NCBI RefSeq assembly: GCF_006088715.1
Contig: NZ_CP030771.1
Location: 5,404,001 to 5,468,000, forward strand
Length of the DNA stretch: 64,000 nucleotides
Origin: Streptomyces sp. YIM 121038
GTDB taxonomy: Bacteria; Actinomycetota; Actinomycetes; Streptomycetales; Streptomycetaceae
Direction of reading: 5' to 3'
The notes beneath the pieces are model-generated. The model did no database searches. It was given only the letters and a program-made list of their open reading frames with translations, and was not told the origin of the DNA. The position numbers and the translations under genes were made by a program. Positions 1 to 64,000 of this stretch are shown here, piece by piece (position 1 is the stretch's first letter; every line of letters starts with the position of its first letter).

Positions 1-1
1 C

Positions 2-2359
2 ACGTACGGCCTGTTCGTCTTCGCGCTGACCGGCGGCACGGTCGCGGGCATCCGCCTGGCGCCCGCGCTGCTGCCCTCGCTGTCGCGCCGCCGGCTGTTC
101 GCCCTCGCCATCGCCGTGACCGGCGTCGCCCTCCTTGCCGCCGGGCTCGTGCCGGACCTGACGAGCGTGCTGCTGATCCTGCTGCTCGCGGGTGTCGCCG
201 CGGGCGTCGCCGCCAACACCGGGCACGCGCTCCTCGACCAGGAGGTCGAGGACTACCGCAGGGCCCGCACCACCGAGCACCTCCAGGCGGCCGTACGCCT
301 CTTCGTGGCGCTCGCCGCGCTCGTCGCGCCGCTGCTCGCCGCCGTCATCGGGCCGCACCGCATGGTCAACGGCAAGTTCGTGTTCGACCACGGGGGCGCC
401 TCCTTCACGCTGATGCTGGTCGGCGCGCTGCTCCTGCCGGTGGCCGCGCTCGTCCTCGCCAAGGTCGACGACCGGCAGGGCGTACCGCTCCGGCACGACC
501 TGCGGGACGCGCTGCGCGGCGGCGACGACCCGGTGCAGACGCCCGCCGACTCCGGCTTCTTCATCGCCCTGGAGGGCGGCGACGGCGCCGGGAAGTCCAC
601 CCAGGCCGAGGCCCTCGCCGACTGGATCCGGGCCAAGGGCCACGAGGTCGTCGTCACGCGCGAGCCGGGCGCCACGCCCGTCGGCAAGCGGCTGCGGTCG
701 ATCCTGCTCGACGTGTCGTCGGCCGGCCTCTCGCACCGCGCCGAGGCGCTCCTGTACGCCGCCGACCGAGCCGAGCACGTCGACACCGTCGTACGGCCCG
801 CCCTCGCCCGCGGAGCCGTGGTGATCTCCGACCGCTACATCGACTCGTCCGTGGCCTACCAGGGCGCGGGCCGCGACCTGTCCCCGACCGAGGTGGCCCG
901 CATCAACCGCTGGGCCACCGGCGGCCTCGTCCCGCACCTCACCGTCCTGCTCGACGTGGCGCCCGAGGCCGCGCGCGAGCGCTTCACCGAGGCGCCCGAC
1001 CGCCTGGAGTCCGAGCCCGCCGAGTTCCACGCGCGCGTGCGGTCCGGCTTCCTCACGCTGGCCGCCGCCGACCCCGGCCGCTATCTGGTCGTCGACGCCG
1101 CCCAGGAGCCGGAGGCCGTCACGACGGTCATCCGGCACCGGCTCGACGTCGTCCTGCCGCTCTCCGAAGCAGAGGTCAAGGCCCAGGAAGAGGCCCGCCG
1201 CAAGGCCGAGGAAGAGGCCCGGCGGCGCGCCGAGGAAGAGGCGGCCCGCAAGGCCGAGGAGGAGCGCAAGGAGCGCGAGCGTCAGGAGCAGCTCGCCAAG
1301 CTGCGCGCCGAGGAGGAGGAGCGCAAGCGGCGCGAGCTGGAGGAGGCCCAGCGCCGCGAGGCCGAACGCCAGGCGGAGGAGGCCCGGCAGCGCGCCGAGG
1401 AGGCCCGCCGCAAGGCCGAGGAGGAGGCCCGGCGGCGCGCGGAGGAAGAGGCGGCGCGCAAGGCCGAGGAGGAAGCGCGGCGGCGCGCCGAGGAGGAGGC
1501 CCGGCGCAAGGCCGAGGAAGAGGCCCGGCTGCGCGCCGAGGCGGAGGCCCGGCGCCTGGAGAAGCAGCGCAAGGCGGAGGAGGCGCTGCGGCGTGCCGAG
1601 GAGGCACGGCGGCTCGCGGAGGCGGCGGCGTCCGCCGCGGCGTCCGCGACGGTGACGGCCTCGCCGTCGGAGGCACCGCCCGCTCGGGGCCGGGCCCCGG
1701 GCCAGGCTGCGGCGGCTCGCTCCGCCGGGGCGGGGGCCTCGCTGGACAAGAAGCCCGCCGGGGCGGGGGAAGCGCCCTCGGCCTCGGCCGGGCAGCCCTC
1801 GGACACGCCCTCGGCCGGGCAGTCCTCGGCCGACGACCGGCCGACCTCGCCGGACAACGAGACCACCGTAACGACGCCGGTCGTGGACCCGAAGGCGCTC
1901 GGCGCCGCCGACGAGACGGCGAAGCTGCCGCAGGCCACGCAGGGTGCGGCCGATGAGACGACCGTGCTCCCGAAGGTGACCGTGGACGGGGCCGCCGATG
2001 AGACGACCGTCCTTCCGCAGGTGACCGTGGACGGCTCGGTGGACGGCTCGGCGGACGAGACGACCGTCCTCCCGGCCGTACGGGACGACGTGGCGGACCG
2101 GGTGCCGCCCGGCTACTTCCGCGACGAGCGCGCCCAGCCCGGCACGCAGTCCGCCGCGCAGTCCGCCGCGCATGATGACCTCGGCCCGAACGACCGGACG
2201 CGCGAGCTGCCCCAGGTCGACGAGAACGGCACCCCGCGCCGCCAGCGCTCCGAGTGGGCGGAGGAAACGCCGATGGACGACCTGCCGTCGCTCGCGGACG
2301 AACTCCTCGGGTCGCACGAGGACGAGCCGGAGGACCGGGGCAGGCGCCGCCGCCGTTGA
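2..2359 (+). CDS. tmk: dTMP kinase fused to an MFS-like membrane region (5' partial)
   Basis: The reading frame is open from the window edge, so the N-terminus is missing. The first ~480 nt encode hydrophobic helices like the last segments of a major-facilitator protein. Thymidylate kinase follows: P-loop GGDGAGKST (nt ~570-600), the REPGATPVGKRLR segment, and the DRYIDSSVAYQG dTMP-binding motif (nt ~830-865). It phosphorylates dTMP to dTDP for DNA synthesis. Nt ~1160-1650 encode a charged Glu/Ala/Arg coiled coil, and the C-terminus has three ADETTVLP-type repeats in an acidic disordered tail. Stand-alone Tmk is about 210 aa, so this is a large fusion; I believe related Streptomyces Tmk proteins share it. 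holB follows on the same strand, matching the usual tmk-holB pairing. Confidence 0.93.
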   Translation, partial: TYGLFVFALTGGTVAGIRLAPALLPSLSRRRLFALAIAVTGVALLAAGLVPDLTSVLLILLLAGVAAGVAANTGHALLDQEVEDYRRARTTEHLQAAVRLFVALAALVAPLLAAVIGPHRMVNGKFVFDHGGASFTLMLVGALLLPVAALVLAKVDDRQGVPLRHDLRDALRGGDDPVQTPADSGFFIALEGGDGAGKSTQAEALADWIRAKGHEVVVTREPGATPVGKRLRSILLDVSSAGLSHRAEALLYAADRAEHVDTVVRPALARGAVVISDRYIDSSVAYQGAGRDLSPTEVARINRWATGGLVPHLTVLLDVAPEAARERFTEAPDRLESEPAEFHARVRSGFLTLAAADPGRYLVVDAAQEPEAVTTVIRHRLDVVLPLSEAEVKAQEEARRKAEEEARRRAEEEAARKAEEERKERERQEQLAKLRAEEEERKRRELEEAQRREAERQAEEARQRAEEARRKAEEEARRRAEEEAARKAEEEARRRAEEEARRKAEEEARLRAEAEARRLEKQRKAEEALRRAEEARRLAEAAASAAASATVTASPSEAPPARGRAPGQAAAARSAGAGASLDKKPAGAGEAPSASAGQPSDTPSAGQSSADDRPTSPDNETTVTTPVVDPKALGAADETAKLPQATQGAADETTVLPKVTVDGAADETTVLPQVTVDGSVDGSADETTVLPAVRDDVADRVPPGYFRDERAQPGTQSAAQSAAHDDLGPNDRTRELPQVDENGTPRRQRSEWAEETPMDDLPSLADELLGSHEDEPEDRGRRRRR

Positions 2360-2736
2360 CCGCACGACGCCGCGGAAGCGCAGGTCAGCGGGTGCGCGGT
2401 CGGAGTTGTCAGTGCCGTGCCCCACAATGAATTCCGACAGTGCGGCGTGATGTGCGACGTGTGACGTACGACGTGCGTGGTGACGGTGGCGTGTCAGCGG
2501 CTGCGGCGGTGACGGTGGTTGCTGACGGACGGTGCCGGTTGCCGCGTACGACGGTGACATGCGTGCGGCAGTGACGGCGTGCGGCGGTAGCGTCCGTAGG
2601 CGGTGGCGCCCGCGTGACGGTGGCGTCCGCGCGGCGGTGACGGTGTGCGGCAGTGACGGCGTGCGGCGGTGGCCTCCGTGGGGGCGGCGTCCGTGTGACA
2701 ACTATCCGTGCGACAGCTAGGCGAAGGCGGTGACCC
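2360..2736. repeat. tmk-holB intergenic with degenerate tandem repeats
   Basis: No gene is seen in this 377-bp gap. It is filled with degenerate GTGACGGTG / GTGCGGCGG units. The clearest pair is a 35-bp unit at 2563-2597 and 2645-2679, with 2 mismatches and an 82-bp offset. No terminator or promoter stands out, so tmk and holB may be cotranscribed. Confidence 0.6.
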
Positions 2737-3942
2737 GTGCCGGTATGGGACGACCTGGTGGGCCAGGAGAAGGTGAGCGTCCAGCTCGCGGCCGCCGCGC
2801 GTGACGCCGACACCCTGGTCACCGCGGCCGCCACCGGCGCCCCCGCGCCCGAGGCCTCGAAGATGACGCACGCCTGGCTGTTCACGGGTCCGCCCGGCTC
2901 CGGCCGCGCCGACGCCGCGCGCGCCTTCGCCGCCGCCCTGCAGTGCGTGAGCCCCGACCGCGCGCTCGGCGGCGAGCCCGGCTGCGGCTTCTGCGACGGC
3001 TGCCACACGAGCCTGATCGGCACCCACGCGGACGTGGAGGTCATCCGCACCGACCTCCTGTCCATCGGCGTCAAGGAGACCCGCGAACTGGTCCGCCGCG
3101 CCCAGCTCTCGCCCGCCGGAGGCCGCTGGCAGGTCATCGTCCTGGAGGACGCCGACCGCCTCACCGAAGGCGCGGGCAACGTCCTCCTGAAGGCCGTGGA
3201 GGAGCCCGCCCCCCGCACCGTGTGGCTGCTCTGCGCGCCCTCCCTGGAAGACGTGCTGCCCACCATCCGCTCCCGCTGCCGCCACCTGACGCTGCGTACG
3301 CCGTCGGTGGACGCGGTCGCCGACATGCTCGTACGCCGCGACGGCATCGAGCCCGCCGCCGCCGCGGCCGCCGCCCGCGCCACCCAGGGGCACATCGGCC
3401 GGGCCCGCCGCCTGGCGACGGACGAGCGCGCGCGGCAGCGCCGGGCCGCCGTGCTCAAGCTGCCGCTGCGGGTCGAGGACATCGGCGGCTGTCTGCGGGC
3501 CGCGCAGGAGCTGATCGACACGGCCGCCGAGGAGGCCAAGCAGGTCGCCGAGGACGTCGACGCCAAGGAGACCGAGGAGCTGAAGGCGGCGCTCGGCGCG
3601 GCGCAGGGCGGCCGGATGCCGCGCGGTACGGCGGGCGCCATGAAGGAGCTGGAGGACAAGCAGAAGCGCCGCAGGACCCGCACGCAGCGCGACAGCCTCG
3701 ACCTGGCCCTGATCGACCTGACCGGGGTCTATCGGGACGTCCTCGCGCTCCAGTTGGGCTCCCGCGTGCCGCTGGCCAACACGGAGGTGCAGGACATGCT
3801 GGAGCGCATGGCGCGCGGCACCACGCCGGAGTCCACGCTGCGCCGCATCGAGGCGATCGGCGCCTGCCGCACGGCGCTGGACCGCAACGTGGCACCGCTG
3901 CTCGCGGTGGAGGCGATGACGGTGGCGCTGCGGGCGGGGTGA
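2737..3942 (+). CDS. holB: DNA polymerase III subunit delta'
   Basis: 401 aa clamp-loader subunit of the replicative polymerase, with GTG start VPVWDDLVGQEKV. The fold is AAA+ with a degenerate Walker A (GPPGSGRADAA, Arg in place of Lys near residue 55). A zinc module CGFCDGCH lies near residue 89, and the sensor segment IRSRCRHLTL near residue 183. The delta' subunit normally does not hydrolyse ATP, so the altered P-loop is expected. A weak purine-rich tract GAAGGCGG precedes the start. It lies downstream of tmk on the same strand. A Lys/Glu-rich, probably helical insert around residues 265-315 separates the AAA+ part from the C-terminal collar domain. Confidence 0.93.
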   Translation: MPVWDDLVGQEKVSVQLAAAARDADTLVTAAATGAPAPEASKMTHAWLFTGPPGSGRADAARAFAAALQCVSPDRALGGEPGCGFCDGCHTSLIGTHADVEVIRTDLLSIGVKETRELVRRAQLSPAGGRWQVIVLEDADRLTEGAGNVLLKAVEEPAPRTVWLLCAPSLEDVLPTIRSRCRHLTLRTPSVDAVADMLVRRDGIEPAAAAAAARATQGHIGRARRLATDERARQRRAAVLKLPLRVEDIGGCLRAAQELIDTAAEEAKQVAEDVDAKETEELKAALGAAQGGRMPRGTAGAMKELEDKQKRRRTRTQRDSLDLALIDLTGVYRDVLALQLGSRVPLANTEVQDMLERMARGTTPESTLRRIEAIGACRTALDRNVAPLLAVEAMTVALRAG

Positions 3943-4351
3943 GCGCGGGAGACGACTGGCGGGGGAGCGGCACGGGTCACTGAGGGGCCACCGACACCGG
4001 CCACCGACACGGGGCATCGGTCACCGGTCACCGGCGCAGGCACCGGTCACCGGCGCAGGGCACCGGCCGCCGACACGGGACACCGGCTACCGGCTACCGG
4101 CTACCGGCGCGGGACACCGACTACCGGCACGAGGCAGCGGCCACCGGCGGGGCACACGGGATACCGACTACCGGCACGAGGCATCGGCCACCGCGGGGCA
4201 CACGGGGCGCCGGGCCCCCGGCGCGAGGCAGCGGCCACCACCGCGGGACACCCGCCACCACCACGGCCCACCGGCGCGGGGACTCGTACGGCAAGTCACC
4301 CAAAAGGGCACGCATGGTGATCGTGTGACACCGGAGCGTTACTCTCGCCGG
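3943..4351. repeat. Tandem minisatellite between holB and the hydrolase
   Basis: About 330 bp (3980-4290) consist of imperfect tandem units built on CACCGGCTACCGGC / CACCGGTCACCGGCGCAGG. Three consecutive CTACCGG units occur at ~4086-4106. No convincing gene is present. Long open frames on either strand here are artefacts of the repeat and of the gene downstream. Confidence 0.7.
4340..4351 (+). promoter_or_regulatory. -10 box for a leaderless hydrolase mRNA
   Basis: TACTCT at 4340-4345 lies 6 nt before ATG 4352, the spacing expected for leaderless transcription. No Shine-Dalgarno is visible. This favours ATG 4352 over GTG 4325. Confidence 0.5.
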
Positions 4352-5959
4352 ATGGGAACCACCAGCCGCGCCCGACACCCCCGTCCCCCAGGCCGCCCCA
4401 GAGCGTCCCGCCCCCGCCGGGGCGTCCTCGCGCTGCTGGCCGCCGCGCTGCTCGTCCCCGGCTGCTCGTCGGGCGGTTCGGAGGACCCCTCGGCGAACGT
4501 CGCCCTGGCCGCGCTGCCCCGGGCCACTCCGGAGCGTCTGACGTCGTACTACGACCAGAAGCCGCGCTGGCGCGCCTGCGGAGTGCCCGACTTCGAGTGC
4601 GCGACGCTGCGCGTGCCGCGCGACTACGCCGCCCCGGACGCGGGTGATCTGCGCCTCGCCGTGTCCCGCAAGCGGGCGACGGGCAAGGCGGGCGACCGCC
4701 TCGGCTCGCTCCTGGTCAACCCGGGCGGCCCCGGCGGCTCGGCGATCGACTACCTCCAGTCGTACGCGGCGCTCGGCTACCCCGGCAAGATCCGCGCCCG
4801 CTACGACATGGTGGCCGTCGACCCGCGCGGCGTGGCCCGCAGCGAGCCGGTCACGTGCCTGAACGACCGCGAGATGGACACGTACACGCAGACGGACGTG
4901 ACCCCCGACGACGCGGCCGAGACGAAGGGGCTCACCGCGTCCTACCGGAAGTTCACGGCGGGCTGCGAGCGGCGTGCGGGCGGTCTCCTGAAGCACGTTT
5001 CCACGGTCGAGACGGCCCGGGACATGGACGTCCTGCGGGCGGCGCTCGGCGACAAGAAGCTGACGTACGTCGGGGCGTCGTACGGCACGTTCCTCGGCGC
5101 GACGTACGCCGGGCTGTTCCCCGACCGGGTGGGCCGCCTGGTCCTGGACGGGGCGATGGACCCGTCGCTCACGGCCCGCCGGATGAACGAGGACCAGACG
5201 GCGGGCTTCGAGACGGCCTTCCAGTCGTTCGCGAAGGACTGCGTGCGGCGGGCGGACTGCCCCCTCGGCCGCAAGAGCCCCGCGGACGCGGGCCGCCGCC
5301 TGAAGGCCTTCTTCGCGGACCTCGACCGGGCCCCGCTGCCCGCGGGCGACCCGGGCCCGGCCGGTGGCCGCGCGCTCGGCGAGGCGCTCGCCACCACGGG
5401 CGTGATCGCCGCGATGTACGACGAGTCGGCCTGGCCCCAGCTGCGCGACGCCCTCGACGCGGCGATGCGCGACCGCGACGGCTCGGCCCTGCTGGCCCTC
5501 TCCGACAGCTACTACGAGCGGGACGGCGACGGCGCGTACTCGAACCTCATGTACGCCAACGCCGCCGTGAACTGCTTGGACCTCCCGCCGTCCTTCCGCA
5601 CCCCCGAGGAGGTGAAGGCCGCGCTCCCCGCCTTCGCCAAGGCCTCGCCCGTCTTCGGCGAGGGCCTCGCGTGGTCGGCCCTGAACTGCGCGTACTGGCC
5701 CGTGCGGGCCACCGGCGAGCCCCACCGCATCGAGGCGAAGGGCGCCGCCCCGATCCTCGTCGCCGGCACCACCCGCGACCCCGCCACCCCCTACCGCTGG
5801 GCCAAGGCCCTCGCCTCCCAGCTCTCCTCGGGCCGCCTCCTCACCTACGAGGGCGACGGCCACACGGCATACGGCCGGGGCAGCCGCTGCGTCGACGACA
5901 CGATCAACACCTACCTCCTGGAGGGCCGCGCCCCCCGCACCACCAAGCGCTGCGCGTAA
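4352..5959 (+). CDS. Secreted lipoprotein alpha/beta hydrolase (TAP/SlpD-like, peptidase S33)
   Basis: 535 aa. The N-terminus has an Arg-rich n-region, a hydrophobic core and a lipobox LVPGC with Cys38, so the mature protein is probably anchored to the outer face of the membrane. The alpha/beta hydrolase core has the oxyanion segment NPGGPGGS, the nucleophile elbow GASYG and a C-terminal TAP-like domain ending near EGDGHTAYGRG with the catalytic His. Relatives are tripeptidyl aminopeptidases and mycelium-associated Slp proteases, which remove N-terminal peptides from secreted proteins. The actual substrate is unknown. ATG 4352 was chosen because a -10 box sits 6 nt upstream; GTG 4325 would add nine residues. 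Confidence 0.85.
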   Translation: MGTTSRARHPRPPGRPRASRPRRGVLALLAAALLVPGCSSGGSEDPSANVALAALPRATPERLTSYYDQKPRWRACGVPDFECATLRVPRDYAAPDAGDLRLAVSRKRATGKAGDRLGSLLVNPGGPGGSAIDYLQSYAALGYPGKIRARYDMVAVDPRGVARSEPVTCLNDREMDTYTQTDVTPDDAAETKGLTASYRKFTAGCERRAGGLLKHVSTVETARDMDVLRAALGDKKLTYVGASYGTFLGATYAGLFPDRVGRLVLDGAMDPSLTARRMNEDQTAGFETAFQSFAKDCVRRADCPLGRKSPADAGRRLKAFFADLDRAPLPAGDPGPAGGRALGEALATTGVIAAMYDESAWPQLRDALDAAMRDRDGSALLALSDSYYERDGDGAYSNLMYANAAVNCLDLPPSFRTPEEVKAALPAFAKASPVFGEGLAWSALNCAYWPVRATGEPHRIEAKGAAPILVAGTTRDPATPYRWAKALASQLSSGRLLTYEGDGHTAYGRGSRCVDDTINTYLLEGRAPRTTKRCA

Positions 5960-5968
5960 CCCCAGCTC

Positions 5969-6000
5969 ACACCCCTCCGCCCGCCCGCCCGGAGGGGTGT
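5969..6000 (+). terminator. Hairpin terminator after the hydrolase
   Basis: Perfect 11-bp stem ACACCCCTCCG / CGGAGGGGTGT with a 10-nt loop, starting 9 nt after the stop codon. No T-tract follows, as is common in high-GC actinobacteria. Confidence 0.7.
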
Positions 6001-6028
6001 ACGGAGCACCCCCGGAAACTGTGTAGAC

Positions 6029-6057
6029 TTGCTGACGTTGCTGATCGCACCATAGGT
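6029..6057 (+). promoter_or_regulatory. Candidate tRNA-Thr promoter
   Basis: TTGCTG (6029-6034) as -35, a 17-bp spacer, then ATAGGT (6052-6057) as -10. It ends 12 nt before the mature tRNA 5' end. The -10 is weak and TAGGTG is an alternative register. Confidence 0.4.
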
Positions 6058-6068
6058 GCGGGACGCGC

Positions 6069-6145
6069 GCCGCCTTAGCTCAGATGGCCAGAGCAACGCA
6101 CTCGTAATGCGTAGGTCTCGGGTTCGAATCCCGAAGGCGGCTCCA
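6069..6145 (+). tRNA. tRNA-Thr (anticodon CGT)
   Basis: A full cloverleaf can be drawn. The acceptor GCCGCCT pairs with AGGCGGC, the discriminator is T6142 and the CCA end is encoded (6143-6145). The D-loop, the anticodon stem with loop CTCGTAA (anticodon CGT, reading ACG) and the T-arm GGTTCGAATC are all present. Confidence 0.95.
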
Positions 6146-6151
6146 CTGGGA

Positions 6152-6184
6152 CCCCAGGTCAGATTGATTCTGATCTGGGGTTTT
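6152..6184 (+). terminator. Intrinsic terminator after tRNA-Thr
   Basis: 12-bp stem CCCCAGGTCAGA / TCTGATCTGGGG (one G-T wobble), 5-nt loop, then TTTT. It begins 6 nt after the CCA end and is a textbook rho-independent terminator. Confidence 0.9.
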
Positions 6185-6189
6185 CTCGT

Positions 6190-6411
6190 TCAGCGGATGC
6201 GGCGACGTCGGCGCGAGCGGGCCGCGCGTGTGTCGGCGGTCTCAGTTCTGGTCTCAGTGGGGCCCGGATCGGGGGCCGGGGGAGCCGGTACGAAGAACTC
6301 GCCCATGCGCCGCATCGCGTCCCTCGACAGGTGAGATCTGCCCTTCACGTACCTGCGGGTCTGACAGTGACTGTCTCGGCCCGGGGCCGTACCGCATGTG
6401 TGGGCTGCGGT
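6190..6411 (-). pseudogene. Possible decayed ORF abutting tRNA-Thr (integrase-tail-like)
   Basis: Reading the minus strand toward the tRNA, a frame ending at TGA 6190-6192 gives about 50 sensible codons containing RYVKGRSHL, SRDAMRRMGEFF and an Arg-rich end. Codon usage is high-GC for most of this stretch. Upstream the frame loses gene-like character and no start or catalytic domain is visible. The position beside a tRNA 3' end suggests the tail of a lost tyrosine integrase, but I have no diagnostic motif, so that identity is a guess. The rest of 6146-6521 shows nothing else convincing. Confidence 0.25.
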
Positions 6412-6521
6412 GGGCTGTGTGTAGTGGACAGATTCGTGGGGGGATCCGTGTGCTGGGGCGTTATGTACGGGGGTGGCGGGGGGCTGCCTACGATGCGCGG
6501 ACGGTGAGAGGGGTGGGGTGG

Positions 6522-8093
6522 ATGGGTGTCGGTGGGCACGGGGAGATGGGTGCGGGTGGGCGCGGGGAGAGGGAGCCCGTCGGGTTCAGGGCTGTGGCTG
6601 CGGCCTGGCCGGAGCGGGTTGCGGTGGTTGAGGCCGACGGGGGTGAGGTGACGTACGCGGAGCTGGCGGGGCGGGTGCATCGGCTGACGCGGGCGCTCGC
6701 GCGGCTCGGGGTGCGGTCGGGGGAGTGCGTGGCCGCCATGCTTCCCAACAGCCGGGCCTTCTTCGAACTGCGCCTTGCCACCGGGCAGTCGGGGCTGTAC
6801 TTCACGCCCTTCAGCCATCACTTCACCACGCCCGAGGCGGAGCATGTGCTCGTCGACAGCGGGGCTCGAGCGGTCGTCGTGGATGTGGGGCTCGTCGAGG
6901 TCGCCGGGCCCGCGCTCGACGCCGCGGGGGTGCCGGCCGAGCGGCGCGTCGTGTGGGGCGGCACCGCGCCCGGCTGGGTGGCGTACGAGGAACTGCTCGC
7001 CGCCGAGCCCGCCACGCCCCCGGCCGAGCCGCGCGCGGGCGGCGTCATGCTCTACACCTCCGGCACGACCGGGCGGCCCAAGGCCGTCCGCAGGCAGCTG
7101 TCGGCGGCGCCCCCCGGGCCGAGCCCGTACGAGCTGGACTTCATGGCCCGGTGCGGCGTCGGTCCCGGGCCCTTCACGCAGCTGTGCGCGGCGCCGCTGT
7201 ACCACGCGGCGCCCGGCCTGTTCGCGAACATGGCGCTCCAGCTCGGCCACACCGTCGTCCTCGCGGAGCGCCCGCGCACCGAGGACTGGCTGCGGCTCGT
7301 CGACCGGCACGCCGTCGACTTCCTGTTCACCGTGCCCACCGTCCTGCACCGGCTGCTGCGGCTGCCCGCCGCCGTCCGTGAGCGGTACGACACCTCGACG
7401 CTGCGCGCCGTCGTGCACGGGGCCGCGCCCTGCCCGCCGGACGTGAAGCGGCGCGCCATCGACTGGTTCGGGCCCGTCCTGTACGAGTTCTACGCGGCCA
7501 CGGAGGGCGGGGTGACCGCCGTGGACAGCGCGGACTGGCTGGCCAGGCCCGGCACGGTCGGCCTGCCGATGGCCGACGTCGACGTCCGCGTCCTCGACGA
7601 CGACGGGCGGCCGCTGCCCGCGGGCGAGACCGGTGGGGTGTTCTTCCGGCCGGTGATTCCCTTCGAGTACCACCAGGACGTCGAGAAGACCCGACGGGCC
7701 ATGCGTGAGGGGTACTTCACCGCAGGTGACTACGGGTACCTGGACGGCGACGGCTGGCTCTTCCTGCGCGACCGGCGCACCGACCTCATCGTCTCCGGGG
7801 GCGTGAACGTGTACCCGGCCGAGGTCGAGGCCGTGCTGCTCGCGCACCCCGAGGTCGCCGACGCGGCCGTCGTGGGCGTGCCGGACGAGGAGTGGGGGCA
7901 GCGGGTCGGCGCCGTCGTGCGGCCCGAGGCGGGCGCGGACGCCGCCGACGGGCTCGCGGAGCGGCTCGTCGCGCACTGCCGGGGCGCGCTCGCGGGGTTC
8001 AAGGTGCCGCGGGTGATCGAGCTGCGCGCGGAGGTGCCCCGGTCGGAGGCCGGGAAGGTGCTGCGGCGGGAGATCCGCATCACGGGCGCGTAG
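6522..8093 (+). CDS. Acyl-CoA synthetase (ANL superfamily)
   Basis: 523 aa adenylate-forming enzyme that would activate a carboxylic acid as acyl-AMP and transfer it to CoA. Visible motifs are the phosphate-binding loop MLYTSGTTGRPKA (near residue 170), FYAATEGG, the C-domain hinge TAGDYGYLDGDGWLFLRDRRTD, the Gly-rich VSGGVNVYPAEVE, and the catalytic lysine context PRSEAGKVLRREI at the end. ATG 6522 follows the purine-rich GAGAGGGGTGGGG; GTG 6504 and 6513 are alternatives. The natural substrate cannot be told from sequence. It is convergent with the TetR gene downstream, so a shared pathway is only an inference. Confidence 0.88.
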   Translation: MGVGGHGEMGAGGRGEREPVGFRAVAAAWPERVAVVEADGGEVTYAELAGRVHRLTRALARLGVRSGECVAAMLPNSRAFFELRLATGQSGLYFTPFSHHFTTPEAEHVLVDSGARAVVVDVGLVEVAGPALDAAGVPAERRVVWGGTAPGWVAYEELLAAEPATPPAEPRAGGVMLYTSGTTGRPKAVRRQLSAAPPGPSPYELDFMARCGVGPGPFTQLCAAPLYHAAPGLFANMALQLGHTVVLAERPRTEDWLRLVDRHAVDFLFTVPTVLHRLLRLPAAVRERYDTSTLRAVVHGAAPCPPDVKRRAIDWFGPVLYEFYAATEGGVTAVDSADWLARPGTVGLPMADVDVRVLDDDGRPLPAGETGGVFFRPVIPFEYHQDVEKTRRAMREGYFTAGDYGYLDGDGWLFLRDRRTDLIVSGGVNVYPAEVEAVLLAHPEVADAAVVGVPDEEWGQRVGAVVRPEAGADAADGLAERLVAHCRGALAGFKVPRVIELRAEVPRSEAGKVLRREIRITGA

Positions 8094-8174
8094 TCCTGGA
8101 TCGGACTCCCTTCGGCGGGAGATCCGTAGCGCGGACCCGTAGTCCCGCATCGGGCCCCCGGCGGGAGCCCCGCG

Positions 8175-8882
8175 TCAGGCCTCCCTCAACCACGCGGTGA
8201 CGTCTGCGAGTTCGTCGCGGTACAGCCGTTCCGGATCCGCGATCTGGGGGCGCAGCAGGCCGTCGATCTCCAGGGTGACCAGGCCGTGCAGCCGGCCCCA
8301 CAGGCGCAGGGAGCGGGCCAGCGTCGCGGGGGCGAGCGCCGGGAAGGCCGCGCGCGCCACCTCCGTGAAGGCCGGGTCGAAGTCGCCCCAGGAGTACGGG
8401 GATTCGGCGTCGGGCCGCGCCTTCGCGGATGCCGCCTCCGGCCGCGCCGTCGCCGCGATCTCCACTATGCCCAGGCACAGTTCGTACTCCGCCTCGGTGC
8501 TGTCCCGGGTCCGCGCGTGCGGGCTGCGGCCGCTGAAGAGCAGGCGGAACTCCTGCGGGTGCGCGAGGGCCCACGCGCGGTAGGCGAGGCCGTGCGCCAG
8601 GGCGCGGTCCACGGGCTCCCGCGCGCCGTCGCGGGCCGTGCGCAGATGCGCGGCGAGGGCGCGGTACGCGTCGGCCGCGAGCGCCGCGAGGAGGGCCTCG
8701 CGGGTGTCGAAGTAGCTGTAGAAGGTGCCGGGCGCCATGCCCATGTCCCGCGCGATCCCGCGCAGCGCGACGGCGTCGCTACCGCCCTCCACCAGGTGTT
8801 TCAGCGCGGTGGCCTTGATCTCGGCGGTGGTCTGGGCGCGGTGGCGCGCGCGTCTGCTCGCGCCTTCCTTCGGGATGGTCAT
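8175..8882 (-). CDS. TetR-family transcriptional regulator
   Basis: 235 aa. An N-terminal TetR HTH (ATALKHLVEGGSDAVALRGIARDMGMAPGTFYSYFDTREALLAAL, residues ~22-66) is followed by an all-helical ligand-binding domain. It probably represses the divergent gene starting at 9013 and itself. ATG 8882 was chosen because TACCAT lies 7 nt upstream on this strand, as in leaderless genes; ATG 8891 would add three residues. An inverted repeat at 8911-8939 lies in the shared promoter region. The ligand is unknown. Confidence 0.85.
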   Translation of the reverse strand: MTIPKEGASRRARHRAQTTAEIKATALKHLVEGGSDAVALRGIARDMGMAPGTFYSYFDTREALLAALAADAYRALAAHLRTARDGAREPVDRALAHGLAYRAWALAHPQEFRLLFSGRSPHARTRDSTEAEYELCLGIVEIAATARPEAASAKARPDAESPYSWGDFDPAFTEVARAAFPALAPATLARSLRLWGRLHGLVTLEIDGLLRPQIADPERLYRDELADVTAWLREA

Positions 8883-8889
8883 ACACACC

Positions 8890-8895
8890 ATGGTA
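8890..8895 (-). promoter_or_regulatory. -10 box for a leaderless tetR mRNA
   Basis: On the minus strand TACCAT is followed after 7 nt by ATG 8882. There is no Shine-Dalgarno before that ATG. Confidence 0.45.
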
Positions 8896-8910
8896 CGGCG
8901 GACAAAGATT

Positions 8911-8939
8911 GAACACTGTTTGGAGTTTGGTCGGTGTTC
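8911..8939. promoter_or_regulatory. Candidate TetR operator
   Basis: Inverted repeat GAACACTG (8911-8918) / CGGTGTTC (8932-8939), 7 of 8 positions matching, 13-bp centre. It overlaps the expected -35 region of the tetR promoter and lies just upstream of a TACGGT (8944-8949) that could serve the divergent gene. Confidence 0.5.
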
Positions 8940-9012
8940 GGCGTACGGTCGTGGCGTGCGGCGGCGGCGCGACCCGCGCCGGGCGCCACCCACCCCCGCT
9001 CCGAGGAGTGTC

Positions 9013-9777
9013 ATGACCACGCATGCGTACGGACCCGGCCCGATCAAGGGCTACGACGTCGGGCCGATCCCCATGGAGGCCGCGTTCACCTCGGACTTCC
9101 CGCTCGCGGACGGCGTCGGCGTCCAGGAGATCGTCGACAAGCAGGAGATCGAGCGGCGCGTGATGGACGCGCGGCCCGGCATGTACGCGAAGTACATGCC
9201 GAGCCGGTTCGACGCCTTCGGCGGGCAGCACTTCACCGGCGGCCGCTATCTCTTCGAGACGTGGGCCGACGTGCTCGACTACGAGCGGTTCACCAGCCAG
9301 GAGCTGGAGTTCGAGCCGGGTGTGAAGTTCTGGAGCCGCCCGTTCTTCCTGAACGTCGAGCGGTACATATGGCGGGTCGCCGGGGCGCACAACTTCACGC
9401 CGCTCGACGCGCACCACGTCAGCCGCTTCGAGCGGCTGCGGTACGAGGGCGACGCCGAGGCCGCGCTCGACCGCGCCTGGGCGCGCGTGCGCGACGAGGC
9501 CGAGGCGCGGGGCCTGGGCGGCGCCTGGCTCCTGCACCAGCCGGAGCACCGGCTGATCGGCCTGCACACGATCGCCGCGGAGGCCGACGGGCTCGCGGGC
9601 GACTCCTGGCTCGCCCCGCTGCTGCCCGCCGCGCTGCGGACCGAGCCCGTCTTCGACCGGACCAGCGCGGTGCTCTCGCTGTGGCTGCCGAGGTCGCGGC
9701 GCGCGGGCGGCGCGCCCTCGGCGTACCCGATGTCGCCGCCGCTGCCGCTGCCGACGGTCGCTCCGCAGTGGGTCTAG
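9013..9777 (+). CDS. Uncharacterised protein divergent from tetR
   Basis: 254 aa, soluble, with no signal peptide or membrane segment. GAGGAG sits 4 nt before the ATG. I do not recognise a named family. Two halves (residues ~70-125 and ~135-225) each look like an alpha/beta segment with aromatic-rich strands (GGRYLFETWADVLDYERF; GGAWLLHQPEHRLIGLHTI), loosely reminiscent of dimeric ferredoxin-like monooxygenase folds. This is inference only. The divergent arrangement with a TetR gene and an inverted repeat between them suggests small-molecule induction. It could be a catabolic or detoxification enzyme. Confidence 0.8.
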   Translation: MTTHAYGPGPIKGYDVGPIPMEAAFTSDFPLADGVGVQEIVDKQEIERRVMDARPGMYAKYMPSRFDAFGGQHFTGGRYLFETWADVLDYERFTSQELEFEPGVKFWSRPFFLNVERYIWRVAGAHNFTPLDAHHVSRFERLRYEGDAEAALDRAWARVRDEAEARGLGGAWLLHQPEHRLIGLHTIAAEADGLAGDSWLAPLLPAALRTEPVFDRTSAVLSLWLPRSRRAGGAPSAYPMSPPLPLPTVAPQWV

Positions 9778-9785
9778 CGATGTGC

Positions 9786-9905
9786 TGGATGTGCCGCGTT
9801 GTGCCGTCGGTCGCCTGCGGGTTCGTCGTGGCTGGTCGCGCCCACGCGGCGGAGCCGCACAAGGACACAGCCCCGCGCCCCTTCGGGGCACTCCGGTACG
9901 GTCCC
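9786..9905 (-). repeat. Dispersed Streptomyces intergenic repeat, copy 1
   Basis: Read on the minus strand it contains GCCCCGAAGGGGCGCGGGG (with an internal hairpin), then GCGGCTCCGCCGC, then CGACCAGCCACGACG. The first and last blocks recur near 35380-35460. It fills the gap before the methyltransferase and carries that gene's -10 box at its edge. Confidence 0.65.
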
Positions 9906-9910
9906 GTGTC

Positions 9911-10591
9911 GTGACCGATGTGACTGACATGACTCAAGCCGCGTACCTCGCCAGGACCCGTACCTCCTACGACGCCATCGCCGACGTCGTCCACGAGGAG
10001 TGGCGCGACGCGCTGGACTCCTGTCCGCTGTCCCGCGCCATGCTCACCGCGTTCGCCGAGCTGGTGAAGGGGGAGGTCGTCGACGTGGGGTGCGGGACGG
10101 GCAAGGTGAGCGCGTACCTGGACGGCCTGGGGGTGGCGACGCGGGGGATCGACCTGTCGCCGGGCATGCTGGCGCTCGCCCGCGCCACCTACCCCCACCT
10201 GCGGTTCGACGAGGGCTCGATGACCGCGCTCGACCTGCCGGACGGGGCGGCGGGCGGGGTGGTCGCGTGGTACTCGACGATCCATGTGCCGCCGCGCGAA
10301 CTGCCCGGCGTCTTCGCCGAGTTCCACCGCGTGCTCGCCCCGGGCGCCCCGCTGCTGCTCGGCTTCCAGGTCGGTGACGAACCCCGCCACTACGACGAGG
10401 CGTTCGGGCACGCGGTGGACCTCGACTTCCACCGCTGGCGGCCCGAGCGGATCGCGGACCAGCTGGGGGAGGCCGGTCTCGTCCCGACCGGGCAGCTGGT
10501 CCGCGAGCCGTACGAGGGGGAGCGGACCCAGCAGGCGTACGTGCTCGCCGCCCGCGAGCCCTACATCCACACCCCGGTCAGGAAGGCGTAG
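9911..10591 (+). CDS. Class I SAM-dependent methyltransferase
   Basis: 226 aa. Motif I VVDVGCGTGKVSAYL lies near residues 53-67 and the acidic segment GIDLSPGMLALAR near 76-88, giving the Methyltransf_11/25 Rossmann fold. GTG 9911 was chosen because TACGGT (9897-9902) lies 8 nt upstream, giving a leaderless or nearly leaderless mRNA; ATG 9929 is the alternative. The 3' end overlaps the convergent ricin-type gene by 31 nt. The substrate is unknown. Confidence 0.85.
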   Translation: MTDVTDMTQAAYLARTRTSYDAIADVVHEEWRDALDSCPLSRAMLTAFAELVKGEVVDVGCGTGKVSAYLDGLGVATRGIDLSPGMLALARATYPHLRFDEGSMTALDLPDGAAGGVVAWYSTIHVPPRELPGVFAEFHRVLAPGAPLLLGFQVGDEPRHYDEAFGHAVDLDFHRWRPERIADQLGEAGLVPTGQLVREPYEGERTQQAYVLAAREPYIHTPVRKA

Positions 10592-11775
10592 GCGTCGGTC
10601 AGCCTGGCCGGGCCCTGCACGAGCTTGCCCTCGCTCACGACGACGAACTCCTCGCCCCTGACGAGGAAGTAGTGCATCTCGTCTTCGACGGAGACGGCGG
10701 TGGCGGTGTCGGGGTCCGTCCGGAAGGCGTCCGGCGCGTGCGGCAGGCGGAGTTCACCGGTGGGGCGCAGGGAGCCGTCGGTGACCACGATCGCGTCGCC
10801 GGTGAAGAACGCCACCGTCTCGCCCTTGGCGTCGGCGACGGTGGCCGCCTTCACCGGCAGCTGCTCGCGCAGCTCCCGCGGCAGGATCCGCGGCGTGTCG
10901 CTCGCCGACCGCTCGGAGAACTCCAGGAGTTCGTCGCGGATGAGGGCCGCGTGGGTGTGGCCGCTGCCCTTGCGCGCGGTCAGGACGTCCTCGTAGTCGG
11001 CGCGGAAGCCCCGGGGCGGCCGGGTGAAGTGCTCGCTGATCTTCTTCGGGCCCGCCTCGATGCCGTGGCGCTGCGAGAAGCGGATGAACTCGTCCCCGCG
11101 GAAGCCGTCGAACCGCAGGTACGGCGCCTTGGGGTCGGTCACGACCTTCGCCATCGTCTCGAAGACGCCGCCGCCCGCGTCCAGGACGCCCTTGGCGAGT
11201 CCCGTCAGACCGCTGAGGGTGGCGCCGATGGGGCCGCCGTGGCCGGAGACGACCGAGGCGGTCAGGGCGTCGAAGCCCTTCGGCTCGCCGCGCGGGGGCA
11301 CCCGTTCCAGGCGCCACGCCTGTGTGCCGAGGTCCTCGCCGAGGGCCGGATCGGCCTGCTCCAGGGGCGCGTTCGCCTCGTGGCTGCCGCCCTTCACGGC
11401 GAGCGCCTTGTCGCTGTAGCCGTTCGTCAGCGTGTACACGTCCTCGTCGAGCTGCCGGGGGCGCCACAGCTGCGAGGCCAGCAGGTCGTCGCGCGACTCC
11501 GCGGCGCACTGCTGCACCGCCGCGCCCGCGCGGCCGCGGCCCGCCATGATGTCCATCAAGTACGTGCTGTGCACGTTCCGCAGCGTCCACGCGCCCTCGC
11601 GCGCGCTGTGCGGCCGGGCGTGCCACAGCTGGCCGTGCCGCGCCGGGCCTTCGCCGTGCAGGTCCTCCAGTACGACCTTGGCGCTCTGCTTCGCCCCGGC
11701 GCCGGGCTGCACGGTCGCGTACATCCCGCTCGCCTCGTTCTTGATGAGGTAGATGCCCTCGGATAACGCTGCCAC
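10561..11775 (-). CDS. Ricin-type beta-trefoil protein with hemopexin-like C-terminus (TTA codon)
   Basis: 404 aa. The N-terminal ~150 residues fit a ricin B-type trefoil (GIYLIKNEASGMYATV, GQLWHARP, SQLWRPRQLDEDVYTLTNGYSDKALAV, TQAWRLERV). The C-terminal ~100 residues contain FFTGDAIVVTDG and YFLVRGEEFVVVSEG, which look like hemopexin-type blades (inference). No signal peptide is visible. GTG 11775 has AGGAGG 5 nt upstream. Codon 4 is TTA (minus strand, 11766-11764), the rare leucine codon read by the bldA tRNA, so translation may depend on development. The 3' end overlaps the methyltransferase gene. Function is unknown; carbohydrate binding is the best guess. Confidence 0.8.
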   Translation of the reverse strand: MAALSEGIYLIKNEASGMYATVQPGAGAKQSAKVVLEDLHGEGPARHGQLWHARPHSAREGAWTLRNVHSTYLMDIMAGRGRAGAAVQQCAAESRDDLLASQLWRPRQLDEDVYTLTNGYSDKALAVKGGSHEANAPLEQADPALGEDLGTQAWRLERVPPRGEPKGFDALTASVVSGHGGPIGATLSGLTGLAKGVLDAGGGVFETMAKVVTDPKAPYLRFDGFRGDEFIRFSQRHGIEAGPKKISEHFTRPPRGFRADYEDVLTARKGSGHTHAALIRDELLEFSERSASDTPRILPRELREQLPVKAATVADAKGETVAFFTGDAIVVTDGSLRPTGELRLPHAPDAFRTDPDTATAVSVEDEMHYFLVRGEEFVVVSEGKLVQGPARLTDAYAFLTGVWM

Positions 11776-11904
11776 GTCGGCCTCCTGGTACGTAGGGCTG
11801 GTGCGTCGGGCAGGGTGCGTGGGTCAGCCTAGGAGCGGGGGCCGTGATCCCGATACGGCAGGGTTTCGGACGTTATTGACCCTGCAACGAGGCGCCGCCC
11901 GTCC

Positions 11905-12140
11905 CTCGCGGTGCGCCCCGCTGTGCCCATGAGCGCGCTCCGCGCGCGGGCGCCCCTTCCCGATCCGGGGGCTCCGCCCCCGTGCCCCCGTTTGTCGGCG
12001 CTCCGCGCCTCGTCCTCAAACGCCGGACGGGCTGGAAGTTCTCGGTGCGGGCCGCAGACGAGATCCGGTCGGCACCGGCAACCATTCAGCCCGTCCGGCG
12101 TTTGAGGACGAGCGCGCCAGCGCGATGAAGGGCGGGGTGC
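11905..12140. repeat. Paired long inverted repeat (dispersed family)
   Basis: A perfect 26-bp inverted repeat lies at 12009-12034 and 12087-12112 and contains CCGTCCGGCGTTTGAGGAC. It is flanked by shorter GC-rich blocks such as GGGGGCTCCGCCCCC and CGGGAAGGGGCGGG. It occupies the gap between the response regulator 3' end and the ricin-type gene and could terminate the kinase/regulator transcript. No gene is seen in 11776-12202. Confidence 0.7.
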
Positions 12141-12202
12141 CAGGGGCGGCAGCCCATGGTTCGGGAAGGGGCGGGTCTGGGGCGCACCGTGAGGGTCCCG
12201 CG

Positions 12203-12847
12203 TCAGTGGTTCAGGTAGGCCAGCACGGCCAGGACGCGGCGGTTGGCTGTTTCTGAGGGGGGCAGGGCCAGCTTGGTGAAGATGTTGCCGATGTGCTTGG
12301 CGACGGCCTTCTCCGTGATGAACAGGGCCTCCGCGATGCCCGCGTTGGACAGGCCCTGGGCCAGGTGCTCCAGGACCTCGCGTTCGCGCGGGGTGAGCGT
12401 GCCGAAGGGCTCGTCGCGGGACCTGCCCGTGACGAGCTCGGCCACGACCTCGGGGTCCATCGCGGTGCCGCCGCCCGCGACGCGTTCGATCGTCGCGACG
12501 AACTCGGCGCCGTTGGACACCCGTTCCTTCAGGATGTAGCCGACGCCCTCGGAGCCGGTGGTCAGCAACTCGTGGGCGTACAACGGCTCCACGTACTGGG
12601 AGAGGAGGAGGACCGGCAGGCCCGGCACCTCGGTGCGGGCGGCGACGGCGGCCCGCAGGCCCTCGTCGGAGAACGTGGGCGGGAGGCGGACGTCCACCAC
12701 CGCCACGTCGGGCCGCAGCCCGGTGAGCGCGCCGAGCAGGGCGGGGCCGTTGTCCACGGCGGCGACGACCTCGTGGCCGAAGGCCCGCAGGAGGCGGGCG
12801 ACGCCGTCCCTCAGCAGGAAGTGGTCTTCGGCGAGGACAACGCGCAC
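12203..12847 (-). CDS. NarL/LuxR-type response regulator
   Basis: 214 aa. The receiver domain has the acidic pair AEDH near residues 7-9, phospho-acceptor Asp52 (VVDVRLPP) and LKERV. The C-terminal LuxR HTH is LTPREREVLEHLAQGLSNAGIAEALF...KAVAKHIGNIFTKL. GTG 12847 has GGAGG at good spacing. It overlaps the end of the kinase gene by 37 nt, so the two are translationally coupled. A much longer open frame continues upstream through the kinase and hydrolase genes but is not coding there. Confidence 0.92.
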   Translation of the reverse strand: MRVVLAEDHFLLRDGVARLLRAFGHEVVAAVDNGPALLGALTGLRPDVAVVDVRLPPTFSDEGLRAAVAARTEVPGLPVLLLSQYVEPLYAHELLTTGSEGVGYILKERVSNGAEFVATIERVAGGGTAMDPEVVAELVTGRSRDEPFGTLTPREREVLEHLAQGLSNAGIAEALFITEKAVAKHIGNIFTKLALPPSETANRRVLAVLAYLNH

Positions 12848-14064
12848 GGGACCTCCAGGGTCATCAGGGTGGGGCCGCCGGCGGGGCTGCTCACGGCGAG
12901 GACGCCGTCGAAGTGGGCGAGGCGGCGCTCGATGCCGCGCAGGCCGGTGCCGCGGCCGGGGTCCGCGCCGCCGTGGCCGTCGTCGGTGACCGTGACCCGC
13001 AGGGAGCCGTCCTCGTACCGCAGGTCGATCCAGGCGCGCCCGGCACCGGAGTGCTTGGCGGCGTTGGTGAGCAGCTCGGAGACCGCGAAGTAGACGGCGG
13101 ACTCGACCGGGGGTTCGGGGCGGGCGGGCAGGTCGGCCGCCACCTCGGTCCGCAACGGGCTGATCATCGCCAGGGAGCGTACGGCATCGGCGAGGCCCCG
13201 GTCGGCGAGGACCGGCGGGTGGATGCCCTTGACCAGGTCGCGCAGCTCCTTGAGGGCGGCCGTGGAGGACTGCCGGGCCTCCGCGAGCAGTGCGCGCACG
13301 GCGTCGGGGTCGGACGCCAGGCGGTGCTCGGCGGCGTCGAGGGTCATGCCCATCGCGACCAGGCGGGCCTGCGCGCCGTCGTGGAGGTCCCGCTCGATGC
13401 GGCGGATCTCGGCCAGCCGCGTGTCGGCGGCGTCGGACCGGGTCGTCCGCAGGTGCTCGACGCGGGCCGCGAGCAGCGCGGCCTCGTCGGGCGCGAGCAG
13501 CACGCGCAGATAGCGGGCGTGCCGCCGGACGACGTACGGGCCCGCCCAGAACAGGGCCAGGGGGAAGGCGAGCGCGGCCAGCACGCCCGCGAGGACCGCC
13601 GTGGCCGTGTCGTAGACCGGGATGAAGAGGTACCAGAGGCTGCCCCAGTCGTCGGCGAGACGCGGTCCGAACACGGCGGTGCACATCCCCCACACCCCGC
13701 TGAGCAGGAACAGCGTCGGCACGAAGGCCAGCACTCCGCCCACGTACGGGTCCACGGTGACCCAGCGCCAGTCCCGGCGGACCTGGCTGCCCCGGTCGAG
13801 CAGCTGGGCACGCAGGTCCGCGGCGGTCTCCGCCCTCGCGTACGCCACGGGCACGTCGACGTCCGACCACTCCTTCGCCAGCGCGCGCTGGCGGTCGGCG
13901 AGCGCGCGGGTGGCCCGCACGGCGCCGGGGAGCAGCCGCGGGCCGAGCCCGGTGGTGAGCGCGGCGTACACGACGCCGAGCCACAGCGACAGACAGAAGG
14001 CGCGCAGGGACAGGCGCCACAGGGTCAGGGAGCGGCGGAAGCCGGTGAGGCCTATGGGGGTCAT
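12811..14064 (-). CDS. NarL-family sensor histidine kinase
   Basis: 417 aa. Membrane helices lie at residues ~20-40, 108-130 and 150-178, with a short extracellular loop of about 60 residues after the first. The HisKA_3 dimerisation segment ERDLHDGAQARLV has phospho-acceptor His228, and a HATPase_c domain (SELLTNAAKHSGAG, DDGHGG, GTGLRGIERRL) follows. It would phosphorylate Asp52 of the overlapping response regulator. ATG 14064 was chosen because GATAAT lies 7 nt upstream on this strand; ATG 14073 would put that box inside the gene. The signal sensed is unknown. Confidence 0.9.
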   Translation of the reverse strand: MTPIGLTGFRRSLTLWRLSLRAFCLSLWLGVVYAALTTGLGPRLLPGAVRATRALADRQRALAKEWSDVDVPVAYARAETAADLRAQLLDRGSQVRRDWRWVTVDPYVGGVLAFVPTLFLLSGVWGMCTAVFGPRLADDWGSLWYLFIPVYDTATAVLAGVLAALAFPLALFWAGPYVVRRHARYLRVLLAPDEAALLAARVEHLRTTRSDAADTRLAEIRRIERDLHDGAQARLVAMGMTLDAAEHRLASDPDAVRALLAEARQSSTAALKELRDLVKGIHPPVLADRGLADAVRSLAMISPLRTEVAADLPARPEPPVESAVYFAVSELLTNAAKHSGAGRAWIDLRYEDGSLRVTVTDDGHGGADPGRGTGLRGIERRLAHFDGVLAVSSPAGGPTLMTLEVPCALSSPKTTSC

Positions 14065-14071
14065 GGCGGCC

Positions 14072-14077
14072 ATTATC
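14072..14077 (-). promoter_or_regulatory. -10 box for a leaderless kinase mRNA
   Basis: GATAAT on the minus strand, 7 nt before ATG 14064, with no Shine-Dalgarno. CGACTC 17 nt further upstream is a weak -35. Confidence 0.45.
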
Positions 14078-14238
14078 GAAGGCGGGGCGGCCCGGAGTCG
14101 GTGGTGAAAACTCCCCTCTTCGGGGCCGGGGCCGGAGCTGGGGCCGGAGCCTCGGCCGGAGCGGGAGCCGGGCTCGCGTCCTCGGCCCGGGCCGGGCTCG
14201 CGTCCTCGGCCGGGGCCCCGGCAGCGGTACGGGACCGC

Positions 14239-15174
14239 TCAGCGCAGCAGCAGCGCGCGGATCGCCTCCGTGACCGTCGCCGGGGACTCCTCCGCCATGA
14301 AGTGGCCGCAGGGCACCGTCCGGTGCACGAGGTCCGGCGCCCACGCGCGCCACAGGCCCGCCGCGTCGAAGCCGAGCGCCGCGCCCCAGTCCTGCTGGAG
14401 GACCGTCACCGGCATCCGCAGCCGCCGCCCGGCGGCGCGGTCGGCCGCGTCGTGCTCGACGTCCGCGAAGGACGACGCCCGGAAGTCGGCCACGATGGAG
14501 GGGACGGCCTCCCGGCACGCCGACAGATACGCGGCCCGTACGTCGGCGGGCAGCGCCCGCGGGTCCTTGGCCCACAGGTCCAGGAAGTGCCCGAAGAACC
14601 CGTCCGGGTCCGCCGCGATCATCCGCTCCGGCAGCCCCGGCGGCTGCGCCATCAGATACAGGTGGAAGCCGACGGCCGCGCTCGTGCCGCGCATCACGTC
14701 CCACATGTCGAGCGTCGGCACCACGTCCAGGGACGCGAGGTGCGTGACCGCCTCCGGGTGGTCGAGCCCCGCCCGGATCGCCACGAGGGCGCCCCGGTCG
14801 TGGCCCGCGAGCGCGAACCGCTCGTGGCCGAGCGCGCGGGCCAGCGCCACGACGTCCGCCGCCATGGTGCGCTTGGCGTACGTCTGTCCGTCGGCGGCCT
14901 CGGCCGGTTTGTCGCTGGCGCCGTAGCCGCGCAGGTCGGGGACGATGACGGCGTGGTCGGCCGCGAGGTCCGCCGCCACGTGGCGCCACATGAGGCGGGT
15001 CTGCGGGAAGCCGTGCAGGAGGACGACGGCCGGGCTCGCCGGGTCGCCGCCGACGGCCGCGCTCAGGTGGACGCCGTCGGCCACCGGTACGCGGTGCTCG
15101 GCGAAGCCTTCGATGCGGGGTCCGGGCCCGGTGGGTGCGTCGTCGCGGTGGGTGTCGGGGGTGCGGGATGTCAT
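14239..15174 (-). CDS. Alpha/beta hydrolase (epoxide hydrolase / haloacetate dehalogenase-like)
   Basis: 311 aa. It has the oxyanion motif HGFPQTRLMWRHV (residues ~54-66), the RGYGASDKP loop, the nucleophile elbow GHDRGA with Asp126 and a C-terminal His in VPCGHFMAEESP. An Asp nucleophile rather than Ser fits epoxide hydrolases and fluoroacetate-type dehalogenases. The cap residues needed to choose between them cannot be assigned safely. No good Shine-Dalgarno precedes ATG 15174. It is divergent from the BTAD regulator at 15295. Confidence 0.85.
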   Translation of the reverse strand: MTSRTPDTHRDDAPTGPGPRIEGFAEHRVPVADGVHLSAAVGGDPASPAVVLLHGFPQTRLMWRHVAADLAADHAVIVPDLRGYGASDKPAEAADGQTYAKRTMAADVVALARALGHERFALAGHDRGALVAIRAGLDHPEAVTHLASLDVVPTLDMWDVMRGTSAAVGFHLYLMAQPPGLPERMIAADPDGFFGHFLDLWAKDPRALPADVRAAYLSACREAVPSIVADFRASSFADVEHDAADRAAGRRLRMPVTVLQQDWGAALGFDAAGLWRAWAPDLVHRTVPCGHFMAEESPATVTEAIRALLLR

Positions 15175-15282
15175 GCGGCCAGCGTGCGGGGCGCGAATCA
15201 GCACTGGATCAGCGAGGGATCCGGCGAGGGGCCTGGTTCCGGGGCCGTGCCGGTGCGCGCTGAGCCGTCCGGTTCCTGCGGG

Positions 15283-15294
15283 TACGTTGAAGGG
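15283..15294 (+). promoter_or_regulatory. -10 box for a leaderless regulator mRNA
   Basis: TACGTT (15283-15288) lies 6 nt before GTG 15295. A purine run (GAAGGGG) fills the gap but is too close to act as a Shine-Dalgarno. Confidence 0.5.
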
Positions 15295-18200
15295 GTGCCG
15301 GAGGAGGAAAGGGCGACGTCGGAGGCGGTGCCGGGGTCCGTGCCGGAGGCGGTGCCGGGGTCCGTACCGGGGTCCGGGCCCGACGCCGTGGCGTTCCAGG
15401 TGCTCGGGCCGTTCGGCGCCCGTGACGGCCAGGGGCGCGCCCTCGGCCTGAAGGGCCCGCGGCACCGCGCCGTGCTCGCCCGGCTGATCGTCGCCCGGCG
15501 CAGGACCGTCCCCGTGAGCTGGCTCGTCGACGACCTGTGGGACGAGCCGCCGCCGACCGCCGTCGGCACGATCCGCACGTTCGTGGGGGCGCTGCGCAAG
15601 GCCCTCGAACCGGGGCGGCCCCGGCGGGCGCCCGCCCGCCTCCTGGTGACGGCGGGACCGGGCTACGCGCTGCTCGCCGCGCCGGACGCGGTGGACGCCT
15701 GGCGGTTCGAGACGGCCGTACGGGACGCGGGCCGGCTCCTCGACGGCGGCGGCCCGGTGCCCGTGGCCGCGCTCGCCGCCCTGGACGACGCGCTCGCCCT
15801 GTGGCGGGGCCCCGCCTACGCCGAGTGGGCCGAGGCCGACTGGGCCCGCGCGGAGGTGGCCCGCCTGGACGGGCTTCGCCTGCTCGCCGTGGAGCGCCGC
15901 GCCCGCCTCGCCCTCGCCGTCGGCCGGGCCGCCGAGGCGGTCCTGGACCTGCAGCCCCACGCCGAGGCCCACCCCTGGCGGGAGGAGGCGTGGGAGCTGC
16001 TCGCCCTCGCCCTGTACCGGGCGGGACGCCAGGGGGAGGCCCTCGCCGTGCTGCGCCGGGCGCGCGCGACGCTCGCGGAGGAACTGGGCGTGGACCCGGG
16101 GGAGGGGCTGCGGCGCACGGAGGCGGAGATCCTGGCGCAGGCGGCGGCCGGGGCGGGGGCCGGGAGGCCCGGGGGAGGACCGGACGCCATGGCTGGCGGC
16201 GTTGGGGAGGTGTCGGCTGCGGCCCTGCGGGATGTGACGGCTCCGGCCGTGCGGGATGTGACGGCCCTGGCCCCGGGGGATGCGTCGACCCTGGCCCTGC
16301 GGGATGCGTCGGCCCTGGTCGCACGGGACGCGAAGCCCCTGGCTCTGCGGGATGTGACGGCCCTGGTCGCACGGGACGCGTCGGCTGCGGCCCTGCGGGA
16401 TGCGGCGGCCCTGGTCGCACGGGACGCGAAGGCCCTGGCTCTGCGGGATGTGACGGCCCTGGTCGCACGGGACGCGTCGGCTGCGGCCCTGCGGGATGCG
16501 GCGGCCCTGGTCGCACGGGACGCGAAGCCCCTGGCTCTGCGGGATGCGTCGGCCCAGGCCCCACGGGACGCGACGGCCCCGGTCGTGCCGGATGAGGCGG
16601 CTCCGGTCCTGCGGGATGCGTCGGCTCCTGTCGCACGGGACGCGACAGCCCCGGTCGCACGGGATGTGACGGCCCCGGTCGCACGGGATGCGTCGGCCCC
16701 GGCCCTACGGGACGCGACAGCCCCGGCCCCACGGGACGTGACGGCTCCGGTCGTGCCGGATGCGGCGGCCCCGGCCCCACGGGACGCGACGGCCCAGGCC
16801 CTACGCCACGTGACGCCCCCGGACACGCAGGGCGCGACCGCCCCGCGTGCGGCGGACGGTGTCGTCCTGCTCGGCCGGGGCGTCGAGACCGCCGCCCTCG
16901 AAGCCGCCGCGCACGCCGCCCTGCGCGCGGGCCGGTTCACCCTCGCCCTGCTCTCCGGCGAGGCGGGCGCGGGAAAGACCGCGCTGGCCGGGGACCTCGC
17001 GGGACGCCTCGGCGCGGCGGGCTGGACGACGGCCCGGGGGCGGGTGCCGGAGGGGGCGGCCGCCCCGGCGGGGTGGCCCTGGACGGAGGCCCTGGCGGAA
17101 CTCGGCCTTCCGGTAGGGGAGTTGGGTGCCGCCCCCGGCGGGCCCGGCGGCGGCGACCCCGTCGCGCTCCGGCTGCGGCGGCGCCGGTGGGTGGGTGACC
17201 GGCTCGCCGCCCTGGCCGCGGGCGGCCGGCCGCTGCTGCTCGTCCTCGACGATCTGCACTGGGCCGACGAGGAGTCCCTCGACCTGCTGGCCGGGCTCGC
17301 GACGGCGCCGCCCGCCGCGCCCGTGCTCGTCGTCGGAACGTACCGCGACACCGAAGTCCCGCCCCTGCTCGGCGAGTTCCTGGGGCGAGCGGCACGGGCC
17401 GAACCGGTGCGGGTGCGCGTGGGCGGGCTCGCCGAGGGCCCCGTACGGGACCTGGTGGCGGCCGTGTCCGGGCGGGACGTCGACGCCGCGACCGCCCGCG
17501 CCGTGTGCCGCCGCAGCGGCGGCAACCCCTTCTTCGTCCGCGAACTGGCCCGGCTCTACGCCGCCGACGGCGCCGCGGCCCTCTCCGGGGTGCCCGTCGG
17601 CGTACGGGACCTCGTCCGCGCCCGCCTCGGCACGCTCGGGCAGGAGGCACGCACGGTGCTGCGCCTCGCCGCCGTCGTCGGGGCGGAGGCCGACCTGGAC
17701 CTGCTGTGCGCGCTCGCCGGTGACGAGGAGGTCGTCCTGGACGCGGTGGAGGCGGCGACCTCGGCCGGGTTCCTCGCCGCGTCCGAAGAGGCCGCCGAAC
17801 AGGTGCGGTTCGCCCACGCGCTGGTCCACGAGACGGTGTACGACGACCTGTCGCGGCCGCGCCGCGCCCGGCTGCACACGGCGGTCGCCGAGACCCTGGA
17901 GCGGCTGCGCCCCGACGCCGTCGCCACCGACGACGCTCTCGCCCACCACTACCTCAGCGCGGGCACGCGCGCCACGGCTGCCCGCGCCGTCACCCACGCG
18001 AGCCGCGCGGCCCGCCGCGCCGAGGCCGCGGGGGCGCCGCACCGGGCCCGGCGGCTGTGGGGCGCGGCCCTCGACGCGTACGACCGCGGGGCGGCGGAGC
18101 GGGACCCCGCCGAGCGCCTCACCCTGCTCATGGGCCTCGTCCGCGGCCTCGCCGTCACCGGCGGCCTCGCTCAGGCCCGGCGGTACCGGGCCGAGGCGCT

Positions 18201-19284
18201 CGCCGCCGCCGAGGGCGACCCGGCCCTCACGGCACGCGTCATCGGCGCCTTCGACGTGCCCGGCATCTGGGCCCGCAACGACGACGAGGAGCTGTCCCGC
18301 CGCGTCGTGGCCGCCGCCCGGCGGGCCCTCGACGCGCTGCCCGACGACGGGACGCGGGCCCGCCGGGTCACCCGCTGCCGCCTCCTGAGCGCCATCGCCA
18401 TGGAGACGCGCGGGGACACCACGGGGGCGGGCGCCGCCGCGGCCCGCGCGGCGGAGGCGCTCGCGCGGGACCTGGCCACCGGGGCCGGAGCCGGGGCCGG
18501 GGCCGACGGTGAACGCCCGGAGCAGGGCGCCGCGTTGCTCGCGTACGCCCTCAACGGGCGCTTCCTGCACACCTTCCACCGCCCCGGACTCGCCCGCGAG
18601 CGCGCCCGCATCGGGGCGGAGCTGGTCGCCCTCTCCGCCCGCCACGGGCTCGCCGGCTTCGAGGTCCTCGGCCACCTCATGCTGATCCAGGCGCACGCCG
18701 CCCGCGCCGAGTTCGCCCGCGCCGACGCCGCCGCGGCCGCCGCGGACCGGCTCGCCGAGCGGTACGGCCTGCCGCTCGTGGGCGTGTTCACGTCCTGGTA
18801 CGCCGCCCTGCGCGCCGCCGTCGCCGGGCGCGCGGAGGAGGCGGAGGCCGCGTACCGCACCGCCGCAGGGCGGCTGCGCGGCAGCGGGATGAGCGGCATG
18901 CCGGAGGACGAGCTGCTGCGCCTCGCCCTGCGGTGCCTGGGCTTGACGGAAGATGCCGAGGTGCCCGGCGCGGGACAGCTCCTCGACGTGCGGCTGTGCC
19001 TGGACGCCCGTGCCGCCGTGCGCTCCGGGGACAGGGCGGCCATGGCGGACGCGTACCGCCGGTTGCTGCCCGCCGGGGACGAGCTGGCGGGCGCGGGCAG
19101 CGGCCTCCTCGCGCTCGGGCCCGTCGCCCAGGAGCTCGGGGACCTGGCCGCGGCCCTGGGACGCCCCGCCGCCGCCCACTACCGCACCGCCCTCGCCGTC
19201 GCCGAACGCGCCGGGGCCCCGCACTGGGCGGCCATCGCCCGGACCGCGCTCGCGGCGGTGCGAGGATGCGGCGGTGAACTCTGA
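15295..19284 (+). CDS. Large BTAD/SARP-type regulator with octapeptide-repeat linker, AAA ATPase and TPR-like region
   Basis: 1329 aa. Residues ~30-120 form an OmpR-like winged helix (FQVLGPFGARD; WLVDDLWDEPPP), followed by a bacterial transcriptional activation domain to ~280. Residues 305-512 are 26 consecutive octapeptides (consensus D-[AV]-[ST]-A-[PL]-[VA]-[AL]-R). A STAND-like ATPase follows with Walker A GEAGAGKT (555-562) and Walker B LLLVLDDLHWADEES, then a helical repeat region to the C-terminus. There is no C-terminal LuxR HTH. AfsR-like proteins of this design activate secondary-metabolite or developmental genes. The target is unknown. The next gene overlaps its 3' end. Confidence 0.88.
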   Translation: MPEEERATSEAVPGSVPEAVPGSVPGSGPDAVAFQVLGPFGARDGQGRALGLKGPRHRAVLARLIVARRRTVPVSWLVDDLWDEPPPTAVGTIRTFVGALRKALEPGRPRRAPARLLVTAGPGYALLAAPDAVDAWRFETAVRDAGRLLDGGGPVPVAALAALDDALALWRGPAYAEWAEADWARAEVARLDGLRLLAVERRARLALAVGRAAEAVLDLQPHAEAHPWREEAWELLALALYRAGRQGEALAVLRRARATLAEELGVDPGEGLRRTEAEILAQAAAGAGAGRPGGGPDAMAGGVGEVSAAALRDVTAPAVRDVTALAPGDASTLALRDASALVARDAKPLALRDVTALVARDASAAALRDAAALVARDAKALALRDVTALVARDASAAALRDAAALVARDAKPLALRDASAQAPRDATAPVVPDEAAPVLRDASAPVARDATAPVARDVTAPVARDASAPALRDATAPAPRDVTAPVVPDAAAPAPRDATAQALRHVTPPDTQGATAPRAADGVVLLGRGVETAALEAAAHAALRAGRFTLALLSGEAGAGKTALAGDLAGRLGAAGWTTARGRVPEGAAAPAGWPWTEALAELGLPVGELGAAPGGPGGGDPVALRLRRRRWVGDRLAALAAGGRPLLLVLDDLHWADEESLDLLAGLATAPPAAPVLVVGTYRDTEVPPLLGEFLGRAARAEPVRVRVGGLAEGPVRDLVAAVSGRDVDAATARAVCRRSGGNPFFVRELARLYAADGAAALSGVPVGVRDLVRARLGTLGQEARTVLRLAAVVGAEADLDLLCALAGDEEVVLDAVEAATSAGFLAASEEAAEQVRFAHALVHETVYDDLSRPRRARLHTAVAETLERLRPDAVATDDALAHHYLSAGTRATAARAVTHASRAARRAEAAGAPHRARRLWGAALDAYDRGAAERDPAERLTLLMGLVRGLAVTGGLAQARRYRAEALAAAEGDPALTARVIGAFDVPGIWARNDDEELSRRVVAAARRALDALPDDGTRARRVTRCRLLSAIAMETRGDTTGAGAAAARAAEALARDLATGAGAGAGADGERPEQGAALLAYALNGRFLHTFHRPGLARERARIGAELVALSARHGLAGFEVLGHLMLIQAHAARAEFARADAAAAAADRLAERYGLPLVGVFTSWYAALRAAVAGRAEEAEAAYRTAAGRLRGSGMSGMPEDELLRLALRCLGLTEDAEVPGAGQLLDVRLCLDARAAVRSGDRAAMADAYRRLLPAGDELAGAGSGLLALGPVAQELGDLAAALGRPAAAHYRTALAVAERAGAPHWAAIARTALAAVRGCGGEL
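16207..16830 (+). repeat. 24-bp coding minisatellite (26 octapeptide units)
   Basis: 26 in-frame units of 24 nt encode octads such as DVTALVAR, DASAAALR, DAAALVAR and DAKPLALR. A higher-order 96-bp period (four units) is nearly identical at ~16351 and ~16447. The later units (from about unit 15) are richer in Pro (DATAPVAR, DVTAPVVP). There is no frame break anywhere. Confidence 0.9.
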
Positions 19285-19660
19285 AGAGACGTACGCGTAC
19301 GTACGCTTCGAATCGCCGCGGCGCCACGAACGCGGCCACTTCCCCGGCGTGTTCGCCCTCGCCAACGGGCTCGCGCGGGCCGGGCGCCTGACCGAGGCGC
19401 AGCAGCGCTTCTGGCGCGCGGGCAACGACTGGTACGACGCCGCGTACCCGACGCCCGACGCGTCCTTCTACGACCCCGAGCGGTACCCCGGCGCCGTCTC
19501 CTGGTTCAAGACCACCGCCACCCACCTCATCGAGCGGCTCCCCGGATACCTGGAGCTCCTCGCCGCGCACGGAGTGCCGTGCCGCGAGGTGCGCTCCGCC
19601 GATCCGGGTCGGGTGATCTACGAGGACGACGTCCAGGTCGTCGTCGTACCGCACGGCTGA
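19274..19660 (+). CDS. Small uncharacterised protein overlapping the BTAD regulator
   Basis: 128 aa, soluble, acidic and aromatic. GTG 19274 lies inside the last codons of the upstream gene (11-nt overlap), so translation is probably coupled. I do not recognise the family. Segments such as YAYVRFESPRRHERG, AQQRFWRAGNDWYDAAY and the strand-rich end VIYEDDVQVVVVPHG suggest a compact alpha/beta domain. The overlap implies a partner role with the regulator, which is only an inference. Confidence 0.75.
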   Translation: MNSEETYAYVRFESPRRHERGHFPGVFALANGLARAGRLTEAQQRFWRAGNDWYDAAYPTPDASFYDPERYPGAVSWFKTTATHLIERLPGYLELLAAHGVPCREVRSADPGRVIYEDDVQVVVVPHG

Positions 19661-19740
19661 GCCGTCGTACCGCGCGGCTGCGGGTTATGAGGATCCTGTC
19701 AGCGCGCGGACGCGGCGACCGGAATCGTGCGGCGGCCACC

Positions 19741-19752
19741 TATGCTCGGCGC
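19741..19752 (+). promoter_or_regulatory. -10 box for a leaderless response regulator mRNA
   Basis: TATGCT (19741-19746) lies 6 nt before ATG 19753, with no Shine-Dalgarno. Confidence 0.5.
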
Positions 19753-20571
19753 ATGTGCGCATTTGTCCTGGTCGCGGAGGACGACGAGAAGCAGGCCGAC
19801 CTCATCCGCCGCTATCTGGAGCGTGAGGGGCACACCGTCGGCGTGGCCCACGACGGGCGCACCGCCCTGGAGCGGGTCCGGCTGCACGACCCCGACCTGC
19901 TGATCCTCGACGTGATGATGCCGGAGATCGACGGGCTCGGCGTGACCCGCGTCCTGCGCGCGGAACCCGCGCCCGGCACCGAGGCGGCCGGGCGCGGCAC
20001 CGGCACGCTGCCCATCCTCATGCTCACCGCCCGCTCCACCGAGGACGACCTGCTGCTCGGCCTCGACCTCGGCGCCGACGACTACCTCACCAAGCCGTAC
20101 AGCCCCCGCGAGCTGATGGCCCGCGTCCGCACCCTGCTGCGCCGCGCCAGCGGGGCCGCGCACAGCCCGGCGCCCGAGGCGGACGCGCGGGTGCTGCGCG
20201 CGGGCGGCCTCGTCGTGGACGCGCTGCGGCACGAGGTGACCGTGGACGGGCAGCGCGTGGAGTGCACGCCCGGCGAGTTCGAGCTGCTCGCGGCCATGGC
20301 GGCGGAGCCGGAGCGGGTGTTCACGCGCCCGCAGCTGCTCGACCGGATCCACGGCTCGTCGGGGTACATATCCGTCCGCACCGTGGACGTCCACATACTG
20401 AACCTGCGCAAGAAGATCGAGGCCAGTCCGCGCACCCCGCGCCGTCTCGTCACCGTCTTCGGGGTGGGATACAAGCTCGTCGCGTACCGGGACCCGGGCG
20501 CGGCCCCCTCCGGCCGGACGGCTCCGCCGGGCCGGGGCGGCGACGGGGCGGCAGGCCGTCGTGAGGCGTAG
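19753..20571 (+). CDS. OmpR-family response regulator
   Basis: 272 aa. The receiver domain has AEDDEKQ, phospho-acceptor Asp53 (LILDVMMPEIDG), the conserved Thr (MLTAR) and Lys (YLTKPYSP). The winged-helix DNA-binding domain (residues ~150-250) ends with VRTVDVHILNLRKKIE and VFGVGYKLV. It is paired with the overlapping kinase gene. ATG 19753 was chosen on the -10 box; the frame is open further upstream without a better start. Confidence 0.93.
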   Translation: MCAFVLVAEDDEKQADLIRRYLEREGHTVGVAHDGRTALERVRLHDPDLLILDVMMPEIDGLGVTRVLRAEPAPGTEAAGRGTGTLPILMLTARSTEDDLLLGLDLGADDYLTKPYSPRELMARVRTLLRRASGAAHSPAPEADARVLRAGGLVVDALRHEVTVDGQRVECTPGEFELLAAMAAEPERVFTRPQLLDRIHGSSGYISVRTVDVHILNLRKKIEASPRTPRRLVTVFGVGYKLVAYRDPGAAPSGRTAPPGRGGDGAAGRREA

Positions 20572-22594
20572 GGCCGGGGCCGGGGAGCGCGGGGCGAGGC
20601 CGCCGGGCGACGCCCCGGTCCGTACCCGCGTACCGGTGCGCAAGAGCCTGCTCACGCGGCTGCTCGCGGTGTCCGCCCTCGTCTCCGTGCTGTCCATCGC
20701 CGCCACCGCCTGGCTCGCCGCGCAGACCACGTCCGGGGCCATCCGGCAGGAACAGGGCCAGGTGCTCGCCGACGACGCGCGGATCTACGACCGGCTCCTC
20801 GGCCTCGCCGCGGGCACCCCCAACTGGCGCGGCGCGGGCCGCACGGTGCGCGAGCTCTCCCAGGAGACGGGGCGGCGCATCGCCCTGACCACCCAGGACC
20901 GCGAGGTCATCGCCGACTCGGCGGCGGGCGACAAGGGCGGCGTGCCCGGCGCCCGGCTGCCCGCGCGGGCGTCGGCGGTCGTCGACCCGCTGGCCGTGAA
21001 CTCGACGCTGGCCGCGGGGCGCGACGCCGACACGGCGGTCGGCCTCGGCGGCGACGCCGGCATCGACACCGGCACGGGCGCCGTCGACCGCATCGACCCG
21101 CGCGCCGTGGGCCCCTTCCGGCTCCCCGCGAACGAGCGGGCCGACCTGCGCGCCCTCGCGGAGAAGGTCGTCGGGTGCGCCCAGGACGCCGGTACGACGG
21201 TGAAGAGCGTGGAGGGGCCGAGCGGCCGCCCGTACCTGGAGATGGCGGGCGAGAACAGCGAATTCATGGAATACCGGTGCGGCGCCATCGCCCTGAACGA
21301 GCCGACGGCCACCGAGCGCAAGGCCCTCGACAAGGTCAGCAAGCTGGCCGGCGCGTGCATGCGCCGCAAGGGCACCAAGCCCGTGAAGCTCGGCCTGACC
21401 GTGTCGCGCGGCGGCTCCCCCTGGCTGTACGCGACCGAGCCCTCGCGCGGCAGCGTGAAGTCGCCGGTCGGGCCCCCCAAGGAGGCCGCCGCCGGCGGTG
21501 TGGTCCCGGCCCCCGCGCCGTCCGTCACCGGGCCCGACTCGGCCGCCCACGACCCCGTCGCCGCGCTCGCCGCCAACTGCGTGGACAGCGCGCGCCGCGA
21601 GCAGCTCGGCCCGTACGTCTCCTCGCCCGCGCTGCTCTTCATCACCAGCCCCGACGGCAGCCGCCCCTCCGCGAGCGGCTTCCGGCTCTCCGGCGCCAAC
21701 ACCACGCGGCTCGTCGGGCTCGCCGCGGCCGTGCTCGCCCTGACCGTCGCCGTCACCGCCTTCGCCGCGACCCGGCTCACCCGGCCGCTGCGCGCGCTCA
21801 CCATGGCCACGCAGCGCATGAAGACCGGCGAGGCCACCGAGCCGGTGCCCGCTCGCTCGGCGGGCGAGATCAGCCAGCTCGCGGCCGCCTTCAACGACAT
21901 GGCGGCGCACCGCAAAGCCCTGGAGGAGCAGCGCAAGGCCATGGTCAGCGACGTCGCCCACGAGCTGCGTACCCCCCTTTCGAACATCCGGGGGTGGCTG
22001 GAGGCCGCCGAGGACGGGGTCGTCGCCACCGACCCCGAGCTCGTCACCTCGCTCCTGGAGGAGGCGCTGCTGCTCCAGCACATCGTCAACGACCTCCAGG
22101 ACCTCGCCGCCGCCGACGCCGGGACGCTGCGGCTGCACCGGGAGCCCGCCTGCGCCGCCGACCTCGCCGAGCAGGTCGTGGCCGCGCACCAGGCGCGGGC
22201 GGACGCCGCGGGCGTACGTCTCCTCGCCCGAGCGGAGGGCGACCCGTGGCTGACCGCCGACCCGCTGCGGCTGCGGCAGGCCATCGGGAACCTCGTCTCC
22301 AACGCGGTACGGCACACGCCCGCCGGGGGCAGCGTCACCGTCACCTCCCGGGTCGTCTCCGGGCGGGTGGCCATCGAGGTCGCGGACACGGGGACCGGGA
22401 TCTCCGCGGCGGATCTTCCGCACGTCTTCGACCGGTTCTGGCGCGCCGACAAGTCGCGTACGCGGGCCACGGGGGGCAGTGGGCTGGGGCTCGCCATCGT
22501 CCGTGACCTGGTGCGGGCGCACGGCGGTACGGTCTCCGCCGCCAGCACCCCCGGCCGGGGCACCACCTTCACCCTCCACTTCCCCATCACCTGA
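20561..22594 (+). CDS. Sensor histidine kinase (BaeS/CseC-like architecture)
   Basis: 677 aa. A membrane helix at residues ~28-52, an unusually large extracellular domain (~55-375) and a second helix (VGLAAAVLALTVAVTAFAA) are followed by HAMP, HisKA with His467 in VAHELRTPLSNI, and HATPase_c (NLVSNAVRHTP, ADTGTGIS, GSGLGLAIV). The extracellular domain contains three Cys-containing segments (VVGCAQDAG, AGACMRRKG, AANCVDSAR) that look like an internal duplication. GTG 20561 overlaps the regulator gene by 11 nt, giving a two-gene operon. The signal is unknown; envelope stress is a reasonable guess. Confidence 0.92.
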   Translation: MRRRAGAGERGARPPGDAPVRTRVPVRKSLLTRLLAVSALVSVLSIAATAWLAAQTTSGAIRQEQGQVLADDARIYDRLLGLAAGTPNWRGAGRTVRELSQETGRRIALTTQDREVIADSAAGDKGGVPGARLPARASAVVDPLAVNSTLAAGRDADTAVGLGGDAGIDTGTGAVDRIDPRAVGPFRLPANERADLRALAEKVVGCAQDAGTTVKSVEGPSGRPYLEMAGENSEFMEYRCGAIALNEPTATERKALDKVSKLAGACMRRKGTKPVKLGLTVSRGGSPWLYATEPSRGSVKSPVGPPKEAAAGGVVPAPAPSVTGPDSAAHDPVAALAANCVDSARREQLGPYVSSPALLFITSPDGSRPSASGFRLSGANTTRLVGLAAAVLALTVAVTAFAATRLTRPLRALTMATQRMKTGEATEPVPARSAGEISQLAAAFNDMAAHRKALEEQRKAMVSDVAHELRTPLSNIRGWLEAAEDGVVATDPELVTSLLEEALLLQHIVNDLQDLAAADAGTLRLHREPACAADLAEQVVAAHQARADAAGVRLLARAEGDPWLTADPLRLRQAIGNLVSNAVRHTPAGGSVTVTSRVVSGRVAIEVADTGTGISAADLPHVFDRFWRADKSRTRATGGSGLGLAIVRDLVRAHGGTVSAASTPGRGTTFTLHFPIT

Positions 22595-22699
22595 CCCCAC
22601 CCCGCCCCACCGCTACCACGGCGGTCTCTCCCACCCACCCACCCGTTCCTGCCCCGGCGACCGGGCCGGGCCCCGTCCTAGCGGCTTTCCCGCCGCCGT

Positions 22700-22725
22700 C
22701 CCCCCCCCCCAAAAAAAAGGGGGGG
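22700..22725. terminator. Homopolymer hairpin C11-A8-G7
   Basis: Eleven C, eight A, then seven G: a 7-bp G:C stem with an A8 loop, 105 nt after the kinase stop codon. It could end the two-component transcript. On the minus strand it has the same shape with a T8 loop. Such tracts are prone to length change. Confidence 0.45.
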
Positions 22726-22826
22726 CGGGTGGGTGGGGAAAACCAGCCAGTGAGCGGCAGGCGACACCACCGGGTAGGCCGCGAGCACACGCAGCGTGCG
22801 GACGAGTGCGGCAGTGCGGCCCATCA

Positions 22827-22926
22827 AGCCCGTCCGGCGATTGAGGACAAGCGCGTTAGCGCGGTGGTTTGACCTGGGCCGGTGGCGGAGCCCGTCCGGC
22901 GATTGAGGACGAGCGCGTTAGCGCGG
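22827..22926 (+). repeat. Two direct copies of the CCGTCCGGCG dispersed repeat
   Basis: Copies at 22827-22863 and 22889-22926, 62 bp apart, each starting AGCCCGTCCGGCGATTGAGG and ending in the palindrome GCGCGTTAGCGCG. Each differs slightly from the GTTTGAGG version elsewhere in the window. Confidence 0.75.
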
Positions 22927-23220
22927 GGCGTTGAGCCGGGGCCAAGGGGGGAGGGGAGGAGCTGGGGCGGCTGCGCTGCCGGGAGGGGGGGCTCGGCCCC
23001 GGCGTGCGGGGCCGGGGCGGCCCAGGTTTGGGCGGACCCGGCCGCGGCGGCGACACTCCCCCGAGCCACGCGCCAAGCGCATGCACCGTCGGGGCCAGGT
23101 CCGATGCAGGGATCAGATCAGGCCTCGCCAACAGATGGCTAACATGTGCCCAACGGCCCCCGTTTTGGCGTGGCCGTGACAGCCAACGGGGGCTGCGGGC
23201 ACTGGGGGAGTAGGGCACGC

Positions 23221-26200
23221 ATGGCAGGCGAGCTGCGGTTCGGGCTCCTCGGCGTGCCCGCCGTGTACGACGCCGCGGGCGAACCCCGCCCGCTCCGCAG
23301 CCCCAAGGCCCGCGCCCTGCTGACCGCGCTGCTGCTCGCACCGGGCCGCGCGGTCTCCGCCGACGCGCTCACCCAGGCGCTGTGGGGCGACGCGCCGCCC
23401 GCCTCCGCCCGCGCCTCGCTGCAGAACCACGTCACCCGGCTGCGCCGCCTCCTCGACGACCCGGCCCGGCTGCACGCCGTACCGCCGGGCTACCGGCTGC
23501 TCGTGGCCGACGGCGAACTCGACGTCCGCGTCTTCGAACGGCACGCCGCCGCGGCCCGCGCGGCCCATGCCGCCCGCGACTGGGACACCGCCGAGGCCGC
23601 GGCCGCGGCGGCCCTGTGCCTGTGGCGCGGCGCCCCGCTCTCCGGGCTCTCCACGACCACCGCGGGTGACGCCCTGGTCCAGCGCCTGGAGGAGGCCCGC
23701 CTGCTCGTCCTGGAGTGGCGCTACGACGCGGCCCTGGAGCGCGCCCCCGAGCGGGGGGCCGAACTCGCGGCCCTCGTGCCGGAGTTGGCGTCCCTCGTCA
23801 CCGAACATCCGCTCCGCGAGGCGTTCCACCGCCAGCTCATGCTCCTGCTGCACCGCACCGGCCGCCAGGCGGAGGCCCTGGCCGTGCACCGCGCACTGCG
23901 CCGCAGGCTGGTCGAGGAGCTCGGCGTCGAGCCGGGCGACGGCGTCCGCGCGGCCCACCGGGAGATCCTCAGCAGCCCCGGAGCCCCCGCCACCCCCACC
24001 GCCCCCGCCGCGCGGCCGGCCCGCGCCGTCCTCGCCGGGGGCCGCCCCACCACGTCGCCACCGGGCCGCGCGCCCCGCCCCGCCCAGCTCCCGCCCGCGC
24101 CCTCGCACTTCACCGGCCGCGAGGACACGGCCCGTGAGCTGCGCGAACGGCTCACGGACGGCGGTGCGGGCGCCCCGCCCGTGGTGGTGCTCTCGGGCAT
24201 GGCGGGCGTGGGCAAGAGCGCTCTCGCCCTGCACGTCGCGCACGGCCTGCGGGAGCGCTTCCCCGACGGCCAGCTCTACGTCAACCTGCACGGCGCCACC
24301 CCCGGCGTCGCCCCGCTCACCCCGGGCCAGGCCCTCGCCGCGCTGCTCCGCGACCTCGGCGCCGAGGCCCGGCACGCCTCCGACGACCCGGACGCGGCGG
24401 CCGCGCTGCTGCGCTCGCTCCTCGCCCCCACCCGTACGCTCCTCGTCCTCGACGGAGCCGCGAGCGCCGCGCAGGTACGGCCGCTGCTGCCCGGCGGCGC
24501 GGGCTGCGGCACCCTCGTGACCAGCCGCTCCCCGCTCACCGCGCTCGACGGCGCCGCCCGCTTCCCGCTGCCCCCGCTGTCCGCCGAGGCCAGCACCGCG
24601 CTGCTGCGCGCCGCGTCGGGGCGGGACGACCTCGGCGCGGGGCACCCGCTGGTGCGGCTCACGGGCCGCCTCCCGCTCGCGCTGCGGATCGTCGCAGCCC
24701 GGCTCGCCGCCCGCCGCGCGCTCACCCCGGACGCCCTCGCGGGCCTCCTGACGGACTGCGAGGGCCGCCTCCGGCACCTGGAGTACGACGACTTGAGCGT
24801 GCGGCGCTCCCTCGACGTCGCCCTGGAGGCACTGCGCACCTCCGACCGCGAGAGCGACCGCGACGCCGCCCGCGCCCTCGGCGTCATCGGCGCGCTCGAC
24901 CTGCCCGCGTACGGCGCGCCGCTCCTCGCCCGGCTGCTCGGCGCGCCGCGCTGGCGCGCCCAGGCCGCCCTGGACCGCCTCGTCGACGTCGCCCTCCTCG
25001 AAGAGACCGCGTACGGCCGCTACGCCCCGCACGACCTCGTACGGGACTTCGCCCGCGCCCACCGCGAGCCCCGCCCCGCGGACGCCGTCGGCACGACGGC
25101 CCTGCGCTGGTACGGCGACACCGCCCGCGCGGCGCTGCTCGCGATCGCCCCGGAGAGCCGGGACCGCGAGGACCGCCTCGCCGTCCCCGCGCCCGACGAC
25201 CCGGCGCCCGCCGCCTCCGCGCCCGACGGCCCGGAGGGCTTCGGCTCCCTCGACGCCGCGTTCGCCTGGGCCGACGAGGAGCTGGACAACGTCGTCGCCC
25301 TCGCCGAACGGCACACCGGCGACGCCTCCGGGCTCGTACCGGCCCTGGTGCGGCACCTCTTCCCGTACCTCCAGCGCCGCGGCCGCCTCACCGAGTGGGG
25401 CACCCTCGCCGCGATCGCCGTTGACACCGCGCGGCTGCACGGCGACCCGGCCGTGACGGCGCAGGCCCTCACCGACCTCGCGGGCCACCGCTTCATGACG
25501 GGCCGCGCGGGCGAGGCCCTGGCCCTGAACGACGAGGCGCTCGCCCTGTGGCGCGGCATCGGCCGCGCGTCCTGCGTGCGCCGCGGCCTGAACCACCGGG
25601 GCCTGCTGCTCGACGGCCTCGGCCGCCGCGCGGAGGCCGTGGACGCCCTGACCCGGGCCCTGGACCTCGCCCGCTCCCTGGACGACCCGCTGAGCGAGGC
25701 CATCACGTTCAGCCACCTCGGCAACCTCTACGAGCACAGCGACGCCCGGCTCGCCATCGTCCACCACGAGCGCAGCCTCGCCATCGGCGAACGCATCGGC
25801 CACGCCGTCGTCCGCCAGTCCGCGCACTGCAACATCGGCTACGCCCACCTCGCCCTCGGCGAACCGGCCGCCGCCCTCGGCCACTTCGAGGTCAGCCTGC
25901 GCGTGCACGGCGAGTACGAGGACTGGCACGGCGAGTCCCACACCCGCCTCGGCCTGGTCCGCGCCCTGCGCGCCCTCGGCCGTACCGCGGAGGCGGACCG
26001 CGCCTGCGCCCTCCTCCTGGAGCGCGCCGCCCACCGCGGCGACACCCACATGAGCGGCCTGGCCCGCCACCAGCACGGCCTCCTCCTGCACGCCCAGGGC
26101 CACCCCCACCAGGCCCAGGAGCAGTGGCGCTCGGCCCTCACCGCCCTGGAGTCCCTGGACGGGGTGAGCCCGAAAGTGGTGGCCGAGCTGCGCGAGCTCA

Positions 26201-26232
26201 CGGGCGGAGCATCGAGCCCGTCCGGCGTTTGA
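23221..26232 (+). CDS. AfsR/SARP-family regulator (BTAD + NB-ARC + TPR)
   Basis: 1003 aa. An N-terminal winged helix (LRFGLLGVPAVYD; LTQALWGD) and BTAD (to ~residue 250) are followed by a Pro/Ala linker. The NB-ARC ATPase has FTGRE, Walker A GMAGVGKS (326-333) and LLVLDGAASAAQVRPLLPG, and TPR repeats run from ~690 to the end. This is the AfsR layout. AfsR-type proteins activate pathway or global antibiotic regulators; the target here is unknown. ATG 23221 is preceded by GGGGGAGTAGGG. The last codons (SPSGV and stop) are supplied by a dispersed repeat. Confidence 0.9.
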   Translation: MAGELRFGLLGVPAVYDAAGEPRPLRSPKARALLTALLLAPGRAVSADALTQALWGDAPPASARASLQNHVTRLRRLLDDPARLHAVPPGYRLLVADGELDVRVFERHAAAARAAHAARDWDTAEAAAAAALCLWRGAPLSGLSTTTAGDALVQRLEEARLLVLEWRYDAALERAPERGAELAALVPELASLVTEHPLREAFHRQLMLLLHRTGRQAEALAVHRALRRRLVEELGVEPGDGVRAAHREILSSPGAPATPTAPAARPARAVLAGGRPTTSPPGRAPRPAQLPPAPSHFTGREDTARELRERLTDGGAGAPPVVVLSGMAGVGKSALALHVAHGLRERFPDGQLYVNLHGATPGVAPLTPGQALAALLRDLGAEARHASDDPDAAAALLRSLLAPTRTLLVLDGAASAAQVRPLLPGGAGCGTLVTSRSPLTALDGAARFPLPPLSAEASTALLRAASGRDDLGAGHPLVRLTGRLPLALRIVAARLAARRALTPDALAGLLTDCEGRLRHLEYDDLSVRRSLDVALEALRTSDRESDRDAARALGVIGALDLPAYGAPLLARLLGAPRWRAQAALDRLVDVALLEETAYGRYAPHDLVRDFARAHREPRPADAVGTTALRWYGDTARAALLAIAPESRDREDRLAVPAPDDPAPAASAPDGPEGFGSLDAAFAWADEELDNVVALAERHTGDASGLVPALVRHLFPYLQRRGRLTEWGTLAAIAVDTARLHGDPAVTAQALTDLAGHRFMTGRAGEALALNDEALALWRGIGRASCVRRGLNHRGLLLDGLGRRAEAVDALTRALDLARSLDDPLSEAITFSHLGNLYEHSDARLAIVHHERSLAIGERIGHAVVRQSAHCNIGYAHLALGEPAAALGHFEVSLRVHGEYEDWHGESHTRLGLVRALRALGRTAEADRACALLLERAAHRGDTHMSGLARHQHGLLLHAQGHPHQAQEQWRSALTALESLDGVSPKVVAELRELTGGASSPSGV

Positions 26233-26250
26233 GGACGAGCGCGCAGCGCG
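26215..26250 (+). repeat. Dispersed CCGTCCGGCG repeat overlapping a gene end
   Basis: AGCCCGTCCGGCGTTTGAGG starts inside the SARP gene; its TTTGAG gives the TGA stop. It ends in GCGCGCAGCGCG. It lies in the 53-bp gap between convergent genes and may act as terminator. Confidence 0.75.
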
Positions 26251-26285
26251 AAAAGGAGGCCCGGTCCGAAGCGTGGCCGCACGCG

Positions 26286-27992
26286 TCACTTGGCATCGGC
26301 GTAGCACCGTACGACCCGAGTGGTGAAGGGAAACCGCACCGGGGTCTCGCCGAACGCGATCCGCCCCGCCAGGTCCCCGGCCTCCCGCACGGCCGCCGCG
26401 ACCTCCTCCGCCTCCTCGGCCGGGCAGTGCACGATCACCTCGTCGTGCTGGAAGAAGACCAGCTCGGCGCGGAGGTGCGCGGTGGCCCCGCGCAGCGCGG
26501 CGAGCATGAGCAGGGCCCATTCGGAGGCGCTGCCCTGCACCACGAAGTTCCGTGTGAAGCGGCCGCGGGCACGGGCGTTGGTGGAGGCGTACCCGGGGGT
26601 GAAACCGCCCTCCCGGGGGGTGTCATCGGGCTCGGCGGCGGCGTCCTCCTGCGGCAGGCCCGCCTCGCCGAGGGCGTCCTCGCCCGAGCCGGCCGCGGGC
26701 GGGCTGGTCCGGCCCAGCCAGGTCCGGACGAGACGGCCCTCCTCGCCCGCGCGCGCCGCGTCGTCGACGTACGCGACGGCCTGCGGGAAGCGGCGGCGCA
26801 GCGCCGCCAGGTTCTTCAGGCCGTCGCCGGAGGTCTGGCCGTAGACCGCGCCGAGCAGCGCCAGCTTGGCGTGCTCGCGGTCGCCGGAGAACGCCCGGTC
26901 CGACAGGCGCGTGTACAGGTCGTCGGGGCTGCCCGCCACGTCCATCAGGCCCCGGTCGCGCGAGATGGCGGCAAGCACGCGCGGCTCCAGCTGGTCGGCG
27001 TCGGCGACGACGAGCCGCCAGCCCGGGTCCGCGACCACCGCGCGGCGGATGACCTTGGGGATCTGCAGGGCGCCGCCGCCGTTCGTGGTCCAGCGGCCGG
27101 TGACGGTGCCGCCCGGCGTGTACTCGGGGCGGAAGCGGCCGTCGCGCACCCAGTCCTGGAGCCAGGACCAGCCGTGGGCGGTCCACACGCGGTACAGCGA
27201 CTTGTACTCCAGGAGCGGGCGCACGGCGGGGTGGTCGATCTCCTCCAGCTCCCAGCGCCGGGTCGAGCGGACCTTGACACCCGCCCGCGCGAACGCCTTG
27301 ACCACGTCCGCGGGCAGGTCCGGGCGGACCCGGTGCCCGAAGGCCGCCGACACCTCGTCGGCCAGCTCGGCCAGGCGCCGGGGCTCGCCCCCGCCGCCGT
27401 ACCGCTCGCCGAGCAGCTCGGTGAGGACCTCGCGGTGGACGTCCGCGCGCCACGGCAGCCCGGCCCCGTTCATCTCCGCGGCCACGAGCATGCCCGCCGA
27501 CTCGGCGGCCGTGAGCAGCCGCATCCGCCCCGGGTGCGCGGTCGCCGCATGCCGCCGGAGCTGCTCCGCGTACACCTCCAGGAGGGCGTCGAAGGGCAGC
27601 GGCGCGGACGCGGACGGTTCGAAGAGGGAGTCCTGCGCGCCGGGCACCGCGGCGCGGGGCGGGGGGTCCGGGGGCACGGGTCTTCGTCTGCCGCGCGCCC
27701 AGGCGGCCGCCGCCGAACGGGGCTCGCCGAGCCGCCCCTCGTGCCCGAGCAGCAGCGCCTCCGCGGCCTCCACGTCATAGCAGCGCTCGACCCGGACGCC
27801 CGCCGCGAGCAGCCGGGGATAGACGTCGGCGGTGGACCGCCACACCCAGCGTCCGACATCGGGGCGCCGCCGCACCGCCCCGGCGAGGTCGTCCTCCCGC
27901 ACGGCGGGCCCGACGGGCAGCCCGTCGTCCCCGAGCCGTGCCACGAGCACCCCCGGCCCGTCCTCCGCGATGGCCCACCGTTGCGCTTCCAC
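26286..27992 (-). CDS. DNA polymerase I-like protein, no 5' nuclease, degenerate exonuclease domain
   Basis: 568 aa. The polymerase domain is family A: motif A ADADQLEPRVLAA, motif B context HAKLALLGAVYGQTSG and motif C FFQHDEVIVHC. The template-binding region TGRWTTNGGGALQIPK is also clear. The N-terminal ~190 residues correspond to the exonuclease-like domain but show no DEDD catalytic acids, and there is no 5'-3' nuclease domain. PolA is ~900 aa, so this is an accessory paralogue, in line with the bifunctional 3'-5' exonuclease/polymerase proteins of actinobacteria. GTG 27992 was chosen by domain start; the frame runs further up without a better signal. Role: probably repair. Confidence 0.85.
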   Translation of the reverse strand: MEAQRWAIAEDGPGVLVARLGDDGLPVGPAVREDDLAGAVRRRPDVGRWVWRSTADVYPRLLAAGVRVERCYDVEAAEALLLGHEGRLGEPRSAAAAWARGRRRPVPPDPPPRAAVPGAQDSLFEPSASAPLPFDALLEVYAEQLRRHAATAHPGRMRLLTAAESAGMLVAAEMNGAGLPWRADVHREVLTELLGERYGGGGEPRRLAELADEVSAAFGHRVRPDLPADVVKAFARAGVKVRSTRRWELEEIDHPAVRPLLEYKSLYRVWTAHGWSWLQDWVRDGRFRPEYTPGGTVTGRWTTNGGGALQIPKVIRRAVVADPGWRLVVADADQLEPRVLAAISRDRGLMDVAGSPDDLYTRLSDRAFSGDREHAKLALLGAVYGQTSGDGLKNLAALRRRFPQAVAYVDDAARAGEEGRLVRTWLGRTSPPAAGSGEDALGEAGLPQEDAAAEPDDTPREGGFTPGYASTNARARGRFTRNFVVQGSASEWALLMLAALRGATAHLRAELVFFQHDEVIVHCPAEEAEEVAAAVREAGDLAGRIAFGETPVRFPFTTRVVRCYADAK

Positions 27993-28111
27993 GCCTCGAC
28001 GATCGCACCCGCCACTGACAATCGGGCCCCGGACCTGGGCGGCCGCCCGGCCGCACCCCGCATGGCCCACCCCGCGTGCCGCCCCCGGCCGCCCCTGCCA
28101 CGCTCGGTGCC

Positions 28112-28951
28112 ATGCGCGTCGCCCTGGCCCAGACCGACTGCGTGCTCGGCGAGGTGGACGAGAACCTGGAGGTCGCCCGCGAGTGCGTGGCCCAGGCACG
28201 GGCCCAGTCCGCCGACCTCGTGGTCTTCCCCGAACTGAGCCTGCACGGCTACCACCTGGGCGCCCTGAAGCGGGACACCTCGCTGCCCGCCGACGACCCG
28301 CGCCTGCTCGGCCTGTCCCTGCTCGGCCCGGACGTCCTGGTGGGCCTGCACGAGCACACCAGCCTGCGCGCGTACAACACGTCGGGCTACTACGCGGCGG
28401 GCGCCCTGCGGCACGCGCACCGCAAGCTGTACCTGCCGAACTACCTGGCCTGGGAGGAGCGCAAGCACGTCAGCCCGGGCCAGCATCTGCGCGCCTACGA
28501 CCTGCCCGGCGGCCACGGTCGCGCGGCCACCCTGATCTGCAACGACGCCTGGCAGCCGGTGCTTCCGTGGCTCGCGGTGCAGGACGGCGCCGAGGTCATC
28601 GTCGTCCCCACGAACAGCGCGGCGAGCCTCGACCCGGAGGCGATGGACACGGGCCTGTACTGGGACACCCTGCTGTCGTACACGGCCCGCATGCTCCAGT
28701 GCTGGGTGGTGTTCGTGAACCGCGTCGGCAACGAGAACGGGGCCACGTTCTGGGGCGGTTCACGGGTCGTGGACCCGCGCGGCACGGTGGTCGCGCAGGC
28801 ACCCAAGTGGGAGCCGGGCCTGGTCACCGTCGACATCGACCTGCACGAGGCCCGGCGCCAGCGCCGCGCGGTCCCCCTCGTGGCGGAGGCCCGCCTCGGG
28901 CTCGTCGACCGCGAGGTCCGCCGCCTCATCGACGAGGGCGGCGACTCCTAG
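28112..28951 (+). CDS. Carbon-nitrogen hydrolase (nitrilase superfamily)
   Basis: 279 aa. The catalytic triad is visible: Glu41 (VVFPEL), Lys105 (HRKLYLPNY) and Cys143 (LICNDAWQP). The fold matches amidase-type CN hydrolases that cleave non-peptide amide bonds. The substrate is not predictable. ATG 28112 follows CACGCT by 7 nt, a weak leaderless pattern. It is divergent from the polymerase-like gene, with a 119-bp gap. Confidence 0.88.
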   Translation: MRVALAQTDCVLGEVDENLEVARECVAQARAQSADLVVFPELSLHGYHLGALKRDTSLPADDPRLLGLSLLGPDVLVGLHEHTSLRAYNTSGYYAAGALRHAHRKLYLPNYLAWEERKHVSPGQHLRAYDLPGGHGRAATLICNDAWQPVLPWLAVQDGAEVIVVPTNSAASLDPEAMDTGLYWDTLLSYTARMLQCWVVFVNRVGNENGATFWGGSRVVDPRGTVVAQAPKWEPGLVTVDIDLHEARRQRRAVPLVAEARLGLVDREVRRLIDEGGDS

Positions 28952-28980
28952 GCAGGGGCCCCGCGGTCATCGCCGCTCCG

Positions 28981-29012
28981 CGCCCCGTCCTCGAACACCG
29001 GAAGGGCTGAAA
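28981..29012 (-). repeat. Degenerate dispersed repeat copy
   Basis: On the minus strand it reads TTTCAGCCCTTCCGGTGTTC, a diverged copy of the CCGTCCGGCGTTTGAGG family, between the convergent nitrilase and permease genes. Confidence 0.5.
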
Positions 29013-29113
29013 TCCTCCGGCTCGGGCCGTGGGCAGCGGCCCGCCCGGCGTTCGGGCCTTTCCACTGCGGGCAGCCGCCGTCCGCCCGCTGTGGGCAGGT
29101 GCCCCGCGGCGAT

Positions 29114-31306
29114 TCAGCCGTCCGGGGCCCGGGTCACCCGCCACGCCCCCGCCACCCCCGTCACCACGGCCACCACCCCGCACACCCCCGCGCACCAGCC
29201 CATCGCCGACCAGGGAACCACCACCCCCAGGGGCCCGGGGCCCGGCACCGAAAGGCGCGCGAGGGCCAGCGCGAGGCCGCCCAGGCCGACGGCGGTCACC
29301 GCCAGGCCGAGCACCGTGCCCACCGCCACCGCGAGCGCCGCCTCCCCGGCCGCGACGAGCCGCAGCTGGACGGGCGTCGCCCCCGCCAGGCGCAGGGACC
29401 GCAGCTCGGGGGCACGTACCGGCGCGGTCATCAGCAGCGTGGAGACCAGGGAGATCGCCGCGTACGTGAGGCAGAGCCCGAGCAGCACGAGCAGCCCGAG
29501 CCGGGTCTGGCGCCGCATCCCCGGGTACGTGGCGGCGAGCCAGTCGTCGACCGGCCGCACCTCGCCGCCGCTCGCGCGCAGCGCCCGTGCCACGGCGGCG
29601 CGGTCGGCCCCGGCCCCGAGCCGGACGTCGAGGCGGTCCACGGGGGCGGCCGCCGCGTTCGCGGCGGTCACGTACGCGCCGTTGTCGCCGGTGCCGCGCG
29701 CGAGGACCGCCACGATCCGCAGCCGGGCCCGCCGCCCGTCGCCGAGCCACACCGGCACCCGCTCGCCGACGCGGTGCCGCTGCCACTCCTCGTCGACGAC
29801 GATCGAACGGTCGTCGAGGTCGCGCACGTCGCCCGCCACCACCGGCAGCCGGGACACCGCCGCGAACGCCGCCGGGTCGGCCACCGCCCGCGCCCCGGCC
29901 CTGACCACCGCCGAGCCGTCGTCCTCGGGCACGAACACGGCGGTGGCGGCGGACGCCGCGACGACGGCGCCCGCGACCGGGCCCACGGGCCGCAGCCCCG
30001 CACCGGTGACGACGAGGTCGGCGGCGGTGCGCTGCCGGGCCTCCGCCGCCTTCGCCGCGCCGACCGTCCCCGCCGAGCCGAACAGACAGCCCGCCAGCGC
30101 GACCGTGACGAGGACGGGCGCGGCGACGGCGGCCGTGCGGCGCACCCCTGCACCGCAGTTGGCGCGGACGATCCGGGCGAGGGCGGCCGCCCGGCGGACC
30201 CGCCCGCTCCGCGCGGCGGCGGGACAGGGGAAGAGGGCCACGACGCGCCGTACGAGCAGCGGCGCGAGCGCGGCGACCGCCGTGGCGAGGAGCATCGGCA
30301 AGGTGGTGTACGTCTTGCGCTTGAGCAGGTCCGCGGGGTCCGACCACAGCGTCCACAGGAGCAGCCCGAGCGCCCCCGTGAGCAGCGCGGCGCCCGCGGC
30401 GCGGCGGCCCGGCGGCAGCACCACGGTGTCGAGCGACGCCTCGCGCAGCGCCTCCACGGGGCTGACCCGGGCCGCGCGCCGCGCCGCGCTCCAGGACCCC
30501 GCCAGAGCGACGAGCAGCCCGGTCCAGAAGGCGAGTTGGTACGGCCACCAGGTCCAGCGCGGGCCTTCGGTCACCGCGAACCACGGCGGTGCGACCTCCG
30601 CGTCCACCAGGGCCCGCGCGAGGTGCGGGGCGCCCCAGGCCCCGAGCCCGCAGCCGGTGGCGGCGGCCAGGGCCCCGACCACCAGGGCCTCGCCGAGCAG
30701 CCAGCGCCGCACCTGGCCCCGGCTCGCCCCGGCCGCCCGCAGCAGCCCCAGCTCACGGCGGCGCAGCGCCACCACGAACGCGCACGTGGACGCGGTCACG
30801 AACGCCGAGACGAACACGGCGACGCCGCCCGCCGTGCCGAGGAACGCGTTCACGGCCACCAGCGCCCGCCCGTCCCGCTCCGCGCCCGGGTCGACGCGGG
30901 CGCGGTCCGCGCCGGTGAGCACCCGGGCCCCGGTGCGGGACGCGGCGACGGCGGCCCGCACCGCGCCGACCGGCGCGCTCACGCCGACGGCGTCCGGCCC
31001 GCCGCTGACCCGCACCGGGCCGAGCCGCCGCAGGTCCGCGAGCAGTTCCCTGTCCACAGGGTGTGGATGAGTGAGCCGCTGGTCGACGCGCTCGGTCCGC
31101 GGCCCCCGCCGCACCGGCACGCTCAGCGTGTCCCGCCCCGCCACGACCACGGGCGACCCCGCGAACCGCCGCGGCTCCCGCTCCGCGCCCCCCGCGCTCG
31201 CGGCGAGCCCCACCCCCATCGCGGCGGTCAGGGCCACCCCGAGGGCGACGGCGACGAAGGCCCCGAGGAACCCGGCCCAGCGAGCACGGAGCGAAGCAAA
31301 GATCAT
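29114..31306 (-). CDS. FtsX-like ABC transporter permease, no adjacent ATPase
   Basis: 730 aa. An N-terminal helix (LGAFVAVALGVALTAAMGVGLAAS) and an extracellular segment are followed by FtsX-type helix groups at ~residues 150-235 and 630-720, with further helices between, giving a two-module permease with a large extracytoplasmic domain (~390-600). Such proteins belong to MacB/LolC-type export or lipoprotein systems and need an ATPase partner, but none is encoded within at least 10 kb on either side. ATG 31306 follows TTGGGGC. A dyad lies in the shared upstream region with the divergent DUF2786 gene. Confidence 0.82.
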   Translation of the reverse strand: MIFASLRARWAGFLGAFVAVALGVALTAAMGVGLAASAGGAEREPRRFAGSPVVVAGRDTLSVPVRRGPRTERVDQRLTHPHPVDRELLADLRRLGPVRVSGGPDAVGVSAPVGAVRAAVAASRTGARVLTGADRARVDPGAERDGRALVAVNAFLGTAGGVAVFVSAFVTASTCAFVVALRRRELGLLRAAGASRGQVRRWLLGEALVVGALAAATGCGLGAWGAPHLARALVDAEVAPPWFAVTEGPRWTWWPYQLAFWTGLLVALAGSWSAARRAARVSPVEALREASLDTVVLPPGRRAAGAALLTGALGLLLWTLWSDPADLLKRKTYTTLPMLLATAVAALAPLLVRRVVALFPCPAAARSGRVRRAAALARIVRANCGAGVRRTAAVAAPVLVTVALAGCLFGSAGTVGAAKAAEARQRTAADLVVTGAGLRPVGPVAGAVVAASAATAVFVPEDDGSAVVRAGARAVADPAAFAAVSRLPVVAGDVRDLDDRSIVVDEEWQRHRVGERVPVWLGDGRRARLRIVAVLARGTGDNGAYVTAANAAAAPVDRLDVRLGAGADRAAVARALRASGGEVRPVDDWLAATYPGMRRQTRLGLLVLLGLCLTYAAISLVSTLLMTAPVRAPELRSLRLAGATPVQLRLVAAGEAALAVAVGTVLGLAVTAVGLGGLALALARLSVPGPGPLGVVVPWSAMGWCAGVCGVVAVVTGVAGAWRVTRAPDG

Positions 31307-31363
31307 GCCCCAAGCGAACCGCCCCCGGCCTCCCGCCTCACGCCCCCTGGCGGGCGGATCGGA

Positions 31364-31391
31364 GGTAGGGCCAGACCTACCCTTAGGGGTA
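31364..31391. promoter_or_regulatory. Divergent promoter region with dyad and leaderless -10
   Basis: Inverted repeat GGTAGG (31364-31369) / CCTACC (31376-31381), 6-bp spacer, overlapping TACCCT (31378-31383), which lies 7 nt before ATG 31391. A second imperfect palindrome TACCCTTAGGGGTA spans 31378-31391. This is a likely regulator site controlling the DUF2786 gene and perhaps the permease. Confidence 0.5.
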
Positions 31392-32647
31392 TGGACTCGG
31401 TGATCGACAAGGCGTTCGCGGCGGCCCTGTACGCGCACACGCCCCCTTACGGAACCACCGGGCCCGACGACGGCACGGACGGACGCGGCCGCCGGGGGCG
31501 GCGCGGCCGTGGCCCCGCCGCCGCGCGCCACGTCGACGACGCCCTCGACACCGCCGCCTCCCTGCTCGCCGCCGCCCCCTCCGCCGACGCCGAAGTGGCC
31601 CGCCGAGGCGAGGAGTTCGTCCGCCGCGCCTGGGAGCGCGGCTGGCAGCCCGCCGACGTCGTCCGGCTCGTGCGCCGCGACCTCGACGAGGACCACGTAC
31701 GCCTCGCCGCCGAGCTGATCCGCGCCGAGAACCGCCGCTACGCCCCCGAGGAGCTGCCCGCCCGCTGGCCGGGCCAGCTCGCCGACCTCGACGCGCTCGC
31801 CCCGTGGCGCGCCCCGGACCGCTTCACGCGCGCCACCGCCCTGCTCACCCTCTACCGCCTCCTCCTGCGCCTGCCCGCCATCGAGCCGGTCGGCCCGCCC
31901 CCGGGCGCCCGCGGCCCGCTCGCCGCCCCGCCCGCGCACGGCGAGCCGCGCGCCCTGACCCGGATCCGCGCCCTGCTCGCCAAGGCCGAGGCCACCACGT
32001 ACCCGGAGGAGGCCGAGGCCCTGACCGCGAAGGCGCAGGAGCTGACGGCCCGGTACAGCGTCGACGAGGCGCTGCTCGCCGCGCGCACGCACGCCACCGG
32101 CACGCCCGGCGCCTGCCGCGTCGGCGTCGACGCCCCGTACGAGACCGCGAAGGCGATCCTCCTCGACGCCGTCGCCACCGCGAACCGCTGCCGCGCCGTG
32201 TGGAACGAGGCCTTCGCCTTCTCCACCGTCGTCGGCTTCGAACCCGACCTGGACGTCGTCGCGTTGCTGTACGCCTCCCTCCTGGTCCAGGGCACGGCGG
32301 CCATGACCACCGCCGAGGCGGGCCAGCGCGCGGGCGGCCGCAACCGCACCAAGACCTTCCGCCAGGCCTTCTGGATGGCGTACGCCCACCGCGTCGGCGC
32401 CCGCCTGGAGGCCGCGGCCGCGCCCGTCACGCACGAGGCCGGGGACGGCGCGCTGCTCCCGGTGCTCGCGGCCCGGGACGTCTCCGTCACCGACCGCACG
32501 GAGCGGATGTTCCCCGAGACCACCACGACCCGCGTACGGGGCGTGCACGACGGCGCGGGCTGGGCCGAGGGCGCGGCCGCGGCGGCGGGCGCTAACCTTC
32601 ACGCACGTGTGAGGCTTCCGGACACCCCTGCGGACGAGAGGGACTGA
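31391..32647 (+). CDS. DUF2786-domain protein
   Basis: 418 aa. The DUF2786 domain is clear at residues ~185-225 (ALTRIRALLAKAEATTYPEEAEALTAKAQELTARY). The N-terminal part has a charged, low-complexity stretch (GRGRRGRRGRG) and helical segments; the C-terminal part is alpha/beta. The biochemical role of the domain is not established to my knowledge. ATG 31391 was chosen on the -10 box 7 nt upstream. A MerR-type gene begins 1 nt after the stop, so the two are cotranscribed. Confidence 0.83.
   Translation: MDSVIDKAFAAALYAHTPPYGTTGPDDGTDGRGRRGRRGRGPAAARHVDDALDTAASLLAAAPSADAEVARRGEEFVRRAWERGWQPADVVRLVRRDLDEDHVRLAAELIRAENRRYAPEELPARWPGQLADLDALAPWRAPDRFTRATALLTLYRLLLRLPAIEPVGPPPGARGPLAAPPAHGEPRALTRIRALLAKAEATTYPEEAEALTAKAQELTARYSVDEALLAARTHATGTPGACRVGVDAPYETAKAILLDAVATANRCRAVWNEAFAFSTVVGFEPDLDVVALLYASLLVQGTAAMTTAEAGQRAGGRNRTKTFRQAFWMAYAHRVGARLEAAAAPVTHEAGDGALLPVLAARDVSVTDRTERMFPETTTTRVRGVHDGAGWAEGAAAAAGANLHARVRLPDTPADERD
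32596..32614 (+). promoter_or_regulatory. Possible MerR-type operator inside the DUF2786 gene end
   Basis: CCTTCACGCACGTGTGAGG is an imperfect dyad centred near CACGTG, 34 bp before the MerR gene. It resembles sites with a long spacer used by MerR proteins. The match is weak. Confidence 0.25.
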
Positions 32648-32648
32648 C

Positions 32649-33026
32649 ATGCGCATCGGAGAACTGGCGGAACGCACCGACACGTCCCGCCGACTGCTGC
32701 GCTACTACGAGGAACAGGGCCTGATCGTCGCCGATCGGACCCCCAACGGCTACCGCGACTACGACGAGTTCTACGTCGACCGCGTCCTGCAGATCCGCGG
32801 CCTCCTGGAGGCCGGGCTGCCCACCCGCATCATCAAGCAGATCCTGCCCTGCCTGAACAAGCCCCGGATCATCCACTTCCCCGACGCGACGCCGGAGATG
32901 CTCGCCACCCTGGAGCACGAACGCGACCGCATGACGGAACGCGTCGAATGCCTGACCCGCAACCGGGACGCGATCGCGGAATACCTGGCAGCGGTAACCC
33001 AAACCCGGGCCGAACAGCCGGCCTGA
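32649..33026 (+). CDS. MerR-family transcriptional regulator
   Basis: 125 aa. The N-terminal MerR HTH is MRIGELAERTDTSRRLLRYYEEQGLI, then the wing PNGYRDYDEFYVDRV and a dimerisation coiled coil to ~residue 115. There is one Cys near residue 74 (LPCLNKP) and one near 100 (VECLTRN), so thiol or metal sensing is possible but unproven. GAGAGGGAC precedes ATG 32649. It is probably cotranscribed with the DUF2786 gene. Confidence 0.9.
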   Translation: MRIGELAERTDTSRRLLRYYEEQGLIVADRTPNGYRDYDEFYVDRVLQIRGLLEAGLPTRIIKQILPCLNKPRIIHFPDATPEMLATLEHERDRMTERVECLTRNRDAIAEYLAAVTQTRAEQPA

Positions 33027-33210
33027 CCCCATCCCCGCCCCGGGGCCGCCCCGCCCTGTGGCCGCCCCCCGCCCTGTGGGCGGCTGGTCCGCCCAGGGGG
33101 CGGAACGGGCGGGCACAGGGGCGGAGCGCCGCCGCCACCTGCTTCCCGCCTTGACCCGCACCACAGCGCCCCCTTCCCGAGCCCACCCCCAAAACCCCCA
33201 AACCCCTGCG

Positions 33211-33222
33211 TACCATCACGGA
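33211..33222 (+). promoter_or_regulatory. -10 box for a leaderless FUSC mRNA
   Basis: TACCAT (33211-33216) lies 6 nt before GTG 33223. Confidence 0.5.
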
Positions 33223-35355
33223 GTGACCTGGTGGCGAGCCCTGAGACAGACCGCCCACACGGGCCTGTCCGTGGAGCGCCGCCGCCTGGAACCCCTCGTG
33301 GCCCTCCGCGGAGCCACCGGCCTCGCCCTCGTCATCGGCGCGAGCCTCACCCTCTTCGGCCCCGCCGTCGCCGCCAGCTCCGCGTTCGGCGCGTACCAGG
33401 CGGCCATCGCCACCTTCCAGCGCAGCTGGCGCCCGCGCCCCGAGCTCGCCATCGCCTCCGGCACGAGCCTCGCCGTCTCCACCTTCCTCGGCTACGTGAC
33501 GGGCTCCCACCAGCCGCTGTTCCTCGCCCTGCTCGCCCTGTGGACCTTCCTCGCGGGCCTGAGCTGGGCCGCGGGCCCCACGATCGGCCTCATCGCCACG
33601 TCCAACGTCGCGATCATGCTGGTGACCATCACCCTCCCCACCTCGATCGCGGCGGCCGCGGGCCACGCGGCGATGATGGTCGTCGGCGGCCTCGTCCAGG
33701 CGGCCCTGGTGGTCGTCTTCCCCGTACGCCGCTGGGGCGCCCACCGCGACGCCCTGGCCGACGCCCTGGCCGCGGAGGCCGACTACGCCCGCCGCCTGCG
33801 CCACGACCCGGCGGCCCCCTTCGACCCGGTCCCGCTGATGGCGGCCCGCGACGCCGCGACGATCACTCCGCGCCAGGCCCGCACCCGCCCCGCCGAGCTC
33901 CACGGCGCCCGTGGCCTCGCCGAACGCATCCGACCGGTGCTCGCCTCGCTCGCCGACCCGGCGATGGGCGTCCCCGAGGAGGGCCCCGAACGGGCCCGCG
34001 CCCGGGAACTCCTCGCCGCCGCGGCCGACATCCTCGACGCCGCCGCCCGAGCCATCCGCCACGGCACCCCCGTCCGCCTCCCGGCCCCGGCCGTCGCCGC
34101 CTTCCGGACCCCCGACACGGGCGCCATCCTCCAGGGCCCGCCCCACCGGGCGGCGACCCGTCTGGGAGCCCTGCTCAAGGACGTGGTGGAAGTGGCGGGC
34201 GGCCGCGCGGGCGCTGCCGCCGTGCCCGAGGCGCCGGGCGGCCGTGACACCAGGGCGACCGCCAAGAACCTCCTCCGCCCGGGCCTGGCCGCCCTGGCCC
34301 CCGCGGCGGCCAGGGCCATGCGCACGGAACTGCGCAAGCGCGACTCCCCCGTCACCCGCCACGCCCTCCGCGTCACCACGGTCACCGCCGTCGGCTACGC
34401 GCTGGGCACCCACCTCCCCCTGGGCCACGCCTACTGGGCCCCCATGGCCTCGGTCATGGTGATGCGCCCGGACTTCTCCCAGACGTACTCCCGCGCCGTC
34501 GCCCGCTTCGCGGGCACCCTCGTCGGCGTGGCCCTGGCCACCGGCCTGGTCCAGCTCACCCACCCCGGCGTCCGCCTCTCCGCCGTCCTCGCCGTCGCGT
34601 CCGCGGGACTCATGTACCTGCTGATGCGCACGGGCCAGTTCGCCGCCCAGGCCTGCGTCGCCGCGTACGTGGTGTTCCTGCTCGGCATGGGCGGCGAGGA
34701 GTGGACGCAGACGGTCCCGGAGCGCGTCTTCCTGACGCTGCTCGGCGGCGCCCTCGCGATGCTCGCGTACGCCTGCTACCCGGCCTGGGAGACCCCGCGC
34801 CTGCGCACCCGCCTCGCGGACTGGCTGGCGGCGGACGGCCGGTACGCCGCCGCCGTCGTCGGCCACTACGCCGAACCCGCGGGCAAGTCCTGCCCGGACG
34901 TCCGCGAGGCCCTGCTCGCCGCCCGCGACGCCCGCGTCGCCTGGCAGGAGGCGGCCGAGCGCGCCCAGCGGGAGCCCGTGCGCCACCGCGGCCTGTCCCG
35001 CGCCGCCGCCCAGGACGCCGAGCTGGCCCTGGTGCAGATCGGCCGCGTCGCCATGCTGATGGAGGCGCACCTGCCGGAGCGCGGCGCGCCCCCGGTCCCG
35101 GCCGCCGCCCGCTTCGCCGACGCCCTGCGCACCGCGACCGCCCAGGGCGCGCGGGCCGTGCGCGAGCGCCGCGTCCCCGACTGGGGCCCGGTGCGCGAGG
35201 CCCTGGACGCCTGGGACGGCGAGGGCGTCCCGGACCGCGTCGTGCGCCGCGGCGCGGGCCTGCTCCTCCAGGCCCTCGACGACCTCTCCGACGCCCTGGA
35301 CACCGCGCCCCCGCCGATGCTGGTGGACGGTACGGACAGCGGCGGCGGGCGCTGA
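33223..35355 (+). CDS. FUSC-family integral membrane protein
   Basis: 710 aa. Two hydrophobic blocks of about six helices (residues ~28-170 and ~385-525), each followed by a cytoplasmic helical region, give the duplicated fusaric-acid-resistance/aromatic-acid-exporter layout. The second block carries the FUSC signature region ([39 protein letters not shown]). It is likely an efflux-type protein for aromatic or weak acids; the substrate is unknown. GTG 33223 was chosen because a -10 box lies 6 nt upstream. Confidence 0.87.
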
Positions 35356-35376
35356 GCGGTCTTGTGCAAGTGTGGT

Positions 35377-35465
35377 GCGGTTCGGCAGCGCCCCGAAGGG
35401 GCGCGGGGAACTGCGCGATCAGCCACGACGGTCCCGCAGGCGGTCGACGGCCTATCGGGGCAATT
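35377..35465 (+). repeat. Dispersed Streptomyces intergenic repeat, copy 2
   Basis: Contains GCCCCGAAGGGGCGCGGGG, then GCGCGATCAGCCACGACGG and CCCGCAGGCGGTCGACGG, matching blocks of the copy at 9786-9905 (opposite strand). The first block folds into a hairpin and lies between the convergent FUSC and rpsN genes. Confidence 0.7.
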
Positions 35466-35489
35466 CCAGCGAAGCGCTTGGCGGCCGGG

Positions 35490-35795
35490 CTACCAGGAGG
35501 ACTTGCGCACGCCGGGCAGGAATCCGGCGTGCGCCTGCTCCCGCAGCCGCACCCGGGAGAGCCCGAACGCCCGCACGTACCCGCGCGGCCGCCCGTCCAC
35601 GCTGTCGCGGTTGCGGACGCGCGTGGCGCTGGCGTCGCGCGGCTGGCGCGCCAGTTCCCGCCGGGCCGCGAGCCGTTCGGCGTCCGGCGTGGACGGGCTG
35701 CGCAGCAGCTCCTTCAACTCGGCCCGCCGCGCGGCGTACCGGGCGACGACCGCGCGCCGCTCCTCGTTCTTCGCGACCTTGCTCTTCTTGGCCAT
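35490..35795 (-). CDS. rpsN: 30S ribosomal protein S14, zinc-independent paralogue
   Basis: 101 aa, [14 protein letters not shown] start. Typical S14 core ([34 protein letters not shown]). It lacks the CxxC zinc pairs of the short S14 type and is the long C-minus form. Such copies replace zinc-containing ribosomal proteins when zinc is scarce. ATG 35795 shares its A with the rpmB stop (TGATG), so translation is coupled. Confidence 0.95.
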
Positions 35796-36031
35796 CAGAC
35801 CTTCACCCCGCGCGCCCGGATCCTGGCGACGGCGGCCTCGACGCCGATCACGTCGACGGTCTTGATGCCCCTGGCGCTGAGCCGCAGGCGCACGTACCGG
35901 CTCTCGCTCGGCAGCCAGTAGCGCTTGCTCTGGACGTTCGGGTCGAAGCGGCGCGACGTGCGCCGGTGGGAGTGGGAGACGTTCTTGCCGAAGCCGGGCT
36001 TCGCGCCGGTCAGCTGGCAGTGGGCGGACAA
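35795..36031 (-). CDS. rpmB: 50S ribosomal protein L28, zinc-independent paralogue (TTG start)
   Basis: 78 aa. The family start (M)[28 protein letters not shown] is reached only if the TTG at 36031 is the initiator. GAGAGG lies 9 nt upstream of it and there is no in-frame ATG or GTG nearby at the right place. The usual four zinc cysteines are absent (one Cys). It is expected in the ribosome under zinc limitation. It is first gene of the rpmB-rpsN operon, divergent from rpmG across a putative Zur site. Confidence 0.93.
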
Positions 36032-36069
36032 GGTGACGCACCTCTCGTTCGGTCGCGGTCCCGGCCATT

Positions 36070-36090
36070 TGGAAACGGGAACCATTTTCA
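36070..36090. promoter_or_regulatory. Candidate Zur operator
   Basis: TGGAAA (36070-36075) and TTTTCA (36085-36090) form an inverted pair with a 9-bp centre; on the minus strand the core reads TGAAAATGGTTCCC, close to actinobacterial Zur boxes (TGAAAATNATTTTCA). It abuts the rpmG -10 box and sits upstream of rpmB, so one site could silence both operons when zinc is sufficient. Confidence 0.6.
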
Positions 36091-36103
36091 TATACTAGCC
36101 CTC
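36091..36103 (+). promoter_or_regulatory. -10 box for a leaderless rpmG mRNA
   Basis: TATACT (36091-36096) lies 7 nt before ATG 36104 and directly next to the Zur-like site. Confidence 0.6.
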
Positions 36104-36268
36104 ATGGCTCGCAACGAACTCCGCCCCGTCATCAAGCTCCGGTCCACCGCCGGCACTGGCTACACGTACGTGACCCGCAAGAACCGCCGTAACGACCCCG
36201 ACCGCCTGACCCTGCGCAAGTACGACCCCGTGGCAGGCCGCCACGTCGACTTCCGAGAGGAGCGCTGA
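36104..36268 (+). CDS. rpmG: 50S ribosomal protein L33, zinc-independent paralogue
   Basis: 54 aa with the L33 pattern [24 protein letters not shown] and [16 protein letters not shown]. All zinc-ligand cysteines are missing, the C-minus type. It is first gene of an operon with type B L31 (5-nt gap) and a CobW-like gene. Control by Zur is likely from the adjacent site. Confidence 0.95.
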
Positions 36269-36273
36269 TCCGC

Positions 36274-36561
36274 GTGCGACCCGGAATCCACCCCCCGTAC
36301 GGGCCCGTCGTCTTCCGCGACAAGGCCGCGGGCTTCGCCTTCCTCACCCGCTCGACGGCCACCAGCGACAAGACGGTCGACTGGGAGGACGGCCGCACCT
36401 ACCCCGTCATCGACGTCGAGGTCTCCTCCGCGAGCCACCCCTTCTACACCGGCCAGCAGCGCGTCCTCGACACGGCGGGCCGCGTGGAACGCTTCGAGCG
36501 GCGCTACGGGGCCGCCCGCCCGTCCCCGGCGCCCGGCACCCCTGACACCGGGGACCGTTGA
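36274..36561 (+). CDS. rpmE2: 50S ribosomal protein L31 type B
   Basis: 95 aa, GTG start: [28 protein letters not shown]... and [28 protein letters not shown]. It lacks the CxxC zinc motif of type A L31. The C-terminal ~15 residues (Pro/Gly-rich) extend beyond the usual end. The stop overlaps the next ATG by 1 nt. Confidence 0.95.
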
Positions 36562-37703
36562 TGACCGCCACCATGGCCGTCGCCCTCGTCGGGGGCCTGC
36601 ACGCGCAGGCCCGGGCCGCGGCCGTGGCGCGGCTCCTGGCCACCGTCCCCGACAGCGTGGCCCTGCACCACGACCTCTCCACCGCCACCACCGGCCGGGT
36701 CGTACGGACCGTGCGCGACGCCACCGGCGTCCTCTCCACCGGCGAGACGCCCCTCGTCAACGACTGCGCCTGCTGCGCCCTGCGCGAGGACCTCGTACCG
36801 GAGCTGGAGCGGCTCGCCGCGGACGGGCGCACCCGGCTCGCGGTCGTCGAGCTGTGGGACTCCGTCGAACCGAAGGCGATGGCCGAGGTCATCGCCGGGT
36901 ACGGCTCGCGGGCGCTGCGCCTGAGCGGCGTCATCACGGCCGTCGACCCGGCCCTGCTCCTGCCCTGCCTCGCCAACGGCGACGACCTGGCGGACGCGGG
37001 GCTCGCCGCGGCCCCCGGCGACCGGCGCACCGTCGCCGACACCTGGGCGCGCCAGCTGGAGTACCCGCCGGTCCTCGCCGTCCTGGACGCGGCGGGCGCC
37101 GACGCCGAGGACCGCGCGCTCCTCGCCCAGCTCCACCCGACGGCCCGCCAGGTGCCCATCGGCCACGGCGACCTGGCGGGCGCCGCGCTCGCGGGCTTCG
37201 ACGTGGAGGCGGCCGCCGCCGCGCAGCACCCGGCGTGCGCGCTGCTGCCCGCCGAGGCCGACGACAGCGGCGTCGCCACGCTCGTGTGGCACCGCCGCAG
37301 GCCCTTCCACCCCGAGCGCCTGTACGCGGCCCTGGAGGACCTCACCTGCGCGGCCGCCCGCAGCCGGGGCCGGTTCTGGCTCGCGGACCGGCCGGACACG
37401 CTGCTCGCCTGGGACGCGGCGGGCGGCGCGCTGTGCGTCGAGAGCGCGGGGCCGTGGCTGGCGTCCCTGCCGGACGCCGCCTGGGACCTGGTCCCGCCGG
37501 TGCGCCGCGCGGCCGCCGCGCTCGACTGGCACCCGGAGCACGGCGACTGCTGCCAGCACCTCGTGTTCACCTCGCCGGGCCTCGACCGCGACGCCCTCAC
37601 CCACGTCCTGGAGTCCTGCCTCCTCACGGACGAGGAGTACGCGGCGGGCCGCACGGCCTGGAAGTCCCTGCCCCCGGCGTTCGACGCCTTCTTGGAGATC
37701 TAG
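36561..37703 (+). CDS. CobW-family protein with degenerate P-loop
   Basis: 380 aa. The family fold is clear: metal-binding CxCC motif at residues 69-72 (NDCACCALREDLV), VVELWDSVEP, and the C-terminal CobW_C domain (RRRPFHPERLYAALEDL; HGDCCQHLVFTSPGLD). The N-terminal nucleotide loop reads VALVGGLHAQARAAAV and lacks the GxxGxGK[ST] signature, so GTP binding may be lost or changed. Zur-controlled CobW/ZNG proteins are thought to deliver zinc to client enzymes under scarcity. Translational coupling to L31 and the upstream Zur-like site place this one in that response. Confidence 0.88.
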   Translation: MTATMAVALVGGLHAQARAAAVARLLATVPDSVALHHDLSTATTGRVVRTVRDATGVLSTGETPLVNDCACCALREDLVPELERLAADGRTRLAVVELWDSVEPKAMAEVIAGYGSRALRLSGVITAVDPALLLPCLANGDDLADAGLAAAPGDRRTVADTWARQLEYPPVLAVLDAAGADAEDRALLAQLHPTARQVPIGHGDLAGAALAGFDVEAAAAAQHPACALLPAEADDSGVATLVWHRRRPFHPERLYAALEDLTCAAARSRGRFWLADRPDTLLAWDAAGGALCVESAGPWLASLPDAAWDLVPPVRRAAAALDWHPEHGDCCQHLVFTSPGLDRDALTHVLESCLLTDEEYAAGRTAWKSLPPAFDAFLEI

Positions 37704-37899
37704 AACGCGCTGTGGGCGATCGTCCCGCGGGGCGCCCGAAGCCACCAGGGGGGCGCACGTGCAGCGCCCGCGCTTCCGCCCGGCCAGGGCCCCGCCCCCA
37801 CCGGGAACCCCGGGGCGGATCTTGTTCGTCCCCCCGGACGGCCCCCCTGCCACCGGGCAGACCCGCGGGCCCCGAGGTCGAGGAGAGGCGGCGCCCACC

Positions 37900-38235
37900 A
37901 TGGTCAGCACCGGCGAACGCGAGGACCGGCTGTTCGCCGCGCTGGCCAACGGCACCCGCCGCGAGGTCCTGCGCCTGCTGCGCGACCGGGGCCCGCAGCC
38001 CGTACAGGCCCTCGCTTCGCACTTCGACATGCGCAGGCCCAGCCTCTCGGAGCACCTGAAGGTGCTGCGGGAGGCCGGTCTCGTCTCCGGGGAGCGCGCG
38101 GGCCGCCAGCGCATCTACCGGATCGAGGCGTTCCGCCTCGCCGAGGTGCGCGACTGGCTGGGACCGTACGAACGCCTCTGGCACGAACGCACGTGTCAAC
38201 GCACGTGCGAGCGCACGACTGGGGCCCCGGAGTAG
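37900..38235 (+). CDS. ArsR-type winged-helix regulator
   Basis: 111 aa. The HTH region is RLFAALANGTRREVLRLLRDRGPQPVQALASHFDMRRPSLSEHLKVLREAGLVSGERAGRQRIYRI. No metal-binding Cys cluster is seen in the recognition helix, though two Cys occur in the tail (RTCQRTCERT). ATG 37900 is preceded by GAGGAGAGG, with a rather long 11-nt spacing. It is on the same strand as the zinc cluster but 196 bp away, so membership is uncertain. Confidence 0.85.
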   Translation: MVSTGEREDRLFAALANGTRREVLRLLRDRGPQPVQALASHFDMRRPSLSEHLKVLREAGLVSGERAGRQRIYRIEAFRLAEVRDWLGPYERLWHERTCQRTCERTTGAPE

Positions 38236-38577
38236 TCGCACCGCGCCCGGCCGCGCGCCGCCGGAGCAGCCGTACCGCCGCCCGCCGCGCGCCGCCGGAA
38301 AATTCACCTGCCACCAGAAGGCCTCCGCGCGCGTCTGTTCCTCATGTACGAGGTCATCGGATTCGGCCAACCCCGCGCGGAAGGGGGCGCGGAAGATCAT
38401 GGACGGGGGCTGGCGTTCGCATGTCATGCGGGGTTCGACGTGGTGGCGAGGGAGCTGTAACCAGCTCACCACGCCGCGTGCACGTGCATCTGCCCATGCA
38501 TCGGCACATGAACACAGCTATGATCCGGGACAGTTGACGGCTACAACAACAGCCACGGCACCACCGGGGAGCGACCT
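38236..38577. other. Gene-free 342 bp with the DUF397 promoter
   Basis: I see no gene. The second half holds a 25-bp element (38477-38501) shared with the ATPase/HTH promoter region, a -10 box TATGAT (38519-38524) 17 nt after it, and a 50-nt leader to the DUF397 gene. Confidence 0.6.
38477..38501 (+). promoter_or_regulatory. 25-bp shared promoter element, copy 1
   Basis: Begins CGTGCACGTGCATCTGCCC and ends ATGCAT. It matches 24 of 25 bases of the element at 39666-39690 (minus strand). Here it is followed after 17 nt by TATGAT, so its last six bases (ATGCAT) sit where a -35 box should be. Confidence 0.7.
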
Positions 38578-38817
38578 GTGCACCACGTGTTCAACGGCAT
38601 GGCGGCCACGGATCTTCACGGGGTGGTCTGGCAGAAGAGCAGGCACAGCAACTCGCAGGGTTCCTGCGTGGAGTTCGCGAAGCTGCCGGGCGGCGACGTC
38701 GCCGTCCGCAACTCGCGCTTTCCGGACGGGCCCGCGCTCGTCTACACGCGCGCCGAGATCGAGGCCATGCTGCTCGGCATGAAGGACGGCGAGTTCGACC
38801 ATCTGCTCGGCGGCTGA
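38578..38817 (+). CDS. DUF397-domain protein
   Basis: 79 aa. The DUF397 pattern is clear: VVWQKSRHSNSQGSCVEFAKLPGGDVAVRNSRFPDGPALVYTRAEIEAMLLGMKDGEFDHL. GTG 38578 has GGGGAG 6 nt upstream. In Streptomyces such small proteins are encoded next to Scr1/WhiJ-type HTH genes and RsbW-like ATPases; several of these sets affect sporulation and antibiotic production (established for WhiJ and AbaA-type loci). All three members are present here. Confidence 0.92.
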   Translation: MHHVFNGMAATDLHGVVWQKSRHSNSQGSCVEFAKLPGGDVAVRNSRFPDGPALVYTRAEIEAMLLGMKDGEFDHLLGG

Positions 38818-39019
38818 CCACTTCGATCCGACGGGTCGACGAGGAGCGCGCAAGCGGGAGCAAGGCAAGCAGGGCCGGCAGAAACGATCGTCCGTGGGGG
38901 AAACCGCGACGGAAGGCGATCGTTCACGGGGACGCGGGGAGTGAACACCCGCGGGAAACGGGGGGCAGGGCTGTTCCGGCCGGCCGACGGGCCGCCCGGC
39001 CCACGGCGGGGCCGGGCCG

Positions 39020-39535
39020 TCAGGCGAGCTGGAACAGCGCCCACACCACCTTGCCGCTCAGCGCGCCGGCGAGCGGGTGCCAGCCCCAGCCGTCGCTGAA
39101 CGAGTCCACCAGGAAGAGCCCGCGGCCCGACTCCGACGCGAAGTCGTCGATGGCGTCACCGGCCTCGCGCGCGACCGGACCGTCGTCGCTGGGATCCCGT
39201 ACCGCGCACACCAGGCGTGAGGTCCACCGCATCATGTGCAGCCGCACCGGCGAGTCCTCGCCGACGACGCAGTGCACCTCGGCGTGCGTCCGGTCACCGG
39301 GAAGCGCGTGTCTCAGGGCGTTGGTGACGAGTTCGGAGACGACGAGCGCGATGTCGTCGAAGCGGTCGTCGAGCTCCCACGACGCGAGCGTCTTCCGGGT
39401 GAACTGGCGTGCGCTGCCCACGGCTTCGTAGCGGGCGGGGAGGGCGCAGGAGGCGGCGCTGGAGACCGCGGAGGGGTCGAGCGGAGGAAGGCCCTGCCGT
39501 AATGGCTCGAGCATGGTTGATCCATTCGTCCCCAT
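39020..39535 (-). CDS. RsbW-like ATP-binding protein (HATPase_c_2)
   Basis: 171 aa. A GHKL fold is visible: the N-box VVSELVTNALRHA, AVRDPSDDGP as degenerate G1 box, and ESGRGLFLVDSFSDGWGWHPLAGALSGKVVWALF as the G2/G3 region. It would act as an anti-sigma or signalling kinase. ATG 39535 was chosen because GGGGAG lies 8 nt upstream; ATG 39514 is the alternative. It is divergent from the HTH gene and convergent with the DUF397 gene. Confidence 0.9.
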   Translation of the reverse strand: MGTNGSTMLEPLRQGLPPLDPSAVSSAASCALPARYEAVGSARQFTRKTLASWELDDRFDDIALVVSELVTNALRHALPGDRTHAEVHCVVGEDSPVRLHMMRWTSRLVCAVRDPSDDGPVAREAGDAIDDFASESGRGLFLVDSFSDGWGWHPLAGALSGKVVWALFQLA

Positions 39536-39851
39536 GCGAGGCACTCCCCGGTTTTCGCGGCTCGCGGTACAAAGCGATCGAACGGTGGCGCGGTCGGTAC
39601 AGCTGGTCGGTGGAGCAGCGGCACAGAAGTGGCGCGCCGACCATGGTTCCGAATGCGTACAGCAGATGCAAGGGCAGATGCACGTGCACGCGCCGGACTT
39701 GACCGCTCCTAGGTCGCTTCTTGCCTATTTCTTCCTACGGTTTCTTGCGGAGACCTGCCTTACGCTTTCCCTTTCCGTAACCGAACGAGTACCGCCCGAA
39801 GCGTTTAATGGCAGACTGCGAGTCTCAACACCTTGGGGAGGACTGAGCGAA
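39536..39851. promoter_or_regulatory. ATPase-HTH divergent promoter region
   Basis: 316 bp without a gene. It holds the second copy of the 25-bp element (39666-39690) and, to its right, a stretch of clearly lower GC (39713-39790) with TTACG / CGTAA arms around 39759-39781. GGGGAGGA lies 9 nt before the HTH start. Confidence 0.6.
39666..39690 (-). promoter_or_regulatory. 25-bp shared promoter element, copy 2
   Basis: The minus strand reads CGTGCACGTGCATCTGCCC and ends TTGCAT, one mismatch from the copy at 38477. After 17 nt on this strand comes AACCAT, a weak -10 box, which would start the ATPase transcript about 100 nt before its ATG. Confidence 0.7.
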
Positions 39852-40763
39852 GTGACCGCTGGGGAGTCGAGCGGCTCGGTGGTACGGCGCATCCTGCTGG
39901 GCTCGCAACTGAGGCGCCTGAGGGAGGCACGCGGCATCACCCGCGAAGCGGCCGGTTACTCGATCCGCGCGTCCGAATCGAAGATCAGCCGCATGGAGTT
40001 GGGCAGGGTGAGCTTCAAGTCCAGGGACGTGGAAGACCTCCTCACGCTCTACGGCGTCATCGACGAGGCCGAGCGCTCCGCGCTCCTCTCGCTCGCCAAG
40101 GAGGCCAACCTGACCGGCTGGTGGCACAGTTACTCCGACGTCCTGCCGGGCTGGTTCCAGACATATATCGGCCTGGAGGGCGCCGCGTCCCTCATCCGCG
40201 TCTACGAAGTCCAGTTCATCAACGGTCTGTTGCAGACGGAGGCGTACGCCCACGCCGTCGTCGAGCGCGGCATGAAGGTCGCCGCGGGCAAGGCCGCAGG
40301 CCCGGGACGCACCGGGCGCCCGGCCAAGGTGAGCCAGGCCGACGTCGACCGCAGGGTGGCCCTGCGTCTTGAGCGGCAGAAGCTCCTCGTGTCCGAGCGC
40401 GCACCGCAGTTCAAGTGCGTCCTCGACGAGGCCGCGCTGCGGCGGCCGTACGGCGACCGGGAAGTGATGCGCGGTCAGATCCAGCACCTGATCGACATCT
40501 CCGAGCGGCCGAACGTGACGCTGCAGGTCATGCCCTTCACCTTCGGCGGCCACGCGGGCGAGAGCGGCGCGTTCACGATGTTGAGCTTCCCGGAGTCCGA
40601 TCTCTCGGACGTCGTCTATCTGGAGCAGCTGACCGGCGCCCTCTATCTGGACAAGCGGGAGGAAGTGGCCCAGTACGAGCGGGCGATGGCCGAGCTCCAG
40701 GAGGACTGTCCGAATCCGGCCGACAGCCGCGACCTTCTCCGTGGTCTACTCCAACTGACCTGA
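39852..40763 (+). CDS. XRE/Scr1-family helix-turn-helix regulator (WhiJ-like)
   Basis: 303 aa. The N-terminal HTH_31 is LGSQLRRLREARGITREAAGYSIRASESKISRMELGRVSFKSRDVEDLLTLYGV. The C-terminal DUF5753/Scr1-type domain includes the conserved IRVYEVQFINGLLQTEAYA and NVTLQVMPFTFGGHAG, with VVYLEQLTGALYLDKREEV. GTG 39852 has GGGGAGGA 9 nt upstream. These regulators act with DUF397 partners, which are proposed to relieve repression. It probably controls its own locus through the divergent region. Confidence 0.92.
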   Translation: MTAGESSGSVVRRILLGSQLRRLREARGITREAAGYSIRASESKISRMELGRVSFKSRDVEDLLTLYGVIDEAERSALLSLAKEANLTGWWHSYSDVLPGWFQTYIGLEGAASLIRVYEVQFINGLLQTEAYAHAVVERGMKVAAGKAAGPGRTGRPAKVSQADVDRRVALRLERQKLLVSERAPQFKCVLDEAALRRPYGDREVMRGQIQHLIDISERPNVTLQVMPFTFGGHAGESGAFTMLSFPESDLSDVVYLEQLTGALYLDKREEVAQYERAMAELQEDCPNPADSRDLLRGLLQLT

Positions 40764-40824
40764 ATCGTCAGTAGTATGACTGGAAATCAGGTGTCTGCTC
40801 ATCCGCGGCAAGGGGTCCCGACTC

Positions 40825-42282
40825 ATGTCCTTCTTCACCGATCTGGCTCACCAGTACATCGACGGTGAGTGGAAGGCCGGCTCAGGTTCCTGGGACATCA
40901 TCGACTTCAACCCGTACGACGGGGAGAAGCTCGCGTCGATCACGGTCGCCACGGCCGACGAGATCGACCAGGCCTACCGCGCCGCCCAGCGCGCGCAGGA
41001 GTCCTGGGGCGCGACCAACCCCTACACACGCCGCACGGTCTTCGAGCGCGCCCTGCGCATAGTCGAGGAGCGCGAGGCCGAGATCACCGAGGCGATCGTC
41101 GCCGAACTCGGCGGCACCCTCGTCAAGGCGGGCTTCGAGCTGCACCTGGCCAAGGAGTTCCTGCGCGAGGCGGTGCACCTGGCGCTCGCCCCGCAGGGCC
41201 GGATACTCCCCTCGCCGGACGACACCAAGGAGAACCGCCTCTACCGCGTCCCGGTCGGCGTCGTCGGCGTCATCAGCCCCTTCAACTTCCCCTTCCTGCT
41301 CTCGCTGAAGTCGGTCGCCCCGGCCATCGCGCTCGGCAACGCCGTCGTCCTCAAGCCGCACCAGAACGCGCCGGTGCTCGGCGGCAGCCTCGTCGCCAAG
41401 ATCTTCGAGGAGGCCGGGCTCCCGCCGGGCGTCCTGAACGTGGTGATCACGGACATCGCCGAGATCGGCGACGCCCTGCTCGAACACCCGGTGCCCGGCG
41501 TCATCTCCTTCACCGGCTCGGACGCCGTGGGCCGCCACGTCGCCACGGTCTGCGCCCAGACCTTCAAGCGCTGCATCCTCGAACTGGGCGGCAACAGCGC
41601 GCTGGTCGTCCTGGACGACGCGGACGTCGACTACGCGGTGGACGCCGCCGTGTTCAGCCGCTTCGTGCACCAGGGGCAGGTGTGCATGGCCGCGAACCGC
41701 ATCCTGGTGGACCGCTCGCTGCGGGACGAGTTCACCGAGAAGTTCGTCGCCAAGGTCAAGACCCTGAAGGTCGGCGACCCCGCGGACCCGTCGACGCACA
41801 TCGGTCCGCTCATCAACTCCTCGCAGGCGGAAGGCGTTTCCTCGCTGGTCGCGCAGACCGTCCAGGCGGGCGCCACGGCCCTGCTGCACGGCACCACCGA
41901 CGGCAACCTCGTGTCCCCCTCCGTCCTCACGGACCTCCCCGACGACTCCCCGGTGCTGCGCCAGGAGGTCTTCGGCCCGGTCGCGATCATCCTGCCGTTC
42001 GACGGCGAGGAGGAGGCCGTCCGCATCGCCAACGAGACGCCGTACGGCCTGAGCGGCGCGATCCACACCGGCGACACCGAGCGCGGCGTCCGCATCGCCC
42101 AGCGCATCCGCACCGGCATGATCCACATCAACGACGGCACCGTCCACGACGAGCCGATCGTGCCGTTCGGCGGCGAGAAGCACTCGGGCGTCGGGCGCCT
42201 GAACGGCGAGTCGACCGTCGAGGCCTTCACCGCGCTGAAGTGGATCTCGGTCCAGCACGGCCGCTCGCGCTTCCCCTTCTGA
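40825..42282 (+). CDS. NAD(P)-dependent aldehyde dehydrogenase (benzaldehyde dehydrogenase-like)
   Basis: 485 aa, full length. The catalytic residues are Asn154 (PFNFP), Glu253 (LELGGNS) and Cys287 (QGQVCMAANR). The C-terminal EVFGPVAIILPF and the PFGGEKHSGVGR segment are typical. It oxidises an aldehyde to the acid; similarity in feel to aromatic aldehyde dehydrogenases is inferred. AAGGGG lies 8 nt before ATG 40825. It starts 62 bp after the HTH gene, so read-through is possible. Confidence 0.9.
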   Translation: MSFFTDLAHQYIDGEWKAGSGSWDIIDFNPYDGEKLASITVATADEIDQAYRAAQRAQESWGATNPYTRRTVFERALRIVEEREAEITEAIVAELGGTLVKAGFELHLAKEFLREAVHLALAPQGRILPSPDDTKENRLYRVPVGVVGVISPFNFPFLLSLKSVAPAIALGNAVVLKPHQNAPVLGGSLVAKIFEEAGLPPGVLNVVITDIAEIGDALLEHPVPGVISFTGSDAVGRHVATVCAQTFKRCILELGGNSALVVLDDADVDYAVDAAVFSRFVHQGQVCMAANRILVDRSLRDEFTEKFVAKVKTLKVGDPADPSTHIGPLINSSQAEGVSSLVAQTVQAGATALLHGTTDGNLVSPSVLTDLPDDSPVLRQEVFGPVAIILPFDGEEEAVRIANETPYGLSGAIHTGDTERGVRIAQRIRTGMIHINDGTVHDEPIVPFGGEKHSGVGRLNGESTVEAFTALKWISVQHGRSRFPF

Positions 42283-42320
42283 GGCGCGTTCCGGCGTCTC
42301 CCGCCGCTCTGCGGGGCGCG

Positions 42321-42396
42321 TTCCGACACCTGAAGCTCGCGGACCCTTGAGGACAGAAGTTGTCCGCAAGGGTCCGTAGCGTATGAGGTGTCGGAA
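42321..42396. promoter_or_regulatory. Nested 76-nt inverted repeat upstream of the DinB gene
   Basis: Outer arms TTCCGACACCT (42321-42331) / AGGTGTCGGAA (42386-42396) are perfect. Inner arms CGGACCCTTG (42340-42349) / CAAGGGTCCG (42367-42376) are perfect and continue after one mismatch into GGACA / TGTCC with a 5-nt loop (42356-42360). No T-tract follows, so it is not a typical intrinsic terminator. Confidence 0.75.
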
Positions 42397-42431
42397 AGCC
42401 CGGCGAGCACCCTTCGGGAGAGGCGGACCCC

Positions 42432-42980
42432 ATGCCCACTCACGTCAACGCGGAAGCCCACGGCGACGAGCGCGGCGCACTCCTGGCCTTCGTCGAGGCC
42501 CAGCGCGGCGGTCTGCGCCGCTCGGTGCTCGGCCTGGACGACACGCAGGCGGCCAGCCGCCCGAGCGCCAGTGAGCTGACCCTCGGAGGCCTGGTCAAGC
42601 ACGTCGCCGAGACCGAGCTGAACTGGCTGCGCATGGCCCAGCAGAAGCCCAACGAGCGCCAGCGGACCCAGGAGACCTGGGGCGAGAGCTTCCGGCTCGT
42701 CGAGGGCGAGACGCTGGCCGGCACCCTCGCCTTCTGGGCCGAAGTGGCCGCGGAGACCGAGGAGTTCATCCGGTCCGTGCCGAGCCTGAACGACACCTTC
42801 CCGCTGCCCGAGGCGCCGTGGTTCCCCGAGGACGGCGCGGTGTCGATGCGCTGGCTGCTGCTGCACCTCGTCGAGGAGATCGGCCGTCACGCGGGCCACG
42901 CGGACATCATCCGCGAGAGCCTGGACGGCAAGACCGCCTTCGAGCTGGTGGCGCTGGAGTCGGGCCAGTCCTGGGGCTGA
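42432..42980 (+). CDS. DinB-family protein (DUF664)
   Basis: 182 aa four-helix-bundle protein. Possible metal ligands are visible: KHVAETELNWL near residue 56, and EEIGRHAGHADIIRE near residue 155, the usual His positions of DinB/mycothiol-dependent enzymes. It ends SGQSWG. The reaction is unknown; thiol transfer or isomerase activity is possible by family. GGGAGAGG lies 8 nt before ATG 42432. An exceptional dyad lies just upstream. Confidence 0.87.
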   Translation: MPTHVNAEAHGDERGALLAFVEAQRGGLRRSVLGLDDTQAASRPSASELTLGGLVKHVAETELNWLRMAQQKPNERQRTQETWGESFRLVEGETLAGTLAFWAEVAAETEEFIRSVPSLNDTFPLPEAPWFPEDGAVSMRWLLLHLVEEIGRHAGHADIIRESLDGKTAFELVALESGQSWG

Positions 42981-43008
42981 GACGTCATGGGCCTCTCGGG
43001 CCGTACCC

Positions 43009-43024
43009 TAGTCAAAGTTGATGA
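43009..43024. promoter_or_regulatory. PadR-type half operator at the padR promoter
   Basis: TAGTCAAAGTTGATGA, one good arm (TAGTCAAA) and one diverged arm. It overlaps TACCCT (43004-43009), a likely -10 box, so binding would block padR transcription. Confidence 0.55.
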
Positions 43025-43047
43025 CTGCAAGCCGAAGGGTGCGGTGA

Positions 43048-43695
43048 ATGTCGGCGATCCGGATGCTCGTCCTCGGGGCGGTCCGCCAGCACGGACGGGC
43101 GCACGGCTACCAGGTGCGCAACGACCTGGAGTACTGGGGTGCCCACGAGTGGTCCAACGCCAAGCCCGGGTCGATCTACCACGCGCTGCGGCAGCTGACC
43201 AAGCAGGGACTGCTGCACGAGCACGAGACCGCGCCGTCCACGGCGGGCGGCCCGCCCCGCACCGAGTACGAGATCACGGAGAAGGGCACCGAGGAGTTCC
43301 TGGCCCTTCTCCGCGAGGCTCTGACCGCCGTCGCGCACGACCAGAAGTCCGACGTGCTCTCGGCGGCCGTCGGCTTCATGGTCTTCCTGCCGCGCGAGGA
43401 GGTCGTCTCGCTCCTCAAGGAGCGGGTGCGCGCCATCGAGGACTGGCGCCACGGCGTCACGGAGTACTACACGCCCGAGGACGGCCCCGGGCAGCTCGGC
43501 CACATCGGCGAGATCATGAACCTCTGGGTCCACTCGGCCGACGCGGGCGCGGAGTGGACCAAGGGCCTCATCGAGCGGATCGAGAACGGCGCGTACGCCT
43601 TCGCGGGCGAGGGCGAGCCGTTCGTCGGAGTGCTCGCGGAGGGTGAGGAGAACCCGTTCGCGACGGGGGAGAAGCACCCCGGAGACCGCCGCTAG
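43048..43695 (+). CDS. PadR-family transcriptional regulator
   Basis: 215 aa. The winged helix is MLVLGAVRQHGRAHGYQVRNDLEYWGAHEWSNAKPGSIYHALRQLTKQGLLHEHE, with the wing PPRTEYEITEKG, followed by a helical C-terminal domain. It precedes an exporter operon whose promoter has a perfect PadR-like palindrome, so it most likely represses drug-export genes and itself until a ligand binds. AAGGGTG precedes ATG 43048. Confidence 0.92.
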   Translation: MSAIRMLVLGAVRQHGRAHGYQVRNDLEYWGAHEWSNAKPGSIYHALRQLTKQGLLHEHETAPSTAGGPPRTEYEITEKGTEEFLALLREALTAVAHDQKSDVLSAAVGFMVFLPREEVVSLLKERVRAIEDWRHGVTEYYTPEDGPGQLGHIGEIMNLWVHSADAGAEWTKGLIERIENGAYAFAGEGEPFVGVLAEGEENPFATGEKHPGDRR

Positions 43696-43791
43696 CGGGA
43701 GCGGCCTGGAGTGGCCCGGAGCGGCCCGGACTGAACCGCAGCGGCCCGCAGCGGCCTGTACCGGCCCGTAATGCCCTCCCTCTCGACCGAG

Positions 43792-43807
43792 TAATCAAGT
43801 TTGACTA
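43792..43807. promoter_or_regulatory. PadR-type operator, imperfect copy
   Basis: TAATCAAGTTTGACTA, 6 of 8 arm positions match the palindrome at 43838. It lies between padR and the ABC genes. Confidence 0.6.
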
Positions 43808-43837
43808 AACCGACTCCAGGGGGGTAGTTTCCTCTGC

Positions 43838-43867
43838 CTCGACCTAGTCAAACTTGACTAGGTCGAG
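43838..43867. promoter_or_regulatory. PadR-type operator, perfect palindrome
   Basis: Arms CTCGACCTAGTCAA (43838-43851) and TTGACTAGGTCGAG (43854-43867) are perfect complements with a 2-bp centre. It lies 24 bp before the ABC ATPase start codon. Confidence 0.75.
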
Positions 43868-43891
43868 CGAGCTGAGCCCGGAAGGAGTCGG

Positions 43892-45690
<1,799 letters not shown>

Positions 45691-45699
45691 TCGCGTGCC

Positions 45700-45927
45700 C
45701 TCGCGGGGGCGCCCCTGACCCGCCCCTTCCCGATTCCTGGGGGCTCCGCCCCCAGACCCCCGCTCCTCAAACGCCGGAGAGGCTGAAAACCCTGCCTCGA
45801 CCGGCGACAGTTCCAGCCCGTCCGGCGTTTGAGGACGAGGCGCGGAGCGCCGATACGGGGGTCCAAGGGGGCGGAGCCCCCATGTTCGGGAAGGGGCGGG
45901 CCTGGGGCGCCCCCGCGAGGGCCCGCC
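45700..45927. repeat. Paired long inverted repeat between convergent genes
   Basis: The left arm (minus) and right arm (plus) each contain the CCGGCGTTTGAGG core (45759-45783 and 45813-45838), a GGGGGCTCCGCCCCC-type hairpin and an AAGGGGCGGG block, in mirror order. The whole can fold over ~200 nt. It probably terminates the exporter and decarboxylase transcripts from both sides. Confidence 0.7.
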
Positions 45928-47340
45928 TCAGTGGTGGAACCCCGTGGCCCCCCTCCGGTCCCGCGTCAGCGGCCCGGGCTGGCGGCGCAGCTCCGGCAGC
46001 AAACGCCCCAGGTCCTCCAGGAACAGCCCCGCCAGGTCCGCGGAGAACCCGTTGCGGCACACCACCCGCAGCACCGCCAGATCCTCCCGGTGCGCGGGAA
46101 AGGTGTAGGCGGGCACCAGCCACCCCCGCTCCCGCAACCGCCGGGCCACGTCGAAGACGTCGTACGCGCGCACGTCGTCCGAGGTCGTGAAGGCGAACAC
46201 CGGCAGCTCGTCCCCGCGCGTGAGGAGCCGGAAGTCCCCGAGGCCCTCGATCCTTCCGGCGAGCCCCCGGGCCACGTCCCGCGAGGCCTGCTGCACCGCC
46301 CGGTACCCGGCACGCCCGAGCCGCAGGAACGTGTAGTACTGCGCGACGACCTGCGCCCCGGGCCGGGAGAAGTTCAGCGCGAAGGTCGGCATGTCACCGC
46401 CCAGGTAGTTCACGCGGAAGACCAGCTCCTCCGGCAGCTCCGCGGGCGTGCGCCACAGCGCCCAGCCGACCCCGGGGTAGACGAGCCCGTACTTGTGCCC
46501 GGAGGTGTTGATCGACGCCACGCGCGGCAGCCGGAAGTCCCACACCAGGTCCTCGTCGAGGAAGGGCGCGACCATCGCCCCGGAGGCCCCGTCCACGTGC
46601 ACGGGGACGTCGAGCCCGGTGCGTTCCTGAAGCGCGTCGAGGGCCGCGCAGACGTCCGCCACGGGCTCGTACGAGCCGTCGAACGTGGAGCCCATGACGG
46701 CGACGACCCCGATCGTGTTCTCGTCGCAGAGCGCGGCCGCGGCCTCGGGGGAGAGGTGGTAGCGGTCGCCCTCCATGGGGACCTGCCGCGCCTCCACCTC
46801 CCAGAAGGTGCAGAACTTCTCCCAGCACACCTGCACGTTCACGCCCATGACGAGGTTGGGCCGGGCCTCCCGGGACGGGTACCGGTCGGCGTTGCGCCGC
46901 GTCCAGCGCCGCTTGAGCGCCATGCCCGCGAGCATGCACGCCTCGCTGGACCCGGTCGTCGAACAGCCCACGGCGGCGGCCGGGTCCGGCGCGTTCCACA
47001 GGTCGGCGAGCATCGCCACGCAGCGCCGCTCCAGCTCGGCGGTGCGCGGGTACTCGTCCTTGTCGATCATGTTCTTGTCCCGGCACTCCGCCATGAGCAC
47101 GCTGGCCTGCGGCTCCATCCAGGTGGTGACGAAGGTGGCGAGGTTGAGCCGCGAGTTGCCGTCGAGCATCAGCTCGTCGTGGACCAGCTGGTACGCCGTG
47201 GAGGGCGGCAGCGGGTCCTGGGGGAGGCGGTGCTTGGGCGGGGCCTCGGTCATGCCCCCCACGGGGTTCGCCTCGCCGAAGAACGGGTTCACGGACAGCG
47301 GGCGCGCGTCGCCCTCGTCGGCGCCACGGTGCAGCGACAT
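45928..47340 (-). CDS. gad: Glutamate decarboxylase (PLP-dependent)
   Basis: 470 aa. The PLP lysine is Lys283 in NTSGHKYGLVYPGVGW. CSTTGSSEACMLAG, VHVDGASGAMVAPF and NPFFGEANP match GadA/GadB. It converts glutamate to GABA and consumes a proton; the role in Streptomyces may be GABA metabolism or acid stress. ATG 47340 has GGGAGG 7 nt upstream. It is divergent from tipA, with a 167-bp gap. Confidence 0.93.
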   Translation of the reverse strand: MSLHRGADEGDARPLSVNPFFGEANPVGGMTEAPPKHRLPQDPLPPSTAYQLVHDELMLDGNSRLNLATFVTTWMEPQASVLMAECRDKNMIDKDEYPRTAELERRCVAMLADLWNAPDPAAAVGCSTTGSSEACMLAGMALKRRWTRRNADRYPSREARPNLVMGVNVQVCWEKFCTFWEVEARQVPMEGDRYHLSPEAAAALCDENTIGVVAVMGSTFDGSYEPVADVCAALDALQERTGLDVPVHVDGASGAMVAPFLDEDLVWDFRLPRVASINTSGHKYGLVYPGVGWALWRTPAELPEELVFRVNYLGGDMPTFALNFSRPGAQVVAQYYTFLRLGRAGYRAVQQASRDVARGLAGRIEGLGDFRLLTRGDELPVFAFTTSDDVRAYDVFDVARRLRERGWLVPAYTFPAHREDLAVLRVVCRNGFSADLAGLFLEDLGRLLPELRRQPGPLTRDRRGATGFHH

Positions 47341-47447
47341 GGCGGTGCCTCCCGGAGGTCGGCTTCCGGGCCCCTCCACGCCCACCCCGGCCCTTGCGGT
47401 CACTGTAAGCGGACAGAACGGGCGCAACATCCGGAGGCATCCTGGGC

Positions 47448-47478
47448 TTGCACCTCACGCGACGTGAGGACCCAGGCT
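47448..47478 (+). promoter_or_regulatory. tipA-type promoter with MerR operator
   Basis: -35 TTGCAC (47448-47453), a 19-bp spacer carrying CCTCACG (47453-47459) / CGTGAGG (47463-47469), and -10 CAGGCT (47473-47478). From memory of the S. lividans tipA promoter, the -35, palindrome and spacer length agree. The long spacer is typical of MerR activators. Confidence 0.8.
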
Positions 47479-47507
47479 GGTCGGTGTCAGAAGGAAAGGA
47501 GACAGCG

Positions 47508-48275
47508 GTGAGCTACTCCGTCGGACAGGTGGCGGCCGTCGCCAAGGTCACGGTGCGCACCCTGCACCACTACGACGAGATCGGCCTCCTCGTGCCCGGA
47601 GGGCGCAGCCACGCGGGCCACCGGCGCTACAGCGACGCCGACCTCGACCGGCTCCAGCAGATCCGGTTCTACCGCGAGCTGGGCTTCCCCCTGGACGAGG
47701 TCGCCGCGCTGCTCGACGACCCCGACGCCGACCCGCAGGAACAGCTGCGGCGCCAGCACGGGCTGCTCACCGAGCGCATCACCAAGCTCCAGGAGATGGC
47801 CGCCGCTGTCGAGACCGCCATGGAGGCGAGACGCATGGGGATCAACCTCACGCCCGAGGAGAAGTTCGAGGTCTTCGGAGACTTCGATCCCGACCAGTAC
47901 GAGGACGAGGTCCAGCAGCGCTGGGGCGCCACGGAGGCGTACGCCGAGTCGCGCCGCCGCACGGCCGCGTACACGAAGGAGGACTGGAAGCGGATCAACG
48001 ACGGCATGGACGCCCTGCACGCGCGCATGGCGGACCTGCTCGGCGCCGGCACCCCCGCCGCGTCCACGGAGGCCATGGACGCGGCCGAGGCCCACCGGCT
48101 GCTGATCAGCGACAGCTACTACGACTGCTCGCACGAGATGCACGCGTGCCTGGGCGCCATGTACGTGGACGACCCGCGCTTCACGGCCACGTACGAGGCG
48201 ATCCGGCCGGGTCTCGCGATCTACCTGCGCGACGCGATCGCGGCGAACACGGAGCGGCACGGACAGCGCTCCTGA
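47508..48275 (+). CDS. tipA: TipA: MerR-type thiopeptide-sensing activator (with internal TipAS)
   Basis: 255 aa. The MerR HTH (SVGQVAAVAKVTVRTLHHYDEIGLL) and coiled coil run to ~residue 108. The TIPAS domain starts at Met110 (MGINLTPEEKFEVFGDFDPD), where GGAGGCGAG precedes an internal ATG at 47835, so a separate ~146-aa TipAS is likely made. Cys207 and Cys214 (YDCSHEMHACLG) match the positions that trap thiostrepton-like antibiotics covalently in TipAL. GTG 47508 has AAAGGAG 6 nt upstream. It activates its own promoter when bound to thiopeptides. Confidence 0.94.
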   Translation: MSYSVGQVAAVAKVTVRTLHHYDEIGLLVPGGRSHAGHRRYSDADLDRLQQIRFYRELGFPLDEVAALLDDPDADPQEQLRRQHGLLTERITKLQEMAAAVETAMEARRMGINLTPEEKFEVFGDFDPDQYEDEVQQRWGATEAYAESRRRTAAYTKEDWKRINDGMDALHARMADLLGAGTPAASTEAMDAAEAHRLLISDSYYDCSHEMHACLGAMYVDDPRFTATYEAIRPGLAIYLRDAIAANTERHGQRS

Positions 48276-48451
48276 GGGGCGCGGGGGCCGAGGAGGGTGC
48301 GGGCCGTGCGCCCAGCGGGATTCGAGCGGTGGAACCTGTCGCTCCCGGCCCGCGTTGATAGCTTTGAGCGGCGTGGCCGAAGCCATCACTACGCACGGCC
48401 CGCCCCGCACCCCCTCCTCCATACGCCTCACACCCACAGGAGCCCGGAACC

Positions 48452-49675
48452 GTGCAGACGCTTGCGCTCGGACCAACCTGGTTGGATCCGGACTACCTGC
48501 TGAACCAGTTCGGTCTGTGGGGCCTGCTCCTCATCGTGTTCGCCGAGTCGGGGCTGCTCATCGGCTTCTTCCTGCCGGGCGACTCGCTCCTGTTCACCAC
48601 GGGCCTGCTGATCACGACGGGCAAGCTGGACACTCCGCTGTGGCTGGCCTGCATCCTGATCTGCATCGCCGCGATCGCCGGTGACCAGGCGGGCTATCTC
48701 TTCGGCAAGAAGGTCGGCCCGTCCCTGTTCAACCGCCCGGACTCCAAGCTCTTCAAACAGGAGAACGTGGTCAAGGCCCACGAGTTCTTCGAAAAGCACG
48801 GCCCGAAGTCCCTGGTCCTGGCCCGCTTCGTGCCGATCGTGCGCACGTTCACGCCGATCATCGCGGGCGTCAGCGGCATGCGCTACCGCTCGTTCATCAC
48901 GTTCAACGTCATCGGCGGCATCCTGTGGGGCGCGGGGGTCACGCTGCTCGGCGCGTGGCTGGGCAAGCACGAGTTCGTGCACAAGAACATCGAGGCGATC
49001 CTGATCCTGATCGTCCTCATCTCGGTGGTCCCGATCATCATCGAGTTCCTGCGGGCCCGTTCGCAGAAGAAGAAGGCGGCCGCCCAGGCCCCGGCGGCGG
49101 CCCCGGCCTCCCCGGCGGCCCAGGACGACACCGCCGCGAGCACCCCCGAGGCCGCGCGCCAGTACCAGCCGCAGCAGCCGCAGTACCCGGGCCAGCAGCA
49201 CCAGGAGCACCAGCACCAGCAGCAGTACCCGGGCCAGTACCCCGACCAGTCCCAGTACCAGGCCCAGCAGCCGCAGTACCCCGGCGGCCAGTACCAGCAG
49301 CAGTACCAGCACCCCGACCAGCAGCCCCAGCACCAGCAGTACGGCGGCCAGGGAGACCACCAGCAGTACGCCGCTCCGTACGAGGGCCAGCAGCAGTACC
49401 AGCCCCAGCAGCCGTACCCCTACGACAACCAGTACGGCAACCAGTACGGCAACCAGCACGAGGGCCAGTACGAGGGCCAGCACGGCGGCCAGTACGCCGC
49501 CCCCGCGGACGGCCAGCAGTACCAGGCCCAGCAGCCCTACCCCCACCAGCAGGCCCCGCAGCAGGGCCAGCAGCACCAGCAGCACCAGCAGCACCAGCAG
49601 CACCAGCAGGGCCAGTACCCGGGTCGGCAGCCGCAGCACCCCGAAGAGCCCCAGCAGGGCCACCCCCGGTACTGA
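48452..49675 (+). CDS. DedA-family membrane protein with long Gln-rich tail
   Basis: 407 aa. Residues ~15-210 are a full DedA/VTT domain: FAESGLLIGFFLPGDSLLF, GDQAGYLFGKKVG and FEKHGPKSLVLARFVPIVRTFTPIIAGVSGM, with helices to the end of the domain. These proteins act in membrane homeostasis, possibly as lipid flippases. Residues ~215-407 are an unusual Gln/Tyr/Pro/His-rich tail (QQPQYPGQ, NQYGNQYGNQ, HQQHQQHQQ). AGGAG precedes GTG 48452. The tail is probably cytoplasmic and disordered. Confidence 0.88.
   Translation: MQTLALGPTWLDPDYLLNQFGLWGLLLIVFAESGLLIGFFLPGDSLLFTTGLLITTGKLDTPLWLACILICIAAIAGDQAGYLFGKKVGPSLFNRPDSKLFKQENVVKAHEFFEKHGPKSLVLARFVPIVRTFTPIIAGVSGMRYRSFITFNVIGGILWGAGVTLLGAWLGKHEFVHKNIEAILILIVLISVVPIIIEFLRARSQKKKAAAQAPAAAPASPAAQDDTAASTPEAARQYQPQQPQYPGQQHQEHQHQQQYPGQYPDQSQYQAQQPQYPGGQYQQQYQHPDQQPQHQQYGGQGDHQQYAAPYEGQQQYQPQQPYPYDNQYGNQYGNQHEGQYEGQHGGQYAAPADGQQYQAQQPYPHQQAPQQGQQHQQHQQHQQHQQGQYPGRQPQHPEEPQQGHPRY
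49160..49672 (+). repeat. CAG-rich low-complexity coding repeat
   Basis: CAGCAG/CAGTAC/CACCAG codons dominate. Local tandem units include CAGCAC CAG (49578-49610) and AACCAGTACGGC (49427-49452). It encodes the DedA Q-rich tail. Confidence 0.75.
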
Positions 49676-49689
49676 CCGGGCAGGACGGA

Positions 49690-51348
49690 CTAGAAGCCGC
49701 GCGTCCGCTTGGCCGCGCGGCGCCCCTGCGCCTCCTGCGGCGGCCGCGGTCCCTTGAGGAAGAGCCGCGACAGCTCCCCGCCCAGGTTCACCCCTATCGC
49801 GATGGCGAGGGCGAGCGCCGCCGCCTTGGACAGCGAGGCGAGTCCCGGGTTGAGGTTGTTGCGGGCGATCTCCAGAAGCCCGAAGTACGTGGCGCTACCG
49901 GGCAGCAGCGGACCGATCGCCGCCGTCACGAACGGCAGCGCGGACGCGAACCGGTAGCGCGAGAGCAACTGCCCGAACAGGCCCACCAGACCCGCCGCGA
50001 CGGCCGTCGCCGCCACCGGAGAGATGTCCCCGGCGCGGGCGAGCGCGCCGAACACGACCCAGGCCACGCCGCCGTTCAGCGTCACGAGCAGCACGGTGGA
50101 TCGTTCCTGCTGGAGCAGGATCGCGAAGGCGCAGCTCAGCGCCATGGACGCGAGGATCTGGACCAGCGGCCGGTCGGTGGAGTGGATCGACGTCTCCGGG
50201 TTGAGCCCCGCGTCCAGCTGCACGCCCAGATAGAGCACGAGCAGGACGCCGCAGACGATCCCGACGATCAGATACCCGACCTCCAGGAGCCGGGCCGCGG
50301 CGGTGATGTAGTAGCCGGTCAGGCCGTCCTGCACGCCCGCGACCAGCGCCCGCCCCGGGATCAGCGCGAACAGACCACCGGTGATCACCGCGGAGGCCCG
50401 TACGTCCGGCAGGTCGAGGAGGCTGATCGCCACGCCCATCGCGGCGGGCGGCATCGCCGCCACCACGAACTGGTAGAACTCCGGAAGCCCGCGCCCGGCG
50501 CACAGCCACGCAAGGCGGTCGCCCAGCATCGCGCCGATCGCCGCCGCGACGAACACCACGACCCCGCCGCCCACGAGCACGGACGCGGCGCCCGCGAGCA
50601 CCCCGCCCGCCGCCGTCAGGGCCCACCCCGGGTAGGGGTGGCGGTTGCGCCGGATCTCGGCGAGGCGCCGGTAGGCCTCCTCCGGGGAGACGTCGACCTC
50701 TTCGGAGCTGATGTCGTCGACGAGCCGGAAGACGGCCTGCAGCCGCGTGTAGTCGGTGCCCCGGCGGCGTACCGTACGCGACGCCGTGACGGGGTCGTCG
50801 ACGAGCGAGGGCTGGTGCGAGATGGCGATGAGCGTGAACGTCACGTTCGGCTCGCAGCGGTCCAGGCCGTACGCGCGCGTGACGGCGAACATCGCCGCCT
50901 CCACGTCCTCGGCGCCCTCGCCGCCCGCCAGCAGCAGCTCCCCGATGCGCAGCGTCAGGTCGAGCACGCGCGGCACGGCGGGCCCGGACTCGTCCTCGTG
51001 CCGCTGCGTGGCCTCGGGGGCCGGGCGCTCGGCGACCGGGGTGCGCAGCATCGTGCGCATCCGGTCCTGCCAGGGCGCCTCCTTGGTGAGCCGGACCACC
51101 GGCACACCGCCCGGCGGCGTGAAGGCGGGCGGCGTCTGCCGTCCGTCGTACGCCTGCGGCGTGGTGAAGGCCGAGGACTCCTTGTCCTCGGGCGCGACGG
51201 GGATTCTCAGCCCCGTGGGGATCGTGAACTCCGAGGACGGATGATCCTCCTCCGGCGCCGCCGTCTGCTCGACCCCGCCCACCGGGGCGAAGGCGCTGCG
51301 CGCCTCGTCCGACTGCGGCTTGCGGTCCTCGTCCTCCGGGTCAGCCAC
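49690..51348 (-). CDS. Threonine/serine exporter-family protein (ThrE-like, fused halves)
   Basis: 552 aa. The N-terminal ~110 residues are acidic and disordered. A ThrE/YjjP domain (LDLTLRIGELLLAGGEGAEDVEAAMFAVTRAYGL, ~130-300) continues into a ThrE_2/YjjB-type helical domain (to ~540), about ten membrane helices in all. The family exports threonine and serine in Corynebacterium. GTG 51348 has GAGGGGAAGC just before it. Confidence 0.85.
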   Translation of the reverse strand: MADPEDEDRKPQSDEARSAFAPVGGVEQTAAPEEDHPSSEFTIPTGLRIPVAPEDKESSAFTTPQAYDGRQTPPAFTPPGGVPVVRLTKEAPWQDRMRTMLRTPVAERPAPEATQRHEDESGPAVPRVLDLTLRIGELLLAGGEGAEDVEAAMFAVTRAYGLDRCEPNVTFTLIAISHQPSLVDDPVTASRTVRRRGTDYTRLQAVFRLVDDISSEEVDVSPEEAYRRLAEIRRNRHPYPGWALTAAGGVLAGAASVLVGGGVVVFVAAAIGAMLGDRLAWLCAGRGLPEFYQFVVAAMPPAAMGVAISLLDLPDVRASAVITGGLFALIPGRALVAGVQDGLTGYYITAAARLLEVGYLIVGIVCGVLLVLYLGVQLDAGLNPETSIHSTDRPLVQILASMALSCAFAILLQQERSTVLLVTLNGGVAWVVFGALARAGDISPVAATAVAAGLVGLFGQLLSRYRFASALPFVTAAIGPLLPGSATYFGLLEIARNNLNPGLASLSKAAALALAIAIGVNLGGELSRLFLKGPRPPQEAQGRRAAKRTRGF

Positions 51349-51478
51349 CGCTTCCCCTCGCTCCCTTCCATGCGCCTGAACCGGCGCGCCGCTCTCGCGG
51401 ACGTCGTCACCCGCCGTGGGGGTTCCTCAATTGATCATTGCCGTTTTCGCTCGTCTCAGTATGCGTCCGGGCACACAA

Positions 51479-51516
51479 ACGGGCCGTGCGACCCCAGGAG
51501 GGGTCGCACGGCCCGT
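51479..51516 (-). terminator. ppa terminator
   Basis: Perfect 17-bp stem (51479-51495 / 51500-51516) with a 4-nt loop, 15 nt past the ppa stop codon. On the minus strand it is followed by TTGTGTG. Very strong hairpin. Confidence 0.85.
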
Positions 51517-51531
51517 CGGTGTACGTGAGGC

Positions 51532-52023
51532 TCAGTGGCCGCCGTTGCTCTGGAAGCGCTTGTACGAGGCCTCGATCTCGGCCTCGGCGTCGGCGCGGCC
51601 GACCCAGTCGGCGCCCTCGACGGACTTGCCCGGCTCCAGGTCCTTGTAGACCTCGAAGAAGTGCTGGATCTCCAGGCGGTCGAACTCGGACACGTGGTGG
51701 ATGTCGCGCAGGTGCTCGACGCGCGGGTCGGAGGCAGGAACGCACAGCAGCTTGTCGTCGCCGCCCGCCTCGTCGGTCATCCGGAACATGCCGATCGCGC
51801 GGCACTTGATGAGGCAACCGGGGAAGGTCGGCTCGTCCAGGATCACCAGGGCGTCCAGCGGGTCGCCGTCCTCGCCCAGGGTGTTCTCGACGAAGCCGTA
51901 GTCCGCCGGGTAGCTGGTGGACGTGAAGAGTCGACGGTCCAGGCGGATGCGGCCGGTCTCGTGGTCGACCTCGTACTTGTTCCGCGAACCCTTCGGAATC
52001 TCGATGGTGACGTCGAACTCCAC
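51532..52023 (-). CDS. ppa: Inorganic pyrophosphatase (family I)
   Basis: 163 aa, [69 protein letters not shown]. It has the conserved acidic metal site ([11 protein letters not shown]) and the KDLEPGK segment. It hydrolyses pyrophosphate to drive biosynthesis. GTG 52023 has GGAGGAG 6 nt upstream; the earlier in-frame ATG lacks a Shine-Dalgarno. It is divergent from dacB. Confidence 0.96.
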
Positions 52024-52108
52024 GGGTGGCTCCTCCATGATCAGCACATACTTCGGGTGGTTAAGTGTCCCTCACGCAGATGTGTGATCGCGAAAGGGGC
52101 AGGTCGTC

Positions 52109-53632
52109 GTGGACGAGCGCATGACTTGGCGGTGGCTTCGGCGGCCGCTGCCGCTGCTGCGGCGGCTTGCCGTCGGGCCTGCCGGACAGCTCCGGACAGC
52201 CAAGACGTGGCAGGTCACGACGGGCTCCGCCGCCGTGGGCCTCGCCGTCGCGGCCGTGGCGGTCACCGCGGCCGGGCCCTGGGACTCCTCCGGTCAGCGT
52301 ACGGCGGAGCGTCGCTCCGCCGCCTCTCAGGAAGCCGGGGGTGGCGCAGATCACCTCGGCTTTCCGGGAATGCGGGGCCCGCAGGCCGCTCCGAGCGCCC
52401 CGGCCGTGCTCGCCGGGCTCGGCGCCCCGGCCCGCGCGAAGCCGGGCGGCAAGGCGCTCTCCGACGTCCTGGACCCGGTCCTGAAGGACCGGGCGCTCGG
52501 CCCCGAGCGGGCCGCGGTCGTCGTCGACGTCACCACCGGCAAGCGCCTGTACGGCGAGCGCGCGGGCGACGCCCTGACACCCGCCTCCACCACGAAGATC
52601 GCCACGGCGGTGGCCACGCTCTCCGCCGTCGGCCCCGACCACCGGCTCACCACGCGGACCGTCCTCGAACCCGGCTCCCGCAAGGTCGTCCTCGTCGGCG
52701 GCGGCGACCCCACGCTCACCGCGCGCAAGGAGGGCCGGTACGTGACGGGCTTCGCCAGCCTGCGCGCCCTGGCCGACGACACGGCCCGCGCCCTGAAGAA
52801 GCGCGGCACCAAGGGCCGGGTGACGCTCGCCTACGACACCTCCCGGTACGCGGGCCCGGCGCAGCACCCCATCGGGCCGAACGAGAACATCACGCCGGTC
52901 AGCCCTCTCATGGTCGACGAGGGCCGCCTCGACGACTCCACCTCGGGTCCCGCCCCGCGCAGCACCGACCCGGCGGCGGACGCCGCGCGGAAGTTCTCGG
53001 ACCTGCTGCGCGAGCGGGGCGTCGACGTGCAGGGCGACCCCGCCCGCGGCGAGGCCTCCCCGCGCGCGGGCAAGCTGGCGCGGACCTCGTCGCCCGCCCT
53101 CTCCGTGCTCGTCGAGCGCATGCTGACCCACAGCGACAACGACATCGCCGAGGCCCTCGCGCGCGAGGCGGCCAGGGCGAGCGGGCAGCGGCCGAGCTTC
53201 GATGGCGGCTCCCGGGCGATCCGCGCCCGCCTGAAGAAGCTCGACCTCCCCTTGTCGGGGGCGAAGTTCGCCGACGGCAGCGGCCTCGACCGCGAGGACC
53301 GGCTCAGCGCGGACCTGCTCGCCGCGCTGCTCGCCCGCGCCGCCGACCGCGGCCACCCCGAACTGCGCTCCGTGGTCACCGGCCTTCCCGTCGCGGGCTT
53401 CACCGGCACCCTCGTCGACCGCTACCCGAAGGGGTCGCCGGGCACGGGCCTGGTCCGCGCCAAGACCGGCACGCTCACCGGTGTCAACGCCCTGGCCGGC
53501 ACGGTCGTCACCGCCGACGGGCGGCTCCTGGCCTTCGCCTTCATGACGACGGGCACGACGGACGCGGTCGGGGCCCAGGCGGCCCTGGACGCCATGGCCT
53601 CGGCGACCGCCGCCTGCGGCTGCGCCCCGTAG
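52109..53632 (+). CDS. dacB: D-alanyl-D-alanine carboxypeptidase/endopeptidase (PBP4, peptidase S13)
   Basis: 507 aa. An N-terminal signal anchor (SAAVGLAVAAVAVTAAG, ~39-55) and an Ala/Pro-rich linker precede the penicillin-binding domain: SxxK in PASTTK (Ser near 161), SxN in HSDNDIAEAL (~341) and KTG in RAKTGTLTG (~452). It trims peptidoglycan side chains outside the membrane. GTG 52109 follows AAAGGGGCAGG. ATG 52121 is an alternative. Confidence 0.93.
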   Translation: MDERMTWRWLRRPLPLLRRLAVGPAGQLRTAKTWQVTTGSAAVGLAVAAVAVTAAGPWDSSGQRTAERRSAASQEAGGGADHLGFPGMRGPQAAPSAPAVLAGLGAPARAKPGGKALSDVLDPVLKDRALGPERAAVVVDVTTGKRLYGERAGDALTPASTTKIATAVATLSAVGPDHRLTTRTVLEPGSRKVVLVGGGDPTLTARKEGRYVTGFASLRALADDTARALKKRGTKGRVTLAYDTSRYAGPAQHPIGPNENITPVSPLMVDEGRLDDSTSGPAPRSTDPAADAARKFSDLLRERGVDVQGDPARGEASPRAGKLARTSSPALSVLVERMLTHSDNDIAEALAREAARASGQRPSFDGGSRAIRARLKKLDLPLSGAKFADGSGLDREDRLSADLLAALLARAADRGHPELRSVVTGLPVAGFTGTLVDRYPKGSPGTGLVRAKTGTLTGVNALAGTVVTADGRLLAFAFMTTGTTDAVGAQAALDAMASATAACGCAP

Positions 53633-53641
53633 CCGCGTTCA

Positions 53642-53669
53642 CCGGGCCCGGCGCCGCCGCCGGGCCCGG
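53642..53669 (+). terminator. Hairpin after dacB
   Basis: Perfect 11-bp stem CCGGGCCCGGC / GCCGGGCCCGG with a 6-nt loop, 9 nt after the stop codon; no T-tract. Confidence 0.6.
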
Positions 53670-53712
53670 CCGAAGGGCGCCCCAACCCGGTACGCGCGCG
53701 CGGCCGACCACG

Positions 53713-53724
53713 TACCGTTGACAC
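53713..53724 (+). promoter_or_regulatory. -10 box for a leaderless protease mRNA
   Basis: TACCGT (53713-53718) lies 6 nt before ATG 53725. Confidence 0.55.
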
Positions 53725-54846
53725 ATGACGAGCCTCGGTGGTGCGGAGATGGTCGACTGGAATCTCGCGGTGGCGACCGCGACCCGGCTCGTGCGGCCGG
53801 GCCCGGAGGTGAGCCGGGACGAGGCCCGCGCCGTGGTCGCGGAGCTGCGCCGGCACGCCAAGTCCTCGGAGGAGCACGTCCGTTCCTTCACCAGGATGGG
53901 TACGGACGCGACACACGACACACCCGTGCTCGTGGTCGACCGCGCGGGCTGGGTCCGGGCGAACGTGGCCGGGTTCCGGGAGGTCCTCAAGCCCCTCCTG
54001 GAGAAGATGAAGGACCGGCGCGGCGGCGGCCCGGGCGGCGCCGTACTCGGCGCGGTCGGCGGCAAGGTGACGGGTGTGGAGCTCGGCATGCTGCTCTCCT
54101 TCCTCGCGTCCCGCGTCCTCGGCCAGTACGAGACCTTCGCCCCCGCCACCCGCGAGCTGCCCGCCGGGGCGAACGGCGGCGGCAGGCTCCTCCTCGTGGC
54201 GCCGAACATCGTGCACGTGGAGCGCGAACTGGACGTCGACCCGCACGACTTCCGCCTCTGGGTGTGCCTGCACGAGGAGACGCACCGCACCCAGTTCTCG
54301 TCCGTGCCGTGGCTGCGCGACCACCTGGAGAGCGAGATCCAGGCCTTCCTCGGGGAGACCGAGGTGGACCCGATGACCGTCCTCGAGCGCATCAGGGAGG
54401 CCGCGCAGAGCCTGGCGGGCGGCCGCCCGGAGGCCGAGGAGGACGACGGCGGCCGCTCCTTCGTGGACCTGGTGCAGACCCCGACGCAGCGCGAGATCCT
54501 GGCCCGCCTGACGGCCGTGATGTCCCTCCTGGAGGGCCACGCGGACTACGTGATGGACGGCGTCGGCCCCGGTGTCGTGCCGTCCGTCGGCGAGATCCGC
54601 GAGAAGTTCAAGGAGCGCCGCCAGCGCGGCGCCAGCCGCCTCGACCAGGCCCTGCGCAAGCTCCTCGGCCTGGACGCCAAGCTGCGGCAGTACCGCGACG
54701 GGGAGCGCTTCGTGCGGGCCGTCGTCGACGAGGTCGGCATGGACGGGTTCAACCGCGTATGGACCTCTCCGAACACGCTTCCCACCAAGGCGGAGATCGC
54801 CAAACCAGCGGACTGGGTCGCGCGGGTGCACCGTAAGGCAGACTGA
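53725..54846 (+). CDS. Zinicin-like zinc metalloprotease (DUF2342, F420-associated family)
   Basis: 373 aa. The zinc site is HEETH (His183, His187) in CLHEETHRTQF, with further conserved segments HLESEIQAF and LEGHADYVMDGVG. It has a long helical N-terminal region and no signal peptide. The family name reflects co-occurrence with F420 genes; the substrate is not known. It lies two genes before hpt and upstream of tilS. Confidence 0.88.
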   Translation: MTSLGGAEMVDWNLAVATATRLVRPGPEVSRDEARAVVAELRRHAKSSEEHVRSFTRMGTDATHDTPVLVVDRAGWVRANVAGFREVLKPLLEKMKDRRGGGPGGAVLGAVGGKVTGVELGMLLSFLASRVLGQYETFAPATRELPAGANGGGRLLLVAPNIVHVERELDVDPHDFRLWVCLHEETHRTQFSSVPWLRDHLESEIQAFLGETEVDPMTVLERIREAAQSLAGGRPEAEEDDGGRSFVDLVQTPTQREILARLTAVMSLLEGHADYVMDGVGPGVVPSVGEIREKFKERRQRGASRLDQALRKLLGLDAKLRQYRDGERFVRAVVDEVGMDGFNRVWTSPNTLPTKAEIAKPADWVARVHRKAD

Positions 54847-55083
54847 GCGAACAGATGCGGCCGACGGCAGGAGAACGCCCCCGTTATCACCCGTCCGAGG
54901 GACCGTGAGCCATGGGTAGGCGTGCAATGCTCGGGTAACGGCTCGGTTCTGTCACCATCGACACACTCTCAGTGACCGATTGTGTGGGGATCATGGGATC
55001 CGTACCTCGCGACCCCCACGCGAGGGCGCTGAGTGACAGCCCCGAGGCTCACCCCCCGAACTTCATGAAGGGAACCAACCGGA

Positions 55084-56169
55084 ATGGGTCCCCATCCTGC
55101 GGTCGCGGCGATACGCCTGGCGGTCCGCCGCGTACTTCACGACGTACTGACCGACGTCGCCGCCCAGCGCGAACTCGACTCCCCGCACGCCCCCCACGCA
55201 GACGCGCACGCCTCCCCGACCTCACGTCCGACGCTCCCCGCACACGAGCCGCTCCCCTCGCCGCTCGTGCTCGTGGCGTGCTCGGGCGGCGCCGACTCCA
55301 TGGCGCTCGCCTCCGCCCTCGCCTTCGAAGCCCCCAAGCTGGGCATCCGCGCCGGTGCCGTCACCGTCGACCACGGCCTCCAGGCGGGCTCCGACCTGCG
55401 GGCCGCCGAGGTCGTCGCGCGCATGACCGCCCTCGGCCTCGACCCGGTCGAGTCGCTCGCCGTGTCGGTGGGCCGCGGCGGCGGCCCGGAGGCCGCCGCC
55501 CGCGACGCCAGGTACGCGGCCCTCGACGCCGTCGCCGACCGCCACGGCGCCGCCGCCGTGCTGCTCGGACACACCCGCGACGACCAGGCCGAGACGGTCC
55601 TGCTCGGCCTCGCACGCGGCTCCGGCATCCGCTCCCTGTCCGGCATGGCCGCCGTGTCCGGGCGCCGGGGCCGCTACCGCAGGCCGTTCCTGCACATCGA
55701 CCGGCAGACCGCGCGCAAGGCGTGCATGGTCCAGTCCCTGCCGGTCTGGGACGACCCGCACAACGCGGACCCGGCCTACACCCGCTCCCGCCTGCGCCAC
55801 GAGGGCCTGCCCGCCCTGGAGAAGGCGCTCGGCAAGGGCGTCGTGGAGGCCCTCGCCCGTACGGCCCAGCTGTCCCGGGACGACGCCGACGCCCTTGACG
55901 CCTGGGCCGCCCAGGCCGAGACGTCCGTACGCGACGCGAACGGGCGCCTGGAGTGCGCGAAGCTCTACGCCCTGCCGCCCGCGGTGCGCCGCCGCATCGT
56001 GCGGCGGGCGGCCATCGACGCCGGTGCTCCGGCGGGCGCGCTGTTCGCCCGGCACATCGAAGAGGTCGACCGGCTCATCACCGGATGGCGCGGCCAGGGA
56101 GCCATCAATCTCCCGGGCAAAGTCGTCGCTCAGCGGCAGGGTGGCAGACTGGTGATCCGGCAAGGCTGA
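55084..56169 (+). CDS. tilS: tRNA(Ile)-lysidine synthase
   Basis: 361 aa. PP-loop SGGADS (residues 67-72), [13 protein letters not shown] and the [22 protein letters not shown] motif identify TilS, which converts C34 of tRNA-Ile to lysidine so that it reads AUA. An N-terminal stretch of ~60 residues and a long spacer are typical of actinobacteria. ATG 55084 follows GAAGGG by 11 nt. hpt lies 76 bp downstream. Confidence 0.95.
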
Positions 56170-56245
56170 CGCGGAAGACCGGTTACAACTGATTCCAGCT
56201 GTTTTCCCGACTCTTCTCCGCGGGCCGGTGGGACGACCGAAAGTG

Positions 56246-56806
56246 ATGCGGGTGGACGCGAAAGACATGGGCACCGACCTCCAGTCGGTGCTCATCACCA
56301 AGGAAGAGATCGACGCGAAGCTGGCTGAGCTGGCCGCGAAGATCGACGCGGAGTACGCGGGCAAGGACCTGCTCATCGTCGGCGTGCTCAAGGGCGCCGT
56401 CATGGTCATGGCGGACCTGGCTCGCGCCCTGTCCACCCCGGTCACCATGGACTGGATGGCGGTGTCGTCGTACGGCGCGGGCACCCAGTCCTCCGGCGTG
56501 GTCCGGATCCTCAAGGACCTCGACACCGACATCAAGGGCAAGCACGTCCTGATCGTCGAGGACATCATCGACTCCGGCCTGACCCTGTCCTGGCTGCTGT
56601 CCAACCTCGGCTCGCGCGAGCCCGCGTCCCTCAAGGTGTGCACGCTGCTGCGCAAGCCGGAGGCCGCGAAGGTCGCGATCGACGTCGAGTGGGTCGGCTT
56701 CGACATCCCGAACGAGTTCGTCGTCGGGTACGGCCTGGACTACGCGGAGAAGTACCGCAACCTGCCGTTCGTGGGCACCCTCGCCCCGCACGTGTACGGC
56801 GGCTGA
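56246..56806 (+). CDS. hpt: Hypoxanthine phosphoribosyltransferase
   Basis: 186 aa. The PRPP motif is [14 protein letters not shown], preceded by [15 protein letters not shown] and [13 protein letters not shown]. It salvages hypoxanthine and guanine to IMP and GMP. ATG 56246 (MRVDAKDMG) was chosen by family length. GTG 56228 and 56243 are possible alternatives, and none has a strong Shine-Dalgarno. The tilS-hpt-ftsH order is widely conserved in bacteria. Confidence 0.95.
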
Positions 56807-56985
56807 CGGCGCGCGACTCGCGCGGGGAGGCCCGGGCGGCGTAAGACGCCCGGGAACCCCCAGCCGTTTCCCGCCGTTGGAGCATGCGAAGGCGGGATTG
56901 CCAGCCGTCCCGTGCGGCTTCGGGTGACAATGCTGGGGTACCGTCCGAAGAACAGTCTTTTATCAAACTCACTATGGCAGGAGGT

Positions 56986-57005
56986 ACGGAGCGGCATCGC
57001 TCCGT
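56986..57005 (+). promoter_or_regulatory. Hairpin between the ftsH Shine-Dalgarno and start codon
   Basis: AGGAGG (56979-56984) is 25 nt from ATG 57010. The gap contains ACGGAGCG (56986-56993), GCAT loop, CGCTCCGT (56998-57005), a perfect 8-bp stem. Folding would leave about 5 effective nucleotides between Shine-Dalgarno and ATG. Confidence 0.65.
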
Positions 57006-57009
57006 GTGG

Positions 57010-59046
57010 ATGGACGTGAAGCGATACTTCCGTGGGCCAGTCATGTGGATCGTGCTGGCCGTCCTTGCCGTGGTCGTGTTGATGCAGGTCGTCGGTTCGG
57101 GTGGCGGCTACAAGACAGTGGACACCGGCCAGGTCGTGCAGGCCATCAACGACAACAAGGTCGAGTCGGCCAAGCTCACGACCGGTGACGATCACACCAT
57201 CAAGGTCGAGCTCAAGGACGGCCAGAAGGTCAAGGGCAGCAGCAAGATCCAGGCGAGTTACATCGGCGACCAGGGCGTCGACATCGCCAAGATGCTGCAG
57301 GCCAAGTACGAGGACAAGCAGATCCCCGACGGTTACACCGTCTCGCCGTCGAAGCAGAACCCCTTCGTCGGCATCCTGCTGTCGCTCCTCCCCTTCGTCC
57401 TGATCGTCGTCGTCTTCCTGTTCCTGATGAATCAGATGCAGGGCGGCGGCAGCCGGGTCATGAACTTCGGCAAGTCCAAGGCGAAGCTCATCACCAAGGA
57501 CACCCCCAAGACGACGTTCGCCGACGTCGCCGGTTCGGACGAGGCGGTCGAGGAGCTCCACGAGATCAAGGAGTTCCTCCAGGAGCCCGCCAAGTTCCAG
57601 GCGGTCGGCGCCAAGATTCCCAAGGGCGTGCTGCTGTACGGCCCGCCCGGTACGGGCAAGACGCTCCTCGCGCGCGCCGTCGCGGGCGAGGCGGGCGTCC
57701 CGTTCTACTCGATCTCCGGTTCCGACTTCGTCGAGATGTTCGTCGGTGTCGGTGCCTCCCGTGTCCGTGACCTCTTCGAGCAGGCCAAGGCGAACGCCCC
57801 GGCGATCGTCTTCGTCGACGAGATCGACGCCGTCGGCCGCCACCGCGGCGCCGGCCTCGGCGGCGGTCACGACGAGCGCGAGCAGACGCTCAACCAGCTG
57901 CTCGTCGAGATGGACGGCTTCGACGTGAAGGGCGGCGTCATCCTGATCGCCGCCACGAACCGCCCGGACATCCTCGACCCGGCCCTCCTGCGGCCCGGCC
58001 GCTTCGACCGGCAGATCGCCGTCGACCGTCCGGACATGCAGGGCCGTCTGGAGATCCTCAAGGTCCACCAGAAGGGCAAGCCGGTCGCCCCGGACGTCGA
58101 CCTCGCGGCGGTCGCCCGCCGCACCCCGGGCTTCACCGGCGCCGACCTGAGCAACGTGCTGAACGAGGCGGCGCTGCTCACCGCCCGCAGCGACAAGAAG
58201 CTCATCGACAACCACATGCTGGACGAGGCCATCGACCGCGTCGTGGCGGGCCCGCAGAAGCGGACCCGGATCATGTCCGACAAGGAGAAGAAGATCACCG
58301 CGTACCACGAGGGCGGACACGCCCTGGTCGCGGCGGCTTCCCCGAACTCCGACCCGGTGCACAAGATCACGATCCTGTCCCGCGGCCGTGCCCTCGGCTA
58401 CACGATGGTCCTCCCGGACGAGGACAAGTACTCCACCACGCGCAACGAGATGCTGGACCAGCTGGCGTACATGCTGGGCGGCCGCGCGGCGGAGGAGCTC
58501 GTCTTCCACGACCCGACCACCGGTGCGGCGAACGACATCGAGAAGGCCACCGCCACGGCCCGCGCGATGGTCACGCAGTACGGCATGACCGAGCGGCTCG
58601 GCGCGATCAAGTTCGGCGGCGACAACACCGAGCCGTTCCTCGGGCGCGAGATGGCGCACCAGCGGGACTACTCGGAAGAGGTCGCGGCGCTGGTCGACGA
58701 AGAGGTCAAGAAGCTCATCGAGACCGCGCACAACGAGGCCTGGGAAATCCTCGTCGAGAACCGCGACGTCCTGGACAACCTGGTCCTCGCGCTGCTCGAG
58801 AAGGAGACCCTCGGCAAGGAGGAGATCGCCGAGGTCTTCGCCCCGATCGTCAAGCGCCCGGCCCGCCCGGCCTGGACGGGTTCCACGCGGCGCACGCCGT
58901 CGACCCGCCCGCCGGTGCTCTCGCCCAAGGAGCTGTCCCTGACGAACGGTGCGAACGGGGCCTCTCCCGCGGTGACCGCCTCCAGCGGTTCCGGCGGAGA
59001 GACCAAGTCCCTCGAGGTGGCCCCGGAGGACCGCCCCGAGAGCTGA
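57010..59046 (+). CDS. ftsH: ATP-dependent zinc metalloprotease FtsH
   Basis: 678 aa. Two N-terminal membrane helices (~12-32 and ~117-138) flank a small extracytoplasmic domain. The AAA+ module has Walker A GPPGTGKT (211-218), Walker [10 protein letters not shown] and [22 protein letters not shown]. The zinc site is HEGGH (His433, His437). A disordered tail follows (~620-678). It degrades membrane and misfolded proteins. ATG 57010 matches the family start ([11 protein letters not shown]). Confidence 0.97.
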
Positions 59047-59077
59047 TCCCGCGCGCCTCAGCAGGCCCGGAATGGAT

Positions 59078-59120
59078 GCCGTGCCCCCCTGGTTCTAGCC
59101 TGGGGGGCACGGCTCTTTTC
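59078..59120 (+). terminator. Intrinsic terminator of ftsH
   Basis: 12-bp stem GCCGTGCCCCCC (59078-59089) / GGGGGGCACGGC (59102-59113), a 12-nt loop, then TCTTTTC. It separates ftsH from folE. Confidence 0.85.
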
Positions 59121-59159
59121 GGCCGTCCGCAAGTACCAGGAACCAGGAACGAGGCATAG

Positions 59160-59765
59160 ATGACCGACCCCGTGACGCTGGCCGGCGAGGGCTCGATCGG
59201 CGAGTTCGACGAGAAGCGGGCCGAGAACGCCGTGCGGGAGCTGCTGATCGCGGTCGGCGAGGACCCGGACCGTGAAGGCCTGCGCGACACTCCGGCCCGG
59301 GTGGCGCGCGCCTACCGGGAGATACTCTCCGGGCTCCGCCAGGAGCCCGAGGACGTCCTGACGACCACGTTCGACCTGGGCCACGACGAGATGGTCCTGG
59401 TGAAGGACATCGAGATCGTCAGCCTCTGCGAGCACCACCTGCTGCCGTTCCACGGCGTGGCGCACGTCGGCTACATCCCCGCGGACTCCGGCAAGATCAC
59501 GGGTCTGTCGAAGCTGGCCCGGCTCGTCGACGTGTACGCCCGCCGCCCGCAGGTCCAGGAGCGGCTGACCACGCAGATCGCCGACTCCCTGATGCGCATC
59601 CTCGAAGCGCGCGGCGCGATCGTCGTCGTGGAGGCCGAGCACATGTGCATGTCGGTACGGGGCATCCGCAAGCCCGGTGCCAAGACCACGACGTCGGCGG
59701 TGCGCGGCCAGCTCAGGGACGCGACGACCCGGGCCGAGGCGATGAGCCTGATACTGGCGCGCTGA
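59160..59765 (+). CDS. folE: GTP cyclohydrolase I
   Basis: 201 aa. The zinc ligands are in [10 protein letters not shown] and [45 protein letters not shown] is typical. It makes dihydroneopterin triphosphate, the first step of folate synthesis. The remaining folate genes lie just downstream on the other strand, so the region is a divided folate cluster. ATG 59160 follows AACGAGGC. Confidence 0.97.
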
Positions 59766-59795
59766 GGCCGCTGAGAGGCCCGTACACGGCGTAAC

Positions 59796-59831
59796 GGCCC
59801 TCCGGAGGAGCGGGAGCTCCTGCGGGGGGCC
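59796..59831. terminator. Bidirectional hairpin between convergent folE and DUF3180
   Basis: 16-bp stem with two mismatches (59796-59811 / 59816-59831) and a GGGA loop, 30 nt after the folE stop. No T-tract. Confidence 0.55.
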
Positions 59832-59951
59832 GCAGGCGTCTGTGGGGCCGGTGAGGCGCTGCGGGGGCGCCGGTGTCACGCCGCCGGGACAGCCTTGGGG
59901 GCCGCCGGGGCGGGCGGGGCTCCGCCGGGCCACCGCGACGGTGCTGTCGGG

Positions 59952-60440
59952 TCAGGCCGCCGGGGCCGCGCCGCCGTGCTCGTCGTCGCCGTTCTCCGGC
60001 AGCCTGCACACGCGCTCCAGGAAGAACGCGGCCGCTATCACGCCGATGCCCGCGACCACCGAGAAGGCCGCGTAGTACGCCTGGTCGCGGCGGTCGGGGA
60101 TGTCGAGGAAACCGAGCAGGAAGACGCCCACGCCGCCGTACATCCCGCACACCAGGGCCGCGACCAGGGCGCTCGCCTGGCCGAAGACCACCGCGCGGGC
60201 CGCCATCAGCGGCTCGACGCCCTTGGCTCCGGGCCGCCGCTCGCGCTGGGCCCGCAGCCGGGCGCGCAGCGAGATCGCCGTGGCGAGGAGCACCACGGCG
60301 ATCACCGCCAGGACGATGGGCGCGGCGAGGGGCACGCGCGGCAGCGTGTCCACGGAGTTCCACAGCCGGGCGCCCGCCCAGGAGAGCACTCCGGCGACGA
60401 CGAAGAGGCCTGCCAGCGTCCTCACGCGCAGTTGCTTCAT
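59952..60440 (-). CDS. DUF3180 membrane protein
   Basis: 162 aa with four predicted membrane helices (~8-27, 40-60, 82-107, 125-143) and a charged Pro/Ala-rich tail. It matches the DUF3180 small membrane proteins that follow folK in actinobacteria. Its function is unknown. ATG 60440 is preceded by AAAAGGGG at a longish 11-nt spacing. It is last gene of the folP operon. Confidence 0.88.
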   Translation of the reverse strand: MKQLRVRTLAGLFVVAGVLSWAGARLWNSVDTLPRVPLAAPIVLAVIAVVLLATAISLRARLRAQRERRPGAKGVEPLMAARAVVFGQASALVAALVCGMYGGVGVFLLGFLDIPDRRDQAYYAAFSVVAGIGVIAAAFFLERVCRLPENGDDEHGGAAPAA

Positions 60441-60499
60441 TCCGGAGGTCGCCCCTTTTGCCTGTGTCCCGCTGCCGCCTTCTCGGTAGACCCTAACGA

Positions 60500-61096
60500 C
60501 TACTCGGGCAGGCGGAGTTCCAGGTCGGGGCGCGGCGTGACGCCTTCGCGGGTGACGTCCTGGAGCAGGTCCGCGACCGGGCCGCGGCCGGTGATCCGTG
60601 CCTCCGGCTCCACGTCGTGCCACGGGACGAGCACGAAGGCCCGCTCGTGCGCGCGCGGGTGCGGCAGGGTGAGCGCCGGGTCGTCCGAGACGACGTCGGC
60701 GTACGCCACGATGTCCACGTCGAGCGTGCGGGCGCCCCAGCGCTCGTCGCGGACCCGGTGGAAGGCCTCCTCGACGGCCTGCGCGCGCTCCAGGAGCGAG
60801 GCCGGGGGGAGGGTGGTCTTCACGACCACCACCGCGTTGAAGTACGACGGCTGCGAGCCGGGCTCGACGCCCCAGGGCTCCGTCTCGTACACGGGGGAGA
60901 CCGCTTTGACGCGCAGGCCCGGGGTGTCCTCCAGGGCGTCGACGGCGCCCTGGAGGGTCTCCAGGCGGTTGCCCAGGTTCGCGCCGAGGGAGAGCACGGC
61001 GCGGTGGGGGTTGGAGAGCGTGGTGTCGGCGGCGTCCACCTGCTCCACCACGGAGGCGGGGACCGGCTGGACGGTGGGGTCGCTGTGGGGGCTCAT
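60500..61096 (-). CDS. folK: 6-hydroxymethyl-dihydropterin pyrophosphokinase
   Basis: 198 aa. Key motifs are LSLGANLGNRLETLQGAVDAL, SPVYETEPWG, FHRVRDERWGARTLDVDIVAYAD and LPHPRAHERAFVLVPW. It transfers pyrophosphate from ATP to the pterin. About 30 extra N-terminal residues precede the domain. ATG 61096 overlaps the folB stop (ATGA), so they are translationally coupled. Confidence 0.95.
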   Translation of the reverse strand: MSPHSDPTVQPVPASVVEQVDAADTTLSNPHRAVLSLGANLGNRLETLQGAVDALEDTPGLRVKAVSPVYETEPWGVEPGSQPSYFNAVVVVKTTLPPASLLERAQAVEEAFHRVRDERWGARTLDVDIVAYADVVSDDPALTLPHPRAHERAFVLVPWHDVEPEARITGRGPVADLLQDVTREGVTPRPDLELRLPE

Positions 61097-61452
61097 ACGC
61101 GGCTCCGGGTGATGGTGACGGTCACGTCGTCGAACGGGACGGTGATCGGGGCGTCCGGCTTGTGCACGGTGACCTCGACCTCCAGGACGCCGTCGTGCTT
61201 CAGACAGGCCTGGGCGATGCGCTCGGAGAGCGTCTCGATGAGATTCACCGGCTCGCCCTCCACGACGGCCACGACCTCCTCCGCCACGATGCCGTAGTGC
61301 ACGGTCTTCGCCAGGTCGTCGTCGGCAGCGGCCGCACGGGTGTCCAGACCCAGGACCAGGTCCACGATGAAGGTCTGGCCCTCCTCGCGTTCCCGCGGAA
61401 AGACACCGTGGTGCCCGCGGGCCTTCAGGCCGCGCAGCGCGACACGATCCAC
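61093..61452 (-). CDS. folB: Dihydroneopterin aldolase
   Basis: 119 aa: VDRVALRGLKARGHHGVFPREREEGQTFIVDL, TVHYGIVAEEV, LIETLSERIAQACL and HKPDAPI. It cleaves dihydroneopterin to 6-hydroxymethyl-dihydropterin and glycolaldehyde. GTG 61452 has AGGAG 8 nt upstream; GTG 61461 is a weaker option. Confidence 0.95.
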   Translation of the reverse strand: MDRVALRGLKARGHHGVFPREREEGQTFIVDLVLGLDTRAAAADDDLAKTVHYGIVAEEVVAVVEGEPVNLIETLSERIAQACLKHDGVLEVEVTVHKPDAPITVPFDDVTVTITRSRV

Positions 61453-61628
61453 GCGAATCACTCCTGACAGTCGTCGGTACGGCCGGTCCCTGCCGAGTGC
61501 GGTCGGCACCCCAGCCACATTCGAATCTACCTGCGGGCACCGACAGCGTTCGCCCGCGGGGCCGCCGGAAGGCCCCGCCACCGGCGTCCGCCGGTGCCCC
61601 TACCCACTCGGGGCGGGGCCCCACCCCC

Positions 61629-62258
61629 TCAGGAGGGGCTCTCGTCGTCCTCGTCGTCGCCGGACTCGGCGAGTACGGGTGACGCGTGGTGCGACCACAG
61701 CTTCCAGCCGTCGGACGTGCGGCGGAACACGTTCGTGGCGACCACGAGCTGTCCGACGAGCGGGCCGAGCTCGTCGCCTTCGCGGGGCGCCGGGCCGCCG
61801 CTGAGGATGTTCTCCGTGCAGCTCACCAGGGCCGTGTCCCCGGCCACGCTGACGCGCACGTCGGTGAGGAAGAACTGGATGTACTCGGTGTTGGCCATGA
61901 TCAGCGCGTACGACCGCAGGACCTCGCCGCGGCCGGTGAGGACCGGCCAGCCCGGGTGGACGCAGGAGATCGCGGCGCCGTCGTCCGCGTCCTCGCCGAA
62001 TCCGTCGGCGCCGCCGTCGCGGCTGTCGTCGTCCGTTCCGTCGGGAGCGCCGGGGTCCTCGTCGTCCTCCAGGTCCACGGGGAGGCGGGAGAGGGCGCTG
62101 GTCAGGCTCGACGGGCCGCCGCTGCCGGTGCCGTCCGCGAGGTCCGCCGGGTCCAGCCAGAGGTCCGTGACCGCGTCGAAGTCGCCGCGCTCCAGCGCTT
62201 CGTAGAAGGCGGTGTTCGCCCTTTCGACCTGCTCGATGTCCGTTCTGGCGCGGGTCAC
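61629..62258 (-). CDS. NTF2/SnoaL-like protein in the folate operon
   Basis: 209 aa. The NTF2-like fold is indicated by VERANTAFYEALERGDFDAVTDLWLD and the late strands GEVLRSYALIMANTEYIQFFLTDVRVSVAGDTALVSCTENIL and VATNVFRRTSDGWKLWSHHASPV. Residues ~45-90 are an acidic, Asp-rich insert. GTG 62258 overlaps the folP stop (GTGA). Folate-related function is inferred from context only. It is predicted to be cytoplasmic. Confidence 0.86.
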   Translation of the reverse strand: MTRARTDIEQVERANTAFYEALERGDFDAVTDLWLDPADLADGTGSGGPSSLTSALSRLPVDLEDDEDPGAPDGTDDDSRDGGADGFGEDADDGAAISCVHPGWPVLTGRGEVLRSYALIMANTEYIQFFLTDVRVSVAGDTALVSCTENILSGGPAPREGDELGPLVGQLVVATNVFRRTSDGWKLWSHHASPVLAESGDDEDDESPS

Positions 62259-63139
62259 CGAGCGCCCGCCGCTCCGGCCGAGCCCGCGTCCGTCACGGCC
62301 TGCGCCACGCGTACCGCGTCCGCCGTCGCGCGTACTTCGTGCACCCGGACCGCCCAGGCGCCCTGGTGGGCGGCGATCGCGGAGACGGCGGCCGTGGCCG
62401 CGTCCCGCTCGCGGGCGGGGGGCGGCGAGCCGCCGGGGCCCGCGAGGACCCGGCCGAGGAAGCGCTTGCGGGAGGCCGCGACGAGCACCGGGCGGCCGAG
62501 GTCGCGCAGCCGCTCCAGATGGGCCACGAGGGCCAGGTCGTGCTCGGCGTCCTTGGAGAAGCCGAGGCCCGGGTCGACGACGATCCGCTCCGGGGCGATG
62601 CCGCCCGCGATCGCGGCCTCCACGCGCGCGTGGATCTCGTCGACGACTTCGGAGACCACGTCCTCGTACACCGGCTTGGCGTGCATGTCCGTGAGGAAGC
62701 CGCGCCAGTGCATCACCACGAACGGCGCGCCCGCGGCGGCCACGGAGGGGACCATGTCCGGGTCGGCGAGTCCTCCGGAGACGTCGTTCACGAGCACCGC
62801 GCCCGCGGCGAGCGCCTGGCGGGCCACGGTGGCGCGCATGGTGTCCACGGACACCGTGACGCCCTCGGCGGCCAGGTCCCGTACGACGGGCACGACGCGC
62901 CGCAGCTCCTCGTCCTCGTCCACGCGGGGGGCGCCCGGACGGGTCGATTCGCCGCCCACGTCGACCAGGTCGGCGCCCTGGGCGACCAGGTCGACGCCGT
63001 GCTTGACGGCGGCCGTGGTGTCGAACCAGCGGCCGCCGTCGGAGAAGGAGTCGGGGGTCACGTTCACGACACCCATGACCGCACAGCGGTCCCACTGGGG
63101 GAGCCCCTCGACCGATCCCCGCCCGCGCAACGTACTCAT
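62255..63139 (-). CDS. folP: Dihydropteroate synthase
   Basis: 294 aa: MGVVNVTPDSFSDGGRW, VDVGGESTRPGAPRV, VLVNDVSGG, DPGLGFSK and a late Lys-Arg in VLVAASRKRFLG. It joins the pterin to p-aminobenzoate and is the sulfonamide target. ATG 63139 lies 6 nt after TAGGCT and directly after GGAGGC, so either leaderless or SD-type initiation is possible. It heads the folP-NTF2-folB-folK-DUF3180 operon. Confidence 0.96.
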   Translation of the reverse strand: MSTLRGRGSVEGLPQWDRCAVMGVVNVTPDSFSDGGRWFDTTAAVKHGVDLVAQGADLVDVGGESTRPGAPRVDEDEELRRVVPVVRDLAAEGVTVSVDTMRATVARQALAAGAVLVNDVSGGLADPDMVPSVAAAGAPFVVMHWRGFLTDMHAKPVYEDVVSEVVDEIHARVEAAIAGGIAPERIVVDPGLGFSKDAEHDLALVAHLERLRDLGRPVLVAASRKRFLGRVLAGPGGSPPPARERDAATAAVSAIAAHQGAWAVRVHEVRATADAVRVAQAVTDAGSAGAAGAR

Positions 63140-63145
63140 GCCTCC

Positions 63146-63151
63146 AGCCTA
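63146..63151 (-). promoter_or_regulatory. -10 box before folP
   Basis: TAGGCT on the minus strand, 6 nt before ATG 63139. The gap itself is GGAGGC, too close to be a normal Shine-Dalgarno. Confidence 0.45.
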
Positions 63152-63169
63152 GGCCCGGGTGCGCGGGTG

Positions 63170-64000
63170 TTACGCCGCGCGGACCTCGTGCTGCTCGGCC
63201 GAGCGCACCGACTGGTGCGGGCAGGGGCGGGGCCCCGCCGTGCGGCGGCGCAGGAACCGCGGCAGCGCGAGGGTCACGAAGCCCTCCGCCTGCATGGCCG
63301 CGAAGCCGATCCGGGGAAGGTCGCGGCTGGAGCGGTAGACCACGAAGCGCGGCTCCCAGCGTGGCTGGAACTTGGCGTTGAACTTGTACAGCGACTCGAT
63401 CTGGAACCAGCGGGAGAGGAAGACGAGCAGTCCGCGCCAGGCCCGCAGGACCGGCCCCGCGCCCAGCTTCTCGCCGCGCGCGAGGGCGGCGCGGAACATC
63501 GCGAAGTTCAGCGACATGCGCGCGATGCCGAGCTGCGGGGCGGCCTGCAGCGCGGCCACGATCAGCAGCTCGTTCATGCCCGGGTCGGCGCTGCGGTCAC
63601 GGCGCATCAGGTCGAGCGACACGCCGTCCTTGCCCCACGGCACGAAGTGCAGCACGGCCTTCAAGTCGCCGTACGGACCGGGCTGTTCGTCGGTCTTGTG
63701 GGCGGTCGCGATCAGACAGTCGCCGTCCGAGGGGTCGCCGATGCGGCCGAGGGCCATGGAGAAGCCGCGCTCGGTGTCGGTGCCCCGCCAGTCGTCGGCG
63801 GCCCGCTGGATGCGCTCCAGCTCCTGCTCGCCGAGGTCACGGATGCGCCGTACGCGCGTCTCGTAGCCATTGCGCTCGATCCGCTTGACCATCTGGCGCA
63901 CGTTGCGCATCGCGCGCCCGGACAGGGAGAAATCCGCGACCTCCACCACCGCCTCGTCACCCAGCTCCAGGGCGTCGAGGCCGGTCTCGCGCGTCCACAC
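63170..64000 (-). CDS. DUF2156 / phosphatidylglycerol lysyltransferase C-terminal domain (5' partial)
   Basis: The last 276 aa of a gene whose start is outside the window. The domain is a GNAT-like fold: FSLSGRAMRNVRQMVKRIERNGYETRV, GDLKAVLHFVPWGKDGVSLDLMRRDRSADPGMNELLIVAALQ, and YKFNAKFQPRWEPRFVVYRSSRDLPRIGFAAMQAEGF. In MprF/LysX-type proteins this domain transfers an amino acid to a lipid. The membrane part, if any, is not in view. Confidence 0.88.
   Translation of the reverse strand: MWTRETGLDALELGDEAVVEVADFSLSGRAMRNVRQMVKRIERNGYETRVRRIRDLGEQELERIQRAADDWRGTDTERGFSMALGRIGDPSDGDCLIATAHKTDEQPGPYGDLKAVLHFVPWGKDGVSLDLMRRDRSADPGMNELLIVAALQAAPQLGIARMSLNFAMFRAALARGEKLGAGPVLRAWRGLLVFLSRWFQIESLYKFNAKFQPRWEPRFVVYRSSRDLPRIGFAAMQAEGFVTLALPRFLRRRTAGPRPCPHQSVRSAEQHEVRAA

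Follow-up and report, generated by a model that had tools for sequence, protein, structure and literature searches.

A paired array of 12-bp repeats is a putative private operator of a WhiJ-type regulator at the DUF397 and ATPase promoters of a Streptomyces locus

WhiJ, BldB-like and AbaA-like proteins are present in multiple copies in most Streptomyces, where they affect development and antibiotic production, and the literature that we found holds a mapped DNA target for a single WhiJ only, WhiJ9 of S. venezuelae. In that study, WhiJ9 was reported to bind three direct repeats with the consensus CGXXCTCAAC at iosA-whiJ9, 113 bp ahead of the start of iosA, and to be required for the activation of iosA (Avramova et al. 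2023, PMC10294661). Its authors speculate that other WhiJ proteins control neighbouring abaA genes and that hetero-oligomers of BldB proteins connect BldB to WhiJ loci. For the S. coelicolor SCO3421/SCO3423/SCO3424 cluster, an AbaA-like neighbour with a TTA codon, a BldB-like gene, and bldA control of SCO3423 have been reported (PMC4255298). A sigma-E site has been reported before SCO3424 (excerpt of PMC6767563) and another at SCO3423 under ethanol stress (excerpt of PMC10771440), and the SCO3423 signal was higher in one glucose comparison (excerpt of PMC4848846); the passages of PMC4255298 and PMC6767563 on these genes describe no operator. Finally, pairs of XRE and DUF397 genes have been proposed to be type II toxin-antitoxin systems in which the DUF397 product is toxic and the XRE protein neutralises it, as mentioned in PMC6262351 and PMC10364602.

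Here, we analysed a 64-kb window (the whole stretch of 64,000 nucleotides from Streptomyces sp. YIM 121038) that contains all members of a whiJ/bldB/abaA cluster, namely a WhiJ-type protein, an adjacent DUF397 protein and an adjacent AbaA-like HATPase_c protein (Table 1). The WhiJ-type protein has an N-terminal XRE helix-turn-helix (HTH), scores 58 bits against HTH_31 (cut-off 27) and 189 bits against DUF5753 (cut-off 23), and reaches 368 bits against the NCBIfam model NF058600 'Sco1979 family' (cut-off 350), which also fits two paralogues of the same genome with better scores. The ATPase matches RsbW/RsbA models below their cut-offs only. The DUF397 and ATPase genes converge between the two copies of the element described below, and whiJ starts beyond the ATPase-side copy. 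From the gene-number order, the TTA codon and the neighbouring genes, we infer that the locus is the orthologue of SCO3421/SCO3423/SCO3424, with WhiJ the orthologue of SCO3421. By eye, reading frames resembling ribosomal proteins L28 and S14 are seen at about 35490-36091 on the minus strand, which would be consistent with the neighbourhood of SCO3424. If SCO3423 and SCO3424 are indeed the orthologues, their sigma-E sites and glucose signal make other inputs likely. An in-frame TTA codon is present in 56 of 61 ATPase loci (with as many as 10 codons ahead of the aligned start included), compared with 0 of 60 DUF397 and 0 of 61 whiJ loci, and this suggests added control of the ATPase through bldA.

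A preliminary description of this DNA had singled out a 25-bp element before the DUF397 and ATPase genes, and its geometry holds: the copies are identical at 24 of 25 positions (consensus CGTGCACGTGCATCTGCCC[A/T]TGCAT), each is oriented toward the gene downstream of it, and 17 nt separate the end of the core from a -10-like box at both promoters (TATGAT and AACCAT). At up to 3 mismatches, the 25-mer occurs in the window at these two sites only, with no match of any kind in 100 dinucleotide shuffles. The genome-wide search proposed in that description gave the same answer, the 11.1 Mb genome containing, at up to 3 mismatches, two copies, those before the DUF397 and ATPase genes, which supports the suggestion made there that the two genes form one regulon. 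A looser pattern yielded 12 matches in the whole genome, compared with 24 in its reversed control; beyond both sites and their reverse readings it found 8 places, each with 3 mismatches, and on these grounds we rejected a larger regulon.

Table 1. Coordinates of the features of the locus, in positions of the window
Feature	Position	Strand	Basis
Putative operator array, DUF397 promoter	38477-38514	+	sequence; conservation over 60 loci
25-bp core, DUF397 copy, CGTGCACGTGCATCTGCCCATGCAT	38477-38501	+	sequence
12-bp units, DUF397 copy	38479-38490, 38491-38502, weaker third 38503-38514	+	sequence
TATGAT, proposed -10 of DUF397 gene	38519-38524	+	in 60/60 Streptomyces loci
DUF397 (BldB-like) gene, 79 aa	38578-38817	+	PF04149, 66 bits vs cut-off 24
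AbaA-like HATPase_c (anti-sigma-like) gene, 174 aa	39020-39544	-	PF13581, 47 bits vs cut-off 27
TTA codon in ATPase gene	39500-39502	-	sequence
AACCAT, proposed -10 of ATPase gene	39643-39648	-	variants in 60/61 loci
Putative operator array, ATPase promoter	39653-39690	-	core plus weaker third unit to 39653
25-bp core, ATPase copy, CGTGCACGTGCATCTGCCCTTGCAT	39666-39690	-	sequence
WhiJ-type regulator gene, 303 aa; proposed binder of both arrays	39852-40763	+	PF13560, PF19054

The 25-bp element makes up the core of an extended array built from 12-bp units with a 6-bp sub-period, which reads TGCACGTGCATC / TGCCC[A/T]TGCATC / TGC..., extends to about 38514 and 39653, and has as its best unit the palindrome TGCACGTGCA. 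Direct repeats adjoining the genes of the cluster, as expected of a WhiJ operator, are present in the form of this 12-bp array. The periodicity recurs across Streptomyces: identity at lags 6, 12 and 18 is 0.55, 0.57 and 0.53 in the DUF397 copies (60 loci) and 0.49, 0.50 and 0.46 in the ATPase copies (61 loci), compared with 0.11-0.30 in both copies at the remaining lags between 4 and 19 that are not multiples of 6. The distance from the start of the TGCACGTGCA unit to TATGAT is 40 nt in 48 of the 60 loci, 52 nt in 5, 64 nt in 1 and 76 nt in 2, with 41 nt and 53 nt in 2 loci each, and this spacing in 12-bp steps suggests that whole units have been gained or lost while the part beside the -10 was retained. 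At the ATPase promoter, the -10 box is AACCAT, AACGAT or AAGCAT in 60 of 61 loci (AAACAT in L084), at an unchanged distance in 57 loci and with 1 nt more in the other 3. With TATGAT and AACCAT as the -10 boxes, the three units would span about -52 to -17, and the array would end 4 bp before the -10. The last hexamer of the element had been proposed to be the -35; its position agrees with this proposal and its sequence does not, since ATGCAT and TTGCAT share only 2 and 3 of 6 letters, respectively, with TTGACA and their conservation is better accounted for by the repeat. With a poor -35 and the centre of the 23-bp core near -41, the layout would fit the position of a class II activator, provided that the proposed -10 is right.

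A second block, different from the 12-bp repeat, is kept over the 61 loci before whiJ at 39777-39817 (GTAACCGAACGAGTAC ... TGGCAGACT), and boxes similar to it (TGGCACACT or TGACAGACT) also stand upstream of other whiJ paralogues, as if whiJ promoters shared a common type of -10. Since Streptomyces whiJ has this separate promoter-like block, autoregulation through the 12-bp array is not evident there.

All 392 Streptomyces genomes searched contain a match to the 25-mer at up to 3 mismatches, with 0 in the reversed-pattern control, and none has more than one match per strand. By a hand count of these 392 genomes, about 336 carry a match on both strands and about 56 a single match; among the matches listed, the copies are mostly 1.0-1.3 kb apart, the exceptions being 2.3 and 3.9 kb and one pair split over two contigs. 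We compared 60 loci drawn from the matches listed, so that each has at least one match, 10 of them chosen from single-match genomes; together with the window they make up 61 loci. All 61 ATPase genes and all 60 detected DUF397 genes have, no more than 400 bp upstream, a same-direction element, called at up to 6 mismatches in the 23-mer. The remaining locus, L078, has the ATPase copy only, as the single match of its genome, and no DUF397 gene was detected within its 5.7 kb region. Of the 61 ATPase copies, 58 have 0-1 mismatch in the 23-mer and three, with a 1-nt insertion, are scored 6; of the 60 DUF397 copies, 56 have 0-3 mismatches. All 23 core positions of the ATPase copy are at least 95% conserved, as are 16 of 23 in the DUF397 copy, the other 7 falling below 95%.

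Beyond the genus, the 23-mer at up to 3 mismatches is found in 51 of 81 genomes of the family, including 36 of 66 outside the genus, and 4 of the 81 had one reversed-control match apiece. Among the 76 places listed in this search, 47 lie outside the genus, and the 31 non-genus regions that we examined cover 36 of them; the rest are in G401, G403, G409, G415, G418 (two), G419, G426, G433 and G448, with a second place in G420. A 32nd region, L248, comes from the genus, and the analysis covered this place in its genome, the other being on C58. A WhiJ-type HTH protein and a DUF397 homologue are encoded in 32 of 32 regions and an ATPase in 31, L230 ending at a contig end. The site stays with the same WhiJ clade despite altered gene orders. 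In four genomes, a second, diverged cluster (L223, L230, L241, L243) has its DUF397 gene adjoining whiJ on the same strand with one element beside DUF397, and the pair is divergent from the ATPase gene in the three of these in which that gene is present. In six regions from two other genera (L228, L229, L232, L234, L235, L247), an extra copy of the element faces whiJ. The family genomes with no element match are informative as well: 29 of 30 have a close WhiJ relative, and among the 30 WhiJ loci taken from such genomes, 28 keep TGCACGTG[C/A]A cores, L279 has weaker forms only, and no such core was found in L280. We also observed that L246 contains two tandem whiJ copies in one cluster, with 67% and 65% identity to the WhiJ-type protein of the window, and that the whiJ match of L247 falls into three separate pieces, as if by frame changes, in a genome rated 76% complete and with elements and other genes still present.

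At the level of the class, a WhiJ match at E <= 1e-80 was obtained for 40 of 158 genomes, at most 14 candidates being scored per genome. The ATPase-type element, at up to 1 mismatch, is present in 19 of these 40, and the 118 others have none (Fisher p = 8e-14, kinship ignored); with the genus excluded, it occurs in 7 of 28 versus 0 of 118 (p = 5e-6, kinship ignored), and none of these 7 hits is more than 500 bp away from the WhiJ match. Two of the 158 genomes had a single reversed-control match each. Against a WhiJ operator count the stray reversed-control matches of the family and class searches, the lack of this element in 21 of the 40 genomes with a close WhiJ relative, and the presence, in several loci of family f18, of a gene of no assigned identity beside the core. 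Among 18 class-level WhiJ loci read from the 28 non-genus genomes with a match, 14 contain the exact TGCACGTGCA core, those without it being L296, L303, L304 and L309.

The protein that accompanies the element is conserved where DNA contact would be expected. The stretch IRASESKISRMELG, the predicted recognition helix of an XRE fold, hardly varies among loci that keep the element: at every one of its 14 positions, the residue is retained in at least 58 of 60 Streptomyces loci, at least 54 of 60 loci of other genera in the family (a group that includes L248) and 6 of 6 of family f17, in a comparison made without L279, L280, L296, L303, L304 and L309. In f18, two positions vary (A in six and G in two loci; M in five and L in three). 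The genome of the window has 21 WhiJ-like matches, and the element stands at one of these only. In L179-type paralogues (30 orthologues, L320-L349; L179 is the paralogue that the NCBIfam Sco1979 model fits best), the corresponding stretch is LRVAPATVRRMEMA and the upstream regions share a conserved block close to ACTTGGCAAG...CACTCTGAAAANTGCAGAGTG, an inverted repeat that is a candidate operator for another WhiJ. In L180-type paralogues (n = 13), the stretch is IGVSHSTIRRMEAA and the upstream block is different and less conserved. Across the L179 and L180 groups, which this comparison covered, helix and upstream block vary together, and this suggests WhiJ as the binder, with a private operator for each paralogue. 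A search for direct repeats in this single genome, upstream of 18 WhiJ genes (that of the window and 17 paralogues), placed no paralogue above shuffles at lag 12, a weak test in which the array of the window itself stood out at the 95% level only; 19-bp repeats exceeded shuffles at L180 and L181. Separately, inverted repeats CTCGTAC...GTACGAG were observed upstream of whiJ in the paralogues L188 and L190.

Taking together the existence, privacy, conservation and spacing of the element, its co-occurrence with WhiJ and its co-variation with the HTH helix, we consider it probable, at roughly 0.78, that the paired element is the private operator of the adjacent WhiJ-type protein at both promoters. 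Control by this protein had been suggested in the preliminary description, and both the co-occurrence and the co-variation of helix and putative operator lend support to it. Other readings have to be weighed against this one. The 6-bp sub-period makes the element in part a simple sequence, as might be seen in a chance duplication or a functionless low-complexity repeat; this is refuted by conservation, given its absence from all 100 shuffles, its presence in 392 of 392 genomes with an empty reversed control, and a mean core conservation of 0.99 (ATPase) and 0.93 (DUF397) versus 0.65 and 0.68 in the upstream flank, and we give it practically no credence. The constant 17-nt gap to the -10 in both promoters could also be the hallmark of promoters that one particular sigma factor reads. 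However, 10 of 60 DUF397 promoters have the palindromic unit shifted upstream by at least one 12-bp step (whole steps in 8, one step and an additional nt in 2), extra copies face whiJ in the six regions mentioned above, and it would be odd for a sigma factor to have just two sites in a genome, all of which makes a sigma-factor signature very improbable. A different DNA-binding protein, such as a general developmental regulator, might occupy the element, as the case for WhiJ binding is drawn from sequence comparison and co-conserved neighbouring parts would also fit any locus-specific regulator. Yet general regulators have many sites where here there are two per genome, the element goes with WhiJ and its helix from family to family, and BldB itself reportedly does not bind DNA (PMC10294661); we regard another binder as improbable.

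More serious is a reading that keeps operator and binder and reverses the sign, so that WhiJ would exclude RNA polymerase from both promoters and the DUF397 protein would relieve this repression. The array covers the -35 and the spacer, and in the accessible passages of PMC4255298 and PMC6262351 WhiJ is treated as a developmental repressor relieved by a DUF397 partner. In this respect, genera g2 and g5 (L226, L244, L245, L249, L250) deserve attention, as their DUF397-side copy is directed away from DUF397 and has kept its spacer and -10-like box along with the element; an alignment of the five loci, inspected by eye, revealed no conserved reading frame behind the reversed copy. Such a copy is ill suited to DUF397 activation. 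Read on the DUF397 strand, the block resembles a -10 (GCGCTATCATC) followed by the operator, a layout in which the site may be downstream of the DUF397 -10 and which would suit repression. On the other hand, the poor -35 boxes and the poor ATPase -10 suit an activator-dependent promoter, and the tested relative WhiJ9 is required for activation of its target (PMC10294661, available portions). We therefore regard repression as possible and rather unlikely, and favour activation somewhat, on account of these poor boxes and the position of the 23-bp core near -41; a WhiJ operator that acts on both promoters by activation has, in our judgement, nearly an even chance.

If WhiJ is an activator, it would act in the manner of class II activators, its array occupying the place of the -35 in both promoters and replacing it. 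A parallel in layout, which implies no relationship, is offered by activator promoters of the Pho-box type, in which direct repeats about one helical turn apart replace the -35, there with an OmpR-type regulator and an 11-bp period. Binding of both arrays would couple the DUF397 and ATPase genes into one small regulon. The DUF397 product, itself under the operator, might bind WhiJ and inactivate it in a negative feedback, as proposed for SCO4542/WhiJ. The ATPase, an anti-sigma-like protein, would be the output, gated a second time by its TTA codon and the bldA tRNA.

The locus thus provides, for a WhiJ protein that is conserved very widely, a sharp predicted binding site together with a predicted regulon of two genes. 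The published guess that WhiJ proteins control a neighbouring abaA becomes testable with a 38-bp oligonucleotide, and the faithful retention of the element across Streptomyces makes a long-suspected developmental control circuit directly testable. It is tempting to generalize, tentatively and at slightly less than even odds, that each long-lived WhiJ cluster has an operator to itself, deeply conserved and fitted to the recognition helix of its own WhiJ, so that the approximately 20 WhiJ-like genes of a genome would form many insulated WhiJ-DUF397-ATPase switches. The window type would then be a -35-replacing array with a variable number of 12-bp units, and the code would be readable across actinobacterial families.

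The shared site had been put forward as one not known to be described for such loci, and we found no description in the literature, the published sister case being WhiJ9 (PMC10294661). The 10-mer TGCACGTGCA was not found alongside the word Streptomyces in a literature search whose scope took in few subscription papers, and the five papers in which 12-mers from the element appeared concern, judging by the search listing, human or mouse cells. A strict WhiJ9 pattern, for which a 12-bp period was assumed, matched 39 stretches in a search of genome contigs, and tblastn detected no WhiJ-like, DUF397 or ATPase gene at any of them. As far as the accessible portions of PMC10294661 allow the comparison, the array resembles the WhiJ9 operator in combining a WhiJ-family regulator, a direct-repeat site, a bldB (DUF397) neighbour and predicted control of adjacent genes. 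It differs in its repeat sequence and in lying over the -35 rather than 113 bp upstream; it is found at two separate promoters rather than in one intergenic region, and its predicted targets are abaA and DUF397 genes rather than iosA. Scr1/Scr2 and other XRE-DUF397 pairs of S. coelicolor belong to the same protein families (PMC6262351 and PMC10364602, in excerpts). In contrast to those pairs, in which DUF397 adjoins the XRE gene, the DUF397 gene of the window is split off, convergent with the ATPase gene and equipped with its own promoter, and this separation from whiJ may be why the putative operator is seen twice. A WhiJ operator is of a kind already known, while its sequence here, its promoter-overlapping layout, its 12-bp steps and the breadth of its conservation are, as far as we have searched, new.
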